NCBI GenBank assembly: GCA_944388965.1 | Contig: CALXKL010000001.1 | Coordinates: forward strand, 310,001 to 374,000 | Length of the DNA: 64,000 nt | From: an uncultured Spirochaetales bacterium | GTDB lineage: Bacteria > Spirochaetota > Spirochaetia > Sphaerochaetales > Sphaerochaetaceae | Direction of reading: 5' to 3' | Part shown: in pieces, positions 1 to 64,000 of the stretch | How positions within the stretch are numbered: position 1 is the first letter of the stretch | Layout: the number at the start of each line of letters is the position of its first letter | Translations under genes and position numbers: made by a program | Notes under the pieces: generated by a model | Told to the model about the DNA's origin: nothing | The model's database searches: none | Seen by the model: only the letters and a program-made list of their open reading frames with translations

Positions 1-35
1 GTTGACTGCACCCCATGACTGACAGAATATATCCA

Positions 36-1142
36 TCAGCCAGTCTGTCTTATCCTTTCAAGTCCTCTCCTATAGATATTCATCGCCGCTATCCGGTCAT
101 CATTTCCCTTATAGCCGCACACAGGACAGGAATAAAGCCTCTCCCTTCTGTCTCTTGCCTTCTTATCCACATTCAGACAATGGGGACAGGTCTGTGATGT
201 ATGCCTCGCATCTACATATATCACCCTGCATCCAGCAAGAGAGGCTTTGTATTCCAGTTTCTGCTGCAAGTCATAATAAGGCCATGACACACTGACATAG
301 CGGTCTTCCCTTTTTACCCTGCAGGTCGCATTCCTCACACCGGAGAGGTCTTCCAGTACAAAGACTGTCCCTCTTTCATTTTCGGCGACGAGTGTCTTTG
401 CCAGCTTATGATTGACATCACTGACGTAGCGGTTCTCTCTTTTCCCGATTGCCTTGAGTCTTCTTCTGGATGATGGTGTGTTACGTTTCTGCAGAGATTG
501 TCGCACTGCCTTGAACTTCGCTCTCTTCTGTTTTACTTCTGTTCCCTTATAGAACCTTGTCTTCTTTCCGTCATATGTAACTGCTATGTTGATTATCCCC
601 CTATCAATTCCGACGACCTTTGTCTCATCCACAATGAAATCAGGACTGCCGAGTGTGACGGAAACATGGAAAAAGGCTTTGCCTTTCCTAAGGACAAGCT
701 TTGCTCCCCCATACACTGCATCCTTATTGATATACTTCTCAAAACCCTTTGAAGAAAAAGGGACCCTTATTCGCTTTTCCAGTGTATTGAGAGAGACAAT
801 TCCTTTTTCAATATCAATCGACCAGTCTCTTCCTCTTACCTGATCACACTGCGGCAAAGAGAAGAAGACAGGCTTATCAAGCCTTATACGGGTTTCCTTT
901 GTATATCTTGCCGCGACTGTCCTTGTCACAGAGATTGCCATCTGGGCTTTAAGAGCGAACCTGTCTCTTAAAACCGCATAGCTCTTTTTCTGAAGATTGA
1001 CGGCATTGTACTCTTTTTCATAGAAAGCAATGGAGGAGACATGATTACAGGCATCCCTGTAAGCACAAGAGACAGCTTCAAGGAGTTTCAACTCCTCTGC
1101 ACTCACGTTTAAAGAAAGCTTTGCCGTAATCACTGTTTCCAT
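36..1142 (-). CDS. tnpB: TnpB-family RNA-guided nuclease / IS200-IS605 OrfB
   Basis: A 368-residue TnpB (IS200/IS605 OrfB) protein. In this family TnpB is an RNA-guided DNA nuclease that helps the insertion element persist. The RuvC triad appears complete: Asp180 in GIDRG, Glu264 in VLEDL and Asp349 in the D-x-x-A-A-x-N-I motif. A zinc ribbon is formed by Cys319, Cys322, Cys339 and Cys342. No tnpA is seen, so this is a tnpB-only element that would need a transposase in trans. The guide RNA would overlap the gene's 3' end, which lies at the window edge and cannot be judged. The upstream flank is AT-rich and the gene follows, in the same direction, a helicase gene that ends early. The second tnpB of this window (51407) is a different subfamily. 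Confidence 0.93.
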   Translation of the reverse strand: METVITAKLSLNVSAEELKLLEAVSCAYRDACNHVSSIAFYEKEYNAVNLQKKSYAVLRDRFALKAQMAISVTRTVAARYTKETRIRLDKPVFFSLPQCDQVRGRDWSIDIEKGIVSLNTLEKRIRVPFSSKGFEKYINKDAVYGGAKLVLRKGKAFFHVSVTLGSPDFIVDETKVVGIDRGIINIAVTYDGKKTRFYKGTEVKQKRAKFKAVRQSLQKRNTPSSRRRLKAIGKRENRYVSDVNHKLAKTLVAENERGTVFVLEDLSGVRNATCRVKREDRYVSVSWPYYDLQQKLEYKASLAGCRVIYVDARHTSQTCPHCLNVDKKARDRRERLYSCPVCGYKGNDDRIAAMNIYRRGLERIRQTG

Positions 1143-1223
1143 ACTTAAGATTATATTATATAATGACTTATTTTACCAAAAAAACGAAAGAAAACTAAAA
1201 GATTCTTCTCTTTTCTTTCTTCT

Positions 1224-2906
1224 TCAGACATTGTTGAACCGCAATTCCTCTGCAGCCTTGGAAGACGGCAGCTTCCTTGCTTGTTTAATTGTGAAGAGGG
1301 CCACATGGGACAGGTAGTCCATCAAGGTCGTCTCCTCGCCGCAGGTGGTCTCGTAATCATGTACCGACTGCCTGAGCTCGGCCAGGTTGTCCAGCCTGTC
1401 CTGCGCTCCTTCCGTCCTGAGCATGCGCTCGTAGCCGCTTCGCTCCAGCACTTCGCCCAGCAGTTCGGAGACCTGACGGCCATCGTTTCGGTCGAAGGAA
1501 TGCACGAGGTCGACGAATCCGGCTGCACCGGTACCCTTGAAGAGAGACTGTCCTAGATTCGCCTCAAGGGCCTCGAAGAGAGAGCATGAATGCGCTATGG
1601 CATACTCCTCCAGAGCCTCCATTCTACGCCGTCCGATGTTTCGCCGTGGCGTGTTGACGACGCGCCGGAAGGACATGTCGTCCCGGTATGCGACCATTCT
1701 CAGGTAGCATAGCGCATCCTTGACCTCCCTGCGGCTGAAGAAACGTATTCCGCTGTAGACCGCATATGGGATCTTCGCCTGGATCAGTACCATCTCGAGA
1801 GAGCGGGTGACATAATGTGCCCGATAGAGGACCGTGATGTCCCTGAGCGCGCACCCCTTCATGTGCATGTCCTTGATGCAGCCGCATATCCAGGCGGCCT
1901 CGTCCTCCTGGCTTGCCGCATAGTGGCAGACCACGGGTGCTCCGCTCGACAGTGTGGGGATGATGTCCTTCGCGATTCTGTCGACGTTGTGGGAGATGAG
2001 ACTGTTCGCGACTGCGACGATCTGCGGCGTGGAGCGGTAGTTGTCCATCATCATGATGGTCCTCGTGCCGGGAAAGCCCTTGTCGAAGTCCATCAGGTAC
2101 CTGCCGTCGGCGCCTCTCCAGGAGTAGATGGTCTGGTCACTGTCGCCGACGACGAACAGGTTGTGATGGTAGCCGCACAGCAGCTTCATCAGCTGGTACT
2201 GGATCCAGTCGATGTCCTGGAACTCGTCAACCATGACGTATTCCAGTCTCTTCTGCCATTTCAGGCAGATGTCGGGATTCCTCTGGAATATGTGCACAGT
2301 GAACTTCAGCAGGTCGTTGTAGTCCAGGGCGAAGCACTTCCTCTCCTGATAAAGGTAGCCGTAGAAGATGATGTCCTCAGTCTTCGTTGCACGGTCGTAT
2401 CTGTTCCTGAGCTCCTCCAGCGACATTGAGATCATGTCATTGTAGTAGTCGGGTCTCCTGAAGAGTTTCATGACCTCGATCATATCGCGCGCCCTGGCGT
2501 AGGTCATGTCGTGCAGCGTCAGGCCGCGCTCCTCATAGACCGCCGCCAGCATGGAGTCGATGTCGTCGTTGTCCAGCACGAGGAAGCTCTTCGGGTACTG
2601 CACGGCGTTGGAGTCCTCCTGGAGGACCGTGACGCAGAAGCCGTGGAAGGTGTTGATGTACCCGGTGTCCTCGTCGCCGATCAGCTGGTGGATGCGCTCG
2701 CGCATCTCTCCTGCGGCCTTGTTGGTGAAGGTCACGCACATGATGCGTCCAGGGGCGATTCCGAGCTGCTGGACGAGGTACGCGAAACGGCGTGTCAGGG
2801 CGCGCGTCTTGCCGCTTCCGGCACCGGCCACGACACGCACGTGTCCCTCCGTCGTGGTGACGGCCTCGCGCTGTGCATCGTTCAGATCCGACAGGAGATC
2901 AATCAC
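1224..2906 (-). CDS. UvrD/PcrA-type DNA helicase, C-terminally truncated
   Basis: Superfamily 1 helicase of the UvrD/PcrA/Rep group, which unwinds DNA 3' to 5' in repair and replication restart. Visible motifs: Q motif and Walker A (AGAGSGKT), motif Ia (TFTNKAA), motif II (VDEFQDID), motif III (GDSDQTIYSWRGA) and motif IV (NYRST). The protein stops just after VALFT, where relatives continue into motif V (LMT-H-x-KGLEF) and motif VI; both are absent and replaced by about 20 unrelated residues. The neighbouring tnpB element probably interrupts the gene, and the missing part would lie left of the window. The likely start is a GTG at 2906 that overlaps the stop of the aldo/keto reductase gene (GTGA); an ATG at 2969 is possible. 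Helicase activity is doubtful without motifs V and VI. Confidence 0.85.
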   Translation of the reverse strand: MIDLLSDLNDAQREAVTTTEGHVRVVAGAGSGKTRALTRRFAYLVQQLGIAPGRIMCVTFTNKAAGEMRERIHQLIGDEDTGYINTFHGFCVTVLQEDSNAVQYPKSFLVLDNDDIDSMLAAVYEERGLTLHDMTYARARDMIEVMKLFRRPDYYNDMISMSLEELRNRYDRATKTEDIIFYGYLYQERKCFALDYNDLLKFTVHIFQRNPDICLKWQKRLEYVMVDEFQDIDWIQYQLMKLLCGYHHNLFVVGDSDQTIYSWRGADGRYLMDFDKGFPGTRTIMMMDNYRSTPQIVAVANSLISHNVDRIAKDIIPTLSSGAPVVCHYAASQEDEAAWICGCIKDMHMKGCALRDITVLYRAHYVTRSLEMVLIQAKIPYAVYSGIRFFSRREVKDALCYLRMVAYRDDMSFRRVVNTPRRNIGRRRMEALEEYAIAHSCSLFEALEANLGQSLFKGTGAAGFVDLVHSFDRNDGRQVSELLGEVLERSGYERMLRTEGAQDRLDNLAELRQSVHDYETTCGEETTLMDYLSHVALFTIKQARKLPSSKAAEELRFNNV

Positions 2907-4003
2907 TTCCTCTCGAAGCGGAAGGCGGCGTTTCCAAGGTAGCGCCTGATGGGCAGGTGCTGTGGACATGCCTTCTCGCACCTGCCGCACTGCAGACAGT
3001 CGGAGGCCTTTGTATTAGTGACCAGCGCATCATAGCCGGCCTTCCTGCCGCTGTTCATGAACGAGAAGATCTCCGGGATGGGCATGTCGATCGGACAGAC
3101 CTCTGTGCAGTACCTGCATCCGGTGCATGCGATCGAGCCGTGGGCCAGCGTGATCCTCCTGACCTCCTCCAGGGCTTCGAGCGCCTTTTCATCCAGAGGC
3201 CCTGCATTCAGGAAGAGGTCGGTGTTCTCCTTCACCTGGGCAATGTCGCTCATTCCCGACAGGATGACCTTGACGTTGTCCAGACCCATCACGTAGCGCA
3301 GTGCGTACGATGCGTTCGAATCGCGAGGATCGAGAGTGTCCAGAACCCTGTCGGCCTCGGGGAGAAGCTGTGCAAGGGTGCCTCCCTTGACCGGCTCCAT
3401 GACTATGACGGGCTTGCCGAACTCCACGCATGTCTCGTAGCAGAGCCTGGACTGCACGCTATCGCTCTCCCAGTCCAGGTAGTTGATCTGAAGCTGGACG
3501 AACTCTATGCAGCTCTCCTTCGAGAGTATCTCCCTGAGGACCTGTGCGCTGTCGTGGAACGACATGCCGACATGTCTGATGCGGCCCTGCCGCTTGAGCT
3601 CCGATACGACCTTGAACGCATTGCACGATGCGTACTTCCTGTATGATGCGCCATCCAGCGCGTGCATCAGATAGTAGTCGAAATACTCGACTCCGCAGCA
3701 CTCCAGCTGTCTCTCGAAGAGGGGGAGTATGTCCTCCTCCTTCTCGAAGAAGCCGTTGGACAGCTTGTCTGCCAGCAGATAGCTCTCTCTCGGATGACGG
3801 CTGACAAGGCATGTCTTGAGCGTGCCTTCGCTCCTTTGGTCCAGATAGCCATGCGCCGTGTCGAAGTAGTTGAAGCCCCTCTCGATGAAGAGGTCGACCA
3901 TCCTCTTCACCTGCTCCATGTCGATGTCCTTATTATCAGTGAGCGGGAACCTCATGCAGCCGAATCCCAGCCTGTTTTTGACTTTCTCGAAGACTCCATC
4001 CAT
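2903..4003 (-). CDS. Aldo/keto reductase with C-terminal 4Fe-4S ferredoxin domain
   Basis: A 366-residue aldo/keto reductase. The TIM-barrel part carries the family catalytic set: Asp in FDTAHGY with the following Tyr, Lys in ADKL and His in LMHAL. Residues about 290-350 form a ferredoxin-like domain with two cysteine clusters (CTGCRYCTEVCP and CLQCGRCEKACP), as in the large group of predicted anaerobic oxidoreductases of the AKR superfamily. The substrate cannot be predicted. It sits directly upstream of the helicase gene and overlaps it by a few bases, so the two are probably co-transcribed. Confidence 0.92.
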   Translation of the reverse strand: MDGVFEKVKNRLGFGCMRFPLTDNKDIDMEQVKRMVDLFIERGFNYFDTAHGYLDQRSEGTLKTCLVSRHPRESYLLADKLSNGFFEKEEDILPLFERQLECCGVEYFDYYLMHALDGASYRKYASCNAFKVVSELKRQGRIRHVGMSFHDSAQVLREILSKESCIEFVQLQINYLDWESDSVQSRLCYETCVEFGKPVIVMEPVKGGTLAQLLPEADRVLDTLDPRDSNASYALRYVMGLDNVKVILSGMSDIAQVKENTDLFLNAGPLDEKALEALEEVRRITLAHGSIACTGCRYCTEVCPIDMPIPEIFSFMNSGRKAGYDALVTNTKASDCLQCGRCEKACPQHLPIRRYLGNAAFRFERK

Positions 4004-4059
4004 ATTTCCATCCTCCGGTAATGCAATTATAATACACGGAAAACCGGCTCGATGGGTAT

Positions 4060-4791
4060 GTGGAGATGAGAAGATTCAAGGAGCGCAGATTCTGGTTCAA
4101 CATGCTCTTCTCCTATCTCGTCATAGCCCGGCTGTGCTTCACGCTGTACATGACATACAGTCCGCAGCTTCCGTACTACGACGGAACCCCCGAGACGGGA
4201 GTCGTCGGCCAGGTGCCGCTCTCCGGTCCGCATGAGGGCTACTTCATCGGACGCAATCCGATTGGACTGATCTACGGTGTCAACGCCGACTCGGACAAGA
4301 TCGAGCTGGCATGCAAGTTCCTCGACTACGCCATGAGCGAGCCCAACCAGGTCATGTACTGCTGGGGCATCGAGGGGCTGAGCTACGTCACCAACGAGGA
4401 CGGAAGCAGGACCATGACCGAGCAGGCCGCGGACAACAACTGGCTGCAGAGCCTTGGAATCAACCCGGCGCAGGTCCTTCCCGCCCAGCAGTCGGTCGAG
4501 TCGACGGACGCACTCGTGCCGCAGTGGCATGCCGATGTCGACAAGATGGAGGCCCAGTACATCAAGGCTCCATGGCCGTTCATCTACGCCACCGAGGAGG
4601 AGTCCATGACCGCATCGATGTACCTGGTCGACATACAGACCTATGTCAACGAGATGGCCGTGTCCTTCGTCACGGGAACCACGTCGCTTGACGACTACGA
4701 TTCGTACCTCGAGGCCCTCGACAGGATGAACCTGCCCGAGATGCTCGAGATCAGAACCGCTCAATACGAGCGCTACAAGGCAGCTCTTTGA
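4060..4791 (+). pseudogene. Fragment of an LplA-type sugar-binding protein (C-terminal part)
   Basis: The 243-residue frame contains, from about residue 45, the C-terminal half of an extracellular solute-binding protein of the LplA/LipO group (oligosaccharide ABC importers of about 500-550 residues). Typical stretches are the GIEG loop followed by a long acidic C-terminal region. The first 35 residues do not belong to such a protein: a basic start is followed by a hydrophobic segment (NMLFSYLVIA), like the beginning of a permease. The simplest reading is a deletion that fused the 5' end of a permease gene to the 3' end of the binding-protein gene. There is no signal peptide of normal form and no permease nearby. 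It precedes the esterase and pectinesterase genes, suggesting a decayed pectin-oligosaccharide importer. Confidence 0.7.
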
Positions 4792-4862
4792 GATAAAAGC
4801 ATTATTTCCAACTCGTCGATGGCAGGAGGGGTGCTCTCCTGCCATCCTTATCAGGAGGAAGC

Positions 4863-5903
4863 ATGTACTACACCTGTCTGGAAAGCTTCATGAAGATATA
4901 CGTCTCGCAGGGCAGGAAGGACCGGATGGTCCTGGACGACGTCCCCTCGTTCCTGTCATGGCAGCGCAATGCGCGCTCCATCCTCTCATCCCTGCTGGGG
5001 CTTGAGCATCTTCGTCTTCCCTCGTCCTTGAATGCCCAGGTGGTGGACGAGAAGCGGAGGGAGGGTGTGCTGATACGCCGGATGACGATGAACGTCGAGG
5101 ACGACGTCGTCATGCCCTTCTGTGTCCTGATTCCCGACGAGAGAGTCGATGACAAGCTCTTCATCTGTCCTCCAGGACATCTCGGGGGAGGAAAGGAATC
5201 GCTTATTGGCAACAGGGACAACCCCGAAGTCGCGAAGATGATAGACTTCTACGGCTACGACTTCGCATCCGCCCTGGCCCGTCGCGGCCATGTGGCGCTC
5301 GCACCAGACATAAGGGGTTTCGGCGAGAGGCGGGAGGCTGCGGAGCAGGGGGAGGACAGGATACTTTCCTCTTCATGCAGGGCCATTGCGCACATGGCCC
5401 TTCCGCTCGGTCTCAACCTCATGGGACTGCTTGTGTGGGACCTGATGCGCCTCGTCGACTATTGTGTCGGGGAGGGCTGGGTCGACATCCACATGATCGG
5501 CTTCTCCGGAGGGGGGATGCAGACGCTGTATGCCTGCGCCCTGGACGAGAGGATCCGCAGCGCCTTCATAAGCGGCTACTACTACGGCTTCCTTGATTCG
5601 CTTCTCGTGATGAACGCCAACTGCGACTGCAACTACGTACCGGGACTCTGGCTGCACTTCGAGGTCAGCGACCTTGCCGCGATGATCGCGCCTCGTCCTC
5701 TTGTCATACAGAGTGCGGAGAACGACCATCTTGCAGGGCCCAGGGGCCTTGGGAACGTACGCTGTTACGTGGAGGAGCTCAGGGGAGCCTATGCACTGAT
5801 GGCGAAGGAGAGTAACCTTTGCCATGACGTCATCGAGGGCGGTCATCATTTCGGCCTGTCCTCGATGGTCGACGACTACCACAGGGTGGGACTGGAGGTC
5901 TGA
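4863..5903 (+). CDS. Alpha/beta hydrolase, probable carbohydrate esterase
   Basis: A 346-residue alpha/beta hydrolase resembling the dienelactone-hydrolase/acetyl-xylan-esterase group. The nucleophile elbow is GFSGGG (Ser near residue 216), a late Asp lies in SAENDH, and a C-terminal His lies in GGHHF. No signal peptide is visible, so it should act in the cytoplasm. An AGGAGG site precedes the ATG. The stop codon directly abuts the start of the pectin methylesterase gene, so the pair is translated together and may remove ester groups from imported pectic oligosaccharides. The exact ester substrate is an inference from context. Confidence 0.8.
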   Translation: MYYTCLESFMKIYVSQGRKDRMVLDDVPSFLSWQRNARSILSSLLGLEHLRLPSSLNAQVVDEKRREGVLIRRMTMNVEDDVVMPFCVLIPDERVDDKLFICPPGHLGGGKESLIGNRDNPEVAKMIDFYGYDFASALARRGHVALAPDIRGFGERREAAEQGEDRILSSSCRAIAHMALPLGLNLMGLLVWDLMRLVDYCVGEGWVDIHMIGFSGGGMQTLYACALDERIRSAFISGYYYGFLDSLLVMNANCDCNYVPGLWLHFEVSDLAAMIAPRPLVIQSAENDHLAGPRGLGNVRCYVEELRGAYALMAKESNLCHDVIEGGHHFGLSSMVDDYHRVGLEV

Positions 5904-6827
5904 ATGCTTCATCTTACGGTCGGAAGGAACGGTGAGGACTACTACACGATACAGGAGGCGCTTGATGCGGTGCCTTATGAAGTCGAGGCCGAGATCGTCA
6001 TCTCGCAGGGTGTCTACGAGGAGAAGCTCTTCTCTGACAAGAGGCGCTTGAGCATGCGCGGCGAGGGGGATGTGACGATACGCTGGAGCGACGGGGCGAA
6101 GACCATCATGCCGGACGGCATCAAGCGTGGGACGTTCCGTACGTACACGGCGTTCTTCAGCGGCGAGGAGCTGCATCTGGAGAACCTCAGAATAGAGAAC
6201 AATGCAGGTCTGGGCAGGGATGTCGGCCAGGCGCTCGCACTGTATATGGATGTCGACAGGGCCTTTCTAGACGACGTCGACCTTTATGGCCACCAGGATA
6301 CGCTGTTTCTCGCTCCGCTTCCCGAGAAGGAGCGTGAGAAGAGGGGCTTCTACGGTCCGCGCTGCTTCCTGCCACGCAAGCTGAACCGCGTGCTCTACAG
6401 GGGTGGAAGCATATGCGGCGGAGTGGATTTCATCTTCGGCGGCGCAGATGCGCTATTCGACGGTGTCAGGATCATATCCAACGAGCCAGGCTACGTGTCG
6501 GCGCCCAGCGGCGGATGTGACGGAATCGGCTTCGTGTTCCATCGCTGCTCGTTCGAGAACGACGGCCTTGAGGACGGCAGCGTCTATCTGATGCGTCCCT
6601 GGAGACCGGAGGGGAAGGGGGCGTTCCTGTCCTGCTCATACGGTTCTCACATCCATCCTGACGGTTTCATCCCATGGAACGGTCTGGAGGACGAGGCTTC
6701 GCTTGCCAGCTTCAGGACGGATGGGGATTCGTTCCCGCCCATCTATCATGTCGACGGGAAAGAATCTTTAGCTCTCTTGAACGATTTTTGCACCGCTATT
6801 GGAATTGCACGGCCACAGGGAATATAA
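5904..6827 (+). CDS. Pectin methylesterase (carbohydrate esterase family 8)
   Basis: A 307-residue pectinesterase, which removes methyl esters from galacturonan. Family signatures: YTIQEALDAVP at the N-terminus, GHQDTLF with the acid/base Asp, GGVDFIFGGADALF with the nucleophile Asp, and RPWRPEGKG with the substrate-binding Arg and Trp. There is no signal peptide, whereas most characterised CE8 enzymes are secreted, so this one probably acts on short imported oligomers. It starts immediately after the stop of the esterase gene. The next gene, trkA, has its own promoter and is unrelated. Confidence 0.92.
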   Translation: MLHLTVGRNGEDYYTIQEALDAVPYEVEAEIVISQGVYEEKLFSDKRRLSMRGEGDVTIRWSDGAKTIMPDGIKRGTFRTYTAFFSGEELHLENLRIENNAGLGRDVGQALALYMDVDRAFLDDVDLYGHQDTLFLAPLPEKEREKRGFYGPRCFLPRKLNRVLYRGGSICGGVDFIFGGADALFDGVRIISNEPGYVSAPSGGCDGIGFVFHRCSFENDGLEDGSVYLMRPWRPEGKGAFLSCSYGSHIHPDGFIPWNGLEDEASLASFRTDGDSFPPIYHVDGKESLALLNDFCTAIGIARPQGI

Positions 6828-6828
6828 T
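6799..6828 (+). promoter_or_regulatory. Promoter of trkA-trkH
   Basis: TTGGAA at 6799-6804 and TATAAT at 6823-6828, separated by 18 bp. The expected transcription start (about 6835) falls at the GTG start codon of trkA at 6837, and no ribosome-binding site is seen before that codon. This suggests a leaderless or nearly leaderless mRNA. Confidence 0.6.
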
Positions 6829-6836
6829 ATCCGGCC

Positions 6837-8216
6837 GTGAATGTCATCATATTCGGGGCGGGACGCAGAGGACTGCGGCTTGCCCGTCATCTGATCGAGG
6901 AGAAGAAATCCGTCACGTTCCTGGACAGCAGTCCCGCGCGCTGTGCGCTTGCACAGAGCAAGCTTGACTGCATGGCCGTGTGCGGATCCGCCACCGATAT
7001 CGAGATGCTCGAGGAGTGCGGGTGCGCAAGTGCGGACATGGTCGTCGCCGTCACGGACAGCGATGAGGTCAATCTTGTCAGCTGCGGCATCGTCACCTCG
7101 CGCTTTCCCGAGGTGAAGACGATAGCCACGATCCGTGGCCTGACGTATCTGAGCGAGGAGTCGGGCCGTCCGTTCTCCCTGCTTGGCATCAACCACATCG
7201 TCAACCCGGAGCAGGAGGCCAGCCAGAGGCTCCAGGACATAATCGTCTCGGGACTGTTCAGCGACATAGCCTACTTCCCCGGAGCGCATTATCTTGTCGC
7301 GACGAAGACCGTCACGAAGGACGACGCGATCGTCAATATGAACCTGATCCAGGCCAAGAGGAAGTATCCCGGCAGGTATCTGATCGGTGGTGTCAATCAC
7401 CGTGGCAAGGTCACGACGGCAAACGGAAACACCGTCCTGAGGGAAGGCGACGAGATCGCGATAATCCTGGACGACGACGAACAGGAGTCCGTCTACAGGC
7501 TCTTCGGAATATCTGCAAGCGACTTCAACATCAGACGCATGGTTCTTGTCGGAGCCACCAGAATCTGCCGCTTCCTGCTCATGAGCCTGCCAGAGAAGAT
7601 GCACCGCAACATAGTGCTCGTCGAGAAGGACAGGGAGCTGTGCAAGGAGTACTGCGAGATGTTCCCCGACGTGATGATCCTCAACGGAGCGATCACCGAC
7701 GAGAACTTCTGGGACGAGGAGAACATCTCGGACAGCGACCTTTTCGTCAGCCTGACCGAGAACGACGAGCTTAACGTCCTGATCGCAAGCTATGCCAAGA
7801 CGCAGGGCACCAGCCGCTCCATCGCCCTGATCAAGACCAACACCAGCTACGTGAAGCTGGCCAAGGCCATAGGCGTCGATGCTACCGTGTCGACGACCGA
7901 GTCCGCCGTCGATGCCATCATGAAGATCATGAGAGGTGACAATGTGCGTACCCTGCATGCCATATTCGATGGCAGGATAGAGGTGTACGAGTTCGTCATC
8001 AGGAACACGTTCCTCCATCTGGGCAAGGCCCTCAAGGACATCGACTTCAAGGGAAGCGCCGTCATCGCGGGCGTCGGAAGGGGGGAGGACAACTTCATCC
8101 CCGATGGCAGCTACGCGTTCAGGGAGGGCGATACGGTGCTTGTCGTCGCACTGCATGAGGACTACGACTACGTGCAGGATCTCTTCGGAGGTCCGGAGGC
8201 GGACGATGCATCCTAA
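6837..8216 (+). CDS. trkA: Trk potassium uptake regulatory protein TrkA
   Basis: A 459-residue TrkA. It holds two RCK-N (Rossmann) domains and their RCK-C partners, and gates the TrkH channel by binding NAD(H) and nucleotides on the cytoplasmic face. The first nucleotide-binding loop is GAGRRG at residues 7-12, and the second half starts near RRMVLVGATR. The start is a GTG without a visible Shine-Dalgarno sequence, immediately behind a sigma-70-like promoter. It overlaps trkH by 11 bp. Confidence 0.95.
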   Translation: MNVIIFGAGRRGLRLARHLIEEKKSVTFLDSSPARCALAQSKLDCMAVCGSATDIEMLEECGCASADMVVAVTDSDEVNLVSCGIVTSRFPEVKTIATIRGLTYLSEESGRPFSLLGINHIVNPEQEASQRLQDIIVSGLFSDIAYFPGAHYLVATKTVTKDDAIVNMNLIQAKRKYPGRYLIGGVNHRGKVTTANGNTVLREGDEIAIILDDDEQESVYRLFGISASDFNIRRMVLVGATRICRFLLMSLPEKMHRNIVLVEKDRELCKEYCEMFPDVMILNGAITDENFWDEENISDSDLFVSLTENDELNVLIASYAKTQGTSRSIALIKTNTSYVKLAKAIGVDATVSTTESAVDAIMKIMRGDNVRTLHAIFDGRIEVYEFVIRNTFLHLGKALKDIDFKGSAVIAGVGRGEDNFIPDGSYAFREGDTVLVVALHEDYDYVQDLFGGPEADDAS

Positions 8217-9654
8217 GACGGTCATAAGACTGCTGAGCTTCATCACGATCTTCATGGCCTTCATACTCCTCATACCCACTGCCGTCTCCATCGGATACGG
8301 CGAATGGGAGGGCGTGACGGCGTTCGTCGCGACGATCGTCCCGATGCTCTTCATCTCGCTCATCGGCATCGCGTTCACACGTGGCGACGAGATGAAGGTC
8401 TCGGTCAAGGACAGCTATCTTTTCGTGACTCTCACCTGGGTGGTGCTTTCATTCTTCGGTGCGCTGCCTCTGCAGTTCACAGGCGTCCTGGACAACTTCG
8501 CGCAGTGCTATTTCGAGATAATGTCGGGCTTCACGACGACCGGAGCCGCAGCCATGGTCGGCATAGACTCCAAGATGAAGGGCATCCTCTTCTGGAGGAA
8601 CATGACCAACTGGCTGGGAGGCATGGGCATAGTCGTCCTCTTCATAGCGGTGCTGCCGATCCTGGGTGTCAGGGGTACGGCCCTGTACGGCGCCGAGACA
8701 GTCGGTCCCACCAAGGACAAGCTCAGGCCGAAGATCCGCGAGACGGCTCTCGTGCTATGGCTCATCTATACGGGGATATCGGCGCTGCAGGTGGTCCTCC
8801 TGATGCTTGGCGGACTCGACTGGTTTGATGCCACGACCGTGATGTTCGGCACTATGGGCGCCGCGGGCTATGTCCCGCATGACGCATCCATAGCGTTCTA
8901 CAAGTCGGACTACGTCGAATGGATCTGCATAATCTTCATGTTCCTGGCCGGTACGAACTTCGCCCTCTACTACAGGATCCTCCAGCGCAAGTTCAGCAAG
9001 GTGTTCCGCGACGGCGAGTACAGGCTGTACTGGAAGATAGTGCTTCTGAGCACGTTCCTCGTGGCCGCCAACCTCTTCGCCAAGGGCGTGTTCAACCTGA
9101 ACGACTCGATACGCCATGCCGCATTCCAGGTCGTCAGCTTCATCACGACCACCGGCTTCAGCAGTACGAACTACTCCACCTGGCCGCTCTTCGCCCAAAC
9201 CGTGCTGTACGTGCTGTGCTATGTCGGAGGCTGTGCCGGATCCACGGGCGGTGGCATAAAGGTCGTCAGGATCGGTGCAATGATGAAGCTGTTCGGCAAC
9301 TCCATCAGGAAGAGGCTGCATCCGAATGCGGTCACCGTCCTGAGACTCGGTGATGACACCTTCTCGAACGATACGGTCCAGGCGATCGCCGGCTTCGTCG
9401 GCTTCTATGTCATGAACGCGATCATCGGCACGCTTGTGCTCTCCCTGACCGAGGTCGACTTCCTGGCGGTGCACACCTCCGTTCTCCTCACGCTGGGCAA
9501 CATCGGAATCGGACTGGGCGGCATCGGCACAGACTTCACGTTCGCCATCTACCCCGAATGGGCCCTGTGGTGCTTCTCCTTCCTGATGCTGGTCGGACGT
9601 CTGGAGCTCTTTACGGTCTATTCGCTCTTCACGCGCGACTTCTGGAGGCGCTAG
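8206..9654 (+). CDS. trkH: Trk potassium uptake channel subunit TrkH
   Basis: A 482-residue integral membrane protein of the TrkH/KtrB family, the K+-conducting subunit. The selectivity-filter-like repeats are visible: SGFTTTGA, MGAAGYV, TTTGFSST and NIGIGLG. About ten or more hydrophobic segments are present. The start chosen is the ATG at 8206, 5-10 bp after a GGAGG site and inside the end of trkA, which implies translational coupling. The 3' end overlaps the convergent MATE gene by 26 bp. Confidence 0.95.
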   Translation: MHPKTVIRLLSFITIFMAFILLIPTAVSIGYGEWEGVTAFVATIVPMLFISLIGIAFTRGDEMKVSVKDSYLFVTLTWVVLSFFGALPLQFTGVLDNFAQCYFEIMSGFTTTGAAAMVGIDSKMKGILFWRNMTNWLGGMGIVVLFIAVLPILGVRGTALYGAETVGPTKDKLRPKIRETALVLWLIYTGISALQVVLLMLGGLDWFDATTVMFGTMGAAGYVPHDASIAFYKSDYVEWICIIFMFLAGTNFALYYRILQRKFSKVFRDGEYRLYWKIVLLSTFLVAANLFAKGVFNLNDSIRHAAFQVVSFITTTGFSSTNYSTWPLFAQTVLYVLCYVGGCAGSTGGGIKVVRIGAMMKLFGNSIRKRLHPNAVTVLRLGDDTFSNDTVQAIAGFVGFYVMNAIIGTLVLSLTEVDFLAVHTSVLLTLGNIGIGLGGIGTDFTFAIYPEWALWCFSFLMLVGRLELFTVYSLFTRDFWRR

Positions 9655-11023
9655 ACCTCTTCATCCTCGCGATGAGGACCTCGCAGACGATTAGCGTGAG
9701 GATTCCGACAGATGTGTTTGATATCGCCATCGTGAGTCCCACGGCCTCGTAGCCCAGGTCGGTGCAGTTCTGGAAGAACATGATCACAGGAAGACGGAAG
9801 ACGAAGATCCTTGCGAAGTTGATCGCCAGGATCGCCTTCGTCTGTCCAAGTCCCAGCAGCAGAGCGAAGCCCGCATAGGCGAACGAGAGCAGTATGCAGC
9901 CGAAAAGCTCGTAGTGGAACAGCTCGCATATCGTCTGGTGGAACAGCGGGTCGTATCCTCCGCGCGAGAGCGAGAACAGTCGTGCTATCGGGTCCGTGAG
10001 AAGCCTCATGACGACGAAGCCAACGCCTCCGATGATGGCGACGGCGGTAAGCAGATGACGATACATCCTCACAGTCCTTTCTATGTTGCCGCTGCCGTAC
10101 AGCTGGCCTTCGAGCGCCGACCCACCATCCTCCACGCCGACCTCGATGCCTGTCAGCAGACCTGACATGTTGTTCGAGATTCCTGCGGCTCCTACTATCT
10201 CTGTGCCGTAGTTCGACGCCATGTTGTTCACCATGGCCTTGCCTGCGGCGAATGCTATCTTCTCCACCATCGACGGGATGGACAGGCGGAAGATGGGGCC
10301 GACGATTGAGCGTTTCATGCTGACCGACTTGATGGAGAACGCGAACGGGTCGTCCTTCTGGGTGAATGATCTGATCGCGAAGGCCAGGATGACCATGTAG
10401 CTCAGCAGTGTGGCCACGGCGATAGACACGATGTCTCCATCAAGCACGTAGACGAACAGTGCGGTGAGAGCGAGCTTGATGAGGACGACCGACATGTTGA
10501 GCGCAAGGATCTTCCTGCTGCGTCCCCTGCAGCGTTCACATGATATGTAGATGGTCGTGACGAACTGGATGATTATCCCGATGAGGGTTATCGAGAAGTA
10601 TGTCGAGCCGAGGGATACGAACACCTCCGGCGTCCCTGCAAGGCGCAGGATGGTCGGGGTTATCGGGATCACGAGCACGATCAGCAGCGACAAGGCCGCA
10701 CACAGGGCCATGGTGGTCGACAGGATGGTCCTGATGGTGCCTGCATCGCCTTTTCCATATGCATGCGAGATCAGAATGCCTCCGCCGACGCTGAGTCCGC
10801 TTCCTATCGCCAGCACGATGTGCTGGAGCTGCACCATGTAGACGACTGTCGAGACGGCCTCCGCTGAAATCCTGGAGGCCATCAACGTGTCTAGGACCGC
10901 AAAGAGCTGGCTCATCCATGAATACAGTGCAAGCGGCCCGCAGACCTTGATCACCAGATGCCAGATGTTGCCTGTCTGGACTTCCTGGCGGAACTCCTCA
11001 TCCTTTCCCTTGATTGCTATCAT
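9629..11023 (-). CDS. MATE-family multidrug/cation antiporter
   Basis: About 464 residues with 12 predicted membrane segments, of the MATE (NorM/DinF/MepA-like) family, which exports organic cations in exchange for Na+ or H+. Typical features are the two-fold repeat (two similar halves) and the N-terminal segment PLALYSWMSQLFAVLDT. The start is uncertain: an in-frame TTG lies at 11053 and an ATG at 11023; neither has a clear ribosome-binding site. It is divergent from the AraC-type gene at 11117, which may control it. Confidence 0.88.
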   Translation of the reverse strand: MIAIKGKDEEFRQEVQTGNIWHLVIKVCGPLALYSWMSQLFAVLDTLMASRISAEAVSTVVYMVQLQHIVLAIGSGLSVGGGILISHAYGKGDAGTIRTILSTTMALCAALSLLIVLVIPITPTILRLAGTPEVFVSLGSTYFSITLIGIIIQFVTTIYISCERCRGRSRKILALNMSVVLIKLALTALFVYVLDGDIVSIAVATLLSYMVILAFAIRSFTQKDDPFAFSIKSVSMKRSIVGPIFRLSIPSMVEKIAFAAGKAMVNNMASNYGTEIVGAAGISNNMSGLLTGIEVGVEDGGSALEGQLYGSGNIERTVRMYRHLLTAVAIIGGVGFVVMRLLTDPIARLFSLSRGGYDPLFHQTICELFHYELFGCILLSFAYAGFALLLGLGQTKAILAINFARIFVFRLPVIMFFQNCTDLGYEAVGLTMAISNTSVGILTLIVCEVLIARMKRSSASRSRA

Positions 11024-11116
11024 GGCATCTACAGTAGAATAGAATCTCAACAAGACAAAGGGGAAATTCTTTGAAAACCACTGTAAAGTGCTGAAATATT
11101 ATTGTAAGCTATCCTT

Positions 11117-11887
11117 ATGATTGCCGATTTCACCTGCTCGTTCAGGAAGAGGGATGCATATGACCGGATGATAGAGCTGCACAGCCATGAGGGACTTTGT
11201 GAGCTGTACTTCCTATCCAGTGGCGAGAGACGCTACTTCATACAGGACACCGTAGTTCCCGTGCATGCCAAGGGTTTCGTCTTCATCAAGGCGGGGCTTC
11301 TACACAAGACGAGCTACCTTGGAGGCGGACAGCATTCGAGGTACTACGCCAACGTGCCGTCCCGGTGGTTCGAGGACATGATGGATAGTCTTCCATCATT
11401 CTTCGTGGTCGAGAAGGTCGAGGATCTGGAGATGCTCTTCTCCCAGCTTCTCAGGGAGGCTGAAGGCGATGACTTGTTCTCACTTGCAAGATGCAGGAGC
11501 CTGTGCGTCGAGATCCTGGTCAGGGCCTACCGTGAATACATGTCGAAGACGCGCGTGGGTGATGAGTTCCTTGAGGAGGTCACGAAGTATGTGAAGACCC
11601 ATCTTGCCAACCGAATCACTCTGGAGGATGTCGCAAGGCACATGTCGCTGAGCCCGAACTACTTCTCGGCCTTGTTCCACAGGAAGAGCGGGATGAGACT
11701 TGGCGACTTCATCCGTGCCATGAGGATAAGCGTTGCGGTGGATGCTCTTGATGCAGGACGGAGCGTCGGAGATGCGGCGCTTCTTGCAGGATTCCCCGAT
11801 CCTGGGTATTTCAAGGACGTGTTCCGCAAGGAGATGAAGATAAGTCCGTCGGCCTACAGGAAGAGCAGGTCGGCTGTCAGGAGGTGA
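11117..11887 (+). CDS. AraC-family transcriptional regulator
   Basis: A 256-residue regulator. The N-terminal half resembles a cupin sensor (ELHSHEGLCELYFLSSGERRY). The C-terminal about 100 residues hold two helix-turn-helix motifs of AraC/XylS type (ITLEDVARHMSLSPNYFSALF and GDAALLAGFPDPGYFKDVFRKEMKISPSAYR). A -35-like TTGAAA and an AATATT element lie just upstream. It is divergent from the MATE gene and overlaps the Shine-Dalgarno region of the next small gene, with which it probably forms an operon. Its inducer is unknown. Confidence 0.9.
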   Translation: MIADFTCSFRKRDAYDRMIELHSHEGLCELYFLSSGERRYFIQDTVVPVHAKGFVFIKAGLLHKTSYLGGGQHSRYYANVPSRWFEDMMDSLPSFFVVEKVEDLEMLFSQLLREAEGDDLFSLARCRSLCVEILVRAYREYMSKTRVGDEFLEEVTKYVKTHLANRITLEDVARHMSLSPNYFSALFHRKSGMRLGDFIRAMRISVAVDALDAGRSVGDAALLAGFPDPGYFKDVFRKEMKISPSAYRKSRSAVRR

Positions 11888-11892
11888 AAGAA

Positions 11893-12258
11893 ATGACAAG
11901 AGATAAGGTGTTATTCCATGTATGCCCGCAGTGCGGGAATGTGATGGTGAGCTGGAGCAAATGCGAGGTCGAATGCTGCAAAGAGCGGCTTGAAGTCCAG
12001 GATCCAGTCGAGCCGAAACCGGATTGCCGTCTTGACATCGAGCAGGCCGAAGACGAGCTCCTCGTCACTTCGACTCTTCCTCAGACAAAGGAGGACCACG
12101 TATCGTTCGTTGCGCTTGTGCAGGATGACAGGTGGGAGATTGTCAGGCTGTATCCTGAATGGGATGTCAACGTCTATCTGAAGAAGCGGGGTCGAGGTAA
12201 GGCAATGCTGTATTTCTTCAGAACAGGAAACAGGCGGCTGTTCAGGCAGCAGATATGA
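11893..12258 (+). CDS. Small desulfoferrodoxin-like metal-binding protein
   Basis: A 121-residue protein with a cysteine-rich N-terminus (CPQCG, then CEVECC), followed by a domain similar to the C-terminal part of desulfoferrodoxin (EDHVSFVALVQDDRWEIVRLYPE and a final F-R-T-G-N-R-R-L-F). Desulfoferrodoxin reduces superoxide, but the full set of catalytic iron ligands cannot be recognised here, so a redox or iron-binding role is only likely. The ATG at 11893 is preferred over the GTG at 11884 because AGGAGGTG, which includes the araC stop codon, lies 6-8 bases before it. Coupled translation with the AraC regulator is expected. Confidence 0.65.
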   Translation: MTRDKVLFHVCPQCGNVMVSWSKCEVECCKERLEVQDPVEPKPDCRLDIEQAEDELLVTSTLPQTKEDHVSFVALVQDDRWEIVRLYPEWDVNVYLKKRGRGKAMLYFFRTGNRRLFRQQI

Positions 12259-12295
12259 GAAAGTCATCCGTGATCGATCTGGTGTTGTCCAGCTA

Positions 12296-12339
12296 TTGTC
12301 TTAACTATTAATTAGAAATATAAATACCATAATCGGTAT
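12296..12339 (+). promoter_or_regulatory. Promoter with palindromic operator for the OPT transporter
   Basis: TTGTCT at 12296-12301 and TATAAA at 12319-12324 with a 17-bp spacer, in an AT-rich 234-bp gap. The inverted repeat ATACC-N6-GGTAT (12324-12339) covers the expected transcription start and could be a repressor site. The transcript would have a leader of about 160 bases. No known riboswitch was recognised in it. Confidence 0.5.
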
Positions 12340-12492
12340 GATTATATATTAAAAAAGTTAAACAGAACTTTCATGACTATGTTTGGTTTGGATGGATGGC
12401 GTTGCGCAGGGCATTTCATGTGACTTTGGGACTATTTGCATCGCTCAACCTAATAGGGTATCGTAACGTATCTATTACAGGAGGATTTCGGC

Positions 12493-14079
12493 TTGAACAG
12501 CAGATCCGCATTCTACCCTCTGACTCTAAGGGGGCTTGTCACAGGAATCATCGGACTGGTCGTCATCACCGCATCAAGCATGTATGTCGCACTGAGAATG
12601 GGTGCGCTTCCCTGGCCGACCGTCTTCGTGACCGTCGTCTCTATGGCGGTGCTGTCACGCATGAAGGGCTCGACGCTGCAGGAGATCAATACCACCCATA
12701 CTCTCATGAGCGCCGGGGCCATGGTAGCAGGAGGACTGGCCTTCACGATTCCAGGGTTGTGGATGATGTCGCCAGGTGCGACATTCCCATTGCACTCGCT
12801 CATTGCGCTTTCGATAGTGGGCGCCGTCCTTGGAACGCTCTTCACAACGATCAACAGAAGACGTCTTATCGAGGAGGAGCAGCTTCCGTATCCAATGGGG
12901 GAGGCTGCGTACGCCACGCTGAAGACGGCTGAGGACCATACCGGTGCTCTCCCTCTGTTCTCCAGCATGGGACTTTCAGCAGTCTTCACCTATCTTCGCG
13001 ACGGACTTGGAGCGATACCTTCCATCCTGACGCTGTGGAGTGGAAACAATCTCTTTCCTGCGCTGCAGATGTGGGTCTCGCCGATGGCGCTTGGAATAGG
13101 TGCCGTCATAGGTCCTCTTCTTGCCGGCGTGTGGTTCCTCGGCATGGTCCTCGGTTATTACGTGATCCAGCCGATAGCGACCGTGCTCTTCGGAGCCGAC
13201 ATCGCGGTGAGCTTCAGGAACGACCTTGGAATAGGGCTGATGATCGGAACGGGAATCGGCATCTTCATCAAGGCCGTGATCTCGTTCTTCAAGTCCAGAG
13301 GATCGGCTGAAAAGAGGAGGATCGACAAGAACAGGCTCGCCCTTCCTCTTGCCATCTGTATCATGTCGATCGTGGTCCTGGTACTCTTCACCGAGATTTC
13401 GGTCCTTGAGGCCGTACTCGTGATCGTCGGCGTCTATCTTGCAACCTATCTGTCAGGAATGCTCACAGGTCAGACAGGAGTCAACCCGATGGAGATCTTC
13501 GCGATTCTGGTCCTGCTTGCCGTCTCTGCGATATTCAGGCCGACGCTGGTCGCATCATTCTCGATTGCAGGAGTGGTGGCAGTCGCCGCAGGACTTGCAG
13601 GAGACGTCATGAACGACTTCAAGAGCGGCCATCTCATCGGTACGCCTCCACGGGCACAGGTCATCGCCGAGGCGATAGGAGGTGTCATCGGAGCGGTCGT
13701 GGCATGTCTTGTGCTGATGCTCCTTCTGGATACCTACGGTTCCTTCGGACCGGGAACCGAACTTCCCGCTCCACAGGCTGCGGCCGTGTCCGCGATGGTG
13801 AGCGGCCTTGACAGCATCCCGGGCTTCGCCATCGGTCTTGTGGTGGGTATCGTGTTGTATCTGCTGAACGTGCCGGCCGCAACCCTGGGACTCGGAGTCT
13901 ATCTTGGAACGAACATCTCGGTGATCATGGGCCTTGGTGCGCTGGTTGCTCTGATTGTTAGAAAGGCTTCTGGAAAGGCGAGGGAGAAGGCTGACAGGAT
14001 GACGAGCCTCATATCTTCCGGCTTCCTCGGAGGAGAAGGCATAACAGGGGTCCTTACTGCAATATTCTCGATGTTCTGA
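12493..14079 (+). CDS. OPT-family oligopeptide/metal-chelate transporter
   Basis: A 528-residue membrane protein of the oligopeptide transporter (OPT) superfamily, with about 14 hydrophobic segments. It starts with FYPLTLRGLVTGIIG and carries the family NTTHTLMSAGAMVAGGLAF and MVLGYYVIQPIA stretches. Such proteins import peptides or metal-siderophore complexes by ion symport. It starts at a TTG (12493) behind an AGGAGG site (about 12480). It is transcribed alone, from a promoter at about 12300, and ends before a strong hairpin terminator. Confidence 0.9.
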   Translation: MNSRSAFYPLTLRGLVTGIIGLVVITASSMYVALRMGALPWPTVFVTVVSMAVLSRMKGSTLQEINTTHTLMSAGAMVAGGLAFTIPGLWMMSPGATFPLHSLIALSIVGAVLGTLFTTINRRRLIEEEQLPYPMGEAAYATLKTAEDHTGALPLFSSMGLSAVFTYLRDGLGAIPSILTLWSGNNLFPALQMWVSPMALGIGAVIGPLLAGVWFLGMVLGYYVIQPIATVLFGADIAVSFRNDLGIGLMIGTGIGIFIKAVISFFKSRGSAEKRRIDKNRLALPLAICIMSIVVLVLFTEISVLEAVLVIVGVYLATYLSGMLTGQTGVNPMEIFAILVLLAVSAIFRPTLVASFSIAGVVAVAAGLAGDVMNDFKSGHLIGTPPRAQVIAEAIGGVIGAVVACLVLMLLLDTYGSFGPGTELPAPQAAAVSAMVSGLDSIPGFAIGLVVGIVLYLLNVPAATLGLGVYLGTNISVIMGLGALVALIVRKASGKAREKADRMTSLISSGFLGGEGITGVLTAIFSMF

Positions 14080-14116
14080 TGCAAGGATGATCGCCTCAGG
14101 CTATCGTTTCAACAAG

Positions 14117-14140
14117 GGGAGAGGTGTCATGACCTCTCCC
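14117..14140. terminator. Hairpin terminator between OPT gene and sulfatase maturase
   Basis: GGGAGAGGT pairs with ACCTCTCCC around a 6-base loop; TT follows and a short T-rich stretch comes after. Symmetric position between two convergent genes suggests it works in both directions. Confidence 0.8.
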
Positions 14141-14148
14141 TTCATGTT

Positions 14149-15282
14149 TCAGTGTGTATTCTGCATTCGCAATGCAGCGGCCTCGGCCTTTGCGATCTCC
14201 ATCAGACCGTCAAGACACTCGTCGAAGAATGTCTTGTATGCTTCGCATAGATATGTCTTTCCAAGCTCATGGGTGGCGAAGTCCTCGCGGTCTCTTCTGC
14301 ACCCGCCACGGCACAGCCTGTAGTAGCGGCATGTCCTGCAGTCCTCGGCGACCTTCCTGGACTTCTCGATGAAGCCTATCTCATCGCGCTTCTTGTCGAG
14401 CTCATCGAAGGAGTCCACGTTTATGTTGCCCATCCTGTATCCGTCGAGGACGTAGAAGTCGCAGGGGAACACGGAGCCGTCCGCCTCGATGACGTAATAG
14501 GAGCCGCATACCCCGTTCATCCCGCATTCCTCGGCCCAGCCACGTATCATCAGGGAGATGAGGTTGTCGAAATAGCGGATGGAGGTGTATTGTCCTCTCT
14601 TCCAGTCCCTGTAGTAGAGCCTGAAGAGCCTTATGAGGAAGGATGAGAAGGTCTCCGTCGTCAGTGAGTAGTCGAGGCTTCCCCGCTTTGAGGCGATGGG
14701 ATCTATGCATGGCGTGAACTGCAGATAGCGAAAGCCGTTGCGCTTGAAGAAGTCGTACAGTTCGTCGACATTCCGGGCAATCTGGCGTGTCGTGGTCACG
14801 AGGATGTTGAAATCGACCCCTTCACGCTGAAGCATTTTGGCGTTGTTGAACACACGGTTGTATGTGCCTTTGCCTGACTTGTCCAGACGGTATTCATCAT
14901 GGTAACGCTTTGAGCCATCAAGAGATAACCCAATAAGGAAGCCGTGCTCACGAAACAGTGCGGCCCATTGCCGGTCTATTGCATACCCGTTGGTCTGCAG
15001 CGAGAAGTGGATGCGGCGGGCCTCTGCCTTCGATCTTGCGTACGAGACGAAATCGGAGAGGAAATCAAGACCGGCAAGGGTGGGCTCTCCACCCTGGAAG
15101 CCGAACGATGCGCTGTCGGATTCGTCATGCAGGGCCTTGTCTATGAGTGCATGGGCCGTGGAGCTACTCATCATGCCGTAGGACTTCGTCGTCCTGTTCT
15201 CGCCTTCGTCGTTGTAGAAGCAGTAGGTGCATGCCATGTTGCATGCACCGCTTGCAGGCTTTATGAGGAATGTCCTGTGCAT
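14149..15282 (-). CDS. Anaerobic sulfatase-maturating enzyme (radical SAM)
   Basis: A 377-residue radical SAM enzyme that converts the active-site Cys (or Ser) of sulfatases to formylglycine. The SAM cluster motif is CNMACTYCFY near residue 14, followed by FQGGEPTLAG. The C-terminal SPASM region binds further 4Fe-4S clusters through many Cys residues (CGMNGVCGSYY, CDFY, CRTCRYYRLCRGGCRRD). Its ATG overlaps the stop of the upstream sulfatase gene (TGATG), so maturase and substrate are co-translated. The enzyme requires anaerobic conditions. Confidence 0.95.
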   Translation of the reverse strand: MHRTFLIKPASGACNMACTYCFYNDEGENRTTKSYGMMSSSTAHALIDKALHDESDSASFGFQGGEPTLAGLDFLSDFVSYARSKAEARRIHFSLQTNGYAIDRQWAALFREHGFLIGLSLDGSKRYHDEYRLDKSGKGTYNRVFNNAKMLQREGVDFNILVTTTRQIARNVDELYDFFKRNGFRYLQFTPCIDPIASKRGSLDYSLTTETFSSFLIRLFRLYYRDWKRGQYTSIRYFDNLISLMIRGWAEECGMNGVCGSYYVIEADGSVFPCDFYVLDGYRMGNINVDSFDELDKKRDEIGFIEKSRKVAEDCRTCRYYRLCRGGCRRDREDFATHELGKTYLCEAYKTFFDECLDGLMEIAKAEAAALRMQNTH

Positions 15283-16730
15283 CACTTGGTAAGAGGCCCG
15301 TATGGTCTTCCGGGAATGAGCCTGGTGCCGTCCGTGAATCCTTCGCTGCGTCCTGCAAGCTCCTTCACGAGCAGCTTCCTCATTTCGTCGATGCGCTTCC
15401 TCTTCGCCGGGTCGTCTATGCGGTTTACAAGCTCATGCGGGTCGTCCACAAGGTCGAAGTACTGCTCCTCGCCGCTTTCGCTGAGCCATATGAACTTGTC
15501 CTGTGTCGTGACAATCCAGTGGTTGGAGAACGGTCCGTAGGAGTGTTCTCCGTGCAGGTATGTGCGTGGCCTGTCCTCCGGATTGCGGATCACGTCGATG
15601 AGGCTCCTGCCGTCGTAGTGCTCGTCGTCCCTGGCGCCTGCGATGTCGAGCAGGGTCGGCATGATGTCGCGAAGCTCCACGACCGAGTCGATCTTCATGT
15701 TCTGCTTTCCCGTGATGCCCATCGCCTCGAGGTTCGAGATCAGCATCGGGATGTGGCATGAACCTTCATACGGACGGCTCTTGCGGAACATGTAGTGGTC
15801 GCCGAGCTCCTCTCCGTGGTCGCTGGAGAACACGATGATGGTGTCTTCGTATAGCCTGTGCTCTATCAGGGCCTGGATTATGCGGCCGATCTGATGGTCG
15901 AGGTGGGTTATCAGTGCATAGTACGCAGCGCGCATCTCATGCACAAGCTCCGGGTCCATTGGGCCTGTCTTGCTGTCGAATATGTGCCCGTCGCGTTCTA
16001 TGTACTCCTTCGTCTCCCAGCTGCCGATATACGGCTTCGTCAGGTCCTTGCCGATGTACCTGTCGAAGTAGTACTGGGGCGGGTCGAGCGGGGGATGGGG
16101 CTTGAGGTAGCTCGCCATCAGGAAGAAGGGCTGGTCCGGATCCCGGCGGCGCAGGAAGTCCAGCACGTTGTCCGTGACCCAGTTCGTCGGATGGTACTTC
16201 TCGTCGTAGCACCAGCTCCTTGCGACCCAGCTGTTGCAGTCCAGACCTGTGTACGTGGAGTCTGCATCCGCACCGAGCTCCTTCTTGAGCCAGTGGAAAT
16301 AGTCGTCACAGTAGAACTGGTTGGCATAGTACGGCACGTCCTCGTAGCGCGAGGCGTGCATGTATCCGTCGTGAAGGATGACGTTGTCGAATCCCAGGTA
16401 TCTCCTGACGGGGTAGACATGCATCTTGCCGACGCAGATCGTGTAGTAGCCTGCCTTCGACAACTCTCCCGCCAGCGTCCTGTCATAGTCCCAGGGCACG
16501 TCGTCCTCGTATCCGACACGTTTGTTGTGCTCGGGGCTGAGACCCGTGAGCAGGGCGGCACGTGCCGCTATGCAGCTTGGGCATGCGGAGTAGGCGTGGG
16601 TGAAATCCACACCCTTGGCGGCAAGCGTGTCGAGATATGGCGTCTTCACGTCCTTGTGACCTGCATAGCCGAGGCTGTCGCCCCTGAGCTGGTCGGTCAT
16701 TATGAACAGGATGTTGGGTTGCTTCTTCAT
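15282..16730 (-). CDS. Formylglycine-dependent sulfatase, C-I-A-A-R type
   Basis: A 482-residue type I sulfatase (S1). Metal-binding residues are in FIMTDQLRGD and in the SSDHGEELGDH region. The maturation motif is Cys53-Ile-Ala-Ala-Arg57 followed by AALLTG, so the usual Pro is Ala; Cys-x-Ala-x-Arg is a recognised variant handled by anaerobic maturases. There is no signal peptide, so it would act in the cytoplasm or be exported another way. It sits in the GH112 locus directly before the maturase gene. The likely substrate is a sulfated sugar from host O-glycans, which is an inference from context. Confidence 0.92.
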   Translation of the reverse strand: MKKQPNILFIMTDQLRGDSLGYAGHKDVKTPYLDTLAAKGVDFTHAYSACPSCIAARAALLTGLSPEHNKRVGYEDDVPWDYDRTLAGELSKAGYYTICVGKMHVYPVRRYLGFDNVILHDGYMHASRYEDVPYYANQFYCDDYFHWLKKELGADADSTYTGLDCNSWVARSWCYDEKYHPTNWVTDNVLDFLRRRDPDQPFFLMASYLKPHPPLDPPQYYFDRYIGKDLTKPYIGSWETKEYIERDGHIFDSKTGPMDPELVHEMRAAYYALITHLDHQIGRIIQALIEHRLYEDTIIVFSSDHGEELGDHYMFRKSRPYEGSCHIPMLISNLEAMGITGKQNMKIDSVVELRDIMPTLLDIAGARDDEHYDGRSLIDVIRNPEDRPRTYLHGEHSYGPFSNHWIVTTQDKFIWLSESGEEQYFDLVDDPHELVNRIDDPAKRKRIDEMRKLLVKELAGRSEGFTDGTRLIPGRPYGPLTK

Positions 16731-16760
16731 ACAGACAATTCTAAATCACGTTCAGATGCA

Positions 16761-16792
16761 AGACAACCGGAGGAGGCATCCTCCGGCTGTCT
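16761..16792. terminator. Strong hairpin between the two sulfatase genes
   Basis: AGACA-x-CCGGAGGA pairs with TCCTCCGG-x-TGTCT around a 4-base loop: 13 pairs with one mismatch. No long T run follows on the minus strand, so it may be an attenuator or an mRNA-stabilising element rather than a full terminator. Confidence 0.65.
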
Positions 16793-16830
16793 GATGAGGT
16801 TGGAATAGACTTCATGCTGTCGTAACAGGT

Positions 16831-18243
16831 TCAGCCTTTCCAGTCCGGGTTCCTTGATGGTATCTTCGCGCAGATGTCTTTCCTCCACTGATGCAGCAGA
16901 TTCTTCAGCTCGTCGCGCTTCTGAGGGAATGCCTCTGACAGGTCATGGGCTTCCGATGGATCCGAATCGAGATCGTAGAGTTCGCAGTGCATGTCCTCGA
17001 AGAACTCGAGCAGCTTCCATCTGCCGAACCTCACGGACGAGCCGGGAGTGCCACCCTGGTTGCCGTAGTGGGGATAGTGCCAGAAGATGGGCCTGTCGGC
17101 CATCTGTTGTCCAGTAAGAGCCGGAAGCAGGCTGATGCCATCCACATGCTGTTCAGGATGCAGAGGCAGTCCCGCCATCTCGAGGATCGTCGGGTAGAGA
17201 TCCGGCGTCGTGGTCGGCCTCTGGCAATGCGTGTTGCCCCTGACAAGTCCGGGATAGGTTATCGAGAGGGGGACGCGCGTTCCTCCTTCATACATCCAAC
17301 CCTTTCCCTCACGGGCGGGGAAGTTGCATGTCGGAGAACCCTCCGCCGTCGCAAGTCCACCATTGTCGCTGGTGAATATGATGATGGTGTCATCCGTTTT
17401 CCCCATATCCTCCAGGGCCTTCATGAGGCGTCCGATGTTCCAGTCGAGGTTCCTGATCATCGCCGCGTAGACGACATCGGACTGGACTATCCTGCGCTTG
17501 ACCCTCATGTCCCTCTTGTGCTGTATCGGGAAATGCTCTCCTTCCACAAACGGGTCGACCTGGTCCAGCTTCATGCGTTTCGCCTTCTCCTGGAAGTATC
17601 TGATGTCCTCTTCCTTCGCCTGAGGCGGCATATGGACCGTGTAGTGCCACAGGTCCATGAAGAATGGTTCGTCGTCGCTTTCCCCTATGAGCCGTATCGC
17701 CTCGTCGGTAAGCCTGTCGGTGAGGTATTCCCCCTGCGGTCCGTCTTCGAGGTTCTCGATCTGGTATGGGCTGAAATACCCATGATGGGGATGTCCCAGA
17801 TGGCATCCGGCGATGTTCACGTCGAAACCCTGATGGTGAGGATAGTACTCCTCAGTGCCCAGATGCCATTTGCCGACATGGTATGTCCTGTACCCGTAGT
17901 CCTTGAGACATCTGGCGATGTTGTACTCCTCGGGCGGGAGATGCTTTATGTATGGGGCATCGATGAGGTAGCCCTTGACCGGATGGCATTCTCCACTCGT
18001 GTCGATCCAGTCCGTGACGCCGAGCGTCGCCGGGTATTTGCCTGTCAGAAGGCTTGCACGGGAAGGGGAGCAGACGGGACATGATGCATATGCGTTGTCG
18101 AACATCATGCCTTTTTCCATCAACGCATCGATGTTCGGGCTCTCGTAGAAGGTGCTTCCGCATGCGGACAGGTCCTTCCAGCCCATATCGTCGATGAGGA
18201 TAAGCAGGACATTTGGTCTATTGGCTTTCATTTCGTCTTCCAT
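16831..18243 (-). CDS. Formylglycine-dependent sulfatase, C-S-P-S-R type
   Basis: A 470-residue type I sulfatase with the classic motif Cys58-Ser-Pro-Ser-Arg62 followed by ASLLTGKYP. Metal ligands lie in LILIDDMGW and in FTSDNGG. It resembles the many exo-acting gut sulfatases that remove sulfate from galactose or GlcNAc residues of mucin, but the exact position is not predictable. No signal peptide is evident. Two starts are possible, ATG 18243 or ATG 18231; the second has a GGAAG sequence in front. It lies between GH112 and the other sulfatase and is flanked by hairpins on both sides. Confidence 0.92.
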   Translation of the reverse strand: MEDEMKANRPNVLLILIDDMGWKDLSACGSTFYESPNIDALMEKGMMFDNAYASCPVCSPSRASLLTGKYPATLGVTDWIDTSGECHPVKGYLIDAPYIKHLPPEEYNIARCLKDYGYRTYHVGKWHLGTEEYYPHHQGFDVNIAGCHLGHPHHGYFSPYQIENLEDGPQGEYLTDRLTDEAIRLIGESDDEPFFMDLWHYTVHMPPQAKEEDIRYFQEKAKRMKLDQVDPFVEGEHFPIQHKRDMRVKRRIVQSDVVYAAMIRNLDWNIGRLMKALEDMGKTDDTIIIFTSDNGGLATAEGSPTCNFPAREGKGWMYEGGTRVPLSITYPGLVRGNTHCQRPTTTPDLYPTILEMAGLPLHPEQHVDGISLLPALTGQQMADRPIFWHYPHYGNQGGTPGSSVRFGRWKLLEFFEDMHCELYDLDSDPSEAHDLSEAFPQKRDELKNLLHQWRKDICAKIPSRNPDWKG

Positions 18244-18347
18244 GTTTGGAGGGTGGCATCCATTGCCGTGGGAAGTGCTATGAGGCTGGAGACATTGTGG
18301 TCTGGTCGCCTTGCAGTCTGTCGATCATCCGGATGCCATCATAGGCA

Positions 18348-18379
18348 GGAGGATCCTTCCGCCGATGGGAGGATCCTCC
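18348..18379. terminator. Hairpin between GH112 and sulfatase genes
   Basis: GGAGGATCC (18348-18356) pairs with GGATCCTCC (18371-18379) around a 14-base loop, in the 147-bp gap after the phosphorylase gene. No T tract follows on the minus strand. Partial termination or transcript processing is likely. Confidence 0.55.
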
Positions 18380-18390
18380 ATGTTCCACGA

Positions 18391-20553
18391 TCAGATCGTG
18401 TACCACCTGATCTCGTTCGCATCAAGATCGACGTCGAACGATGATCCGTCGCCTCTGTAGACGGTGGTGGACTGCTTCTCGTAGGTGTTGTTCACGACGC
18501 AGTACTTGCCGTTCTTCACATAGGCGTGGACCTCGACGTTGTAGTTGGAGCTGAACCAGCTCTCCAGCCTGTCCTCGCTGCTGGACGACCACAGTACGGC
18601 ACGATGCAGTATGCGGTTGTTCTCGAACGAGTAGGGAAGACCAGAGATGTATACGCTCCTGCCCTTGCCGTAGGTGTTGGTGGCCAGCTGCACTTCCTTG
18701 TCCCTCTGGCAGACGACCGTCGTCCCCGGCAGTGCATAGATGTTCTTCATGCCCTCGCCGAAGTCGATCTCGCCCTTGACGTCCTGGGTGATGAAGTGGC
18801 TGTGCTCGTCCCAGTTGTACTTGTCGTAGTTGAGCGTGAAGCCTGTCTCCTCCTCGACGCCGAGCACGCTGGCAAGCTGGAAGAAGCGTCCCTGGTACTG
18901 GTGTGCACTCGGCTCACCGATTCCGATGAAGCCGCCGCCGTTCCAGATGAAGGACCTGATGCGCTCCACGATCACGGGATCAGTCCAGTTCTCGCCGCCG
19001 CTGTGTGCTGTGTCGGCCCCTCCGACGTTGATGATGACATCGATGTCCTTAAGGAAGTCCTCGTCCTTCCTTATGTCGTCGAACGAGATGAATCGGACAT
19101 CGAACGGGGAGCCTGAGAGCGCCTCGATCACACCGGCGTAGCTGTAGTTCTGCTTCTGGTAGAGGGCATGATGCACCATGTGTGCACCCCAGGCTCTCAT
19201 GTGGCCCCAGCAGTTGAGGACCGCGACCGTCTTGACGCAGTATGGTGTCGTGCCCTTGATGTTCTCATACAGCAGTCTGAACTCGTCGCACACGCTCTTC
19301 ACGTAGTCGATGAAGTCCGGGAACTGGAGTGCAAGCTTCAGGTATCCACCGTATCCGATGCGGTCGATCGGGCTTCTGAGGATGGCACGTCTTGCCGTGA
19401 CCCAGTTCACCTTGGCCTCCTTGACCGGATCCCCGCCTTCGTGGAAGGTGTCCGGGAAGAAGTAGGGCAGGAAGCGGCCCTCGCGGTAGCTGACGCCCTT
19501 GATGTCGCTGATCAGGCGCAGCGTGGATCCGTTTCCGACGCTTCCGACGATGGCATCCAGCCCTGTGCTCTCGAAGCCCTCGACGAACGGCTCTGTGCCG
19601 ATCCAGTGGTCGCCCAGGAACATCATGGCCTCCTTGCCGTACTCGTGGCAGATGTCGGTCATCTCCCTGACTATCTTGCGCACCTCCCTGATCTGGAAGG
19701 CCTGGAAGTCACGGAACTCCTTGCTGGGGATCCTGTACTGGTTGTTCTGGTAGCCCTGGTCGATGATGTACTCCGGGCGGAAGCGGTAGCCGACCTCCTT
19801 CTCGAACTTGTCGAGAATGTATGGGGAGACCGACTCGGCATAGCCGTACCAGTCGACGAACTTCTCTCGCGCCATCTCGTCGAAGACGAGCGTGAACAGG
19901 TGGAAGAACGTGGTGAAGCGGATGACGTTCACATGCGGGTTGTCCTTGCAGAACCTCCTCAGCCTTTCGAGAGAGAACGCATGCGTCTTCGGCTGGCGCA
20001 CATCGAACGTGATCTGGTGCTCGACGTCCTTCCAGCCATTGACCACGGCATTGTACATGTGCACGGGGTCCCACATGATGAAGGCGAGGAAGCTCACCGT
20101 GTACTCGTGGAAAGGCTTTGCCTGGGCGATCGTGACATCGCCGCTCTTCTCATCGTATGTCCACTCAGAGACGGGTACGACTTCTCCGGTGGTCCTGTCG
20201 ATCACCTCCCACCATCTCTCGCGGTCCTTCGGGTTCACCTTCAGCATGTCCGGATAGAGATTGTCCATCAGATGGATCGAAAGTGCGCCATGGTCTGTGG
20301 AGGCGAACTTCGTCATGATGTACATCTGCTGGATCTCGTCCTCGTTCGCCCTGGCCCATTCGTTGTCCTTTCTGGTGGTGTAGTAGGTCGAGTAGATCTT
20401 GGCTCCACTGCTGGTCAGCTCGGCCGGGAATTCCGTTCCGTCACAATCCCTGATCGCGTCGGCGCCCCAGTAGTCGAGCACCTCCAGCGTCTCCTTGACG
20501 ATTCCTTCATCGGTCGGAATCGTGACACGACCTTTCTTCAGTTCATCGCTCAT
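18391..20553 (-). CDS. GH112 phosphorylase (galacto-N-biose/lacto-N-biose type)
   Basis: A 720-residue glycoside hydrolase family 112 enzyme. Family members split beta-1,3-galactosyl-N-acetylhexosamine (or beta-1,4-galactosyl-rhamnose) with phosphate, giving galactose 1-phosphate. The acid residue should be Asp315 in GDHWIGTEPF, which matches the catalytic Asp of the bifidobacterial enzyme. Also typical are the N-terminal YWGADAIRDCDGTEFP and the C-terminal glutamine-amidotransferase-like domain with INVGGADT. It is cytoplasmic, so it must act on disaccharides brought in by the ABC importer encoded upstream. With two sulfatases alongside, host mucin core GNB/LNB is the most likely source; galactosyl-rhamnose cannot be excluded from sequence alone. 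Confidence 0.92.
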   Translation of the reverse strand: MSDELKKGRVTIPTDEGIVKETLEVLDYWGADAIRDCDGTEFPAELTSSGAKIYSTYYTTRKDNEWARANEDEIQQMYIMTKFASTDHGALSIHLMDNLYPDMLKVNPKDRERWWEVIDRTTGEVVPVSEWTYDEKSGDVTIAQAKPFHEYTVSFLAFIMWDPVHMYNAVVNGWKDVEHQITFDVRQPKTHAFSLERLRRFCKDNPHVNVIRFTTFFHLFTLVFDEMAREKFVDWYGYAESVSPYILDKFEKEVGYRFRPEYIIDQGYQNNQYRIPSKEFRDFQAFQIREVRKIVREMTDICHEYGKEAMMFLGDHWIGTEPFVEGFESTGLDAIVGSVGNGSTLRLISDIKGVSYREGRFLPYFFPDTFHEGGDPVKEAKVNWVTARRAILRSPIDRIGYGGYLKLALQFPDFIDYVKSVCDEFRLLYENIKGTTPYCVKTVAVLNCWGHMRAWGAHMVHHALYQKQNYSYAGVIEALSGSPFDVRFISFDDIRKDEDFLKDIDVIINVGGADTAHSGGENWTDPVIVERIRSFIWNGGGFIGIGEPSAHQYQGRFFQLASVLGVEEETGFTLNYDKYNWDEHSHFITQDVKGEIDFGEGMKNIYALPGTTVVCQRDKEVQLATNTYGKGRSVYISGLPYSFENNRILHRAVLWSSSSEDRLESWFSSNYNVEVHAYVKNGKYCVVNNTYEKQSTTVYRGDGSSFDVDLDANEIRWYTI

Positions 20554-20580
20554 CTATAAAGCTCCCTCTTTTCAAAGCAT

Positions 20581-20598
20581 CGCCACCTTGCGGTGGCG
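20581..20598. terminator. Hairpin between permease and GH112 genes
   Basis: CGCCACC pairs perfectly with GGTGGCG around a 4-base loop, in the gap between the GH112 start and the end of the second permease gene. There is no T tract. It could separate transport and enzyme transcript levels. Confidence 0.5.
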
Positions 20599-20632
20599 GT
20601 GCTGGCAATTATTCTCGTTTGTCCCTTTCGAA

Positions 20633-21517
20633 TCAACCCTTGACACCACCACCGGTGACTCCGGCGATGATCTTCTCGGACAAGAAGATGTACAAGAGGA
20701 AGGTCGGCAGGAACACTATGATGACCGCGGCGAACAGGGCGCCGTACTGTCCCGTGTACTTCATCGAGTTGACTATCTGCAGCAGACCGACTCCGACAGG
20801 TGCTATCTCCTGGCTGGAGGCGAAGATCAATGCCATGAAGAACTCGTTCCAGATTCCGAGGAAGTTGAAGATCGTGACAGTGACCAGTGCCGGCTGGACC
20901 AGCGGGAACATGATTCTCCAGAACGTTCCGGCAGGCGAGCAGCCGTCGATTGCAGCGGCCTCCTCATACGACCTGGAAAGCGTCTGGAAGAAGTTCAGCA
21001 GGAATACCGTCGTGTACGGGACACGGAAGAAGATCATCAGGATGGTGAAGATCAGACGGTCCGGTGCGTTCCTCCAGCTTGCCGTGATCGCATAGATCGG
21101 AAGGACGATCATGACGGCCGGCACGCTCATCGCGATGATCAGAGAGTTCTTGACTATCTTGTTGCAGATGAACTTGTAGCGCGAGAGCACGTAGCTTGCC
21201 GGTGCGCTTATCAGGATCGTGAACACACAGCCCACGATGGAGTAGAGCAGGGAGTTGCCGAAGTAGCGGGCGACGTTCTGCTGACTCCATGCGACTGCAT
21301 AGTTCTCGAAATGTACGCCGGTCTCGAACTTGAAGACATTGCCCTGCATGATCTCCGGAGTCGTCGAGAACGAGGCTGCCAGGATCCAGAGCAGGAATGC
21401 GGCGGTGAATATGAGCCATACCAGAATGATGATGTAGCCCGGAAGCATCGTGGCTTCCTTCTTCCAGTTTATCTTCTGGTGGACACGTGGTAGTTTCTCC
21501 TTGTTTCCAAATGCCAT
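20633..21517 (-). CDS. ABC sugar transporter permease, MalG type
   Basis: A 294-residue inner-membrane permease with six membrane segments. The EAA loop (EEAAAIDGCSPAGTFWRIMFPLVQPA), which contacts the ATPase, is clear. An AGGAGG site precedes the ATG. It is the third transport gene of the GH112 locus. No ATP-binding subunit gene is present in the cluster, so a shared MsmK/MalK-type ATPase encoded elsewhere must drive it. Confidence 0.95.
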   Translation of the reverse strand: MAFGNKEKLPRVHQKINWKKEATMLPGYIIILVWLIFTAAFLLWILAASFSTTPEIMQGNVFKFETGVHFENYAVAWSQQNVARYFGNSLLYSIVGCVFTILISAPASYVLSRYKFICNKIVKNSLIIAMSVPAVMIVLPIYAITASWRNAPDRLIFTILMIFFRVPYTTVFLLNFFQTLSRSYEEAAAIDGCSPAGTFWRIMFPLVQPALVTVTIFNFLGIWNEFFMALIFASSQEIAPVGVGLLQIVNSMKYTGQYGALFAAVIIVFLPTFLLYIFLSEKIIAGVTGGGVKG

Positions 21518-21529
21518 TTCTCCACCTCC

Positions 21530-22723
21530 TCAAAGCTCGATGTCGTCGTCCTTGATCACCTTGTTCATGATCAGGTATACGGCGAGGATAATCACGGCAA
21601 GGACAATGCCGACAGCGGCGGCTGCACCGGCATCGGCCTGGATGTTGCCCTTCGACGGGAAGGCCGTGTCGTACAGGTACATGACAGGGACGATGACGCT
21701 GGCCTCGGTGTCGACCGGGCTGAACATCTTCGACCACAGATAGAACGTAGCGGTGTTGATGGTCCAGAACGTGAGGTTGGTCTTCGTGACGCCCTTGAGC
21801 AGCGGGAACGTGATCTTGAACGCCTGCTGGACCTTGCTGGCTCCATCGATCGTCGCGGCCTCATACAGGTCTGCGGGGATTTTCTCGATGCCGCTGATGA
21901 AGATCAGCATGTAGTATCCTACGGCACCGAAGATGAAGGATCCGAGCATCGCCCAGAACTTCATGTCGGTGGACAGCCAGTTGATCGGAGCTCCGTTGAA
22001 GAACGCGATGATGCTGTTGAGCATTCCGTACTGCTGGTTGAAGATGTACTGGATCCACATGGTCGCCAGTGCGACGGCGCTGATGACGTTGGGCATGTAG
22101 ATGGCTGCACGGAAGAACTTCTTGAACCGGATTCCGCTGGTCAGGATGATCGCGAACAGAAGCGCCAGTGCAAGGGTGATCACACCACCGACGACCCAGA
22201 TCATTATCATGTTGCGAAGTGATCTGAGGAACGACTGGCTGGCGAATATCTTCGAATACTTTCCAAGTCCGACGAAACTCCATTCGGCAATCGGTGCAGT
22301 GATGTTCTGCATGTCGAAGAAGCTCATCAGGAATGTCCTGATGACAGGGTAGGCATACATGACAAGCAGCGTGATGATACATGGAAGCATGAAGCCTATG
22401 ATCATCTGCTTTGTCGCAGCCTTGGGGTCTACAAGCTCAGGATGCGCTTCGCGGAACTTCTCGCAGTCGATCATGAGGAAGACCGATGCTACTGCGGAGA
22501 GCAGACCGAGAATCGCGGTGAGCTGGATGTTCAGCGTACAGATCTGGATGAAGGCCATGAAGACCGTGACGAGTGCAAGCACCGGTCCCTTCTTCCAGAA
22601 CGCCAGGGCCGCGAAGACGGCTGTGACGATCGAAGGGATGCACAATATGGAGAAGCCTGCGAACACGCACTGGAGAATCAATGCAAGAACCGGCAGGACG
22701 ATGGAAACGATACCTATGATCAT
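21530..22723 (-). CDS. ABC sugar transporter permease, MalF type, with N-terminal membrane extension
   Basis: A 397-residue permease. Residues about 110-397 form a normal MalF-type permease, with the EAA loop (YEAATIDGASKVQQAFKITFPLLKG). Residues 1-100 are an extra domain of about three or four hydrophobic segments not found in ordinary homologues of about 290 residues. Its start codon overlaps the stop of the small membrane-protein gene upstream (ATGA), and a GGAGGTG site lies inside that gene. The extension resembles the small upstream protein in layout and may form a shared membrane module. Confidence 0.92.
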   Translation of the reverse strand: MIIGIVSIVLPVLALILQCVFAGFSILCIPSIVTAVFAALAFWKKGPVLALVTVFMAFIQICTLNIQLTAILGLLSAVASVFLMIDCEKFREAHPELVDPKAATKQMIIGFMLPCIITLLVMYAYPVIRTFLMSFFDMQNITAPIAEWSFVGLGKYSKIFASQSFLRSLRNMIMIWVVGGVITLALALLFAIILTSGIRFKKFFRAAIYMPNVISAVALATMWIQYIFNQQYGMLNSIIAFFNGAPINWLSTDMKFWAMLGSFIFGAVGYYMLIFISGIEKIPADLYEAATIDGASKVQQAFKITFPLLKGVTKTNLTFWTINTATFYLWSKMFSPVDTEASVIVPVMYLYDTAFPSKGNIQADAGAAAAVGIVLAVIILAVYLIMNKVIKDDDIEL

Positions 22724-23043
22724 GCCTTTTCACCTCCGACTGTCGCATAGCTGCCGCTGTCGTTGTTCATGAGAACCGCTCCTGCAATCACCGCGACCAT
22801 GCAGATTCCGTACAGGATGATGCCGATCGTGGTCATGTACATGAAGCGGAACACGAGAGTGAGTATTGCACATCCTATCAGGCAGCCCTTGATGCTGGCC
22901 CTGTGAGGCATCATGCGGCACATGACTGTCAGGAAGACCAGGAAGAGTGCGAGGAGGATGTTCGTGAACTGTACCGGAATGAAGGAAATGATTAGGCTCA
23001 GAACTGAACCAGCCAGAGCTGCGATGAAGCCTGCAATTCCCAT
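22720..23043 (-). CDS. Small four-helix membrane protein coupled to the ABC permease
   Basis: A 107-residue protein of unknown family with about four hydrophobic segments and a short polar tail (NNDSGSYATVGGEKA). The ATG at 23043 is chosen because AGGAGG lies 6 bases before it. It lies between the binding-protein gene and the MalF-type permease gene and overlaps the latter by 4 bp, so equimolar production with the permease is likely. It might be an accessory subunit of the importer. No enzymatic motif is visible. Confidence 0.7.
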   Translation of the reverse strand: MGIAGFIAALAGSVLSLIISFIPVQFTNILLALFLVFLTVMCRMMPHRASIKGCLIGCAILTLVFRFMYMTTIGIILYGICMVAVIAGAVLMNNDSGSYATVGGEKA

Positions 23044-23090
23044 AACCGCCTCCTTTTTTCGTGTTTTCCGCGGTATCCCGCGAATTGCAA

Positions 23091-23110
23091 CCGGAAGGTC
23101 GGACTTCCGG
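23091..23110. terminator. Hairpin in the gap after the binding-protein gene
   Basis: CCGGAAG pairs with CTTCCGG around a 6-base loop. It is the second of two hairpins after the binding-protein stop codon and may protect the upstream mRNA. Confidence 0.5.
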
Positions 23111-23121
23111 CTAGAAAACGA

Positions 23122-23148
23122 AAGGGGGAGGTTATTGCCTGCCCCCTT
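23122..23148 (-). terminator. Attenuating terminator after the sugar-binding protein gene
   Basis: On the minus strand AAGGGGG pairs with CCCCCTT, extended by an inner AGG/CCT pairing, and is followed by TTTCGTTTTC. Such a partial terminator behind a binding-protein gene keeps it expressed above its permeases. Confidence 0.7.
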
Positions 23149-23169
23149 CCTTTTATTCATTCATGCATC

Positions 23170-24453
23170 TCAATAGAGAGCATCCAGAGCAGCGGCGAAC
23201 TGCTCGCCGGTCGCATAACGGCCCTCGTAGAGCTGGATGATGACTTCCTTGATCATGGATGTGAGGTCGGTGTTGGCGTTGAGACCCATTGTCCAGCCAA
23301 GGACGCTGTCAGCAGCCATGATCGTCTCGACGGCACCATCAAGAGAGGTGCAGATGTTGTTGGGATCGGCAGGGATCTGAGGAACATTGTCGGCTCTCTT
23401 CTGGTCGACCTCACCGCTTACGAGCATCATGACGAAGTCGAATGCGGCCTGCGGGTTCTCGCAGTAGCTGGTGATGGCCAGAGAATTCGTTCCACCATAG
23501 GAACCGGTGGATCCGTTTCCGCCTTCCTCGACAGGGATCGTCGGGTAGTTGAAGACGCCCCACTCGATGCCTGCACCGGTGTTGTTGTTGACCTCGGAGG
23601 TGACATAGTCTGCACAGACGACCATCGCGACGTTCTCGAAGCCGATCTTGTTCTGTCCGGCAGGATACTCGTCGGGAGCGCCATCGGCCAGGTAGCCGCG
23701 GTTGACGAAGTCGATGATGTCGTTTGCAGCTGCGATCACGCCAGGATTCTGGGACCAGCCACCGTTGAGGGAGAGCTCCCTCGTGGAGGGCTCGTCGACA
23801 TATCTGTTGAGGTGATAGCCGAATGTGAAGTCTGCATACGTCGAGTCAAGGGCGAGCGGCTGGAAGCCTGCATCGACGAGCTTCTGGCAAACGTCGAGGA
23901 ACTCGGCCCATGTGGTCGGGGTCTCGGTGATTCCAGCGGCCTCGAACTTGGCCTTGTCATAGAAGATACCGCCGACATTGGGCTGCTCCGCGACGGAGAC
24001 GAGCTTGCCACCGGTGGCGTTCTTGGTGATCTCGACGAACAGAGGATAGCTGAAGTCCTCGTAACCGGCTGCATCGGCCATGGCGGACATGTCATAGCAG
24101 TACGGTGCATACTGGAGATAGATCCTGTCATACGCCTCTTCGAAGATGTCGATGTTCTCGCCACCCTGGAGAGCCGTGTTGATGATCGTCTTGATGTCGC
24201 GTCCGCGGAACTCGATGTTGACCTTGGCTCCGGTCTCCTCCTCGAACTGGGCGGCTGCATCGATGATGGCCTGTCCCTGAGGCTCCGCAGCGTTCCACAT
24301 CGACCACATGGTCAGCGTGACTCCGTCATAGATCTTTCCGCCTTCAGTCGTTCCGGCTGCAGGAGTCGTAGCCGTCGTCTCGGTTGTACCGGTTGCGAAG
24401 ACCGATGTGACTGCCATGAGGGCAATCAAAGCGAATACAAGTGCTTTTTTCAT
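23170..24453 (-). CDS. Extracellular sugar-binding protein of ABC importer
   Basis: A 427-residue family 1 solute-binding protein. A signal peptide ends near residue 21 (VFATGTTE); no lipobox Cys is present, so it is periplasmic rather than lipid-anchored. After a Thr/Ala/Gly-rich linker, the mature part shows the typical opening LTMWSMWNAAEPQGQAIIDAAAQFEEETG. It is the first gene of the GH112 locus and divergent from an AraC-type regulator. The likely ligand is galacto-N-biose, lacto-N-biose or a sulfated relative, inferred from context. Confidence 0.93.
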   Translation of the reverse strand: MKKALVFALIALMAVTSVFATGTTETTATTPAAGTTEGGKIYDGVTLTMWSMWNAAEPQGQAIIDAAAQFEEETGAKVNIEFRGRDIKTIINTALQGGENIDIFEEAYDRIYLQYAPYCYDMSAMADAAGYEDFSYPLFVEITKNATGGKLVSVAEQPNVGGIFYDKAKFEAAGITETPTTWAEFLDVCQKLVDAGFQPLALDSTYADFTFGYHLNRYVDEPSTRELSLNGGWSQNPGVIAAANDIIDFVNRGYLADGAPDEYPAGQNKIGFENVAMVVCADYVTSEVNNNTGAGIEWGVFNYPTIPVEEGGNGSTGSYGGTNSLAITSYCENPQAAFDFVMMLVSGEVDQKRADNVPQIPADPNNICTSLDGAVETIMAADSVLGWTMGLNANTDLTSMIKEVIIQLYEGRYATGEQFAAALDALY

Positions 24454-24599
24454 TTGTTTCTCCTTTTCGATAATGGTGTTCTCTCAACCACTTTGTCTAA
24501 AGCTTAAGGGCTGTTTTCAGAAACCAACAATCACGAATTTGCTCAGTTTTTTATGTTTATTGCCATTTGTCCCAAATTGTTGGAGAATAAGGGTGACTT

Positions 24600-25427
24600 A
24601 TGAGCATTGCCAGATACGAAATAGGCCACAGCGGAAAGGGGCATGACCCGGAACTTAGATACATCACACATTCCCGTTACGACAACGAGTGGCTCAGCGT
24701 CGTGCATTCGCATTCGATCGCCGAAATGCTCTACATCATCGACGGAGAGGGCCAGATCGTCATAGGCTCGAGCAGGAGGCAGATTTCCAGCGACGAGTTC
24801 GTCATAATACCTCCTCATCTGATGCACACCGAGATCTCGTCGTCCCAGCGCCCTCTCGAGTACATCTGCCTTGGTGTCGCGAACATGAGTGCGGTATCCG
24901 ACCTGGACGACTTCGACCCGATCGTCGACCTCGGGACCAGCCGCGAGATCGTGCTCTCCCTTATAAGAGGAATATATAGGGAGATGCAGCGCCGGCTGCC
25001 GGAATACGAGATCATGGCCAAGAGTCTTTTCTACAATCTGATGGTGCTTCTGGTCAGGAACAGGGTGATCGACGTAGGCGGAGGGGACGAGAGGGCGATG
25101 CGCAGCAACATAGCCGATGTGAAGGGCTATATGGACGAACACTATGCCGAGGACATCAGACTCGACGAACTCGCCTCCATTGCCGCGCTGAGCAAGTTCC
25201 ATCTCATCCGCGAGTTCAAGGCGGAGGTGGGTTCCAGCCCCATGGACTATCTGCTTGGAAAGCGCATAACCGAGTCCAAGAATCTGCTTGCAGGAACGGA
25301 GCTTTCCATAAGCAACATCGCCGAGGCCGTCGGATTCTCCTCCGGAAGCTATTTCTCGCAGCGCTTCAAGCTGACCGTGGGCATGACGCCTCTTGCCTTC
25401 AGACAGAACAGCCATGGCCTGAAGTGA
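24600..25427 (+). CDS. AraC-family regulator of the GH112 locus
   Basis: A 275-residue AraC/XylS-type regulator. The N-terminal half is a cupin-like sensor (VVHSHSIAEMLYIIDGEGQIVIG, then IIPPHLMHTE). The last about 100 residues carry the double helix-turn-helix (IRLDELASIAALSKFHLIREFKAEVG and ISNIAEAVGFSSGSYFSQRFKLTVGMTPLAFR). It is transcribed away from the sugar-binding gene across a 146-bp gap, the classic arrangement for an activator of the divergent catabolic operon. The ligand is unknown. Confidence 0.93.
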   Translation: MSIARYEIGHSGKGHDPELRYITHSRYDNEWLSVVHSHSIAEMLYIIDGEGQIVIGSSRRQISSDEFVIIPPHLMHTEISSSQRPLEYICLGVANMSAVSDLDDFDPIVDLGTSREIVLSLIRGIYREMQRRLPEYEIMAKSLFYNLMVLLVRNRVIDVGGGDERAMRSNIADVKGYMDEHYAEDIRLDELASIAALSKFHLIREFKAEVGSSPMDYLLGKRITESKNLLAGTELSISNIAEAVGFSSGSYFSQRFKLTVGMTPLAFRQNSHGLK

Positions 25428-25456
25428 CAGAGGTCTTTGCCCCATTGTGAAATCCG

Positions 25457-25496
25457 TTTCCCATCCGGTTCCCGTCTTTTCACCATCATTTCACCA
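25457..25496 (+). promoter_or_regulatory. Pho-box-like array of four direct repeats
   Basis: Four similar heptamers start at 25457 (TTTCCCA), 25468 (GTTCCCG), 25479 (TTCACCA) and 25490 (TTCACCA), at exactly 11-bp intervals with 4-bp spacers. This is the 7+4 geometry of PhoB binding sites. It lies about 90 bp before the start codon of an alkaline phosphatase gene. Regulation by phosphate is an inference. Confidence 0.55.
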
Positions 25497-25583
25497 TTTG
25501 AACGGCCGATTCTTCACCCGGCCATCATAGTCTGTGCCCGACACACTGAAAAACGAATGTCTCAGATTTGGAGGAAACAGACT

Positions 25584-27050
25584 ATGAGATTCAGAAAGAC
25601 AGCCATGAGCCTTATCGTTGCCGTCATGGTCGCCGCCTCTGTGTTCGCCCAGGGCGTCACGGAGACGCAGAGCGCGGTGAGCGCCTACACGACGGATGCC
25701 AGCCCGAAGTACGTCTTCATGTTCATCGGTGATGGAATGAGCTCCCCTCAGACCAACGCCGCACAGGTCTACAATGGGAACAACGTCTCCGGAGCCATCG
25801 AGCTCGAGAAGCTGACGTTCACGCAGTTCCCCGTCGTCGGTCTGCAGTACACGCAGGACAGCACTTCCTTCTGCCCCGACAGCGCCAGCACGGCCACCAG
25901 CCTCTCCTCCGGCTTCAAGACGCACTCCGGCGTCATCGGAATGGGAGTGGACAAGGTGACCGCAGGCGAGACGATCGCCGAGAAGGTCAAGCAGCAGCTC
26001 GGCTGGAAGGTCGGCATCATCTCCTCTGTCACGCTCAATCACGCTACTCCCGCTGCATACTATGCACACATCGCATCCCGCAATGACTACTACGAGATCG
26101 GCGAGCAGATGGCTGCAAGCGGATTCGACTACTTCGCAGGAGGCTCACTGCTCGAGAACGACGGCGACGCCCTCTACGGGGTCCTGGAAGATGTCGGCTA
26201 CACCGTCACCAGCGACAGGGACACCATCCTCTCCCTGAATGCGGACAGCGGCAAGGTCTATGCCGTCAGCCCGGAGCTGCAGGATGACGGAGCCATGAAG
26301 TATGCCCTCGACATGGACGATGACGACATCACCCTGGCCGAGTTCGTGCGCAAGGGCATCGACGTCCTGTACAACGAGAAGGGCTTCTTCCTCATGTGCG
26401 AAGGTGGAAAGATCGACTGGGCCGGACACGCCAACGACGCTGTGGCCAACATCAGCGACACGATCGCTCTCGACGAGGCCGTCGAGGTCGCCCTCGAGTT
26501 CGCCTTCCAGCATCCGGACGAGACTCTAATCATCGTCACCGGAGACCACGAGACCGGCGGTATGACGATCGGCTATGCCGCAACCGGCTACGACACCGCC
26601 TTCGACATCATGAAGAACCAGAAGATGAGCTTCGTCGCCTTTGACGAGTACGTCGCAAACGAGAAGGCGGCTGGAACCTTCGACTTCGACAGGCTGATGG
26701 AGATGGTCGAGGACGAGTTCGGCCTCACGGCTCCCGGGACGGACAACGACGTGCCAGCACTGGTCATGAACGAGTACGAGTACGCCAGGCTCCAGAAGGC
26801 CTACGAGGATGACAGGAGCGGCAATACGGATGGATACGAGGAGTCCCTCCTGTACGGCGGCTACAACCCGATCTCCATCACGCTGACCCACATCATCAAC
26901 AACAAGGCAGGCATCGGTTGGACGAGCTACGCCCATACCGGACTTCCGGTGCCCGTATACGCCTTCGGCGAGGGTGCCGAGGTCTTCGGTGGTGCCTATG
27001 ACAACACCGAGGTCGCAAAGAAACTCTTCGCCCTGTGCGATGTCGAGTGA
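25584..27050 (+). CDS. phoA: Secreted alkaline phosphatase
   Basis: A 488-residue alkaline phosphatase. A Sec signal peptide (MRFRKTAMSLIVAVMVAASVFAQ) leads it to the periplasm. The first metal Asp lies in FIGDGMS, the nucleophile Ser in CPDSASTATSL, and further metal ligands in HATPAAYYAH, CEGGKIDWAGHAND and VTGDHETGG. It should release phosphate from organic esters in the periplasm. The ATG at 25584 follows GGAGGA at about 25571; the frame stays open further upstream, but that part covers the repeat array and is not coding. A hairpin at 27072 ends the transcript. Confidence 0.93.
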   Translation: MRFRKTAMSLIVAVMVAASVFAQGVTETQSAVSAYTTDASPKYVFMFIGDGMSSPQTNAAQVYNGNNVSGAIELEKLTFTQFPVVGLQYTQDSTSFCPDSASTATSLSSGFKTHSGVIGMGVDKVTAGETIAEKVKQQLGWKVGIISSVTLNHATPAAYYAHIASRNDYYEIGEQMAASGFDYFAGGSLLENDGDALYGVLEDVGYTVTSDRDTILSLNADSGKVYAVSPELQDDGAMKYALDMDDDDITLAEFVRKGIDVLYNEKGFFLMCEGGKIDWAGHANDAVANISDTIALDEAVEVALEFAFQHPDETLIIVTGDHETGGMTIGYAATGYDTAFDIMKNQKMSFVAFDEYVANEKAAGTFDFDRLMEMVEDEFGLTAPGTDNDVPALVMNEYEYARLQKAYEDDRSGNTDGYEESLLYGGYNPISITLTHIINNKAGIGWTSYAHTGLPVPVYAFGEGAEVFGGAYDNTEVAKKLFALCDVE

Positions 27051-27071
27051 GCGACGAATCACGATGACATG

Positions 27072-27097
27072 TCCAGCCTCCAATCCCGGAGGCTGGA
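27072..27097 (+). terminator. Hairpin after the alkaline phosphatase gene
   Basis: A perfect 10-bp stem (TCCAGCCTCC with GGAGGCTGGA) with a 6-base loop. It lacks a clear T run. It overlaps an upstream ATG of the next frame, which argues that YibE/F starts at 27129. Confidence 0.7.
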
Positions 27098-27128
27098 TCT
27101 GTCCATTGCTGAAAGCATTAGAGAACAT

Positions 27129-28262
27129 ATGAACAGTTTCAGAAGAAGAGGCGAAGTGGTCTTCGCCGTCATCCTTGCCGTGGTGTCGCTTGTCCTTTTC
27201 GTTGTTCCCACAGGCTTCCAGCGTTCCATCTATGTGAATGCCGAAGGTGCCAGGGCCAGGGTCATTGCGACCGACGACAGCATGATCATACAGACCGGGC
27301 TCTTCAGACAGGGCGACCAGCGCTGCACGGTGGAAGTGCTTTCCGGATCCCACAAGGGACTTGTAATGGACGGTGTGAACATGCTCTCAGGATCGCTTGC
27401 GGACGACAAGGTCTTCAAGCCTGGCGACATCGCATGGGTCCTGGTCGAGCGCGACGGTGACGACAATCCCATCTTCATCAACATGATCGACCACTACCGC
27501 CTTGGCAAGGAGCTTCTCGGCGCACTTGTCTTCGCGGCGGTTCTCATACTCTTCGCCAGGTTCTCTGGTGTCAGGATAATCATCTCGTTCATCTTCGCCT
27601 TCCTGTGCATCTGGAAGATGCTCATTCCGGCGACTCTGCATGGCCTGAACCCCCTCTTCATGTGCCTGGCGACTCTCATGGCCATCACGGTCACGACACT
27701 GCTTCTCGTCGGAGGCGTGAACAGGCGCAGCCTTGCCGCGATACTCGGCGCACTGAGTTCATCGCTTGCAACTGCGCTGGTGGGTCATGTCATGACCAGC
27801 TGGCTTGCGATTCACGGCTCTGTGCTTGAACAGAGCGAGAGCCTGCTGTATGCGGGATTCCAGAATCTGGACCTCACAAGTCTCTTCATCGGTGTCGTCG
27901 CGCTTTCCGCCGGCGGCGCGATCATGGACCTCTCGATAGACGTGTCTGTCGCCATGGCCGAGGTGAAGGATCATGCTCCCGGCATCTCGCGCTTGGAGCT
28001 TGTGAAATCAGGTATTGCAGTAGGTCGTGCCGGAGTCGGTACCCAGACCACGACACTTCTTCTTGCATACATGGGAGCCTGGCTTTCCGTCATGATGGTA
28101 TACATGGCCCAGTCGACCCCCACATTGAACATCCTCACCGGAAAGATGATCGCATCAGAGATCGTCCAGACGCTCACCGGCTGCACCGGGCTCGTCCTGG
28201 TCACTCCGCTCACCTCGCTCATCGCAGGTTGGCTGTATGTTCCGGCGGGGAGGGACTCTTGA
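27129..28262 (+). CDS. YibE/F-family membrane protein
   Basis: A 377-residue YibE/YibF-type membrane protein of unknown function. After one N-terminal membrane segment, residues 30-115 form an extracytoplasmic beta-rich part (IYVNAEGARARVIATDD... ELLGA). The rest has about seven hydrophobic segments with the family stretch AGGAIMDLSIDVSVAMAEVK and GRAGVGTQTTTLLLAYMG. An in-frame ATG at 27069 lies in the hairpin of the preceding gene and is not used. No ribosome-binding site is obvious at 27129. Confidence 0.85.
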   Translation: MNSFRRRGEVVFAVILAVVSLVLFVVPTGFQRSIYVNAEGARARVIATDDSMIIQTGLFRQGDQRCTVEVLSGSHKGLVMDGVNMLSGSLADDKVFKPGDIAWVLVERDGDDNPIFINMIDHYRLGKELLGALVFAAVLILFARFSGVRIIISFIFAFLCIWKMLIPATLHGLNPLFMCLATLMAITVTTLLLVGGVNRRSLAAILGALSSSLATALVGHVMTSWLAIHGSVLEQSESLLYAGFQNLDLTSLFIGVVALSAGGAIMDLSIDVSVAMAEVKDHAPGISRLELVKSGIAVGRAGVGTQTTTLLLAYMGAWLSVMMVYMAQSTPTLNILTGKMIASEIVQTLTGCTGLVLVTPLTSLIAGWLYVPAGRDS

Positions 28263-28333
28263 CAGTCAAGTGAACCGTCATTACTATAAATTACAAATTG
28301 ACAAAAAATGTCAGAATGTAAGGAAAACATAGA

Positions 28334-30247
28334 ATGGAAATGACGATGCCGCAGCTCTTCTTCAGCAGGGCTGCAAGCGATGGTGAACGCGTCCTCCAGA
28401 TGGAGAAGGACAGCAAGGGGAAGTTCATAAGCCATACATATGCACAGGTCGCGGCCAAGGTCAGGGCGCTTGCCCTGTCCCTGATGGACCTGGGGCTTGG
28501 CAGAGGAGACCTCGTCGGCCACATAAGCGACAACAGGGCCGACTGGCTTGTCGCCGATCTTGCAATCCAGTCCTGCGGCGCCGCGAACGTGCCAAGAGGC
28601 CGTGACAGCATGGCCGGAGAGCTTTCGTTCATCCTGTCGACTACGGAGTCGAGGATAGTGTTCGTCGAGAACGCCCAGATGCTGGACAAGATCCTTTCGA
28701 TACGCAAGGATCTGCCTGTCATGAGGACGATTGTCGTGACGGATGGCTCGAAGCTGACTGCGCTCGACAGCCTTGCAAAGGACCACGATGTCGAGATACT
28801 CCTGCAGGCTGACCTGGTCGAGAAGGGCATGGCAAGGCTTGCATCGGAGTCGTCGAAGGTCGACAGCAGCGTTGCGGCCGGACGAATGGATGAGCTGGCG
28901 ACGGTGATCTTCACCAGCGGCACGACCGGGGAGCCCAAGGGTGTAATGCTCACGCAGTCCAATCTGAACTCCATCGCGGCAGAGATCGACAACATCGGCT
29001 ACCCCATAGGACCGGGTCAGAGATGGCTGTCGGTGCTGCCGGTGTGGCATTCGTTCGAGAGGATCCTCCAGTATGCGATAATCTACCTCAGGAGCACGAT
29101 CGCGTACTCCAAACCCATCGGCAAGATACTGCTCAACGACCTGCAGCGCGTGAATCCACACATCATGGGCTCGGTGCCGAGGATCTGGGAGACGGTCAAG
29201 AACGGCGTCTATGCCCAGATGAAGAGCGCAAAGCCGGTCGTAAGAGGGCTGTTCAACTTCTTCGTCGGCGTCGGCAAGGCGAGGATGAAGTACTACAACC
29301 TGTTCCATGGCCTGACCAGGGACTACAGGAAGCGCAGCCGCATCGTTTCCGTGCTCAGGAGCTTTCTGCCTCTTGCAGTCCTTACACCGTTGTATAGGCT
29401 GGGCGACGCGCTGGTGTTCAGAAAGATAAAGACCAAGCTCGGAAACAGCTTCGTCGTCGGAATCTCCGGCGGCGGATCGCTTCCCCAGGCCGTCGACGAG
29501 TTCTTCAGTGCAATAGGAATAAACGTAGTCGATGGCTACGGCCTCACGGAGACCAGCCCCGTCATCGGCCTCAGACGCTGGGCGAAGAGGGTGCCCGGTA
29601 CCCTCTATCCGTTCGGGAGGATCCAGCTGAAGATCGTCGACGAGAACGGAAGACTCTGCGCACCCGGACAGAAGGGCGTGCTCTATGCAAAGGGACCTCA
29701 GGTGATGAAGGGCTACTACAAGAGACCCGAGCTCACCGCGAAGGTCATTGATGACGAGGGATGGTTCAACACCGGAGACCTTGCCGTGTGGACAGTGAAC
29801 GGCGAGTACTCGATTGTCGGAAGGGCCAAGGACACCATCGTCCTGTCCGGCGGAGAGAACGTGGAGCCCGTGCCGATAGAGGAGACGATCAACGACAGCC
29901 CATACGTCGCTGCAAGCGTCGTCGTGGGCCAGGACAGGAAGTATCTGTCGGCTCTCGTCGTGATCGACCAGGGCATGGTGGAGCGTTATCTGAAGGACAG
30001 CCACATCTATTACACGAACAGGGACGACCTGTACAGGATGCCGGAGGTGCACTCCCTCATCGAAGGCGAGATCCGTGAGCGTGTGAGCACGAAGAACGGC
30101 TTCAGGCCGTTCGAGCAGGTCATGCGCTGTACGCTGCTTGCCCATGCCTTCGAGGTCAACAGGGAGCTGAGCGCCAAGCAGGAGGTCAAGAGGTTCGTCG
30201 TCAACGACATGTACAGGGACCAGATAGAGGCCATGTATGAGAACTGA
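28334..30247 (+). CDS. Long-chain acyl-CoA synthetase (AMP-forming)
   Basis: A 637-residue member of the ANL superfamily, of the FadD15/long-chain type; it activates fatty acids with ATP and CoA. Motifs: P-loop IFTSGTTGEPKGVMLTQSN, WHSFER, YGLTETSPVIG, GWFNTGDLAV, GRAKDTIVLSGGENVEP, and the C-terminal Lys in KNGFRPFEQV. It is cytoplasmic or membrane-associated. The gene appears monocistronic, with an AT-rich 71-bp upstream gap. In this lifestyle it more likely feeds exogenous fatty acids into lipids than beta-oxidation; that is an inference. Confidence 0.93.
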   Translation: MEMTMPQLFFSRAASDGERVLQMEKDSKGKFISHTYAQVAAKVRALALSLMDLGLGRGDLVGHISDNRADWLVADLAIQSCGAANVPRGRDSMAGELSFILSTTESRIVFVENAQMLDKILSIRKDLPVMRTIVVTDGSKLTALDSLAKDHDVEILLQADLVEKGMARLASESSKVDSSVAAGRMDELATVIFTSGTTGEPKGVMLTQSNLNSIAAEIDNIGYPIGPGQRWLSVLPVWHSFERILQYAIIYLRSTIAYSKPIGKILLNDLQRVNPHIMGSVPRIWETVKNGVYAQMKSAKPVVRGLFNFFVGVGKARMKYYNLFHGLTRDYRKRSRIVSVLRSFLPLAVLTPLYRLGDALVFRKIKTKLGNSFVVGISGGGSLPQAVDEFFSAIGINVVDGYGLTETSPVIGLRRWAKRVPGTLYPFGRIQLKIVDENGRLCAPGQKGVLYAKGPQVMKGYYKRPELTAKVIDDEGWFNTGDLAVWTVNGEYSIVGRAKDTIVLSGGENVEPVPIEETINDSPYVAASVVVGQDRKYLSALVVIDQGMVERYLKDSHIYYTNRDDLYRMPEVHSLIEGEIRERVSTKNGFRPFEQVMRCTLLAHAFEVNRELSAKQEVKRFVVNDMYRDQIEAMYEN

Positions 30248-30338
30248 CGGCGCATCCGTGCTGTCGCGCATTGCGGCGTACACAGTCGTGACAATGTCCC
30301 TTTTTCTGCCTCTGGTACTGCTTTCGATTCGCGTTTTC

Positions 30339-30347
30339 TGCTATAAT
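30339..30347 (+). promoter_or_regulatory. Extended -10 promoter of the small barrel gene
   Basis: TGC-TATAAT (30339-30347) is an extended -10 element; the -35 region is weak. It lies 24 bp before the ATG at 30372, which has a GGAGGTG site. Confidence 0.6.
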
Positions 30348-30371
30348 TGATGCATCTTGGAGGTGTGTACC

Positions 30372-30890
30372 ATGAAGAAAGCACTTGCAGTACTGGCGCT
30401 TCTCGCCTGCATCGCGCTACCGTCGTTTGCAGCCGTGACGGACACGATGTTCAACATCGGGTTGCAGAACTCCAGCTCGGTCATGACGATCGATCCGGAG
30501 TCGAAGGGGGATGTGTTCAAGTTCGAACTGGGTCTCCAGGCGGACTTCAACATGATCTTCGACGACGGTCCCGGATTCGATGTCGCCCTGACGGCGGAGC
30601 AGAACTTCAGCTCGCTCGAACTCGGTGTCTACTATGCCCACAAGGTGGATGTGAAGGACAATTTCGACATCGTCGTGATGGCCGGTCCCACGTTCCAGCT
30701 GACGGGCGACTTCGCAATCGGAGCGGACGTGAAGGTGAACTTCCTGATCGACATCACCAGGGACTTCTATGTCAACATCGGCACCGGAGCCCTGATGGAC
30801 ATCGTCGAATTCCCGAAGCATGGAGACCCGGTCACCCACTTTGCGATCGAGATTCCGCTTCCCTCCGTCGCCCTCGGCCTCAGGTTCTAG
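30372..30890 (+). CDS. Small outer-membrane beta-barrel-like protein
   Basis: A 172-residue exported protein of no recognised family. A signal peptide (MKKALAVLALLACIALPSFA) is followed by alternating hydrophobic/polar beta strands rich in Asp and Phe (FKFELGLQADFNMIF, LELGVYYAHKVDV, IVVMAGPTFQL). It ends in LGLRF, with the C-terminal Phe used by outer-membrane barrels for assembly. An eight-stranded OmpX-like barrel is plausible. It has its own promoter and terminator. Confidence 0.7.
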   Translation: MKKALAVLALLACIALPSFAAVTDTMFNIGLQNSSSVMTIDPESKGDVFKFELGLQADFNMIFDDGPGFDVALTAEQNFSSLELGVYYAHKVDVKDNFDIVVMAGPTFQLTGDFAIGADVKVNFLIDITRDFYVNIGTGALMDIVEFPKHGDPVTHFAIEIPLPSVALGLRF

Positions 30891-30911
30891 CAGGAGCTGC
30901 ACATTGCGCAT

Positions 30912-30947
30912 GGAGACCCTCCCTTGCAGGATGCATGGGGGGGCTCC
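30912..30947 (+). terminator. Intrinsic terminator of the small barrel gene
   Basis: GGAG-CCC-CCC on one arm pairs with GGG-GGG-CTCC on the other, with an inner TGCA/TGCA stem, and TCTTTT follows. Confidence 0.8.
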
Positions 30948-30977
30948 TCTTTTCATGGGTCGCCGTTGGAGTCGAAT

Positions 30978-31007
30978 TTGACTTGTGACATATCCCTCTG
31001 ATATATT
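30978..31007 (+). promoter_or_regulatory. Promoter of the FKBP lipoprotein gene
   Basis: TTGACT at 30978-30983 and TATATT at 31002-31007, 18 bp apart; expected start about 31014. Confidence 0.65.
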
Positions 31008-31042
31008 TTCCCACGGGAGAAAGGGAAGGGAGAAAACGGAAA

Positions 31043-31801
31043 GTGCGAAGAGCATCATGGTGTGTGCCTATAGTCTTTTCCTTGATTCTTCTGGCCGCCT
31101 GCGGCGACGAAGGCCGCGATGAGAGCGCCCATGCCCGGCCCGTCGTCCGTTCGACGGCTTCGGATACGGAGGTGCTCGAGGCTCCACAGACGCTCGACGA
31201 CCGCTTCGCCTATGTCCTGGGCTATCAGATGAGCGCGTCGATGGCAGCGAACTTCAGCTCGATCGACACTGCATACATCGCTCTCGGGGCATCGGACTAC
31301 ACCGACGGCGTGTGCCTGTATTCCGAGCAGGAGATGGCGGATATCGCCCTGCAGTACCAGAGCCAGGTCTTCCAGCGGGCCGAGGAGATGTTCAACCAGC
31401 TCAAGGAGGAGAACCTCAGGGAGGCGGAGGCTTTCCTTTCCTCGAATGCGGAGCGTTCCACCGTGGTGACGCTGCGCGATGGCATACAGTACGAGATTCT
31501 CAGACAGGCAAGCCCGGCGGGACGCAGTCCTCAATCCGGATCCCATGTCACTGTGGACTACCAGCTGGTCACTCTCGACGGTCAGGTCATGGACAGCTCC
31601 TACGAGCATGGCGGCGGCACACAGCTGTCGCTTTCCTCCACCATAGAGGGCTTCAGGTCCGTCCTGATGGACATGAGGGAAGGCGAGAAGGTCCGCGCCT
31701 GGATCCATCCCGAATACGGCTACGGACAGTACGGAAACGGGAACATCGGTCCCAATCAGCTACTCATCTTCGACATCGAGCTTGTCAGCGTCGATGATTG
31801 A
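31043..31801 (+). CDS. FKBP-type peptidyl-prolyl isomerase lipoprotein
   Basis: A 252-residue periplasmic folding helper. The signal peptide ends in a lipobox (LLAAC, Cys20), so it is membrane-anchored. Residues 50-140 form an FkpA/Mip-like N-terminal dimerisation domain (DRFAYVLGYQMSASM). Residues 145-250 form the FKBP domain (VTVDYQLVTLDGQVMDSSYEHGG, EGEKVRAWIHPEYGYG). It starts with GTG at 31043. Its 3' end overlaps the convergent HAD phosphatase gene by 42 bp. Confidence 0.92.
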   Translation: MRRASWCVPIVFSLILLAACGDEGRDESAHARPVVRSTASDTEVLEAPQTLDDRFAYVLGYQMSASMAANFSSIDTAYIALGASDYTDGVCLYSEQEMADIALQYQSQVFQRAEEMFNQLKEENLREAEAFLSSNAERSTVVTLRDGIQYEILRQASPAGRSPQSGSHVTVDYQLVTLDGQVMDSSYEHGGGTQLSLSSTIEGFRSVLMDMREGEKVRAWIHPEYGYGQYGNGNIGPNQLLIFDIELVSVDD

Positions 31802-32470
31802 CAGCATCTCCTCATAACAGGATGCATGGAAGCGTATGCGCGGATCTATATCGTCGATCCGTCTGCCAAGATGCAGATACAGGGTGTCGATATCCGAATC
31901 GAGACCTCCCCTGATGTCGCTCGTGAGACTGTCGCCGACCACGAGGCACTCCTGCCTCGAGGCCCCGAGACGTGAAAGCACCACATCGAAGAAGCGTGGA
32001 TCGGGCTTCTGGACACCTATCTCCTCGCTGATCACCACGTCGTGGAAGTACTTCATGGCATCCAGCCTCTCCAGTCTTCCCCTCTGCACCTCGGCGATTC
32101 CGTTCGTGACCACCACGATATCGTGGTCTTTCGACAGGCGCGAAAGCATGTCCTGCGCCCCGTCGATGTAGTAGGCGTTGGATGCAAGCAGCCTGATGAA
32201 GAGACGGCCCGCCTCATGGGCGTCGAGGTCGATTCCGTTGGATTCGAAGAAGAGCGAGAAGCGGCGGTCCTTCAGCGTCGCCATGTCGATCGAGCCTTCC
32301 TCGAATTCCTTCCAGCACAAAGCGTTCGCCTTGTGGTATGATTCAAGAAGGGCATCTGTACAAGGTAGTGCCAGATGTTCGAAGAGGGACGAGATGGCCA
32401 CCCTCTCGGTGGACGCGAAATCCAGGAACGTGCCATCTGCATCCATGAGGATGTATCTATAGTGCGACAT
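31760..32470 (-). CDS. HAD-family phosphatase, YjjG-like
   Basis: A 236-residue HAD hydrolase, subfamily I with an alpha-helical cap, similar to the YjjG/noncanonical pyrimidine nucleotidase group. Motif I MDADGTF with the nucleophile Asp, motif II VVTNG, motif III Lys in QKPDPRF, and motif IV GDSLTSDIRGG. The ATG at 32470 (MSHYRYILMDADGT) is preferred over 32506. Dephosphorylation of nucleotides is the family role, but the substrate is unproven here. Confidence 0.88.
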   Translation of the reverse strand: MSHYRYILMDADGTFLDFASTERVAISSLFEHLALPCTDALLESYHKANALCWKEFEEGSIDMATLKDRRFSLFFESNGIDLDAHEAGRLFIRLLASNAYYIDGAQDMLSRLSKDHDIVVVTNGIAEVQRGRLERLDAMKYFHDVVISEEIGVQKPDPRFFDVVLSRLGASRQECLVVGDSLTSDIRGGLDSDIDTLYLHLGRRIDDIDPRIRFHASCYEEMLSIIDADKLDVEDE

Positions 32471-32520
32471 GCGTCCACTGTATCTGGACATGGTGCACAG
32501 AGGCAATAGGAGGCTTTTCG

Positions 32521-33105
32521 ATGAAGGCGCAGCTTCAATGGCTCATAGGAGGTGTCGTACTCCTCCTGGTTGGGATCTTCGTTCTGGTGAATCCGACGAC
32601 GGTGCTCAAGGTCGCCGTGATAGGTTTCGGCCTGTATACGATGATCGAGGCGCTGTATGCACTTGTGATGTCGTTCTCGTTCCGGAGCGTCGGAGGCGTG
32701 TTCACGTTCAACGCCGTGCGCTCGCTCCTAAGCCTCGTGATCGGACTTCTGGTCGTCTACTTCGCCGCGACCAGCAGCGGCGCGAGCGTGGCCGGCTGGA
32801 CGGTATACCTCATCGCCATCTGGCTTCTTGTGTCGGCGATCGGCGAGATCGTAGAGATACAGGCGCTCAGGAAGGCCGGATTCGACATGTTCAGCGCCTC
32901 GAACGCCATCGTGTCGATCGTGCTTGCCCTGATCATGTTCCTCTTCCCCGTGGTGGTGAACAACGCGATCTTCATCACGGTCGGAATATTCCTCATCCTC
33001 ATCGCCATCGGCCTGATCGTCTGGGGCGTCAGGATGATGATGTTCGAGAAGCGGCTGAAGGACGAGTTCAAGGTCAGCGAGACGGAATGGGAGGAGAAAT
33101 CTTGA
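32521..33105 (+). CDS. HdeD/DUF308-like membrane protein
   Basis: A 194-residue membrane protein with six hydrophobic segments in hairpin pairs, as in the DUF308 (HdeD) family. The repeated pattern LIGGVVLLLVGIFVLVNPTTVLKVAVIGFGLY is typical. Its function is unknown; relatives are linked to acid stress. The -35 box of the his operon promoter overlaps its stop codon. Confidence 0.8.
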   Translation: MKAQLQWLIGGVVLLLVGIFVLVNPTTVLKVAVIGFGLYTMIEALYALVMSFSFRSVGGVFTFNAVRSLLSLVIGLLVVYFAATSSGASVAGWTVYLIAIWLLVSAIGEIVEIQALRKAGFDMFSASNAIVSIVLALIMFLFPVVVNNAIFITVGIFLILIAIGLIVWGVRMMMFEKRLKDEFKVSETEWEEKS

Positions 33106-33130
33106 CCCGATGGGGCCACTTGCCTAAAAT
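33102..33130 (+). promoter_or_regulatory. Promoter of the histidine operon
   Basis: TTGACC (33102-33107) and TAAAAT (33125-33130), with an ideal 17-bp spacer. The expected start, about 33137, is just before the AGGAGGAG site of the leader peptide. Confidence 0.75.
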
Positions 33131-33158
33131 GTAGGCAGAAAGGAGGAGACGTCCGCAT

Positions 33159-33206
33159 ATGAAGGCATATCACCGCCATCATCATTTCATCGAAGTCAGG
33201 CGGTGA
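33159..33206 (+). CDS. hisL: Histidine operon leader peptide
   Basis: A 15-residue frame, MKAYHRHHHFIEVRR, with four His codons in five positions (residues 5, 7, 8, 9). It is preceded by AGGAGGAG about 10 bases upstream and placed between the his promoter and a terminator. A ribosome slowed at these codons would sense the charging of tRNA-His. This is the signature of ribosome-mediated attenuation as in enteric bacteria. Confidence 0.85.
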   Translation: MKAYHRHHHFIEVRR

Positions 33207-33259
33207 CATCGGCGGGCTGTCCAGAGGAACCCTCGTCATTGTCACGAGGGTCTTTTTTT
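33171..33259 (+). terminator. Histidine operon attenuator
   Basis: CACCGCC (33171-33177), inside the His codons, pairs with GGCGGTG (33199-33205) at the leader stop codon: the 1:2 pause hairpin. The terminator is ACCCTCGT (33229-33236) with ACGAGGGT (33244-33251), followed by a run of seven T. The antiterminator pairing (2:3) could not be settled by eye. Confidence 0.8.
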
Positions 33260-33278
33260 ATCCATATGGGAGGTTGAG

Positions 33279-34151
33279 ATGGACGAGCAGAGGAGACTGA
33301 GGATAGCGATCCAGAAGAGCGGCAGGCTTTCGGAGAAGAGCCTTGATATAGTGCACAGCTGCGGAATCGACTTCAATGCCGATGGCAGAGTGCTCAGGGA
33401 GGTCGCATCGAACTTCCCTCTGGAGTTCCTCTTCGTGCGCGATGACGACATCCCCACCTATGTCGCAGACGATGTGGCGGACATCGGCATCGTCGGACGC
33501 AACGAGGTGGACGAGTCCGGCTACGAGCTTGAGGTCGTCCGGGACCTGGGCTTCGCCGCCTGCCGTCTGTCCATAGCCGTTCCGGAAGGGTTCCGCTATG
33601 AAGGACTGAAGAGCCTGGAGGGCAGAAGAATCGCGACAAGCTATCCGCGCATCCTTTCCGGCATTCTCGAGGACAACGGAGTGAAGGCGACGCTCGTCAC
33701 CGTCTCCGGCAGCGTCGAGATAACCCCGACTGTCGGAATCGCCGACTGCATATGCGACCTGGTCAGCACCGGCACCACGCTCAGGATGAACGGGCTCAGG
33801 GAGGTCGAGGCGATCTACCACACCTCCGCGGTCATGGTGTGCAGACCCGGCTTCCGCCAGGACGGGGAGAAGGCGGCCATCCTCGACCGCCTGCTGCTCA
33901 GGATGGACACGGTCAACAACGCCAGGAAGAAGAAGTACATCCTGTTCAACCTCCCTGCGGACAGAATCGACGATGCCGCCCGCATCGTGGGCGGAATGAA
34001 GAGTCCGACGGTCACGCCTCTCCTCGACAGGTCCTGGGTGTCTGTCCAGTCCGTGATCGCGGAGGACCGTTTCTGGTCTGTATTCGAGGACCTGAGGGCC
34101 ATCGGCGCCGAGGGCATACTCGTCATGCCGATCGAGAAGATGTCGGACTGA
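33279..34151 (+). CDS. hisG: ATP phosphoribosyltransferase, long form
   Basis: A 290-residue HisG that catalyses the first step of histidine synthesis (ATP plus PRPP). It is the long, hexameric form that needs no HisZ. The catalytic half has IAIQKSGRLSEKSLDI, DVADIGIVGRN and the PRPP loop ADCICDLVSTGTTLRMNGL. The C-terminal third (about 210-285: YILFNLPADRID) is the ACT-like domain that binds histidine for feedback inhibition. A GGAGGTTGAG site precedes the ATG. First gene of an eight-gene his operon. Confidence 0.97.
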   Translation: MDEQRRLRIAIQKSGRLSEKSLDIVHSCGIDFNADGRVLREVASNFPLEFLFVRDDDIPTYVADDVADIGIVGRNEVDESGYELEVVRDLGFAACRLSIAVPEGFRYEGLKSLEGRRIATSYPRILSGILEDNGVKATLVTVSGSVEITPTVGIADCICDLVSTGTTLRMNGLREVEAIYHTSAVMVCRPGFRQDGEKAAILDRLLLRMDTVNNARKKKYILFNLPADRIDDAARIVGGMKSPTVTPLLDRSWVSVQSVIAEDRFWSVFEDLRAIGAEGILVMPIEKMSD

Positions 34152-34162
34152 GGAGGCTGATG

Positions 34163-35455
34163 ATGTATTTGAAGTACTATGACGACCCTGCCAGGGATGA
34201 GTATCTTCCGCTTCTCAGACGTTCGCTCGTGGACGACTCGAGCGTCAGGGAGAGCGTCCAGGGCATAATCGATGAGGTCATCAGGCGCGGCGACGAAGCA
34301 CTCAGGGAATACGAGCTGCGCTTCGACGGATCCCGGCTGGACGACTTCGCCGTCACGCAGGAGGAGTTCGACGAGGCCGAGAAAGCCGTCTCACAGGACC
34401 TGAAGGACGCAATCGCCGTATCACATGCCAACATCGAGGCCTTCCATCGCAGCCAGATGCCGCAGGGGGAGCGCGTACAGACGATGCCTGGCGTCGAATG
34501 CTGGAGGCGCATCGTCCCGATCCGGAAGGTCGGCCTGTACGTGCCGGGCGGAACGGCCCCGCTGTTCTCGACCGTGCTGATGCTTGCAATCCCTGCCCGT
34601 GTGGCTGGATGCCGCAGCCTGACGCTTGCCACCCCGAGCCATGGTGGACGGGTGAACCCTGCAGTGCTGTACGCGGCAAAGGTGTGCGGCGTGGATAGGG
34701 TCCTCAAGCTCGGCGGGGCGCAGGCGATAGCCGCGCTTGCCTATGGCACGGAGTCGATCGAGCCCGTCGACAAGATATTCGGCCCCGGCAACCGCTATGT
34801 GACATTCGCCAAGAGCATCGTGTCGAGCCGCTGTTCGATAGACATGCTGGCCGGTCCGAGCGAGGTGATGGTCGTGGCGGACGCGGATGCGGATCCTTCC
34901 TATGTCGCCTCCGATCTTCTCAGCCAGGCCGAACACGGCCCCGACAGCCAGGTCATACTGCTGATCAGGGCCGCTTCCCGCATAGAGGGGCGGAGGATAT
35001 ACGAGGCGGTGGAGAAGGCCATCGGCGACGAGTTATCCATACTCGGACGTCACGAGTACATGCTGCCCAGCCTGTCGCACTCATGCGCCATCACGACATA
35101 TGACGATGACAGGCTCGTCGACATAGTGAACGAATACGCCCCCGAGCATCTGATCATCGATACTGTGGACTGCGATGAGTTGTGCACCCGCATAGAGAGT
35201 GCAGGCTCCATATTCCTCGGCCCGTACTCCCCCGAGTCCGCAGGCGACTACGCCTCGGGGACCAACCATACGCTTCCCACCTCAGGTTGGGCTCACAGCT
35301 GCGGCGGGGTGTCCCTGGACAGCTTCATCAAGAAGATCACCGTCCAGAAGCTGACAAGGGAAGGTCTTGCAGGCCTTGGGAAGACAGTCGTGACGATGGC
35401 CGAGGCCGAGGACCTGATGGCCCACAGCCAGGCCGTGAAGGTGAGGTTGTCATGA
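34163..35455 (+). CDS. hisD: Histidinol dehydrogenase
   Basis: About 430 residues. HisD oxidises L-histidinol to histidine in two NAD+-dependent steps with zinc. Signatures: YVPGGTAPLFSTVLM, FGPGNRYVTFAK, DMLAGPSEVMVVAD, the SQAEHGPDSQ zinc/substrate region, and the end-of-pathway His pair near EYAPEHL and GTNHTLPTSGWAHSCGG. Two adjacent ATG codons (34160, 34163) are possible; AGGAGG at 34151-34156 favours 34163. Confidence 0.97.
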   Translation: MYLKYYDDPARDEYLPLLRRSLVDDSSVRESVQGIIDEVIRRGDEALREYELRFDGSRLDDFAVTQEEFDEAEKAVSQDLKDAIAVSHANIEAFHRSQMPQGERVQTMPGVECWRRIVPIRKVGLYVPGGTAPLFSTVLMLAIPARVAGCRSLTLATPSHGGRVNPAVLYAAKVCGVDRVLKLGGAQAIAALAYGTESIEPVDKIFGPGNRYVTFAKSIVSSRCSIDMLAGPSEVMVVADADADPSYVASDLLSQAEHGPDSQVILLIRAASRIEGRRIYEAVEKAIGDELSILGRHEYMLPSLSHSCAITTYDDDRLVDIVNEYAPEHLIIDTVDCDELCTRIESAGSIFLGPYSPESAGDYASGTNHTLPTSGWAHSCGGVSLDSFIKKITVQKLTREGLAGLGKTVVTMAEAEDLMAHSQAVKVRLS

Positions 35456-36501
35456 GCGTCGTGGATCTGATGAGGGACAACATCCGGGCTCTGGAGCCGT
35501 ACAAGTGTGCACGTGACGAGGCCGGATCGGGGATGAGGGTCTATCTCGATGCGAACGAGAACTGGGCTCCCATCATCGACCACGATGGCATAAACCGGTA
35601 CCCCGACTCGTCGAATCTGGCCATAAGAAAGGCGGCCGAGAAGGCTCTTGGAATCCCCGCCTCCATGTCATGTGCCGGCAACGGGTCCGATGAGCTGATC
35701 GACATCCTCATACGCATCTTCTGCAATCCCGGAAGGGACTGCATACTAACGCTTCCCCCCACATATGGAGAATACGGAGTCCTTGCCGCGATCAACGATG
35801 TGGAGGTCGTGACATGCCCCCTTCGCGAGGACTTCTCCATCGACGAGGACGCCGTCATGAGGACGATCGACGAGAAAAGGCCCAAGCTGACGTTCCTGTG
35901 CTCGCCGAACAACCCCAGCGGCAACCTCCTGGACCGGGATGCGATCAGGAGGTTGGCGGAGGCGAACGCCGGAATCACCGTCGTCGACCATGCATACATA
36001 GACTTCGCCCCCCAGGGTGAGCTGACCTGGAAGGATGTCGAGGACAACGAACGTCTGGTCATCCTGCGCACCCTCTCCAAGGCATGGGCGCTTGCCGGTG
36101 CCCGGATCGGACTGATGATCGCCGCTCCGGAGATCCTGGCCAAGGCGTATGACGTGAAATACCCGTACAACATACCGCTTCCTTCCAGCCAGGCGGCCGT
36201 CCAGGCCCTTTCGGACGTGGAGGGATGCAGATCGCGTCTTAGGCAGATACTTGCCAACCGCTCGTATCTGGCCCGGCGCCTGTCGGCGATCGATGGAGTG
36301 AAGGATGTCCTCGCCAGCGATGCGAACTTCTTCCTCATCAGGGTCGACGAGCCGAAGAGGATCTACGAATCGCTCAAGAAGAAGGGGATCGTCGTACGTG
36401 ACAGGAGCGGCAACCTGCACTGCGAGGGATGTCTCCGGATAACGGTCGGCTCCAGAGAGGAGTGCGACGAGCTTGCCGCTGCATTGGAGGAACTGCTTTG
36501 A
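35452..36501 (+). CDS. hisC: Histidinol-phosphate aminotransferase
   Basis: A 349-residue PLP-dependent class I/II aminotransferase acting on imidazole-acetol phosphate. Motifs: LDANENWAP, CAGNGSDELID, CSPNNPSGN, and LSKAWALAGARIG with the PLP Lys. It starts at an ATG that overlaps the hisD stop (ATGA). Confidence 0.97.
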   Translation: MSVVDLMRDNIRALEPYKCARDEAGSGMRVYLDANENWAPIIDHDGINRYPDSSNLAIRKAAEKALGIPASMSCAGNGSDELIDILIRIFCNPGRDCILTLPPTYGEYGVLAAINDVEVVTCPLREDFSIDEDAVMRTIDEKRPKLTFLCSPNNPSGNLLDRDAIRRLAEANAGITVVDHAYIDFAPQGELTWKDVEDNERLVILRTLSKAWALAGARIGLMIAAPEILAKAYDVKYPYNIPLPSSQAAVQALSDVEGCRSRLRQILANRSYLARRLSAIDGVKDVLASDANFFLIRVDEPKRIYESLKKKGIVVRDRSGNLHCEGCLRITVGSREECDELAAALEELL

Positions 36502-37616
36502 ACGCCAAGGCTCTGAAGAAGGTGCTGTTCATAGACCGCGACGGCGTAATCGTCGAGGAGACCCAGGTCGACAGCCTGGAGAAGATCCGCTTCATTCCTC
36601 ATGTCATGGAGGCCCTGCGCACCATACGCAGGCAGACGGACTACCTGCTGGTCATGGTGTCCAACCAGGACGGAGTGGGCACACCCTCATTCCCGATGGA
36701 GGATTTCAAGCTCTGCCATGACAGGATCATCCAGATCCTCGAGGGGGAGGATGCGTCGTTCGACGACCAGAGGATAGACTTCTCGCTTCCCCAGGACGGA
36801 TGTCCCGGGCGCAAGCCCGGCACCGCCATGCTTGCCGACTACATGGACGGGCAGTACGATCTGGAAAACTCGTTCATGATCGGCGACAGGGCAAGCGACA
36901 TGCAGCTTGCTCGCAACCTGGGGTGCAGTGGCATATGGTTCCATGAAGGACACGAGGGTGGGGAAGGCATCGTCCTGGAGACCTCCTCATGGCTCGAGGT
37001 CGCATCGTTTCTCACCGGATGCGACATGGAGCACAGGAAGGCCCACATCGTGCGTACCACGAAGGAGACCAGCATAGACCTGACTGTGGATCTCGACGGC
37101 AACGGCCGGGGATGCATAGAGACGGGAATCGGCTTCTTCGACCACATGCTCGAGCAGCTGGTGCGCCATGGCAGGCTGGATGTCGAGGCGCATCTGGAAG
37201 GCGACACCTGGGTCGACGAACATCACAGTGTCGAGGACATGGCACTGTGCCTGGGCAAGGCGGTGCTCTCGGCGCTTGGAGACAAGAGGGGGATACAGCG
37301 CTACGGCTTCGACCTGCTTTGCATGGACGAGGTCCACTGCGAGGTGTCCATGGACTTCAGCGGGCGCAGCGACCTCGTCTTCGACGGGCGCTTCTCCCGC
37401 GAGTACGTCGGCAGCTTCCCGACCGAGATGATACGCCACTTCTTCAAGTCGTTCTCCAACGAGGCCAGGTGCTCCCTATACATCGCATTCTCGGATGGCA
37501 ACGCGCATCATCAGGCGGAGGCGGTGTTCAAGGCGTTCGCCAGGGCCTTGAGGATGGCGGTCAGGAGAATCTCGGGCAGCGACGAGGTCGTGTCGACCAA
37601 GGGGGTCCTCGAATGA
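36498..37616 (+). CDS. hisB: Bifunctional histidinol phosphatase / imidazoleglycerol-phosphate dehydratase
   Basis: A 372-residue fusion like E. coli HisB. Residues 1-170 are a HAD phosphatase (FIDRDGVIVEE, SNQDGVGT, RKPG, GDRASDMQLA). Residues about 180-372 are IGP dehydratase with its manganese-binding His clusters (FFDHMLEQLVRHG, DEHHSVED, SDGNAHHQAEAVFKA). It starts at a TTG overlapping the hisC stop (TTGA), behind a GGAGG site. The structural zinc site of enteric HisB (Cys-x-His...Cys-x-Cys) appears reduced to a single Cys before RKP. The fused form is unusual outside gammaproteobacteria, Bacteroidota and a few others. Confidence 0.96.
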   Translation: MNAKALKKVLFIDRDGVIVEETQVDSLEKIRFIPHVMEALRTIRRQTDYLLVMVSNQDGVGTPSFPMEDFKLCHDRIIQILEGEDASFDDQRIDFSLPQDGCPGRKPGTAMLADYMDGQYDLENSFMIGDRASDMQLARNLGCSGIWFHEGHEGGEGIVLETSSWLEVASFLTGCDMEHRKAHIVRTTKETSIDLTVDLDGNGRGCIETGIGFFDHMLEQLVRHGRLDVEAHLEGDTWVDEHHSVEDMALCLGKAVLSALGDKRGIQRYGFDLLCMDEVHCEVSMDFSGRSDLVFDGRFSREYVGSFPTEMIRHFFKSFSNEARCSLYIAFSDGNAHHQAEAVFKAFARALRMAVRRISGSDEVVSTKGVLE

Positions 37617-38209
37617 CCGCGATGATAGACTACAACGCCGGCAATGTCTTCTCCGTGGCCGCTGCTCTGCGCCGTCTGGACGAGGAGGTCGTGCTCACCG
37701 ACCAGGCCGATGTGATCCTCTCTGCGGACAGGGTGGTGTTCCCCGGGGTGGGCTATGCGGATGCGGCGATGAAGGAGCTGGAGAGGAGGGGGCTTGTGGA
37801 CGTTCTGAGGCGTGTCGAGGTTCCTTTCCTGGGCATCTGTCTGGGCATGCAGCTGATGTGCCGTCACAGCCAGGAGGGGGATGTCGACATGCTCTCCATC
37901 GTCGATGCTCCCGTGGTCAGGTTCGAACGCGACGTGTGCCGTAAGATACCGCAGATCGGCTGGAACCGGGTGTATGGCATGGACTGTCCGCTCTTCGACG
38001 GCATAAGGGACGGCAGCTGGTTCTTCTTCGACCATTCCTACCACGTCCCGCTCATGGACCAGGGCTGTGCCGCCAGGACGGAGTACTACGGCTACGAGTA
38101 TTCCAGCGCGATATCCAAAGGGCTGTTCTTCGGCGTCCAGTTCCATCCAGAGAAGAGCGGAAAGGACGGATCGAGACTGCTTGCGAACTTCCTTTCGATG
38201 GAGGCCTGA
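37613..38209 (+). CDS. hisH: Imidazole glycerol phosphate synthase, glutaminase subunit
   Basis: A 198-residue class I glutamine amidotransferase that supplies ammonia to HisF. The catalytic Cys is in GICLGMQ, and the His-Glu pair in VQFHPEKSG. IDYNAGN at the N-terminus is typical. Its ATG overlaps the hisB stop (ATGA). Confidence 0.97.
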   Translation: MTAMIDYNAGNVFSVAAALRRLDEEVVLTDQADVILSADRVVFPGVGYADAAMKELERRGLVDVLRRVEVPFLGICLGMQLMCRHSQEGDVDMLSIVDAPVVRFERDVCRKIPQIGWNRVYGMDCPLFDGIRDGSWFFFDHSYHVPLMDQGCAARTEYYGYEYSSAISKGLFFGVQFHPEKSGKDGSRLLANFLSMEA

Positions 38210-38210
38210 G

Positions 38211-38942
38211 ATGATCGTCATACCCGCGATAGACGTGATCGAAGGCAGGTGCGTGCGTCTCTCGAAAGGCGACTACGATACGAAGAAGGTGTACTCGGAC
38301 GATCCCGTCGCGATGGCAAGGCGGTTCGAGGACGCGGGTCTGACCCATCTTCATCTTGTCGACCTGGAAGGGGCCAGGGCACATGAGCCGCGCAATCTCG
38401 ATGTCCTTTCGGCCATATGCGAGGCGACGGACCTCGTCGTCGACTATGGAGGAGGCATGTATGCCACCTCTTCGCTCGAGGATGCCTTCGCGAGAGGCGC
38501 CTCATATGTCACATGCGGCTCCATCGCCGTCAGGGATCCTGATCTGGCCGCCTTGTGGATAGACAGGTGGAAGGAGCGCATCATACTCGGCGCCGACTGC
38601 ATCGACGGCCTTGTGTCGAGCGGCGCCTGGATGGACCGCTCGTCGCTGGATGTCGTGGAATTCATACTGAAGTACATGGCGCTCGGAGTCGGCATGTGCA
38701 TATCGACGGACATATCGAAGGACGGGATGCTGTCAGGACCGGGCTATGAGCTGTACGGCAGGATTCTTTCATCCTGTCCCGCGATCCGGCTTGTCGCGTC
38801 CGGCGGAATAGGATCCGTGGACGATCTTGAGCGTCTTGCCGGGATGGGACTGTACGGCGCGATCGTCGGAAAGGCCTTCTACGAGGGCCTCATCACGCCC
38901 GAGGAGATGAAGGAGGTTGAGCAGTGCTTGCCAAGAGGATAA
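38211..38942 (+). CDS. hisA: ProFAR isomerase
   Basis: A 243-residue TIM-barrel isomerase (phosphoribosylformimino-5-aminoimidazole carboxamide ribotide isomerase). The start [18 protein letters not shown] with the catalytic Asp, the second Asp in [13 protein letters not shown], and phosphate loops (VDYGGG, ASGGIGS) are clear. The ATG lies one base after the hisH stop. Confidence 0.97.
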
Positions 38943-39691
38943 TCCCATGTCTGGACATCAAGGACGGGCGCACCGTCAAGGGGATCAACTTCCTCGATCT
39001 GCGCGATGCGGGCGATCCTGTGGAGAACGCCGTCAGGTATTGCCAGGAGGGGGCGGACGAGCTGGTCTTCCTTGACATAACCGCCACTGTCGAGAGACGG
39101 GAGCCGCTCTCGTCCCTGGTCCGGCGCATCGCCGAGCACATCGACATTCCGTTCACCGTCGGAGGGGGCATAAGGAGCATCGAGGACGTGCGCGGCATCC
39201 TCACAAGCGGTGCGGACAAGGTCTCCATCAACAGCCAGGCGGTACGGGTTCCCTCTCTCATCACGCAGGCATCGGCGCTCTTCGGCGCCCAGTGCATGGT
39301 CGTCGCGATCGATGTAAGGCGTAACGGAGACACGAGCTCCGGATACGAGGTGTACATCGACGGAGGACGTACACCGACAGGATTGGACGCATTGCAGTGG
39401 GGGAGGAAGGTAGAGGAACTCGGCTGCGGCGAGATACTGCTTACCAGCATGGAGGCGGACGGCACGAAGAACGGCTTCGACCTGCCCATCACATCGCTCA
39501 TGGCAAGGAGCCTGGGCGTGCCCGTGATCGCATCCGGCGGGGCCGGGACGATGGACGATTTCCTCGCGGTGTTCCAGGAGGGGTGCGGTGCGGATGCGGC
39601 CCTGGCCGCCTCCGTATTCCACTACCATGAGATAGATATCGGCTCTCTGAAGGCCTATTTACAAAGTCGTTCGATTCCTGTTAGGTTGTAG
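38924..39691 (+). CDS. hisF: Imidazole glycerol phosphate synthase, cyclase subunit
   Basis: A 255-residue TIM-barrel cyclase. [16 protein letters not shown] holds the first catalytic Asp; the second is expected in [26 protein letters not shown] is the phosphate loop. It starts at GTG 38924, inside the end of hisA (19-bp overlap), after an AGGAGG site at about 38911. Confidence 0.97.
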
Positions 39692-39711
39692 GAATCTTTT
39701 GGAAGGGGATT

Positions 39712-40320
39712 ATGGCGATCGATTTCGAGAAGGGAGATGGGCTTGTTCCGGCCATTGTGCAGGATGCCGTCACGCATAGGGTTCTGATGCTCGGCTACAT
39801 GAACGCCGAAGCCTACCAGCTGACGCTGGACAGGGGGCTTGTGACCTTCTGGTCACGTTCCAGGCAACGCATCTGGACCAAGGGCGAGACCAGCGGCAAC
39901 TTCCTCCAGGTCAGGGAGATCCTCACCGACTGCGACAACGACACCCTGCTCGTGAAGGCGATTCCCTCCGGGCCCGTCTGCCATACGGGCGCCGACACCT
40001 GCTTCAACGAGGAGAACGAGCCTGGCGAGATGACCAGCACCGAGTTCCTGGTATACCTGGAGGACGTCATCGCTGACAGGAGGAACAATCCCCAGGAAGG
40101 CAGCTACACGAACCATCTCTTCAGCCGTGGGCTCAACAAGATCGCCCAGAAGGTGGGAGAGGAGGCCGTCGAGCTGATCATCGCCTCCAAGGACGACAAC
40201 AAGGAGCTCTTCCTCGGCGAGGCCGCCGACCTGATGTACCACTTCCTCGTGCTTCTGGCCCAGAAGGACACGAAGCTTGCCGAGGTCGTGGACGTCCTCA
40301 AGGGCCGCCACTCCCGCTGA
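39712..40320 (+). CDS. hisIE: Bifunctional PR-AMP cyclohydrolase / PR-ATP pyrophosphatase
   Basis: A 202-residue fusion. Residues 1-110 are the HisI cyclohydrolase ([44 protein letters not shown] metal site). Residues 111-202 are the HisE pyrophosphatase ([36 protein letters not shown]). It catalyses steps two and three of the pathway and closes the biosynthetic set. Confidence 0.97.
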
Positions 40321-40907
40321 TGTTCACAGATCACATCGAAGACGGCTGCATCATAGGCCAGACGATCGAAGGCGAGGACGCCTCTTTTCTGGTCCTCGAT
40401 CCGCTGTCGGCAGAGGAGTGCACCTTCCGGTCGGTGGATTTCACCTCATCACAGCTGACAGGGGCCTCCATCAGCGGCTGCACGTTCACTTCATGCGACT
40501 TCTCCTCCTGCGACCTTACAGGAACCCACATGGTGGGCGTCCGATTCGAGGAGTGCACGTTCAGGGGCACGATTCTCGTCGAGACCAGTCTGAAGAACGT
40601 CACGTTCCATTCCTGCTACATGCAGTATTCGTCCTTGGGTTCGTCCAGAATGGACACGGTCTCGTTCGACGACTGCTCTCTTGTGGAGAGCGACCTGTCC
40701 TCGCTTCGCCACAGGAGGCTTGAGATCGTCCATTCACGCCTCGAGAGGGCCTCGTTCACCGGAACGCCCCTCAGAGACGTCGACCTCAGTGGAAGCGACA
40801 TCACCTCCGTATTCCTCAGCCAGGACCTTTGCGAGATGCGTGGTGCACGTCTGGACGTGTCGCAGGTCATGCAGCTTGCCTCGTCCCTCGGCATCCGCAT
40901 CGTGTAG
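40320..40907 (+). CDS. Pentapeptide-repeat protein
   Basis: A 195-residue protein built of degenerate pentapeptide repeats with Phe/Leu/Ser at the centre of each turn (CTFTSCDFSSCDLTGTHM, FEECTFRGTILVETSLKNVTF, and similar), which should fold as a right-handed four-sided beta helix. Its ATG overlaps the hisIE stop (TGATG), so it is translated with the his operon. Related proteins can protect DNA gyrase or serve as scaffolds, but no function can be assigned. The link with histidine synthesis is unusual. Confidence 0.85.
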   Translation: MFTDHIEDGCIIGQTIEGEDASFLVLDPLSAEECTFRSVDFTSSQLTGASISGCTFTSCDFSSCDLTGTHMVGVRFEECTFRGTILVETSLKNVTFHSCYMQYSSLGSSRMDTVSFDDCSLVESDLSSLRHRRLEIVHSRLERASFTGTPLRDVDLSGSDITSVFLSQDLCEMRGARLDVSQVMQLASSLGIRIV

Positions 40908-40993
40908 GTTCCGTTCCTGCTTGTATTGAGACCGGTTTTCTCGCTGAAATGACATTTAAGTTCGGAAAAATCACACATCAGATGATTTTTTTG

Positions 40994-41005
40994 GACTTAT
41001 AAGTC
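40994..41005. promoter_or_regulatory. Perfect 12-bp palindrome upstream of the DUF4143 ATPase
   Basis: GACTTATAAGTC lies 22 bp before the ATG at 41027, in an AT-rich gap, next to a TATGGT element. It may be an operator or part of the promoter. Confidence 0.4.
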
Positions 41006-41026
41006 ATTTTATGGTATTCTTCAGCT

Positions 41027-42340
41027 ATGTACAGGAAGATAGAGAAAGAACTTGAAATGTGGAAGAACAGGCCGGCAAGGTCTCCTATGCTGCTGATTGG
41101 AGCCAGACAGACCGGAAAGACATATATTCTGCGCGAATTCGGCGAAAGGGCATTCGAATCCATGATGTTCTTCGATTTGGAGAAGACACCTCGGGTTTCC
41201 GATGTGTTTTCGGACAACCTCGATCCGGATGAGATGATTGCACAGCTTGAGGTCCTGTCAGGCACCAGGTATGAAGAAGGCCGGACGCTCATAGTGCTTG
41301 ACGAGATCCAGGCATGTCCAAGGGCTCTGACAAGTCTGAAATACTTCAAGGAATGTGGCAGGGACATCCATGTCATCGGGGCAGGTAGCCTGCTTGGAGT
41401 CGCACTCAAGCGAAACGATTTCTCCTTTCCCGTGGGCAAAGTCGATACACGGCACCTGTATCCGCTGGATTTTGAGGAGTTTCTCATCGCATGTGGCAAA
41501 CAGATGCTGCGCGATGCCTGCGCCGATGCCTTCATCGCACGCAGGGCCGTTCCAAAACCTGTCCATGATGAGCTTCTGTCTTTGTACAGGTCGTATCTTG
41601 TCGTCGGTGGTATGCCGGAGGCGGTTGGGAGATTCATCGAAAGCGGGAGTTACGTGGAGGCTGGAAAGGTCCAGGCCGGAATCATCTCCGACTATCGTTC
41701 CGATATTGCGAAATATGCAGATGATTCGCAGAAGGTCCTTGCCCAGCGGGCTTTTGACACGATTCCGGTGCAGCTTGCCAAGGAGAACCACAAGTTCCAG
41801 TACAATGTCATACGAAAAGGGGCCACTTCGACGATCTTCGGAAGCTCCATAGAATGGCTGTGCTCAGCTGGAATCACATTGAGATGCTGCAAGGTGACGA
41901 TTCCCGATATTCCGCTCAAGGCCTATCAGGACCTATCCTCATTCAAGTTGTACATGCTTGATACCGGTCTACTCATCTCTCTTTCCGGCATGCCGCAGGA
42001 AATCGTGCTCTCAGGTTTTGGAGAGCGCTTCATGGGAGGGGTGAGCGAGAATCTCGTCGCTGCCGCCTTGACGGCGAACGGCATTCCTCTCTTCTATTGG
42101 GAATCGTCCGGCCAGGCCGAGATCGATTTTCTGATCCAGGGCAGGACCGGAATCGTTCCTGTCGAGGTCAAGACAGGTGAGCATGTCCGCTCGCGAAGTC
42201 TCTCGGTGTATCGGCAGAGATTCTCTCCTCGGCTCAGCATCAGGGTATCGACACGCAACTTCGGCTTCGAGGATGGAATCGTGTCGATTCCTCCATATGC
42301 ACTCTGGCTTCTGGATGAGCAGACCATATCGATGCTGTGA
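41027..42340 (+). CDS. AAA ATPase with DUF4143 domain
   Basis: A 437-residue protein. Residues 1-170 are an AAA domain with Walker A GARQTGKT and Walker B LIVLDEIQACP. The C-terminal half is DUF4143, ending in a PD-(D/E)xK-like pattern (EIDFLIQ...VPVEVKTG). Such proteins are common, often mobile, and of unknown role. Codon use looks lower in GC than the his genes just before it, suggesting acquisition. It stands alone between hairpins. Confidence 0.88.
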   Translation: MYRKIEKELEMWKNRPARSPMLLIGARQTGKTYILREFGERAFESMMFFDLEKTPRVSDVFSDNLDPDEMIAQLEVLSGTRYEEGRTLIVLDEIQACPRALTSLKYFKECGRDIHVIGAGSLLGVALKRNDFSFPVGKVDTRHLYPLDFEEFLIACGKQMLRDACADAFIARRAVPKPVHDELLSLYRSYLVVGGMPEAVGRFIESGSYVEAGKVQAGIISDYRSDIAKYADDSQKVLAQRAFDTIPVQLAKENHKFQYNVIRKGATSTIFGSSIEWLCSAGITLRCCKVTIPDIPLKAYQDLSSFKLYMLDTGLLISLSGMPQEIVLSGFGERFMGGVSENLVAAALTANGIPLFYWESSGQAEIDFLIQGRTGIVPVEVKTGEHVRSRSLSVYRQRFSPRLSIRVSTRNFGFEDGIVSIPPYALWLLDEQTISML

Positions 42341-42374
42341 AGCCTGCAGGCTCCGGCCATGATCGGAAGTCCGG

Positions 42375-42408
42375 GCGTCTGCAGTGTCATGGCAGGCTTT
42401 GCAGACGC
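42375..42408. terminator. Hairpin between ATPase and radC
   Basis: GCGTCTGC (42375-42382) pairs with GCAGACGC (42401-42408). An overlapping alternative pairs AAGCCTGC near 42341 with GCAGGCTT near 42392. It lies between convergent genes. Confidence 0.55.
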
Positions 42409-42415
42409 ATTCCCG

Positions 42416-43111
42416 TCAGCGTTCCATCATCCCGTGTTCCAGGAAGGAGAAGTATCCTGTCTGGGTGAAGACGATGTGGTCCAGCACCTTTATGCCTAAC
42501 AGATCCCCTGCGGCGATTATCCTGCGCGTCACGTTTATGTCGTCATCGGACGGCTCCAGCGTCCCGGACGGGTGGTTGTGTGCTATGGCTATCGCGACGG
42601 CCCTCCTGGCGATGGCGTCGCTGAACACCTCCCTGGGATGCACCAGCGTCTTGTTCACCAGGCCGACGGTTGCGACGAAGGAGTTGAGCACTTCGTGCGC
42701 ACCGTTGAGCGTGAGGACGATGAACTGCTCCTGCTCTCGGCTCGAGTAGTGCCTGACCTCGCGGTAGATGTCTGTCGGGCTTGCTATCAGAGCTCCTGTC
42801 CCGAAGAGCCGGTGTCTTCTGCGCCCCAGCTCCAGTGCGGCCAGTATCGTGGTGCTCTTCGCCTTTCCCATCCCGCGTATGGCGCACAGGGTGGCCATGC
42901 TGGGCTCCTCGTCCCGGTCCAGGACCTCCATCAGGTCGCGCGACACGTCGCACACGCTCCTGTCACCATTGCCGGAGGACACGAGGAGCATCAGCAGCTC
43001 CAGGTCGTCCAGGCTTCCGGGGCCTTTCATCTCCATCTTTTCGCGGGGTCTCTCCTGGGCCTCGATGTCGTGCAGGCTCAGCCATAGGGGTTCCTTGTCT
43101 TCGTATCTCAT
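42416..43111 (-). CDS. radC: RadC/JAB-domain protein
   Basis: About 231 residues. The N-terminal part has a helix-hairpin-helix (LCAIRGMGKAKSTTILAALELGRR). The C-terminal part is a JAMM/MPN domain with the metalloprotease-like motif AHNHPSGTLEPSDDD. The role is unclear: the name radC is historical. The ATG at 43111 (MRYEDKEP) is favoured; an upstream ATG at 43174 is in frame. Confidence 0.93.
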   Translation of the reverse strand: MRYEDKEPLWLSLHDIEAQERPREKMEMKGPGSLDDLELLMLLVSSGNGDRSVCDVSRDLMEVLDRDEEPSMATLCAIRGMGKAKSTTILAALELGRRRHRLFGTGALIASPTDIYREVRHYSSREQEQFIVLTLNGAHEVLNSFVATVGLVNKTLVHPREVFSDAIARRAVAIAIAHNHPSGTLEPSDDDINVTRRIIAAGDLLGIKVLDHIVFTQTGYFSFLEHGMMER

Positions 43112-43195
43112 GCCCTGTATACGCAGGAATGTCCTTATACGGCTAATGACGGTGCTCTGGACGAGAGGTGGCAAAGGACATAGACTTCACAGGTG

Positions 43196-43645
43196 ATGAG
43201 CGAGAGACGATACAGAATAGGGCAGCTTTCGGCCATTTGCGGCCTGACACAGCGCACGATCAGGTACTACGACGAGCTTGGACTGCTCAAGTCGAAGTCC
43301 AGGACACGTGGCGGTCAGCGCATCTACATGGACAGCGACATCGTCTACATAAGGCGCATCATGCAGCTCAAGGCCCTCTCGTTCTCCCTGGAGGAGATCG
43401 GCCGGATCATCCGCCTGGGCGGTGACGACGACAGTGGAGAGAAGAGGAGGGCCGTGCTGCTGGAGGGCTACAGGCAGAAGCTCGAGAATGCCCTGGCCAG
43501 GAAGAAGGCGCTCGAGGCCGAGATCGCCGAGCTCGACTGGCATGTCAGACAGCTGGAGAAGGCCGACGGAGGCTTCAAGGACTGCCCGGGCTCGTTGTGC
43601 CGGGAGTGCTCCTTCAAGGACGGGTGCTCCTTCGCCCTGTCCTGA
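43196..43645 (+). CDS. MerR-family regulator with cysteine-rich C-terminus
   Basis: A 149-residue MerR-type regulator. The winged helix is at residues 5-75 (YRIGQLSAICGLTQRTIRYYDELGLL, then RIYMDSDIVYIRRI), followed by a dimerisation coiled coil. The end carries a Cys cluster (CPGSLCRECSFKDGC), which suggests metal or redox sensing. Its target is unknown; it is followed, convergently, by the isomerase of the Ugp-like importer. Confidence 0.9.
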   Translation: MSERRYRIGQLSAICGLTQRTIRYYDELGLLKSKSRTRGGQRIYMDSDIVYIRRIMQLKALSFSLEEIGRIIRLGGDDDSGEKRRAVLLEGYRQKLENALARKKALEAEIAELDWHVRQLEKADGGFKDCPGSLCRECSFKDGCSFALS

Positions 43646-43646
43646 C

Positions 43647-44474
43647 TCATCCCATCATCTCCTCAAGCACCCTTGCGATGTGCAGCGAGAGGGCCACGAC
43701 ATCCTCTTCGAGCGAGCGTGGCAGGTGGCGGGTGAAGAACATGCACTCGTAGGTCAGCGCACCCTTGTAGCCGATATCGGAAAACGCCTTCATCACATCC
43801 TCCCAGGATATGGTTCCAAAGAACGGAAAGAGGTGTTCGTCCTTTTCTCCATGGTTGTCTGCGATGTGGGTTGCGATCAGCAGGTCGCCGAACGAGCGGA
43901 TCGCACCTGGGATGTCCAGACCCCTCATGTGGGCATGTCCCGTGTCCAGACAGATTCCCGCATCCTCGCCGAGCTCCTGGACTATCGCGATGAGCTGGTC
44001 AGGCGTGGACACCTCGGCCTCGCTCTCCATGTTCTCCACGGCAAGGCGGCATCCGGTCCCGCTTACGAGCGGCAGGAACCGTCTGAGGTAATCGACGTTC
44101 TCCTTTACGCCTCCGCGTATCGGATGGATCACGATGGCGGGGATGGAGAGGGAGACCGAGTAGCGTATGGCATCGGCGACAAGGGCGTCGGATGCCTCCC
44201 TTTCGGCTTCGTCCAGAGCCGTCCAGTCCCTCGGGTAGGGTACGTGCGATTGGACGTACTCGAGGCCAAGGTCCTTTCCGAGCCGCTTAAGGGATGCGAT
44301 GTACTCCTCGTCGATGTCGGATGCGGGGTTCATCATCTCGCAGAAGTTCAGGTCCAGCCGTCTGTAGCCGTATCCTGCCAGGCGCGGGATGATCTCGAGC
44401 ATCCGGCGCCGTCCGCCCTCGCGGGTGAACGAAATGAGGTTCGTGCTAGTCGCCGTTGATGGAGTGGTATTCAT
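43647..44474 (-). CDS. Sugar-phosphate isomerase/epimerase-like TIM barrel
   Basis: About 275 residues, in the xylose-isomerase-like TIM-barrel superfamily (IolE/Hyi/UlaE type). Metal-binding positions are suggested by VENMESEAE, CLDTGHAHM, ATHIADNHGEKDEH and LTYECMFF. It starts inside the end of the binding-protein gene (ATG 44474), so it is the last gene of the Ugp-like operon and probably metabolises the imported compound. The substrate is unknown. Confidence 0.82.
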   Translation of the reverse strand: MNTTPSTATSTNLISFTREGGRRRMLEIIPRLAGYGYRRLDLNFCEMMNPASDIDEEYIASLKRLGKDLGLEYVQSHVPYPRDWTALDEAEREASDALVADAIRYSVSLSIPAIVIHPIRGGVKENVDYLRRFLPLVSGTGCRLAVENMESEAEVSTPDQLIAIVQELGEDAGICLDTGHAHMRGLDIPGAIRSFGDLLIATHIADNHGEKDEHLFPFFGTISWEDVMKAFSDIGYKGALTYECMFFTRHLPRSLEEDVVALSLHIARVLEEMMG

Positions 44475-45777
44475 CCAGGTACCCGTCGATCTCGTCTGCA
44501 AGTGCGCTCACCGTCTCATCCACGTCCCTTCCTTCCTCCAGCATGGACCTGATGCCCGCCTGGAAGGAGTAGTACACCTGGTAGGCATTGGGTATCCACA
44601 GCCCGGTCACCTTCGCATTGGAGGCCAGCAGCTGGTCGCTTGCCACCTTGAAAAGAGGGTTGGCCTGGGTGTGGTCAATGTATTCCTGCATCGTGTAGGT
44701 GTCCTTGTTGACGGGAAGGTATCCCGTCGCGATATGCCACTCGAGCTGCGCCTGGGCGCTGGTGAGGTACTTCATGAAGGTCCATACGGCCTTCTCCTTT
44801 TGTGCATCCTTGTGGAAGGTGAAGAGCGCTCCACCGGAGAGGTTGACGCCCCCGGTGGCATCCTCGTTCACCATCGGAACGTTCGCCACGCCGAGCTCGA
44901 AGCGTCCGCCGACCGCCTCCTGCACGCTGGTCAGGTTGCTGGTGCTGGCAAGCATCGATGCCGTGCGTCCTGCGGCGAACTCCGCGCTCACGCCGCTGGT
45001 GAGGTTGTTCAGGCCTCCCGTCTCGTACAGCTCCTTCCACTTGACCAGGAAGTCGTGGAGCGTGCCGTCCTCTTCGAAGAGCGTCCTGGTCGGCGTCCCG
45101 TCATGCCCGTTGGACATGTCCGTGATGTAGCTCAGGCCATGCTGCATGCCGATGAATGAGCACAGCTCGTAGGTCGTGGGCACCGAGGCGATCGCATAGC
45201 GGGTGACGTTGCCCTTGTCGTCCCTTGCGATCAGGGCGGGGGCCGCCTCGATGAGGTCGTCCAGCGTTCTGGGGGCCTCGAGACCCAGCTGGTCGAAGAG
45301 GGTCCTGTTGTAATAGAAGAGGAGGGTGGACGCGTTGAACGGCAGTCCTATCACCTTGCCGCGGTACTTCATGCTCTCCAGGGCATGGTCGAGAATGAAG
45401 GACAGGTCTTCGCCTTGGTCTGCAGCCAGGTCCTCGACGTAGTACAGCGACTCGTTTCCCGCCATGTCGACGACTCCCGTGCTGTCAAGCTGAACGAGGT
45501 CCGGAAGCATGGACAGATCGCCTGCCTGGGCCACGGTGCGCACCTTGGTCAGCGTGTCGTTCGCGCTTCCCTGGTAGATCGCCTCGACATATATTCCATC
45601 CTCTTCTCCGATGGTCCGGTTGAACTTCTCCACCAGTGCATCGGCCGCCTCCCCGATCACGCCGCTGTTGCTGTGCCACCAGGTGATGGTGATCCTCCCG
45701 TCGTCCTCTGCCACACCTGATGCGGCCAATGTCATGGCGAGTGACAGAAGCGTCACAATCACCGCGATTCTCTTCAT
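44446..45777 (-). CDS. Extracellular solute-binding protein, UgpB-like
   Basis: A 443-residue family 1 binding protein. The signal peptide ends near Ala-Ala-Ser-Gly-Val-Ala, with no lipobox Cys. ITITWWHSNSGVIGEAADALVEKFN and the aromatic SGGALFTFHKDAQKEKAVWTFMKYLTS stretch match the glycerol-3-phosphate/sugar-binding group. It lies downstream of the two permease genes, which is not the usual order. The ligand is not certain: sn-glycerol 3-phosphate, its diesters or a sugar. Confidence 0.92.
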   Translation of the reverse strand: MKRIAVIVTLLSLAMTLAASGVAEDDGRITITWWHSNSGVIGEAADALVEKFNRTIGEEDGIYVEAIYQGSANDTLTKVRTVAQAGDLSMLPDLVQLDSTGVVDMAGNESLYYVEDLAADQGEDLSFILDHALESMKYRGKVIGLPFNASTLLFYYNRTLFDQLGLEAPRTLDDLIEAAPALIARDDKGNVTRYAIASVPTTYELCSFIGMQHGLSYITDMSNGHDGTPTRTLFEEDGTLHDFLVKWKELYETGGLNNLTSGVSAEFAAGRTASMLASTSNLTSVQEAVGGRFELGVANVPMVNEDATGGVNLSGGALFTFHKDAQKEKAVWTFMKYLTSAQAQLEWHIATGYLPVNKDTYTMQEYIDHTQANPLFKVASDQLLASNAKVTGLWIPNAYQVYYSFQAGIRSMLEEGRDVDETVSALADEIDGYLDEYHSINGD

Positions 45778-45790
45778 TCCCTTTTCCTCC

Positions 45791-46606
45791 TTACATGAAC
45801 ATGTAGCCCCTGGACAGGGCCGCCATGATACGCCTTCTCATCAGGATGAACGCCACGACGAATGGTACGGTCACGACGACTATCGCGGCGAAGACCGGAC
45901 CGTAGTCGAGGCTCTCGGCATAGCCGAGCATCGTGATTCCTATCTGCACCGTCCTCATGGACGGGCTGTTCGTGACCAACAGCGGCCACAGATAGCTGTT
46001 GAACATGCCGACGAAGCCCTGCAGCAGGAACGTCGACACCAGCGCCCTGGAGATGGGCAGGAGGATCGACAGGATGTAGCGCTCATCGGAGCATCCGTCC
46101 ATCATGGCGCTGTCACGTATCGAACCGGGGATCGAGCGGAAGTACTGGCGCAGCATGAGTATCTGGCTGGCGGGCAGCAGGCTGGTCGATATTATCCCCG
46201 CGTATGTGTCGAGAAGTCCGAGCTTCTGTATCGTCATGTAGTTGCCGCTCAGCAGCAGGTCGGATGGTATGAACAGCGTGAGGATGATGAATGCAAGGCA
46301 TGCACTGTCGCCTTTGAAGCGGAAGTGCGAGAAGGCATAGGATGCCAGGAAGGCGACCACCATGCGTATCGTCGTCGACATCAGCCCCGTCAGCACCGAG
46401 TTGACCACATAGGTCGGGAAGTACCTGTTGGCGGCGATGCGGGAGTAGTTCGAGGTCTTCCATACCTCCGGAATGAAACGTGCCGGGCTGGTGGCGAAGT
46501 CGCTTGCCGCGAAGAACGAGGCAAGCAGCGCGTAGAGAAAGGGGAAGAGGATGATGATGGCGAGAGCGGCCGTCGCCATGATTCGGAACGCGCTCCTAGT
46601 TCTCAT
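45791..46606 (-). CDS. ABC transporter permease, UgpE/MalG-like
   Basis: A 271-residue inner-membrane permease with six membrane segments and the EAA loop (RDSAMMDGCSDERYILSILLPISRALVS). It overlaps the upstream permease gene by 11 bp. An ATPase gene is again missing from the operon. Confidence 0.93.
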   Translation of the reverse strand: MRTRSAFRIMATAALAIIILFPFLYALLASFFAASDFATSPARFIPEVWKTSNYSRIAANRYFPTYVVNSVLTGLMSTTIRMVVAFLASYAFSHFRFKGDSACLAFIILTLFIPSDLLLSGNYMTIQKLGLLDTYAGIISTSLLPASQILMLRQYFRSIPGSIRDSAMMDGCSDERYILSILLPISRALVSTFLLQGFVGMFNSYLWPLLVTNSPSMRTVQIGITMLGYAESLDYGPVFAAIVVVTVPFVVAFILMRRRIMAALSRGYMFM

Positions 46607-47456
46607 AGTGTATCCTCCCCCTGTCGACCTTCATCGCCGCCATGGTGATGACGAAGGCCAGGATGAAGACGATCGTGCTGATCGCCGCGGCACTGCCGTA
46701 GTTGAAGTTCTTGAAGGCCTCTATGTAGTACTGGTAGACGATCGTCTGCGTGGAGCGGAACGGTCCGCCTTCGGTCATGACCATCACCGGTGCACAGATG
46801 AGCAGGGCGTCCTTGATCGAGATGAAGAGCACGAAGAACAGGGTGGGACTCAGCATCGGCAGGCGGATATGTGTGGTGATCCTCCATTCGTCGGCCCCGT
46901 CGATCATCGCCGCCTCCTGAGGTCCCCTGTCCAGGTTCCTCATGGCCGCAAGAAGCAGAAGATAGTCCAGACCGAAGTCCAGGAACACCCCGAGGAAGAC
47001 CACGGAGAACATCGCGGCCGTGGCATCGTTGGTCCATTGTATGTCGATGCCCAGGATGCGGTTCACGATTCCGACCGAAGGCCTGAACATGTACTTGAAT
47101 ATGAGGGCGATGCTGCTCATGCCTATGGCCATGGGAAGCATGAAGATGGTCTGGAAGACGCCATCGCCCTTCGTCCTCCTCCAGGTCAGCAGCACCGTCG
47201 CCATTATGACGATGATGTTCAGCGGAACGAAGATGACCATGAAGCGGAAAGTGTTGCCAAGACTCTGCCAGAAGATGTCCGACGAGAGGGCGCGGCGGTA
47301 GTTGTCCAGCCCCGCATAGGACGAGAAGCTTCCGTCGAAACGGACGTTGAAGAAGGACGAGAGCACGGAGCCGAAGAACGGGGCATAGACGAACACCAGC
47401 GCCAGAACCATCGCCGGCAGTATGTACAGATATGGTTTCGCCTTGCTCATCTTCAC
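46596..47456 (-). CDS. ABC transporter permease, UgpA/MalF-like
   Basis: A 286-residue permease with KPYLYILPAMVLALVFVYAPFFGS at the N-terminus and the EAA loop (QEAAMIDGADEWRITTHIRLPMLSPT). It is the first gene of the operon ugpA-ugpE-ugpB-isomerase. The start is GTG 47456 or ATG 47450. Neither has a ribosome-binding site, and a strong promoter places the RNA start at about 47457, so translation may be leaderless. Confidence 0.93.
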   Translation of the reverse strand: MKMSKAKPYLYILPAMVLALVFVYAPFFGSVLSSFFNVRFDGSFSSYAGLDNYRRALSSDIFWQSLGNTFRFMVIFVPLNIIVIMATVLLTWRRTKGDGVFQTIFMLPMAIGMSSIALIFKYMFRPSVGIVNRILGIDIQWTNDATAAMFSVVFLGVFLDFGLDYLLLLAAMRNLDRGPQEAAMIDGADEWRITTHIRLPMLSPTLFFVLFISIKDALLICAPVMVMTEGGPFRSTQTIVYQYYIEAFKNFNYGSAAAISTIVFILAFVITMAAMKVDRGRIHYEN

Positions 47457-47463
47457 GGCTGGA

Positions 47464-47492
47464 AAGATAGCTCTTTACTGTATTCATGTCAA
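47464..47492 (-). promoter_or_regulatory. Promoter of the Ugp-like operon
   Basis: On the minus strand TTGACA (47492-47487) and TATCTT (47469-47464), 17 bp apart. The RNA would begin at about 47457, right at the GTG start codon. Confidence 0.7.
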
Positions 47493-47522
47493 ACAATTCC
47501 TTTCTGTACAAGGAGATATTTC

Positions 47523-47558
47523 ACGTAACAGAATATTACGTAATGTATTTCCACGTAA
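47523..47558. promoter_or_regulatory. Three ACGTAA operator repeats at 15-bp spacing
   Basis: ACGTAA occurs at 47523, 47538 and 47553, exactly 15 bp apart; the middle one is the centre of the palindrome ATTACGTAAT. The array lies about 30-65 bp upstream of the -35 box of the Ugp-like operon, a typical activator position. No cognate regulator was identified. Confidence 0.6.
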
Positions 47559-47692
47559 TGTTCTCTGAACTTGTTCCAGCTGACATGGACATTTGCATCC
47601 ATTCGTCCGTTTTTACATGGCCTTCTCTATCATTTCGCCCGGTTTCGGGCTAGAATGGAACAAAAGGAAATACAAGGAGGCTTTGTAGACAT

Positions 47693-48604
47693 ATGAAACC
47701 GACACTACTGGTCCTTGCCGCCGGCATGGGTAGTCGCTACGGCGGAGTGAAGCAGATCGACGCCGTCGGAATGCACAACGAGACTCTGCTCGACTTCGGC
47801 GTGTACGATGCGGCCCATTCCGGCTATGGCAAGGTGGTGTTCATCATCCGCAAGGACATAGAGAAGGACTTCAGGGAGCGCCTGTTCGACCGCATCGCCA
47901 GGAACATGGATGCGGACTACGTCTTCCAGTCCCTCGATTCCCTGCTCACCAGCGAGCAGGTGAAGCTCGCCGCCGACAGGAAGAAGCCCTGGGGAACGAT
48001 CCACGCCCTGCTGTGCGCCAAGGATGCGGTCAAGACTCCGTTCACCGTCATCAACGCCGACGACTACTATGGACGCACGGCCTACCAGGATCTCGGAGCA
48101 TACCTCTCGACGCTCGAGAACGACAGCACGGCCCATGCGATGGTCGGCTATGTGCTGGAGAACACGATGAGCCGCTCGGGCAGCGTGTCGCGTGGAATCT
48201 GCCGCGTCAAGGACGGCTACCTTGTCAGCATGGAGGAGAACACGAAGATCGAGTACACCGTGGACGGTGGAATCGTGTCCCATATGGACAGGGGTGACGA
48301 GGCTCTCACCGGAAAGGAGGTCGTCTCGATGAACTTCTTCGGCTTCACGCCCAAGGCGTTCGACTCCTTCACCCCGTACTGGGAGGCCTTCATCAAGGAC
48401 AACATCACCCAGGCCAAGGCCGAGTGCCTCCTGCCGAACGCGGCCGGAAAGATGGTCGAGGACGGAGAGGGCACAATCAAGGTCCTCACCAGCCAGGAGA
48501 GATGGTTCGGCATGACCTATCCGGAGGACAAGCAGCTTGTCATGGACGAGCTGAGGAAGAAGATCGCCAGCCACTACTACCCGGAGAAGCTGTGGGAGAA
48601 GTGA
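47693..48604 (+). CDS. Sugar-1-phosphate nucleotidyltransferase-like protein
   Basis: A 303-residue NTP_transferase. The N-terminal nucleotide-binding signature is AAGMGSRYGGVKQIDAVG, followed by VINADDYYG with the metal Asp. The fold is that of RmlA/GalU-type enzymes that make NDP-sugars, but the sugar and nucleotide are unknown. An AAGGAGG site precedes the ATG. It is divergent from the Ugp-like operon across a 236-bp gap. Confidence 0.88.
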   Translation: MKPTLLVLAAGMGSRYGGVKQIDAVGMHNETLLDFGVYDAAHSGYGKVVFIIRKDIEKDFRERLFDRIARNMDADYVFQSLDSLLTSEQVKLAADRKKPWGTIHALLCAKDAVKTPFTVINADDYYGRTAYQDLGAYLSTLENDSTAHAMVGYVLENTMSRSGSVSRGICRVKDGYLVSMEENTKIEYTVDGGIVSHMDRGDEALTGKEVVSMNFFGFTPKAFDSFTPYWEAFIKDNITQAKAECLLPNAAGKMVEDGEGTIKVLTSQERWFGMTYPEDKQLVMDELRKKIASHYYPEKLWEK

Positions 48605-48609
48605 CAGGC

Positions 48610-49155
48610 GTGTTTGAAGAACGCTGTTCAGGGTGCATCGGAGACGGTGCACCCTCTTCATCATGCGGGGCCGCCTGCGTCGAGATCGTGGACGGTCTTG
48701 AACATAGGTCAAAGGTCATCTCGCTTTTCGACGAATACACCCGCATGCTCGTCTCCCTCGACCCGTCGTTCCGGCTGTATCTCGACATCCAGCATTACGA
48801 AGACGAGGTGAGGGACCTCGAGGCGAAATATGCACCGCCATATGGGCGCCTGTACCTGCTGCTGGTGGATGGCAAGGCGGCGGGATGCATCGCGCTCAGG
48901 CGTCTTGACGACAGGCGCTGTGAGCTCAAGAGGCTGTATGTGAGGCCGCAATACCGCGGATGCGGGTATTCCCGTCTACTGCTGGACAGGATCGTGTCTG
49001 ACGCCAGGGCCATCGGCTACACTCTCATGCTTCTGGACTCCCTACCGGAGTTGGAGAGCGCGCTGTCCTTGTACCGCAGCTACGGCTTCGTCGAGACGGC
49101 GTGCTACAACGACAGTCCTGTTGAGAGTACTGTGTTCATGGAGCTTGCACTATAG
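48610..49155 (+). CDS. GNAT-family N-acetyltransferase
   Basis: About 180 residues with a GNAT acetyl-CoA-binding motif (LKRLYVRPQYRGCGYSRLLLDRIV) and the final strand/helix LESALSLYRSYGFVETACY. The substrate is unknown. The start is uncertain: GTG 48610 places the first codons in a terminator-like hairpin (48631-48654), and GTG 48688 is a shorter option. Its 3' end overlaps the convergent glycosylase gene by 20 bp. Confidence 0.8.
   Translation: MFEERCSGCIGDGAPSSSCGAACVEIVDGLEHRSKVISLFDEYTRMLVSLDPSFRLYLDIQHYEDEVRDLEAKYAPPYGRLYLLLVDGKAAGCIALRRLDDRRCELKRLYVRPQYRGCGYSRLLLDRIVSDARAIGYTLMLLDSLPELESALSLYRSYGFVETACYNDSPVESTVFMELAL
48631..48654 (+). terminator. Hairpin after the nucleotidyltransferase gene
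   Basis: GGGTGCA pairs with TGCACCC around a 10-base loop, followed by TCTTCAT. It lies in or just before the GNAT coding region, which makes the start of that gene uncertain. Confidence 0.5.
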
Positions 49156-49636
49156 GGACCAGATGCCCTCTCCATGCCTCGACCAGCCTGTCAAGCGACC
49201 ATGAGGCGTTTGCAGGGGAGGTGGATGGCATCTTCACGGCCGTGATGCCGAGTGAAGGATACACGTACCTCATGTACACGTCGTATGACTTCGTCCCGTT
49301 GGCGAGAATCGTGTCTATGCAGGTGCTGGCGACAAGGCCGCCTATGTCGGCAGCCACGACATCCCTGATCGAAGAGTCGGACGATCCCGTGATGGTGCAT
49401 GATGCTATCGAGTCCCAAAGCGCGATGTGGACTCTGTGGAGCAGGGCCTTCTTTTCATCGATGCCGGCAAGACGGCATGAGAACAGCTTCTCCATCATCA
49501 GCCAGAAACGGTTGTGGGGATGGGCGTAGTAGAAGCCATCCTGCCTCGACTTCACGGAAGGGAAGGAGCCGAGGATGAGCACTCTGGAGCCACTGTCCGC
49601 CACTGGCGGGAACGGATGCACTACCTGACACTGCAT
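49136..49636 (-). CDS. DNA-deoxyinosine/uracil glycosylase, Mug-like
   Basis: About 166 residues of the uracil-DNA-glycosylase superfamily, the hypoxanthine/deoxyinosine glycosylase group. The family start VHPFPPVADSGSRVLILGSFPSVKSRQDGFYYAHPHNRFW is clear, and MPSTSPANASWSLDRLVEAW forms the second active-site region. It removes deaminated bases from DNA. ATG 49636 (MQCQVVHPFPPV) is favoured; longer in-frame starts exist at 49651 and 49717. Confidence 0.88.
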   Translation of the reverse strand: MQCQVVHPFPPVADSGSRVLILGSFPSVKSRQDGFYYAHPHNRFWLMMEKLFSCRLAGIDEKKALLHRVHIALWDSIASCTITGSSDSSIRDVVAADIGGLVASTCIDTILANGTKSYDVYMRYVYPSLGITAVKMPSTSPANASWSLDRLVEAWRGHLVPIVQAP

Positions 49637-49726
49637 ATGTACCTGTATCATAGCATGGCTTCTTGAGATGCACCACATGTGGGGTGCTATGCACACCTCA
49701 TTCGAAACCGATAACATTAGTCCGCT

Positions 49727-50770
49727 ATGAATTCACAAGTGGGAAAGAGCACAAGGGAGAAGCTGGTCGCTCTGGACCGGTTTCTCGAGCAGAGGCATGG
49801 CCTCCAGCTCTATCGTGCGGTGTCCGTAAGCCAGTCGAGGATGAATGACGTGCTCAGCGGACGCGAGGAGCCGGATATAGGCTCTGCGTCAAGGTCGCCG
49901 CGTACTTCTTCATTCCGGTGGATGTCCTGACGGACGACTCGAAGGACCTGCCGGCGGAGGATGTGATCCAAGTGGACGAGGACCTCGTGTCCGTCCAGCG
50001 CAACGATGTCGAGAACGACATAGAGAGGCAGAAGCAGAAGCGCTTCATCAGCCGCAACTGGAAGATGATAGGATACCGCAAGCGCGTGAAGCTGATCCTT
50101 TCGGTCCTGGTCATCGCCGTCCCTCTGGTCGCCTACATCATCTTCTGCGCCAGCGAGGTGGCATTCGAGCGCTTCGACGACATGAGGAAGTACCGCATCG
50201 GAAGCGACGGCCTGGACTACGACAAATACGACCCGATCCAGGTGAAGTACCATGACGACCTCGAGGGCACCAGCAAGGCCAACAACCCTGATGCGCACTA
50301 TGTCGAGGTGACCGTCGGCGCTGTGCTGGAGAAGATCAAGAACATCTCCTCTGCAACCAGTTCGTACGAAGGCAGGATGCAGCTGTACTTCAAGTTCGAC
50401 AAGGACGAGTTCCGCGACATGTTCCGCCATTACGCACGCAACGTGCTGGCGGACCAGATCATCGAGGACTACTACGCCGAGAGCGACGAGGCCCATCCCC
50501 AGGGTGCATTCGACCATGATGCATGGCTGGATGCGCATTCCGACTACTTCGAGACCTGGGTCGAGACGCATGACAGCGAGTACTACCCCGGCGAGACGCC
50601 CTCGAACGTGCTGACCGACAAGAACACGATGTTCGTCATCGGCAACGGCGAGTTCGTGCCGGACTCCCTGGGCACGCTCAAGGAGCTCGAGGAGGTCCAG
50701 TACTACGACGAGGATGGCAGGCTGCGCACGATGTGCTACCAGAAGATCCGCTTCAACATTCCTATCCAGG
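49727..50770 (+). pseudogene. 5' part of a broken HTH-plus-membrane protein gene
   Basis: Residues 1-55 encode an XRE-like helix-turn-helix (STREKLVALDRFLEQRHGLQ, then VSQSRMNDVLSGREEPDIGSA). The frame shifts by one base near 49887: in the next frame KVAAYFFIPVDVLTDDSKDL continues the expected sequence. The following about 280 residues contain one membrane segment (LILSVLVIAVPLVAYIIFCA) and an acidic extracytoplasmic region. The reading frame then runs into a 1.9-kb insertion at about 50770. The 3' part resumes at 52658. The single-base loss could be real or a sequencing error. Confidence 0.75.
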
Positions 50771-50829
50771 AGTCTCCATCTTCTAAGCGAAGCGAAATGT
50801 GGAGAGGAATGGAGATTGGCCTGGCTGTA

Positions 50830-50848
50830 CGGACAGCTCTCCTGTCCG
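50830..50848 (-). terminator. Terminator-like hairpin after the XRE gene
   Basis: CGGACAG pairs with CTGTCCG around a 5-base loop, 24 bp after the XRE stop codon on the minus strand. Confidence 0.55.
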
Positions 50849-50871
50849 GAATCAAGGCGATGGCGGCATGA

Positions 50872-51288
50872 TCACAGATACCGCCTCTTGAGATCCGCGA
50901 CCATCTGCTCTCCAAGGGTGGCGCCCTCGTCATCCATGACATAGCGTACCCCACTGGTCTCCTTCATGGACTCGGCAATCCTCACGAGCAGCACGACGTC
51001 CTCGTCACGGAGGCCTCTTGCAGCACCGGCAAGAACATCCGTCATCGGGCCCGTGCTTTCCTCATGTACATGGCCTTCGCTTGAAAGCGACTCGACGTCC
51101 GTTCCAAGCGCACCTGCTATCTCAAGTGCGAACTCGAACGAGGGCGTCCTGTTCATCGCCTTCATGCTCATCAACGTATGGCTGCCATGCCCGCACTCAC
51201 GTCCGAGCTCCTCCCAGGTCATGCCGCGGGCGTTTCTCACCTCATTGACGTTGTTCCAGAAGATTCTGGTGATGTCCTTGCCTTCCAT
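50872..51288 (-). CDS. XRE-family transcriptional regulator
   Basis: A 138-residue protein. Residues 8-65 are a helix-turn-helix of the Cro/CI (XRE) type (IFWNNVNEVRNARGMTWEELGRECGHGSHTLMSMK, then FEFALEIAGALGTDVESL). The C-terminal half (about 80-138) is helical and has no known domain. It is transcribed away from tnpB; the shared gap contains a strong promoter and a palindrome. A repressor of tnpB is the natural guess, unproven. Confidence 0.85.
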   Translation of the reverse strand: MEGKDITRIFWNNVNEVRNARGMTWEELGRECGHGSHTLMSMKAMNRTPSFEFALEIAGALGTDVESLSSEGHVHEESTGPMTDVLAGAARGLRDEDVVLLVRIAESMKETSGVRYVMDDEGATLGEQMVADLKRRYL

Positions 51289-51322
51289 ACCATGGATGAT
51301 AACATGGAATGCTGAACATGTG

Positions 51323-51377
51323 TTGACATCATGTGTGAAGCAGTCTATATTAATTATCGTTGATATGTTGTTATCAA
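51323..51377 (+). promoter_or_regulatory. Strong promoter and operator of tnpB
   Basis: TTGACA (51323-51328) and TATATT (51346-51351), with a 17-bp spacer. The palindrome TTGATA-N6-TATCAA (51360-51377) lies at the expected RNA start, where a bound XRE protein would block transcription. Related ACATGTGT-like repeats occur around the -35 box. Confidence 0.7.
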
Positions 51378-51406
51378 CAGAGATTCCCGTGGTCAGGAGG
51401 TTCCAG

Positions 51407-52657
51407 ATGGACGGTTGTCATCCGGATTCCGTGGTGGTATCCAAGTGCATGGAATTCCGTATAAGGCCGACCATTGAGCAGAAGATCCTCATCTGGAAGA
51501 CCTTCGGATGCTGCCGCTTCGTCTGGAATCATCTCCTTGATGAGCGCATCAGCCATGAGAAGGTTAACAAAGGCAAGCTCCTCAATACTACTCCTGCACA
51601 TCTGAAGAAGGATAACCCATTCCTTTCAGAAGTTGATTCGATGGCTCTCTGCAATGTACAGCTGAATCTTAACCAGGCATGCAGAAGGCTCTTCCCGAAA
51701 GGAAGGGCTCCGAAGTTCAGAGCCAAGGGAAAGGATAAAAGGTCATACACCACCAACTGGATAAACAACAACATCGAGATAGTTCACAAGAGCGATATAG
51801 AGAACTATATCAAGCTGCCGAAACTCGGAAGAGTGCGCATCATACTCCACCGTAGCATACCGGATGAGTGGAGGATGAAGCATGCGACGATAAAGGAGAC
51901 GGCAAGCGGGAAGTTCTTCATATCCCTCACCTTCGATGTGGAGATAAGACCAAAGGAGCCGATGAAGGAGTTCGACAAGGTCGAGGCCTTCGATTATTCC
52001 CTGCCTTCTCTTGTCGTCTCTGCATCAGGGGAGAATGACATCACATCCGATGACATCCGCTGGTACCGCAATCTTGAGAATAGGATTGCAAAGGAGCAGA
52101 GGAAGCTTTCGAGGATGCAGTATGGCTCAAGGAATTACTGGGAGCAGAAACACAAGATCGGGAAGCTTCACGAGAAGGCGAGGAACAGGAGGAAGGACTT
52201 CCTGCACAAGCTCTCCCGGAAGGTCTCCGATTCCTTCGATGCCGTAGTGGTGGAGGACATCAATCTCCAGCACATGTCTCAGGCCCTGAACTTCGGCAAG
52301 AGCGTATACGACAACGGCTACGGGCTGCTGAGAAACATGCTTGCCTACAAGCTTGAGGAACAGGGAGAGGTGCTTGTGAAGGTGGACAGGTTCTTCCCCT
52401 CCTCAAAGCGCTGTTCCGTGTGTCATGAAGTGAACCATGATCTCAAGCTCTCGGACAGGCAGTGGACATGCCCATCCTGCGGTACACATCACGACAGAGA
52501 CAAGAACAGTTGTAAGAACCTGCTGGATGAGGGTAAAGACATCCTTAACCGCTGGACTGGCGGGGATAGCTCATTGATACTGGCACCATCAGGTGTCTTG
52601 AGTGGGAAGAAGCTCCATCCTCAGGCTCGCTACAATGTGAGACAGGATGGAGAGTAG
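51407..52657 (+). CDS. tnpB: TnpB-family RNA-guided nuclease (second copy, distinct subfamily)
   Basis: A 416-residue TnpB. The RuvC triad is present in variant context: Asp in AFDYSL, Glu in VVVEDINL and Asp in HDRDKNSCKNL. The zinc ribbon has CSVC and CPSC pairs. EFRIRPTIEQKILIWKTFGCCRFVWN near the N-terminus is typical. The ATG at 51407 follows CAGGAGG; the frame is open further upstream but that part is the regulatory region. Its stop codon is close to where the interrupted host gene resumes. Confidence 0.9.
   Translation: MDGCHPDSVVVSKCMEFRIRPTIEQKILIWKTFGCCRFVWNHLLDERISHEKVNKGKLLNTTPAHLKKDNPFLSEVDSMALCNVQLNLNQACRRLFPKGRAPKFRAKGKDKRSYTTNWINNNIEIVHKSDIENYIKLPKLGRVRIILHRSIPDEWRMKHATIKETASGKFFISLTFDVEIRPKEPMKEFDKVEAFDYSLPSLVVSASGENDITSDDIRWYRNLENRIAKEQRKLSRMQYGSRNYWEQKHKIGKLHEKARNRRKDFLHKLSRKVSDSFDAVVVEDINLQHMSQALNFGKSVYDNGYGLLRNMLAYKLEEQGEVLVKVDRFFPSSKRCSVCHEVNHDLKLSDRQWTCPSCGTHHDRDKNSCKNLLDEGKDILNRWTGGDSSLILAPSGVLSGKKLHPQARYNVRQDGE
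52613..52652 (+). repeat. Inverted repeat at the right end of the tnpB cassette
   Basis: CTCCATCCT (52613-52621) pairs perfectly with AGGATGGAG (52644-52652). It overlaps the tnpB 3' end, where the guide RNA and the right-end hairpin of such elements are found. Confidence 0.6.
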
Positions 52658-53320
52658 GTCACGATGTACATCCTACCTACGATGGACGCCGACTATATCA
52701 GGTACGTCCCGGACAGGTCCACGGACAGCGAAGGAAATCTGATCAGCGGCTTCACGCCGTACTTCTCCGTGACCTCCGGCTACAGGCTCATCCATGACAC
52801 GGAGGATATGGACAACTTCACGATGCGCCTGAACTACTACTACGACGAGAACAACGACCCGGCGATCGATTACGAACAGTCGGTGCGCACCCAGCTGGAG
52901 ATCATCGTCAGGGCCAACAGGGCGGGTCTTTCACTGTTCCTGCAGGCATTCATCAACCTCTTCAGCGTCGTGATATGGATCATCATCGCGTTCTACAGCC
53001 AGAGCTACACCGGCGAGGACAGCATCGGGATGCTCGGCACCGGACTGTTCGGCGTCATATCCTCGATGCTGGTCGGTCTGTCGATGGTCTCTGATGCCGG
53101 CATCTTCTCGCTGATAACGATGATCAACATCTTCACGCTCGCCGTCATCATGATAATGACCTACCAGGCCATTGCGGCAAAGAGGGCTGCGGTCAGGAAG
53201 GACAAGGTCCTGATCGCCTACAACGGCATCAAGCTGCGCGTGCTCTTCGTCCTGCTGACGATCTGCACTGTGGCGATGTTCGTCGTCATTCCCGCTCTTG
53301 CATACATGTGGGGTGTATGA
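52658..53320 (+). pseudogene. 3' part of the broken HTH-plus-membrane protein gene
   Basis: The frame resumes right after the tnpB stop (TMYILPTMDADYIRYVPDRST...). It holds about 75 extracytoplasmic residues and then four membrane segments (LQAFINLFSVVIWIIIAFY, GMLGTGLFGVISSMLVGLSM, ITMINIFTLAVIMIMTY, VLFVLLTICTVAMFVVIPALAYMW). Joined to the 5' part, it makes a protein of about 560 residues: HTH, one membrane segment, outer domain, four more segments. The family is unknown. Confidence 0.7.
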
Positions 53321-53350
53321 CGAAGAATTGCCACTTCGGGCTTTGAAATG

Positions 53351-53382
53351 CGATGCTCCCTGGATCCTTCCGGGGAGCATCG
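53351..53382. terminator. Strong terminator between convergent genes
   Basis: CGATGCTCCC (53351-53360) pairs perfectly with GGGAGCATCG (53373-53382), and TTCTATTA follows. Confidence 0.8.
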
Positions 53383-53413
53383 TTCTATTACTGGATGATG
53401 ACCGCTTTCCTGC

Positions 53414-54643
53414 TCAGGATTCCCTTATGAACCTTACGGCCTTCTCAAGCCCTTCGAGCCCCTTCTCCAGAAGGTCCTCTCCGCAGCCGAAGTTGAAGCG
53501 TACATAGCACCTGTACTCATCTCCGCCGAACCAGGTGCCGTCGTTCATACAGATTCCGCCTCTCTGCCCGAAGAAGTGCGAGAGGACGAAGTGGTCTCCG
53601 TCATACAGCTGTGGGTTTTTCTGCCTGTCCTGGACCACCTTGTCCCAGATCGCGCTGCAGTCGATGAACACGATGAACGAGGCATGGCCCTTGCACAGCT
53701 TCAGCTCGGGACAACGCGTCCTGAGGAACTCCTCGAGCCTGTTCTGGTTTCTCTCCAGATGTCTGCACAGCTGCCTGTTGTACTCCAATCCATGAAGATA
53801 GGCCATCTCGGCCATCGAGGCGACGCTGTAGCCGGGGCCGGTGAGGTGGAGCCTCTTTTCGACCTTCTCGTAGCGCTCCTTCATCTCCTTCGACGAGAAG
53901 CATGCGAAGGCGCAGTGCTCGCCGGCGATGTTGAAGCTCTTGGACGCGGCAGCGAACGTGATGACGTCGGCTCCGATCCTCTCGTTCGCCTTGACCATGG
54001 GAATGTGCCGGAACCCGGGAAGCGCCAGGTCGCTGTGGATCTCGTCGCACAGCACCAGCTGTCCCCTGTCCCTTGCCAGTGTCAGAATGCTCTCGAGCTC
54101 ACTGTCCGTGAACACGATTCCGGTGGGGTTGTGTGGCGAGCAGAAGAGGATCGCCTGGCAGCCTTCGCCTGCCGCCTTCCACTCGTCGGGATCCAGGGTG
54201 AAGCCTTCTGCCGTCCTCTTCATGTGGTAGGGCACGATGACGCGTCCGTTGTCCTCGATCATGTCGATGAAGGGATGGTAGCTCGGGTAGGGCAGCAGGA
54301 TCCTGTCTCCTTCCTTCGTGAAGATGTTCATCGCCAGGGCGATTGCGTGCAGCATGCCCTGTGCGAATGCGACATGGTCCTCGTCAAGCACTGTGTCATG
54401 GCGTTCCTTCATGAAGGAGATGAACGCCGGCTTGAGAGCGCTGCTGTTACGGTATCCTATGACGCCGAGCCTGGCCTCGTCCTCCAGCGCCTGACGTATG
54501 CCGTCGCTGACGGGAAGATCCATGTCGGCCACCCAGAAGGGCAGTGCGTCCGCATTGCCGCAGATGCCTGCGATGTTACCCCTGTCCCATTTCTCGGCCC
54601 TGCTTCCTGCACGGTCGACCGAATGCGAGAAGTCATGGCTCAT
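53414..54643 (-). CDS. patB: MalY/PatB-type aminotransferase (cystathionine beta-lyase)
   Basis: A 409-residue PLP enzyme of the MalY/PatB group, which cleaves C-S bonds of cystathionine or cysteine. Key motifs: ALPFWVADMD at the start, FCSPHNPTG, LCDEIHSDL, and ASKSFNIAG with the PLP Lys. It starts with an ATG overlapping the ltaA stop. It is the last gene of the prfA operon. Confidence 0.92.
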   Translation of the reverse strand: MSHDFSHSVDRAGSRAEKWDRGNIAGICGNADALPFWVADMDLPVSDGIRQALEDEARLGVIGYRNSSALKPAFISFMKERHDTVLDEDHVAFAQGMLHAIALAMNIFTKEGDRILLPYPSYHPFIDMIEDNGRVIVPYHMKRTAEGFTLDPDEWKAAGEGCQAILFCSPHNPTGIVFTDSELESILTLARDRGQLVLCDEIHSDLALPGFRHIPMVKANERIGADVITFAAASKSFNIAGEHCAFACFSSKEMKERYEKVEKRLHLTGPGYSVASMAEMAYLHGLEYNRQLCRHLERNQNRLEEFLRTRCPELKLCKGHASFIVFIDCSAIWDKVVQDRQKNPQLYDGDHFVLSHFFGQRGGICMNDGTWFGGDEYRCYVRFNFGCGEDLLEKGLEGLEKAVRFIRES

Positions 54644-55647
54644 GGTCTGTACCCCCTTATGGTTCTGACGACCATGTCCGTCATCCCGTCGTCGACGTTG
54701 ATGCTTGTGACCATGCGGCAGAAGCCCGCATCCTCTGCAAAGAGTATGTCATGCTTCCTGAAATACCCGATCACGTCCTGGTTGGTCGTGCCGTGGCATG
54801 AGAAGAAGACCATGTTGGTTCCGAAGCGCTCGATCTTCGCCCAGCCGGTCTCCTCAAGCGCCGCCCTGATCGCCGCGGCATGCTCGTGGTCCTGCCTCAG
54901 CCTGTCGACGTTGTTCTCCAGCGCGTAGATTCCGGCTGCCGCCATGAAGCCGATCTGCCTCATCCCGCCGCCAAGCAGCTTGCGAAGCCTCCTGGCCTTC
55001 TCGATGAACTCATTGCTACCGCACAGGAGGCTCCCCATCGGAGCACCAAGCCCCTTGGATAGACAGAACGTGATGGTGTCCGTGTACCTGGCCCATTCTG
55101 TCAGCGGTATGCCCGTCTCGACGACGGCGTTGAAGATCCTGGCCCCGTCGGTGTGGACGTTCATCCCGTTGGCCTTCGCCCATCCGTGTATCGCCTTGAC
55201 TTTCTCGATGGGGTAGACGATGCCGCTGGTGGTGTTCTCGACCTCTACAAGCGTCCTGTCGGCCATGTCGTAGCTGTAACTGCGCTTGAATGCATCGAGA
55301 CCATCTGTGAGCATGAGGCCTTCCGGTGTGCTCGGGACAATGGTCGGCTGGCTCAGACCTATGGAGCTCAAGGCCCCGATTTCGTGGCAGACGATATGGC
55401 TCTCCCTGGTGCACAGCACCTCGCATCCGCGTCCGCACTGCAGTGCGATGGCGATGAGATTGCCCATGCATCCCGACGACACGTACAGACAGGCGGGCTT
55501 GCCCGTGAGCTGGCAGCCCATCTCCTGCAGCCTGTTGACCGTCGGGTCCTCCCCATAGACGTCGTCGCCCACCTGGGCCGTGTATATCGCGTCCCGCATC
55601 CCCTGCGTGGGCATCGTGAACGTGTCCGATCTCAGATCTATCGTCAT
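54640..55647 (-). CDS. ltaA: Low-specificity L-threonine aldolase
   Basis: A 335-residue PLP-dependent aldolase that splits threonine or allo-threonine to glycine and acetaldehyde. Motifs: LRSDTFTMPTQGM, ENTTSGIVYP, VHTDGARIFNA and CLSKGLGAPMGSLL with the PLP Lys. It overlaps aroA upstream and patB downstream by 4 bp each (ATGA). Confidence 0.94.
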   Translation of the reverse strand: MTIDLRSDTFTMPTQGMRDAIYTAQVGDDVYGEDPTVNRLQEMGCQLTGKPACLYVSSGCMGNLIAIALQCGRGCEVLCTRESHIVCHEIGALSSIGLSQPTIVPSTPEGLMLTDGLDAFKRSYSYDMADRTLVEVENTTSGIVYPIEKVKAIHGWAKANGMNVHTDGARIFNAVVETGIPLTEWARYTDTITFCLSKGLGAPMGSLLCGSNEFIEKARRLRKLLGGGMRQIGFMAAAGIYALENNVDRLRQDHEHAAAIRAALEETGWAKIERFGTNMVFFSCHGTTNQDVIGYFRKHDILFAEDAGFCRMVTSINVDDGMTDMVVRTIRGYRP

Positions 55648-56909
55648 TCGCTACCTCCTTTGACTCTTTCCAGCAGGCTGAAGAATGTCGGGAAGGTGAC
55701 ATCCGCAGCCTTCTCGTCGTCTATCGTCAGTCCATTCCTCGCTATCAGCGAGAGCACGGCCATGGCCATGATCATCCTGTGGTCGCCGTAGCCCGGCACC
55801 GTCACTCCTCCATCGATGGGACCGGGATGGACCGTCAGTCCGTCCTCCATCTCGTCGACCTCCAGACCCAGCAACCTCAGGTTGCGCGTCATGCATGCAA
55901 TCCTGTCCGTCTCCTTGATCCTTGCGTTCGCGACGTTCGTCAGAGTCAGAGGACCATCCGTGACGGCTCCCAGGACGGAGAGAGCGGGTAGTGCGTCGGG
56001 CATGGAGTTGAGGTCGAAGGTCCCTCCATGCAGAGGCCTGCCTCCTGTGACCGTTATCCCTTCTTCCGTGCATTCCACGCTGCATCCCATGGCGACGAGT
56101 ATGTCGATGACACCCTTGTCGCCCTGGCTGTCGTCCATGTCCAGCCCCTTGAGCGTCAGCGTGCATCCGGTGATGGCTGCGGCGACGAGGAAGAACGAGG
56201 CCGATGAGAAATCCCCCGATATCCTCTCGTCGAACGGGTGGTAGTGCTGGCCACCTTTCATCCTCAGGTGCTGCAGGTCGTCTCTCATGTCGTATGCGAT
56301 GCCCTGCCTGTCGAGCCAGTCGAGCGTCATCGAGACGTATGGCTTCTCATAGAGCAGCGGAATGTCCACCTCGCTGTCCCTTCTGGCGAGGGGAAGGGAC
56401 AGGAGAAGCGATGAAAGGTACTGGCTCGTCGGGCACTCTATGCTGGTCGACCCGCCTTCCAGGGCACCTGTGATGACCACGGGAGGGCGGCCCTGTGTGC
56501 ATCCGCCTTCAAGACCGAGGTCCCGGTAGGCCTCCACAAGAGGGCCTATTGGACGTCTGTTGAGCTGTTCATCCCCCTTCAGCGTCACGCTGCTGCAGCC
56601 AAGCGTGCCCAGCAGTCCGTACAGCAGGTATGTGGTCGTCCCGCTGTTTCCGGTGTCTATCGTGATGTCGCGTCCGCTGCATTGGAGAGTGCTGCTGTCC
56701 ACCTCGATCGAATCGTCATTTATGCAGAGTCTGCAGCCCAGAGCCCTCAGTGCCTCGATGCAGCTGAGCGTGTCGGCGCTGTACAGCGGGTTGCGGACGA
56801 TGCTCCTGCCGCGTGCGGCAAGTGCGATGAGAAGGGCCCTTATCGTCTGGCTCTTGCTTGCGGGGATCCATATCGATCCTCCGACCTTGGATGGCTTCAG
56901 GGTTATCAT
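55644..56909 (-). CDS. aroA: EPSP synthase (3-phosphoshikimate 1-carboxyvinyltransferase)
   Basis: About 421 residues, the sixth step of the shikimate pathway. Motifs: IPASKSQTIRALL, DTGNSGTTTYLLYGLLG (LFLGNAGTA region), PTSQYLSSLLLSLPLA, GDFSSASFFLVAAA, MPDALPALSVLGAV, IKETDRIACMTRNLRLLG and YGDHRMIMAMAVL. The ATG at 56909 (MITLKPSKVGG) is correct by homology; an upstream open frame is not coding. No other shikimate genes are nearby. Confidence 0.95.
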   Translation of the reverse strand: MITLKPSKVGGSIWIPASKSQTIRALLIALAARGRSIVRNPLYSADTLSCIEALRALGCRLCINDDSIEVDSSTLQCSGRDITIDTGNSGTTTYLLYGLLGTLGCSSVTLKGDEQLNRRPIGPLVEAYRDLGLEGGCTQGRPPVVITGALEGGSTSIECPTSQYLSSLLLSLPLARRDSEVDIPLLYEKPYVSMTLDWLDRQGIAYDMRDDLQHLRMKGGQHYHPFDERISGDFSSASFFLVAAAITGCTLTLKGLDMDDSQGDKGVIDILVAMGCSVECTEEGITVTGGRPLHGGTFDLNSMPDALPALSVLGAVTDGPLTLTNVANARIKETDRIACMTRNLRLLGLEVDEMEDGLTVHPGPIDGGVTVPGYGDHRMIMAMAVLSLIARNGLTIDDEKAADVTFPTFFSLLERVKGGSE

Positions 56910-56934
56910 GACAAGGCAAATATTAGTCCTTTGG

Positions 56935-57786
56935 TCAGCGCTTTGCAAATCTTGCGGACACCACGCGCTCGAGTCCGGCAAGGTCCTTCGTCACAAGCGT
57001 GTCCACGTATCCCAGGTCCCTCATGTATGACTCCAGGTCATGGGCCTGTCTGTAGTCGCACTCCAGTGCCAGAAGGCCTCCGTCCTCCAGATGATTGACC
57101 GCCTCGTCGACGATGCGTCTCTCGATGCCCAGGCCGTCTTCGTCATCGTCCATCAGAGCCAGGTGCGGCTCCTTCGAGACTTCGGGCGAGAGGGCCTTCA
57201 TCCATTCGGGTGCTATGTATGGCGGGTTGGACACGATGACGTCGTATCGTCTTCCTTCAAGCGGGCCGAAGAGGTCGCCTTCGACGCACTGCCAGCTGCA
57301 TGAGTGCCCGAGCAGCCGGGATGCGTTGCTCCTGGCGACCTCGAGGGTGGACCGGGAGATGTCGACCATGGTGAGCGAAGAGGCTCCTATGGCATGTGCA
57401 ATGCTTATTCCGACACAGCCCGATCCGGTGCACAGGTCGAGTATGCGGAGGCATGCATTCTGTCCCGCCCTGTCGAGTGCGACCTCGACGAGCGTCTCCG
57501 TGTCGGGGCGGGGGATGAGCGTATCGGGTGTGACGATGAAGTCCAGCCCGAAGAACTCCCTATGCCCCGTGATGTATGCCATCGGCTCATGCGATGCCCT
57601 GCGTTCCACCAGGGCACACAGCCTGTCCGCCGTCACGTCGTCGAGCTCGCGTCCGGCGTCGAGTATCTGATGTACGCGGTCAATGCCCAGATGCGAAAGG
57701 AGGACCTGCACCTCCATGGTCGGGTCCTCCAGTCCGGCCTTTGCCAGGCGGGATGCCGCCTTGGCCCTTGCCTGGGCAAGCGTCAT
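56935..57786 (-). CDS. prmC: Release factor glutamine methyltransferase
   Basis: A 283-residue SAM-dependent methyltransferase (HemK/PrmC) that methylates the Gln of the GGQ motif in release factors. It has the SAM motif [17 protein letters not shown] and the active-site NPPYI. Its start overlaps the end of prfA (ATGA), pairing the enzyme with its substrate. Confidence 0.96.
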
Positions 57787-58847
57787 GAGTTCTTCAGCGC
57801 CTCTTCGCCCGCCGCGATCCTGAGCGGCTCGACGATTTCGTCCAGATCTCCGTTGATCACCTGGTCCAGATGGTAGAGGGTAAGGTTGATCCTGTGGTCG
57901 GTGACACGGTTCTGAGGGAAATTGTAGGTGCGTATGCGCTCCGAACGGTCACCGGAACCGACCTGGCTTTTGCGCTCTGCGGCACGTTCCGCCCTCTTGC
58001 GGCTCTCCTCCATGTCGTATAGACGGGCTCTGAGCACCCTGAGCGCCTTGTTCTTGTTCTTCAGCTGGCTCTTCTCGTCCTGCTGTATGACGACTATCCC
58101 CGTGGGGATGTGGGTGATGCGGACGGCCGAGTCGGTCGTGTTGACGCACTGTCCGCCAGGACCACCTGCCCTCATGACGTCGATCTTGAGGTCCTCCTGA
58201 CGGATCTCGATGTCGGTCTCCTCGGCTTCTGGAAGGACCGCGACGGTCACGGCGGAGGTGTGTATCCTGCCGCTTGACTCCGTCTCCGGCACACGCTGGA
58301 CGCGGTGCACACCGCTCTCGAAGCGCAGGAAGCCGTATACGTCCTTGCCGCTGATGGAGCACACGATCTCCTTGTAGCCGCCAACGCCGCTCTCGCTGGA
58401 GTTCATCACCTCCAGCTTCCAGCGCTTGGACTCGGCGTAGTGGGAGTACATCCTGAACAGGTCGGCCGCGAAGAGGCTGGCCTCGTCGCCGCCTGTGCCT
58501 GCGCGTATCTCCATGATGATGTTCTTGCCCTCGAGAGGGTCGGGCGGGATGAGGAGCATCTTCGCTTTTCTCTCCTCGGCCTCCGCCTGACTCTCCAGGT
58601 CTGCAAGCTCCTGTCTGGCCATCTCCTGGAGCTCTGCGTCCTCCTCGAGGCGGATCATCTCCTTCGTCTCGTCGATCTGCACATGGATCGACGAAAGCCT
58701 TTCCAGCGACTCCACGATGGGCGCGATGCGGCTGCGCTCCTGCATCAGGGCCGTGTATGTCTTCATGTCCTTCATCGTCTCGCCGTCTGCAAGCCGGGCG
58801 TCTATGCCCTCGAGCTGGCGGGAGAACTCTTCAAGCTTCTCTAGCAT
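57783..58847 (-). CDS. prfA: Peptide chain release factor 1
   Basis: A 354-residue RF1 that recognises UAA and UAG. It has [15 protein letters not shown], the RF1-type [18 protein letters not shown] region, and the catalytic [19 protein letters not shown] loop with the GGQ. It is the first gene of a tightly packed operon of translation and amino-acid genes. Confidence 0.97.
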
Positions 58848-58905
58848 CTTGTCTCCGTTGTGTGGAAATGGTCTTAGGAATATTAGCGAGGGCAGGAGCG
58901 CTGGT

Positions 58906-60306
58906 CTAGTGCATGACCTCGTCGTAGAGCTTCTGGCCGTACTCCCTGAGTGCGACCAGGGTCAGCTTGTCGCGTGCACCGACTCCCATGGAGTTCATGA
59001 GCTCGTCGATCTCCTTCATGTACGTGTTGTAGTCCGGGTTGCGGTTGAAGGGCTGCAGAAGACGCGTCGCACAGTAGCTTCTCCACATGATGCGCTCGTT
59101 CTCGTCCAGCACCTCCGGCCAGTTGCGCGCCACCTGGCGGAACAGCAGCTTGTCTATCTTATGCGAATCGAAGTGCCAGTTGTGCTTGAGTTTGCGTGCA
59201 GGAGGGTAGCTGTTGACCAGCTTCATGTTCATCCTGTCGCTGTCGCTGTAGAAGCCGTCCATGTAGATGCGCAGGTCCGGATCCGCATTCGGGTCGTCAG
59301 GCCTGTCCGCCGACAGCTTCCCGTCCAGGGCCGCGACAACCTCCTGCCTGTGGGTGCGCAGGAACTCGAGGTTGCGCTGCATCAGGTCCATGTCGATGCC
59401 AAGCCGCTGCTGCACCTGGCTGACGTTCGTCAGTATCGTGATGGGGGCTATGTAGGGGCAGCGGTTGGTGGTAACGCGCACGATGCCATGGTAGTCGTCG
59501 GGGTCGAGTATTGTGCGTGCATCCTGTGTGAGGTCGAAACACACCACGCTGCTCGAACGGGACTTGTCGAACGTGATGGGGCAGATCGGTCTGGATGCGC
59601 CGCGTTCAGAGGTGAAGCTCTGGCAGGTGTACATCACCGGACGCATGGAAAGGGTGTCGAGCATGGCGTTGATCCGGCTCTTGCTCCTGTTGTTCAGATA
59701 GAATTCGAAGAGCTGGGGCTGCCTGTCCATGACCAGCTTCGCGACGTTGATCGTGGCGTAGACGTCCACGAGAGCGTCATGCGCCCCCTCCTGCGGGATC
59801 TCGTTGTCCTCTGTCAGGTGCACGAGCTTGAAGGACGGCGACCCGTTCTCCTTCCTGTGCAGGAACCTGATGCCGTCCGGGCGGAAGTCGTGCACCGCCC
59901 TGACGAGGTCCAGGATGTCCCAGCGCGAACAGCCGTTCATCCATTCCCGCTCGTACGGGTCCATCAGGTTCCGGTACAGCGTGTTGCGGATGAACTCGTC
60001 GTCGAATGCGATGTTGTTGAAGCCGGTGACGATCGTGTCGGGCCGCCTGAACTCCTCGTCGATGGTCCTGATGAAGTCGAACTCCCCGATCCCCTCCTTG
60101 AGCGTCTGCTGCGGGGTGATGCCCGTGACCATGCAGGCGGAGGGACTGGGCAGGTAGTCCGGTGCGATGCGGCACATGAGGACCTTCGGGTCCTCGATGA
60201 CACGCAGCTTCATGTCCGTGCGCACCATCGCCACCTGGGCTATTCTGTCGGACCTGCTGTCCAGGCCGAACGTCTCGAGATCGTAGAATAGGAAGTTGCG
60301 TGCCAT
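58906..60306 (-). CDS. sbcB: Exodeoxyribonuclease I
   Basis: A 466-residue SbcB that degrades single-stranded DNA 3' to 5'. The DEDDh catalytic motifs are visible: [19 protein letters not shown] and the late [13 protein letters not shown]. The C-terminal part (about 200-466) matches the SH3-like and helical domains of ExoI ([33 protein letters not shown]). It is the typical gammaproteobacterial form and not common in spirochaetes. Confidence 0.95.
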
Positions 60307-60401
60307 GTACTGGAAGATTATATCTGCTGGCAGGAGATGGATGCAATCCCGCTTTCCATTCGAGAGGGTGTTGGTTTAGAATGTCCCACTGGAGGTCTTC
60401 C

Positions 60402-61691
60402 TTGAAGGATTCTAGACGAACCATAATCTCATGGGCGCTCTACGACTGGGCGAACAGCGCATTCGCCACCACGGTCATGGCGGCCTTCTTCTCCATATTC
60501 TTCTCAAGCTACTGGTCATTGGACCGCAACAGCGAGGTGACGACCTTCTGGCTGGGCATCGCGAACTCGGTCGAAAGCCTCATCGTCGCCGTCCTGGCCC
60601 CTGTGCTCGGAGCCGTCGCGGACAGCGGAAGCTACAGGAGACGGATGCTGATCTTCTTCGCCTTCATGGGCGCCGTCCTGACCATATGTCTGGGCATGAT
60701 ACATTCCGGTGCCTGGGTCCTGGCGATGTTCGTCTATGTGTTCGCCAGCGTGGGCTTCGCCGGTGCCAACATCTTCTACGACGCTCTCCTTCCGAGCGTG
60801 GCCAGCGAGAAGAAGGTGGACTTCGTCTCCGCACTGGGCTATTCGCTGGGCTACATCGGAGGTGGTCTCCTCTTCCTGGTGAACGTCCTCATGTACCTCT
60901 TCCCCACGTTCTTCGGCCTTGCCGACGACGGGGGTGTGAGCGCCGTCAAGGCCTCCTTCGTCATGGTGGGCATCTGGTGGATCGTCTTCACGATACCTCT
61001 TGTGCTCTTCGTCAAGGACGAGGGGGCGGGAGAGAAGGTCTCGATCCGTCAGGCGGTACGTAGAGGCGTGGGGGATGTGGTGCATACGCTCAGGTCGCTC
61101 GGAAGGCTGAAGATGACTGCGCTCTTCCTCGTCGCCTTCTGGTGCTATATCGATGGCGTGGACACGATAATCCGCATGGCGGTCGACTACGGCACGAGCC
61201 TCGGCTTCCCGTCCGAAAGCCTCATAGTTGCCCTGCTGATCACGCAGTTCGTCGCCTTCCCCGCGGCGCTCGCCTACAACGCGTTCGGAAAGAGGATAGG
61301 GCACAAGAAGGCGATTCTCGTGGCGATCGGTGCCTATGCCGTGATCACGTGCATCGGCTATTTCATGACCAATGTCGTCCAGTTCTACATCCTCGCCTGT
61401 CTCATAGGTCTGTTCCAGGGAGGCATCCAGGCGATGAGCCGCAGCTATTTCACCAGGTTCGTCCCCGCCGGGCAGGAGGCCCAGTTCTTCGGCTTCTACA
61501 ACATGCTGGGCAAGTTCGCCGCCATCATCGGTCCGCTTCTGGTGGGTGTGGTCACCCTTGCAACCGGAAGCCATCGCACCGGAATCCTCTCCCTCGTCCT
61601 GCTGTTCCTCCTGGGAGGGATCCTGCTGTGGAAGGTGGACGAGGAGGAGGGCGTCAGGGCCACGAGGGAATACGAGGCGCACACGAGATGA
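60402..61691 (+). CDS. MFS transporter, UMF1/Atg22-like
   Basis: About 429 residues with 12 membrane segments; ISWALYDWANSAFATTVMAAFF is the family start of the UMF1 (Atg22-like) group. The start is taken as TTG 60402 because GGAGG lies 6 bases upstream; ATG 60381 is in frame but has no site and overlaps a -10-like TAGAAT. Related proteins are thought to export amino acids or small solutes; the substrate is unknown. Confidence 0.85.
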   Translation: MKDSRRTIISWALYDWANSAFATTVMAAFFSIFFSSYWSLDRNSEVTTFWLGIANSVESLIVAVLAPVLGAVADSGSYRRRMLIFFAFMGAVLTICLGMIHSGAWVLAMFVYVFASVGFAGANIFYDALLPSVASEKKVDFVSALGYSLGYIGGGLLFLVNVLMYLFPTFFGLADDGGVSAVKASFVMVGIWWIVFTIPLVLFVKDEGAGEKVSIRQAVRRGVGDVVHTLRSLGRLKMTALFLVAFWCYIDGVDTIIRMAVDYGTSLGFPSESLIVALLITQFVAFPAALAYNAFGKRIGHKKAILVAIGAYAVITCIGYFMTNVVQFYILACLIGLFQGGIQAMSRSYFTRFVPAGQEAQFFGFYNMLGKFAAIIGPLLVGVVTLATGSHRTGILSLVLLFLLGGILLWKVDEEEGVRATREYEAHTR

Positions 61692-62353
61692 ACAGACGCA
61701 TCGCAGCCTGCATACTGGTCCTGTCGATTCTGATGAACCCACTCGTGGCGCAGGATGTGCCCGATGCCGGTGACATCCAGGACGCCATTTCAGGCGTCGC
61801 GGCTGCGCTCATGTCGACATTCGCCGCCAGCACCTCGATACCACAGGTCACGCTGGACGGAGTGACGGTCGAGCATCTGGAGCAGGACAGCTCCACCATC
61901 ACGATCAGCTACCTCAGGTGCGACGTATCATCCATGGCATCGCGGCTCGAGAGACCGGATGTGGACGGCCGCTCGTTCCTCCAGCGCATGCTCTACAGCG
62001 CCTCTTCGCATCTGAGCCCCATAACACGTCTGGCGCTCGACGTGCTCGACTCGATGGACCTCGAGCGGGGCGATGTGGTGCTGGACGGCACCCTTGCATT
62101 CCACGGGCCCATGCTCGAGAACGGTCTCGGCTCGACTCTCTTCCATCTGTACATCATGAGGGACTGGTCACGGGTCGACTTCGACGTGCGCATCTCCATG
62201 CTCGTGTCGGGCAGGGACTTCGCGACCCCGCTGGCCTTCGAGGGCCTCGTCTCGGTGGACGGAGACGAAGACGGGATCGTCTTGACGACTGAAAAGATGA
62301 CATGCAACAATTTTCTGATTGAAATGGCTCCGATGCACATGGGCATCGGCTAG
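61688..62353 (+). CDS. Exported protein of unknown function
   Basis: A 221-residue protein with a signal peptide (MNRRIAACILVLSILMNPLVAQ), predicted periplasmic. No known family was recognised. The mature part has alternating beta and helical stretches (VTLDGVTVEHLEQDSSTITISYLRCDV) and a single Cys in the middle. Its ATG overlaps the MFS stop (ATGA) and it lies 11 bases before the hexokinase gene, so the three are probably one operon. Confidence 0.7.
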   Translation: MNRRIAACILVLSILMNPLVAQDVPDAGDIQDAISGVAAALMSTFAASTSIPQVTLDGVTVEHLEQDSSTITISYLRCDVSSMASRLERPDVDGRSFLQRMLYSASSHLSPITRLALDVLDSMDLERGDVVLDGTLAFHGPMLENGLGSTLFHLYIMRDWSRVDFDVRISMLVSGRDFATPLAFEGLVSVDGDEDGIVLTTEKMTCNNFLIEMAPMHMGIG

Positions 62354-62364
62354 GAGGTGGTCAT

Positions 62365-63660
62365 ATGGTGGACAAGGTCCGTTCGTTTCTCACGCGCAAC
62401 AACCTGCTTGCCGAGCAGATAGACGAGGAGAATCTCCTGTCGTTCTTCATGAGCGAGATGGACAGGGGGCTTGCAGGCCAGGACAGCTCGCTTGCGATGA
62501 TTCCGACATACGTCCAGGAAGTGGACCATGTCGCCGCCGGCGAGAAGGTCATAGTCCTGGATGCCGGTGGAACGAACTTCCGCACCTGCCTGATCAGCTT
62601 CGACGAGGAGGGCAGGAGCGTCATAGAGGACTTCAGGAAGGTCCCTATGCCCGGTGTGAAGAGCGAGGTGACGAAGAAGGAGTTCTTCAGCATACTCGCC
62701 GACAACGTCGAGCGTTTCGTCGGCAGAGCCGACAGGATCGGCTTCTGCTTCAGCTACGCCGCCACCATAACGGAGGACCACGACGGAGTTCCCATAGTCT
62801 TCTCCAAGGAGATCAAGGCGCCTCAGGTCATCGGACAGCCTGTCGCCAGATGCCTGCTCGAGGAGCTTGTCGGGCGTGGCCATGACGTGTCCGGCATGAG
62901 GTATTCGGTCGTCAACGACACCGTCGCGACGCTGCTTGCATGCAAGGCGGGATACGGTGGACCGTCCTCCGGCTCGATCGGGTTCATTCTCGGGACCGGA
63001 ACCAACACCGCCTACAGCGAGGACATCGGGGCCATCGGCAAGATCGACACGCCGATGAAGGGCCGTATGATCATAAACGTCGAGTCCGGGAACCTGGATC
63101 TGGACCTCGGCCCTGCCGACAGGTCGTTCTTCGCAACGACGAAGAACCCGGGAAACTACCATTTCGAGAAGATGATCAGCGGTGCGTACATCGGCCCGTT
63201 CGCCCACCATGTGATTCGCATGGCATGCGATGATGGCGTGTTCTCGCCCGCCTTCGTCCAGCGTTTCAATGCCATCGAGCCTCTGACCACGACACGCATG
63301 AGCCACTATCTCGAGGACTGCCACAACCAGGACTACGACCTGGTGCGCTGCGTCGGTTCGAACGAGGACGACGCGCTCTCGCTCTGGCTGATCCTGCGCT
63401 CGATAGTGGAGAGGGCAAGCAAGCTGACGGCCATCAACCTGTCGGCTGCGGTCCTCAGGACGGACGGCGGCACGAACCCCCGTCTACCGGTGGTCATCAA
63501 CGCCGACGGTACGACTTTCTACAAGACCGCCTTCATGTACGACTTCACGGCCCGCTACCTCTACGAGTTCCTCGAGAAGAGGCATGGCCGTTTCACGCGC
63601 ATGATCCGTCTCGACGACAGCCCCGCTCTCGGGGCCGCCATCGCAGGTCTCTCACTCTAG
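62365..63660 (+). CDS. Eukaryote-type hexokinase
   Basis: A 431-residue hexokinase of the eukaryotic family (two hexokinase domains), which phosphorylates glucose and other hexoses with ATP. Motifs: VIVLDAGGTNFRTC (phosphate 1), GFCFSYAA with the sugar site, SVVNDTVATLL with the catalytic Asp, and GFILGTGTNTAY. This family is rare in bacteria but known in Treponema pallidum and Bacteroides. A GGAGGTGGTC site precedes the ATG. The end overlaps the convergent phosphohexomutase gene. Confidence 0.94.
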   Translation: MVDKVRSFLTRNNLLAEQIDEENLLSFFMSEMDRGLAGQDSSLAMIPTYVQEVDHVAAGEKVIVLDAGGTNFRTCLISFDEEGRSVIEDFRKVPMPGVKSEVTKKEFFSILADNVERFVGRADRIGFCFSYAATITEDHDGVPIVFSKEIKAPQVIGQPVARCLLEELVGRGHDVSGMRYSVVNDTVATLLACKAGYGGPSSGSIGFILGTGTNTAYSEDIGAIGKIDTPMKGRMIINVESGNLDLDLGPADRSFFATTKNPGNYHFEKMISGAYIGPFAHHVIRMACDDGVFSPAFVQRFNAIEPLTTTRMSHYLEDCHNQDYDLVRCVGSNEDDALSLWLILRSIVERASKLTAINLSAAVLRTDGGTNPRLPVVINADGTTFYKTAFMYDFTARYLYEFLEKRHGRFTRMIRLDDSPALGAAIAGLSL

Positions 63661-64000
63661 AGCCGAATCGGCCTCCTCGATCAGGGAGCGCTGCCAGGAC
63701 AGGAGCCTGTCGTGCAGGTCCTGCCTGTCCCCCCTGAGGTCCACCAGCACCCTGAGCACGCTCTCGGTGCCCGATGGACGTAGCCACATGTATCCCGCAT
63801 GCGATCCGTCCTGCTGGAGGAGGACCACCTTCAGGCCGCCCTTGGCCGCAGGGGAGCGGAAGGCCTCGCCAATTCCGACGACCTCCCTGATGCCCTCGGT
63901 CTGATGGATTTCGTACGATACTATCCCTTCGCCTTCGAGGCCCATGCCGGGCCACTGATTGACAAGAAGCCTCTCGTACTCCCTCTTCAGGGCCGCCCAG
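63652..64000 (-). CDS. Phosphohexomutase, C-terminal part (cut by window edge)
   Basis: The last about 115 residues of a phosphoglucomutase/phosphomannomutase. The final domain has the phosphate-binding RPSGTES motif. The beginning lies right of the window. The enzyme would interconvert glucose 6-phosphate and glucose 1-phosphate (or mannose analogues), which fits the hexokinase next door. Confidence 0.88.
   Translation of the reverse strand, partial: WAALKREYERLLVNQWPGMGLEGEGIVSYEIHQTEGIREVVGIGEAFRSPAAKGGLKVVLLQQDGSHAGYMWLRPSGTESVLRVLVDLRGDRQDLHDRLLSWQRSLIEEADSALE

Follow-up and report, generated by a model that had tools for sequence, protein, structure and literature searches.

A probable ribosome-mediated histidine attenuator in a Sphaerochaetaceae-type spirochaete and its predicted leaderless counterparts in relatives

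The window analyzed here is a 64,000-nt stretch of DNA from an uncultured Spirochaetales bacterium. It contains a complete histidine operon, hisGDC(NB)HAF(IE), with hisG as its first gene, and the whole His pathway is encoded downstream of the element described below (Table 1). The gene of a pentapeptide-repeat protein (40320–40907) shares one base with the end of hisIE and is possibly cotranscribed with the operon. On the other side, a DUF308-like gene apparently lies upstream of the leader in many relatives as well, with no terminator in between.

Table 1. Features of the hisG upstream region and the his operon (window positions).
Feature	Position	Strand	Remarks
DUF308 protein gene	32521–33105		Upstream of the promoter; stop codon overlaps the −35 box
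−35 hexamer TTGACC	33102–33107	+	Runs over the stop codon at the end of the DUF308 gene
−10 hexamer TAAAAT	33125–33130	+	17-nt spacer to −35
Predicted transcription start	A33137	+	Deduced from spacing
Leader peptide Shine–Dalgarno (SD) AAAGGAGG	33139–33146	+	12 nt upstream of the leader ATG, spacing rather long
Leader peptide ORF MKAYHRHHHFIEVRR, then stop	33159–33206	+	15 codons, four His codons
Hairpin 1:2 (pause/anti-antiterminator)	33170–33206	+	UCACCGCC (33170–33177) pairs with GGCGGUGA (33199–33206)
Antiterminator 2:3	33203–33245	+	33203–33208/33240–33245, 33211–33216/33232–33237, 33220–33222/33226–33228
Intrinsic terminator 3:4	33223–33259	+	Stem 33223–33256, T7 run 33253–33259
hisG SD GGGAGG	33268–33273	+	
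hisG, long form with C-terminal regulatory domain	33279–34151	+	TIGR00070 1.3e-54, TIGR03455 2.4e-26
hisD, hisC, hisNB (bifunctional), hisH, hisA, hisF, hisIE	34163–40320	+	

The promoter is of the sigma-70 type and was the sole promoter-like site in a simple scan of 500 bp on both strands (0.2 expected); the terminator was likewise the sole terminator-like site (0.3 expected in the same kind of scan). The SD of the leader forms an anti-SD duplex of −12.1 kcal/mol. The His codons of the leader start at 33171, 33177, 33180, and 33183 (33171–33173 and 33177–33185) and thus occupy four of five positions, and the T run of the terminator ends 19 nt upstream of the hisG ATG. The His-codon triplet and the T7 run are 67 nt apart, and a pattern search for CAYCAYCAY-N55-80-T7 returned this site as the single occurrence in the whole 2.1-Mb genome. 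A preliminary description, made from the sequence alone, had listed a promoter, an SD, a 15-codon leader with four His in five positions, a pause hairpin with its 5′ arm in the His codons, and a terminator with seven T before hisG, and each of these was recovered in its place.

The 138-nt leader RNA folds with −45.3 kcal/mol (z = −2.9 versus shuffles). The 5′ arm of hairpin 1:2 spans His codon 1 and stops within His codon 2, and the stop codon lies in the 3′ arm. The antiterminator, which the preliminary description did not contain and which is added here, consists of the helices GUGACA/UGUCAC, GGCGGG/CUCGUC, and UCC/GGA; it takes the 5′ arm and the loop of the terminator and thereby competes with and excludes it. 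A ribosome footprint was set on every His codon in turn and on the stop codon, and the RNA left uncovered was folded for a series of polymerase positions. With the ribosomal A site at His codon 2, 3, or 4 and the RNA extending up to the 3′ arm of the terminator, the antiterminator was the best fold (−19.7 kcal/mol). A ribosome at His codon 1 lets the terminator win once its 3′ arm is made, and one at the stop codon leaves the terminator as the only structure able to form. When no ribosome is present, hairpin 1:2 and the terminator form together. Once the RNA was complete (to the end of the U-run), the terminator was favored whatever the state of the ribosome, so that the decision between the two structures would have to fall during transcription. 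Membership in the Rfam His leader family RF00514 and identity as a His T-box were both rejected: at gathering score, no Rfam family (the T-box among them) gives a match in the window, and neither of these two models matches the attenuator region even at E up to 10.

Homologs of HisG were searched in 61 genomes, and the upstream DNA was then inspected. A His-rich leader and a terminator precede hisG in 30 of the 30 loci with HisG at least 59% identical, and a scan of named genomes added 16 further loci from spirochaetes (Sphaerochaeta sp., Sphaerochaetaceae, and uncultured Spirochaetales), each of which carries both. Together with the locus of G040, these make 47 distinct spirochaete loci. The preliminary description had let its reading depend on the His codons and the terminator in close relatives, and both are kept at all 47 aligned loci, with three to six His codons in the relatives against four in the window. 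Outside the His run, the leader peptide varies freely and is not conserved between genera. The HisG of the window groups with Sphaerochaeta in an unrooted tree, in agreement with the spirochaete origin suggested earlier. No His leader was found in G056 and in 15 Spirochaetia with much more distant HisG, whose upstream DNA was readable and in which hisG is possibly not the first gene. Since the leader accompanies close HisG and is absent with distant HisG, the element, as judged from these sequences, tracks one kind of his operon. Among Bacteroidota with HisG 50–56% identical to that of the window, 44 of 62 have a His-rich ORF upstream; the HisG tree, being unrooted, is not used to argue for a transfer in either direction between Bacteroidota and spirochaetes. 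In a genome of the same genus that is 95% complete (G012), no hisG was found, and the organism is possibly a histidine auxotroph, or the assembly has a gap.

Covariation was counted on an alignment (A2) of 19 relatives outside the genus of the window. Within the genus, the structures rest on single-sequence folds; a genus-only MAFFT alignment (A3) displaced the terminator arms, and no covariation was counted on it. In A2, 83% of the cells of the antiterminator helix are paired versus at most 59% in slid controls, four pairs are changed on both sides, and the covariation score is 0.287 versus 0.174 for shuffled alignments, with 0 of 500 shuffles reaching it. For the terminator, 92% of the cells are paired and the score is 0.348 versus 0.178 (0 of 500). 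Each of the two helices exceeds every one of the 500 shuffles and every slid control in both cells paired and covariation score. As both covary, the same columns keep two mutually exclusive pairings. Complementarity also exceeded that of shuffles in 30 thinned loci, where the mean z was −1.62 for 1:2 (p = 3e-10) and −1.19 for 2:3 (p = 2e-7), both p values ignoring the remaining relatedness, and the arm of hairpin 1:2 reaches the His codons in 29 of the 30.

Here, we propose that the element is a ribosome-mediated transcription attenuator of the his operon, a reading that we hold with high confidence. The preliminary description had arrived at the same reading, to which the competing antiterminator and the conservation and covariation in relatives now lend support; from these, we infer that the ribosome stalls, that transcription ends early, and that the operon responds to histidine. 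When charged His-tRNA is plentiful, the ribosome would pass the His codons to the stop codon and cover segment 2, and RNA polymerase would leave the template at the terminator, ahead of hisG. Under a shortage of His-tRNA, the ribosome would stall on the His codons and cover segment 1. Segment 2 (33203–33222) would then pair with the 5′ arm and the loop of the terminator, and the polymerase would read into hisGDC(NB)HAF(IE). If the leader is not translated, hairpin 1:2 would form and termination would be the default. Translation of the leader would begin from the SD in the window and apparently from a leaderless message in most relatives.

The leader peptide or the short terminated RNA may instead act in trans, possibly besides attenuation. 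The leaders are short separate ORFs, and there is a precedent in trpL of Sinorhizobium meliloti (PMC7298713), but the lack of conservation of the peptide beyond the His run between genera speaks against such a role, which we regard as unlikely. A plain 5′-UTR terminator or processing hairpin next to a chance His-rich ORF, giving constitutive partial termination and no sensing, would draw on the fact that a short ORF with four His in five codons is by itself just mildly rare (0.18 expected on each strand of 64 kb), another being present on the minus strand of the window. Against this, 47 of 47 loci keep the terminator and the His run, together with the place of this run in the 5′ arm of the 1:2 hairpin, while the remainder of the peptide changes, and the competing antiterminator covaries, which leaves this explanation very improbable. 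Equally slight is the chance that another His sensor is in control and the leader is secondary: T-boxes and HisR-type repressors control his genes in Firmicutes (PMC9413887), but the T-box model has no match in the window at gathering score and none in this region at E up to 10.

The attenuators of most relatives appear to differ from that of the window in how the leader is translated. For each of the 47 distinct spirochaete leaders, the best match of an E. coli-type promoter matrix upstream of the His run was taken as the promoter. In 38 of 47 loci, the leader ATG follows the −10 hexamer at 6–10 nt (L006, L010–L030, L032–L046, and L048; for L028, the second in-frame ATG, 7 nt from the hexamer, was used), and in 29 of 47 the distance is exactly 6 nt. 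RNA polymerase usually starts 7 nt past the −10 hexamer, which would place the first base of the mRNA on the A of the leader AUG or on a neighboring base. All 29 leaders with the 6-nt spacing have a C or T just before the ATG. Leaders of this type have no SD: the median anti-SD duplex is −2.6 kcal/mol versus −10.2 kcal/mol for hisG of the same loci (p = 8e-8). From these sequence features, the leader mRNA is predicted to be leaderless in 38 of 47 loci; a ribosome would load on its 5′ end at once as transcription starts at the A of the AUG. In the window, 28 nt separate the −10 hexamer from the ATG and an SD is present, so the AUG lies inside the transcript and not at its 5′ end. An SD and a distance of 19–35 nt from −10 to ATG occur in eight loci, all belonging to the genus of the window; the distance is 32 nt in L111. 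On the HisG tree, a single gain would account for the SD form; it falls in a subclade with strong support, the sole one with a 5′ UTR and SD, which includes the window and one leaderless member (L006). We consider it likely that the his attenuator of Sphaerochaetaceae-type spirochaetes, and perhaps that of Bacteroidota with the same hisG, was ancestrally leaderless and that the subclade of the window later gained the 5′ UTR and SD. If so, this would be a natural swap of the initiation mode inside one and the same attenuator. In many Bacteroidota his leaders (L051–L108), the His-rich ORF begins 4–12 nt past a TAnnTTTG −7 box, and these leaders are perhaps near-leaderless, which we note as a lead only; many of them end in HHFHHSS.

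The genome of the window carries a second attenuator candidate, upstream of ilvN-ilvC-leuA (L188; G000:C2:186200-191000, minus strand), and the presence of such an element in the genus speaks in favor of attenuation at hisG as well. Only the neighborhoods of leuA and ilvB were inspected for other attenuators; a trpE family search gave no match in this genome and almost none in the genus, and leuA and ilvB are present. The ilv leader is rich in Leu, Ile, and Val (MKRYISTTSSEPSGAIVLIALLIGD) and has an SD, a GC-rich hairpin, and a T7 run; its L/I/V-rich C terminus and the terminator are kept in six genomes of the same genus (L189–L194). No leader was found directly upstream of leuA or ilvC because both genes lie inside the operon; the leader precedes ilvN instead. 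Within the genus, genomes whose his leader is of the predicted leaderless type carry an ilv leader with an SD (L191–L193); the leaderless his leader is thus not simply a habit of the lineage. Leaderless starts may nevertheless not be rare in the class, as the leaderless promoter pattern occurs at one to some 30 sites per genome versus 0–4 in a reversed control.

In the literature searched, which excludes the broad attenuation survey Lopatovskaya 2010, no description of his attenuation in spirochaetes was found, as the preliminary description had supposed. As far as this literature shows, ribosome-mediated his attenuation is newly placed in Sphaerochaetaceae-type spirochaetes, and ribosome-mediated amino-acid attenuation, his and probably ilv, is extended to this lineage. 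In the covered part of PMC4833913, Spirochaetales enter a statistic of leader–gene distance, not as a case of his attenuation; PMC9413887 and PMC2965389 place his attenuators in Proteobacteria and Firmicutes, and PMC9723704 hints at leader-peptide attenuation in Flavobacterium psychrophilum. The relatives form a series of close attenuators that appear to differ in leader translation, leaderless versus SD-led, which is rarer than attenuation itself, and predicted pyrimidine-A start sites are kept at exact spacing. This series makes it testable whether ribosome loading at a 5′-terminal AUG changes the timing of attenuation.

The closest known counterpart in layout is hisL of E. coli and Salmonella (RF00514), which shares with the window a His-rich leader peptide, alternative 1:2, 2:3, and 3:4 hairpins, a U-run terminator directly before hisG, and the operon order GDC(NB)HAF(IE). 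E. coli hisL has seven His codons. The window element differs in having four, in not matching the Rfam model, and in belonging to another phylum, and most of its relatives are apparently leaderless. The Bacteroidota his leaders (L051–L108) share the same kind of HisG (50–56% identity) and a short His-rich ORF upstream; they differ in their Bacteroidota promoter type and longer leaders, and are known here from ORFs and promoter boxes. The Firmicutes his attenuators (Bacillus cereus group, Peptostreptococcaceae, and Erysipelotrichales; PMC9413887) and the hisS/hisZ leaders (PMC2965389) have three to five consecutive His codons with a terminator and an antiterminator, but they belong to another phylum, and the parts of both papers covered report no leaderless arrangement. 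Leaderless attenuators are known from trpL of S. meliloti (PMC7298713), and leaderless polycysteine ORFs from mycobacteria (Canestrari 2020, as cited in PMC9031893). Transcripts of both start with the AUG of the leader peptide, the arrangement predicted for 38 of 47 spirochaete his leaders; the two systems differ from the latter in amino acid and phylum, and the leader of the window itself has a 5′ UTR and an SD.
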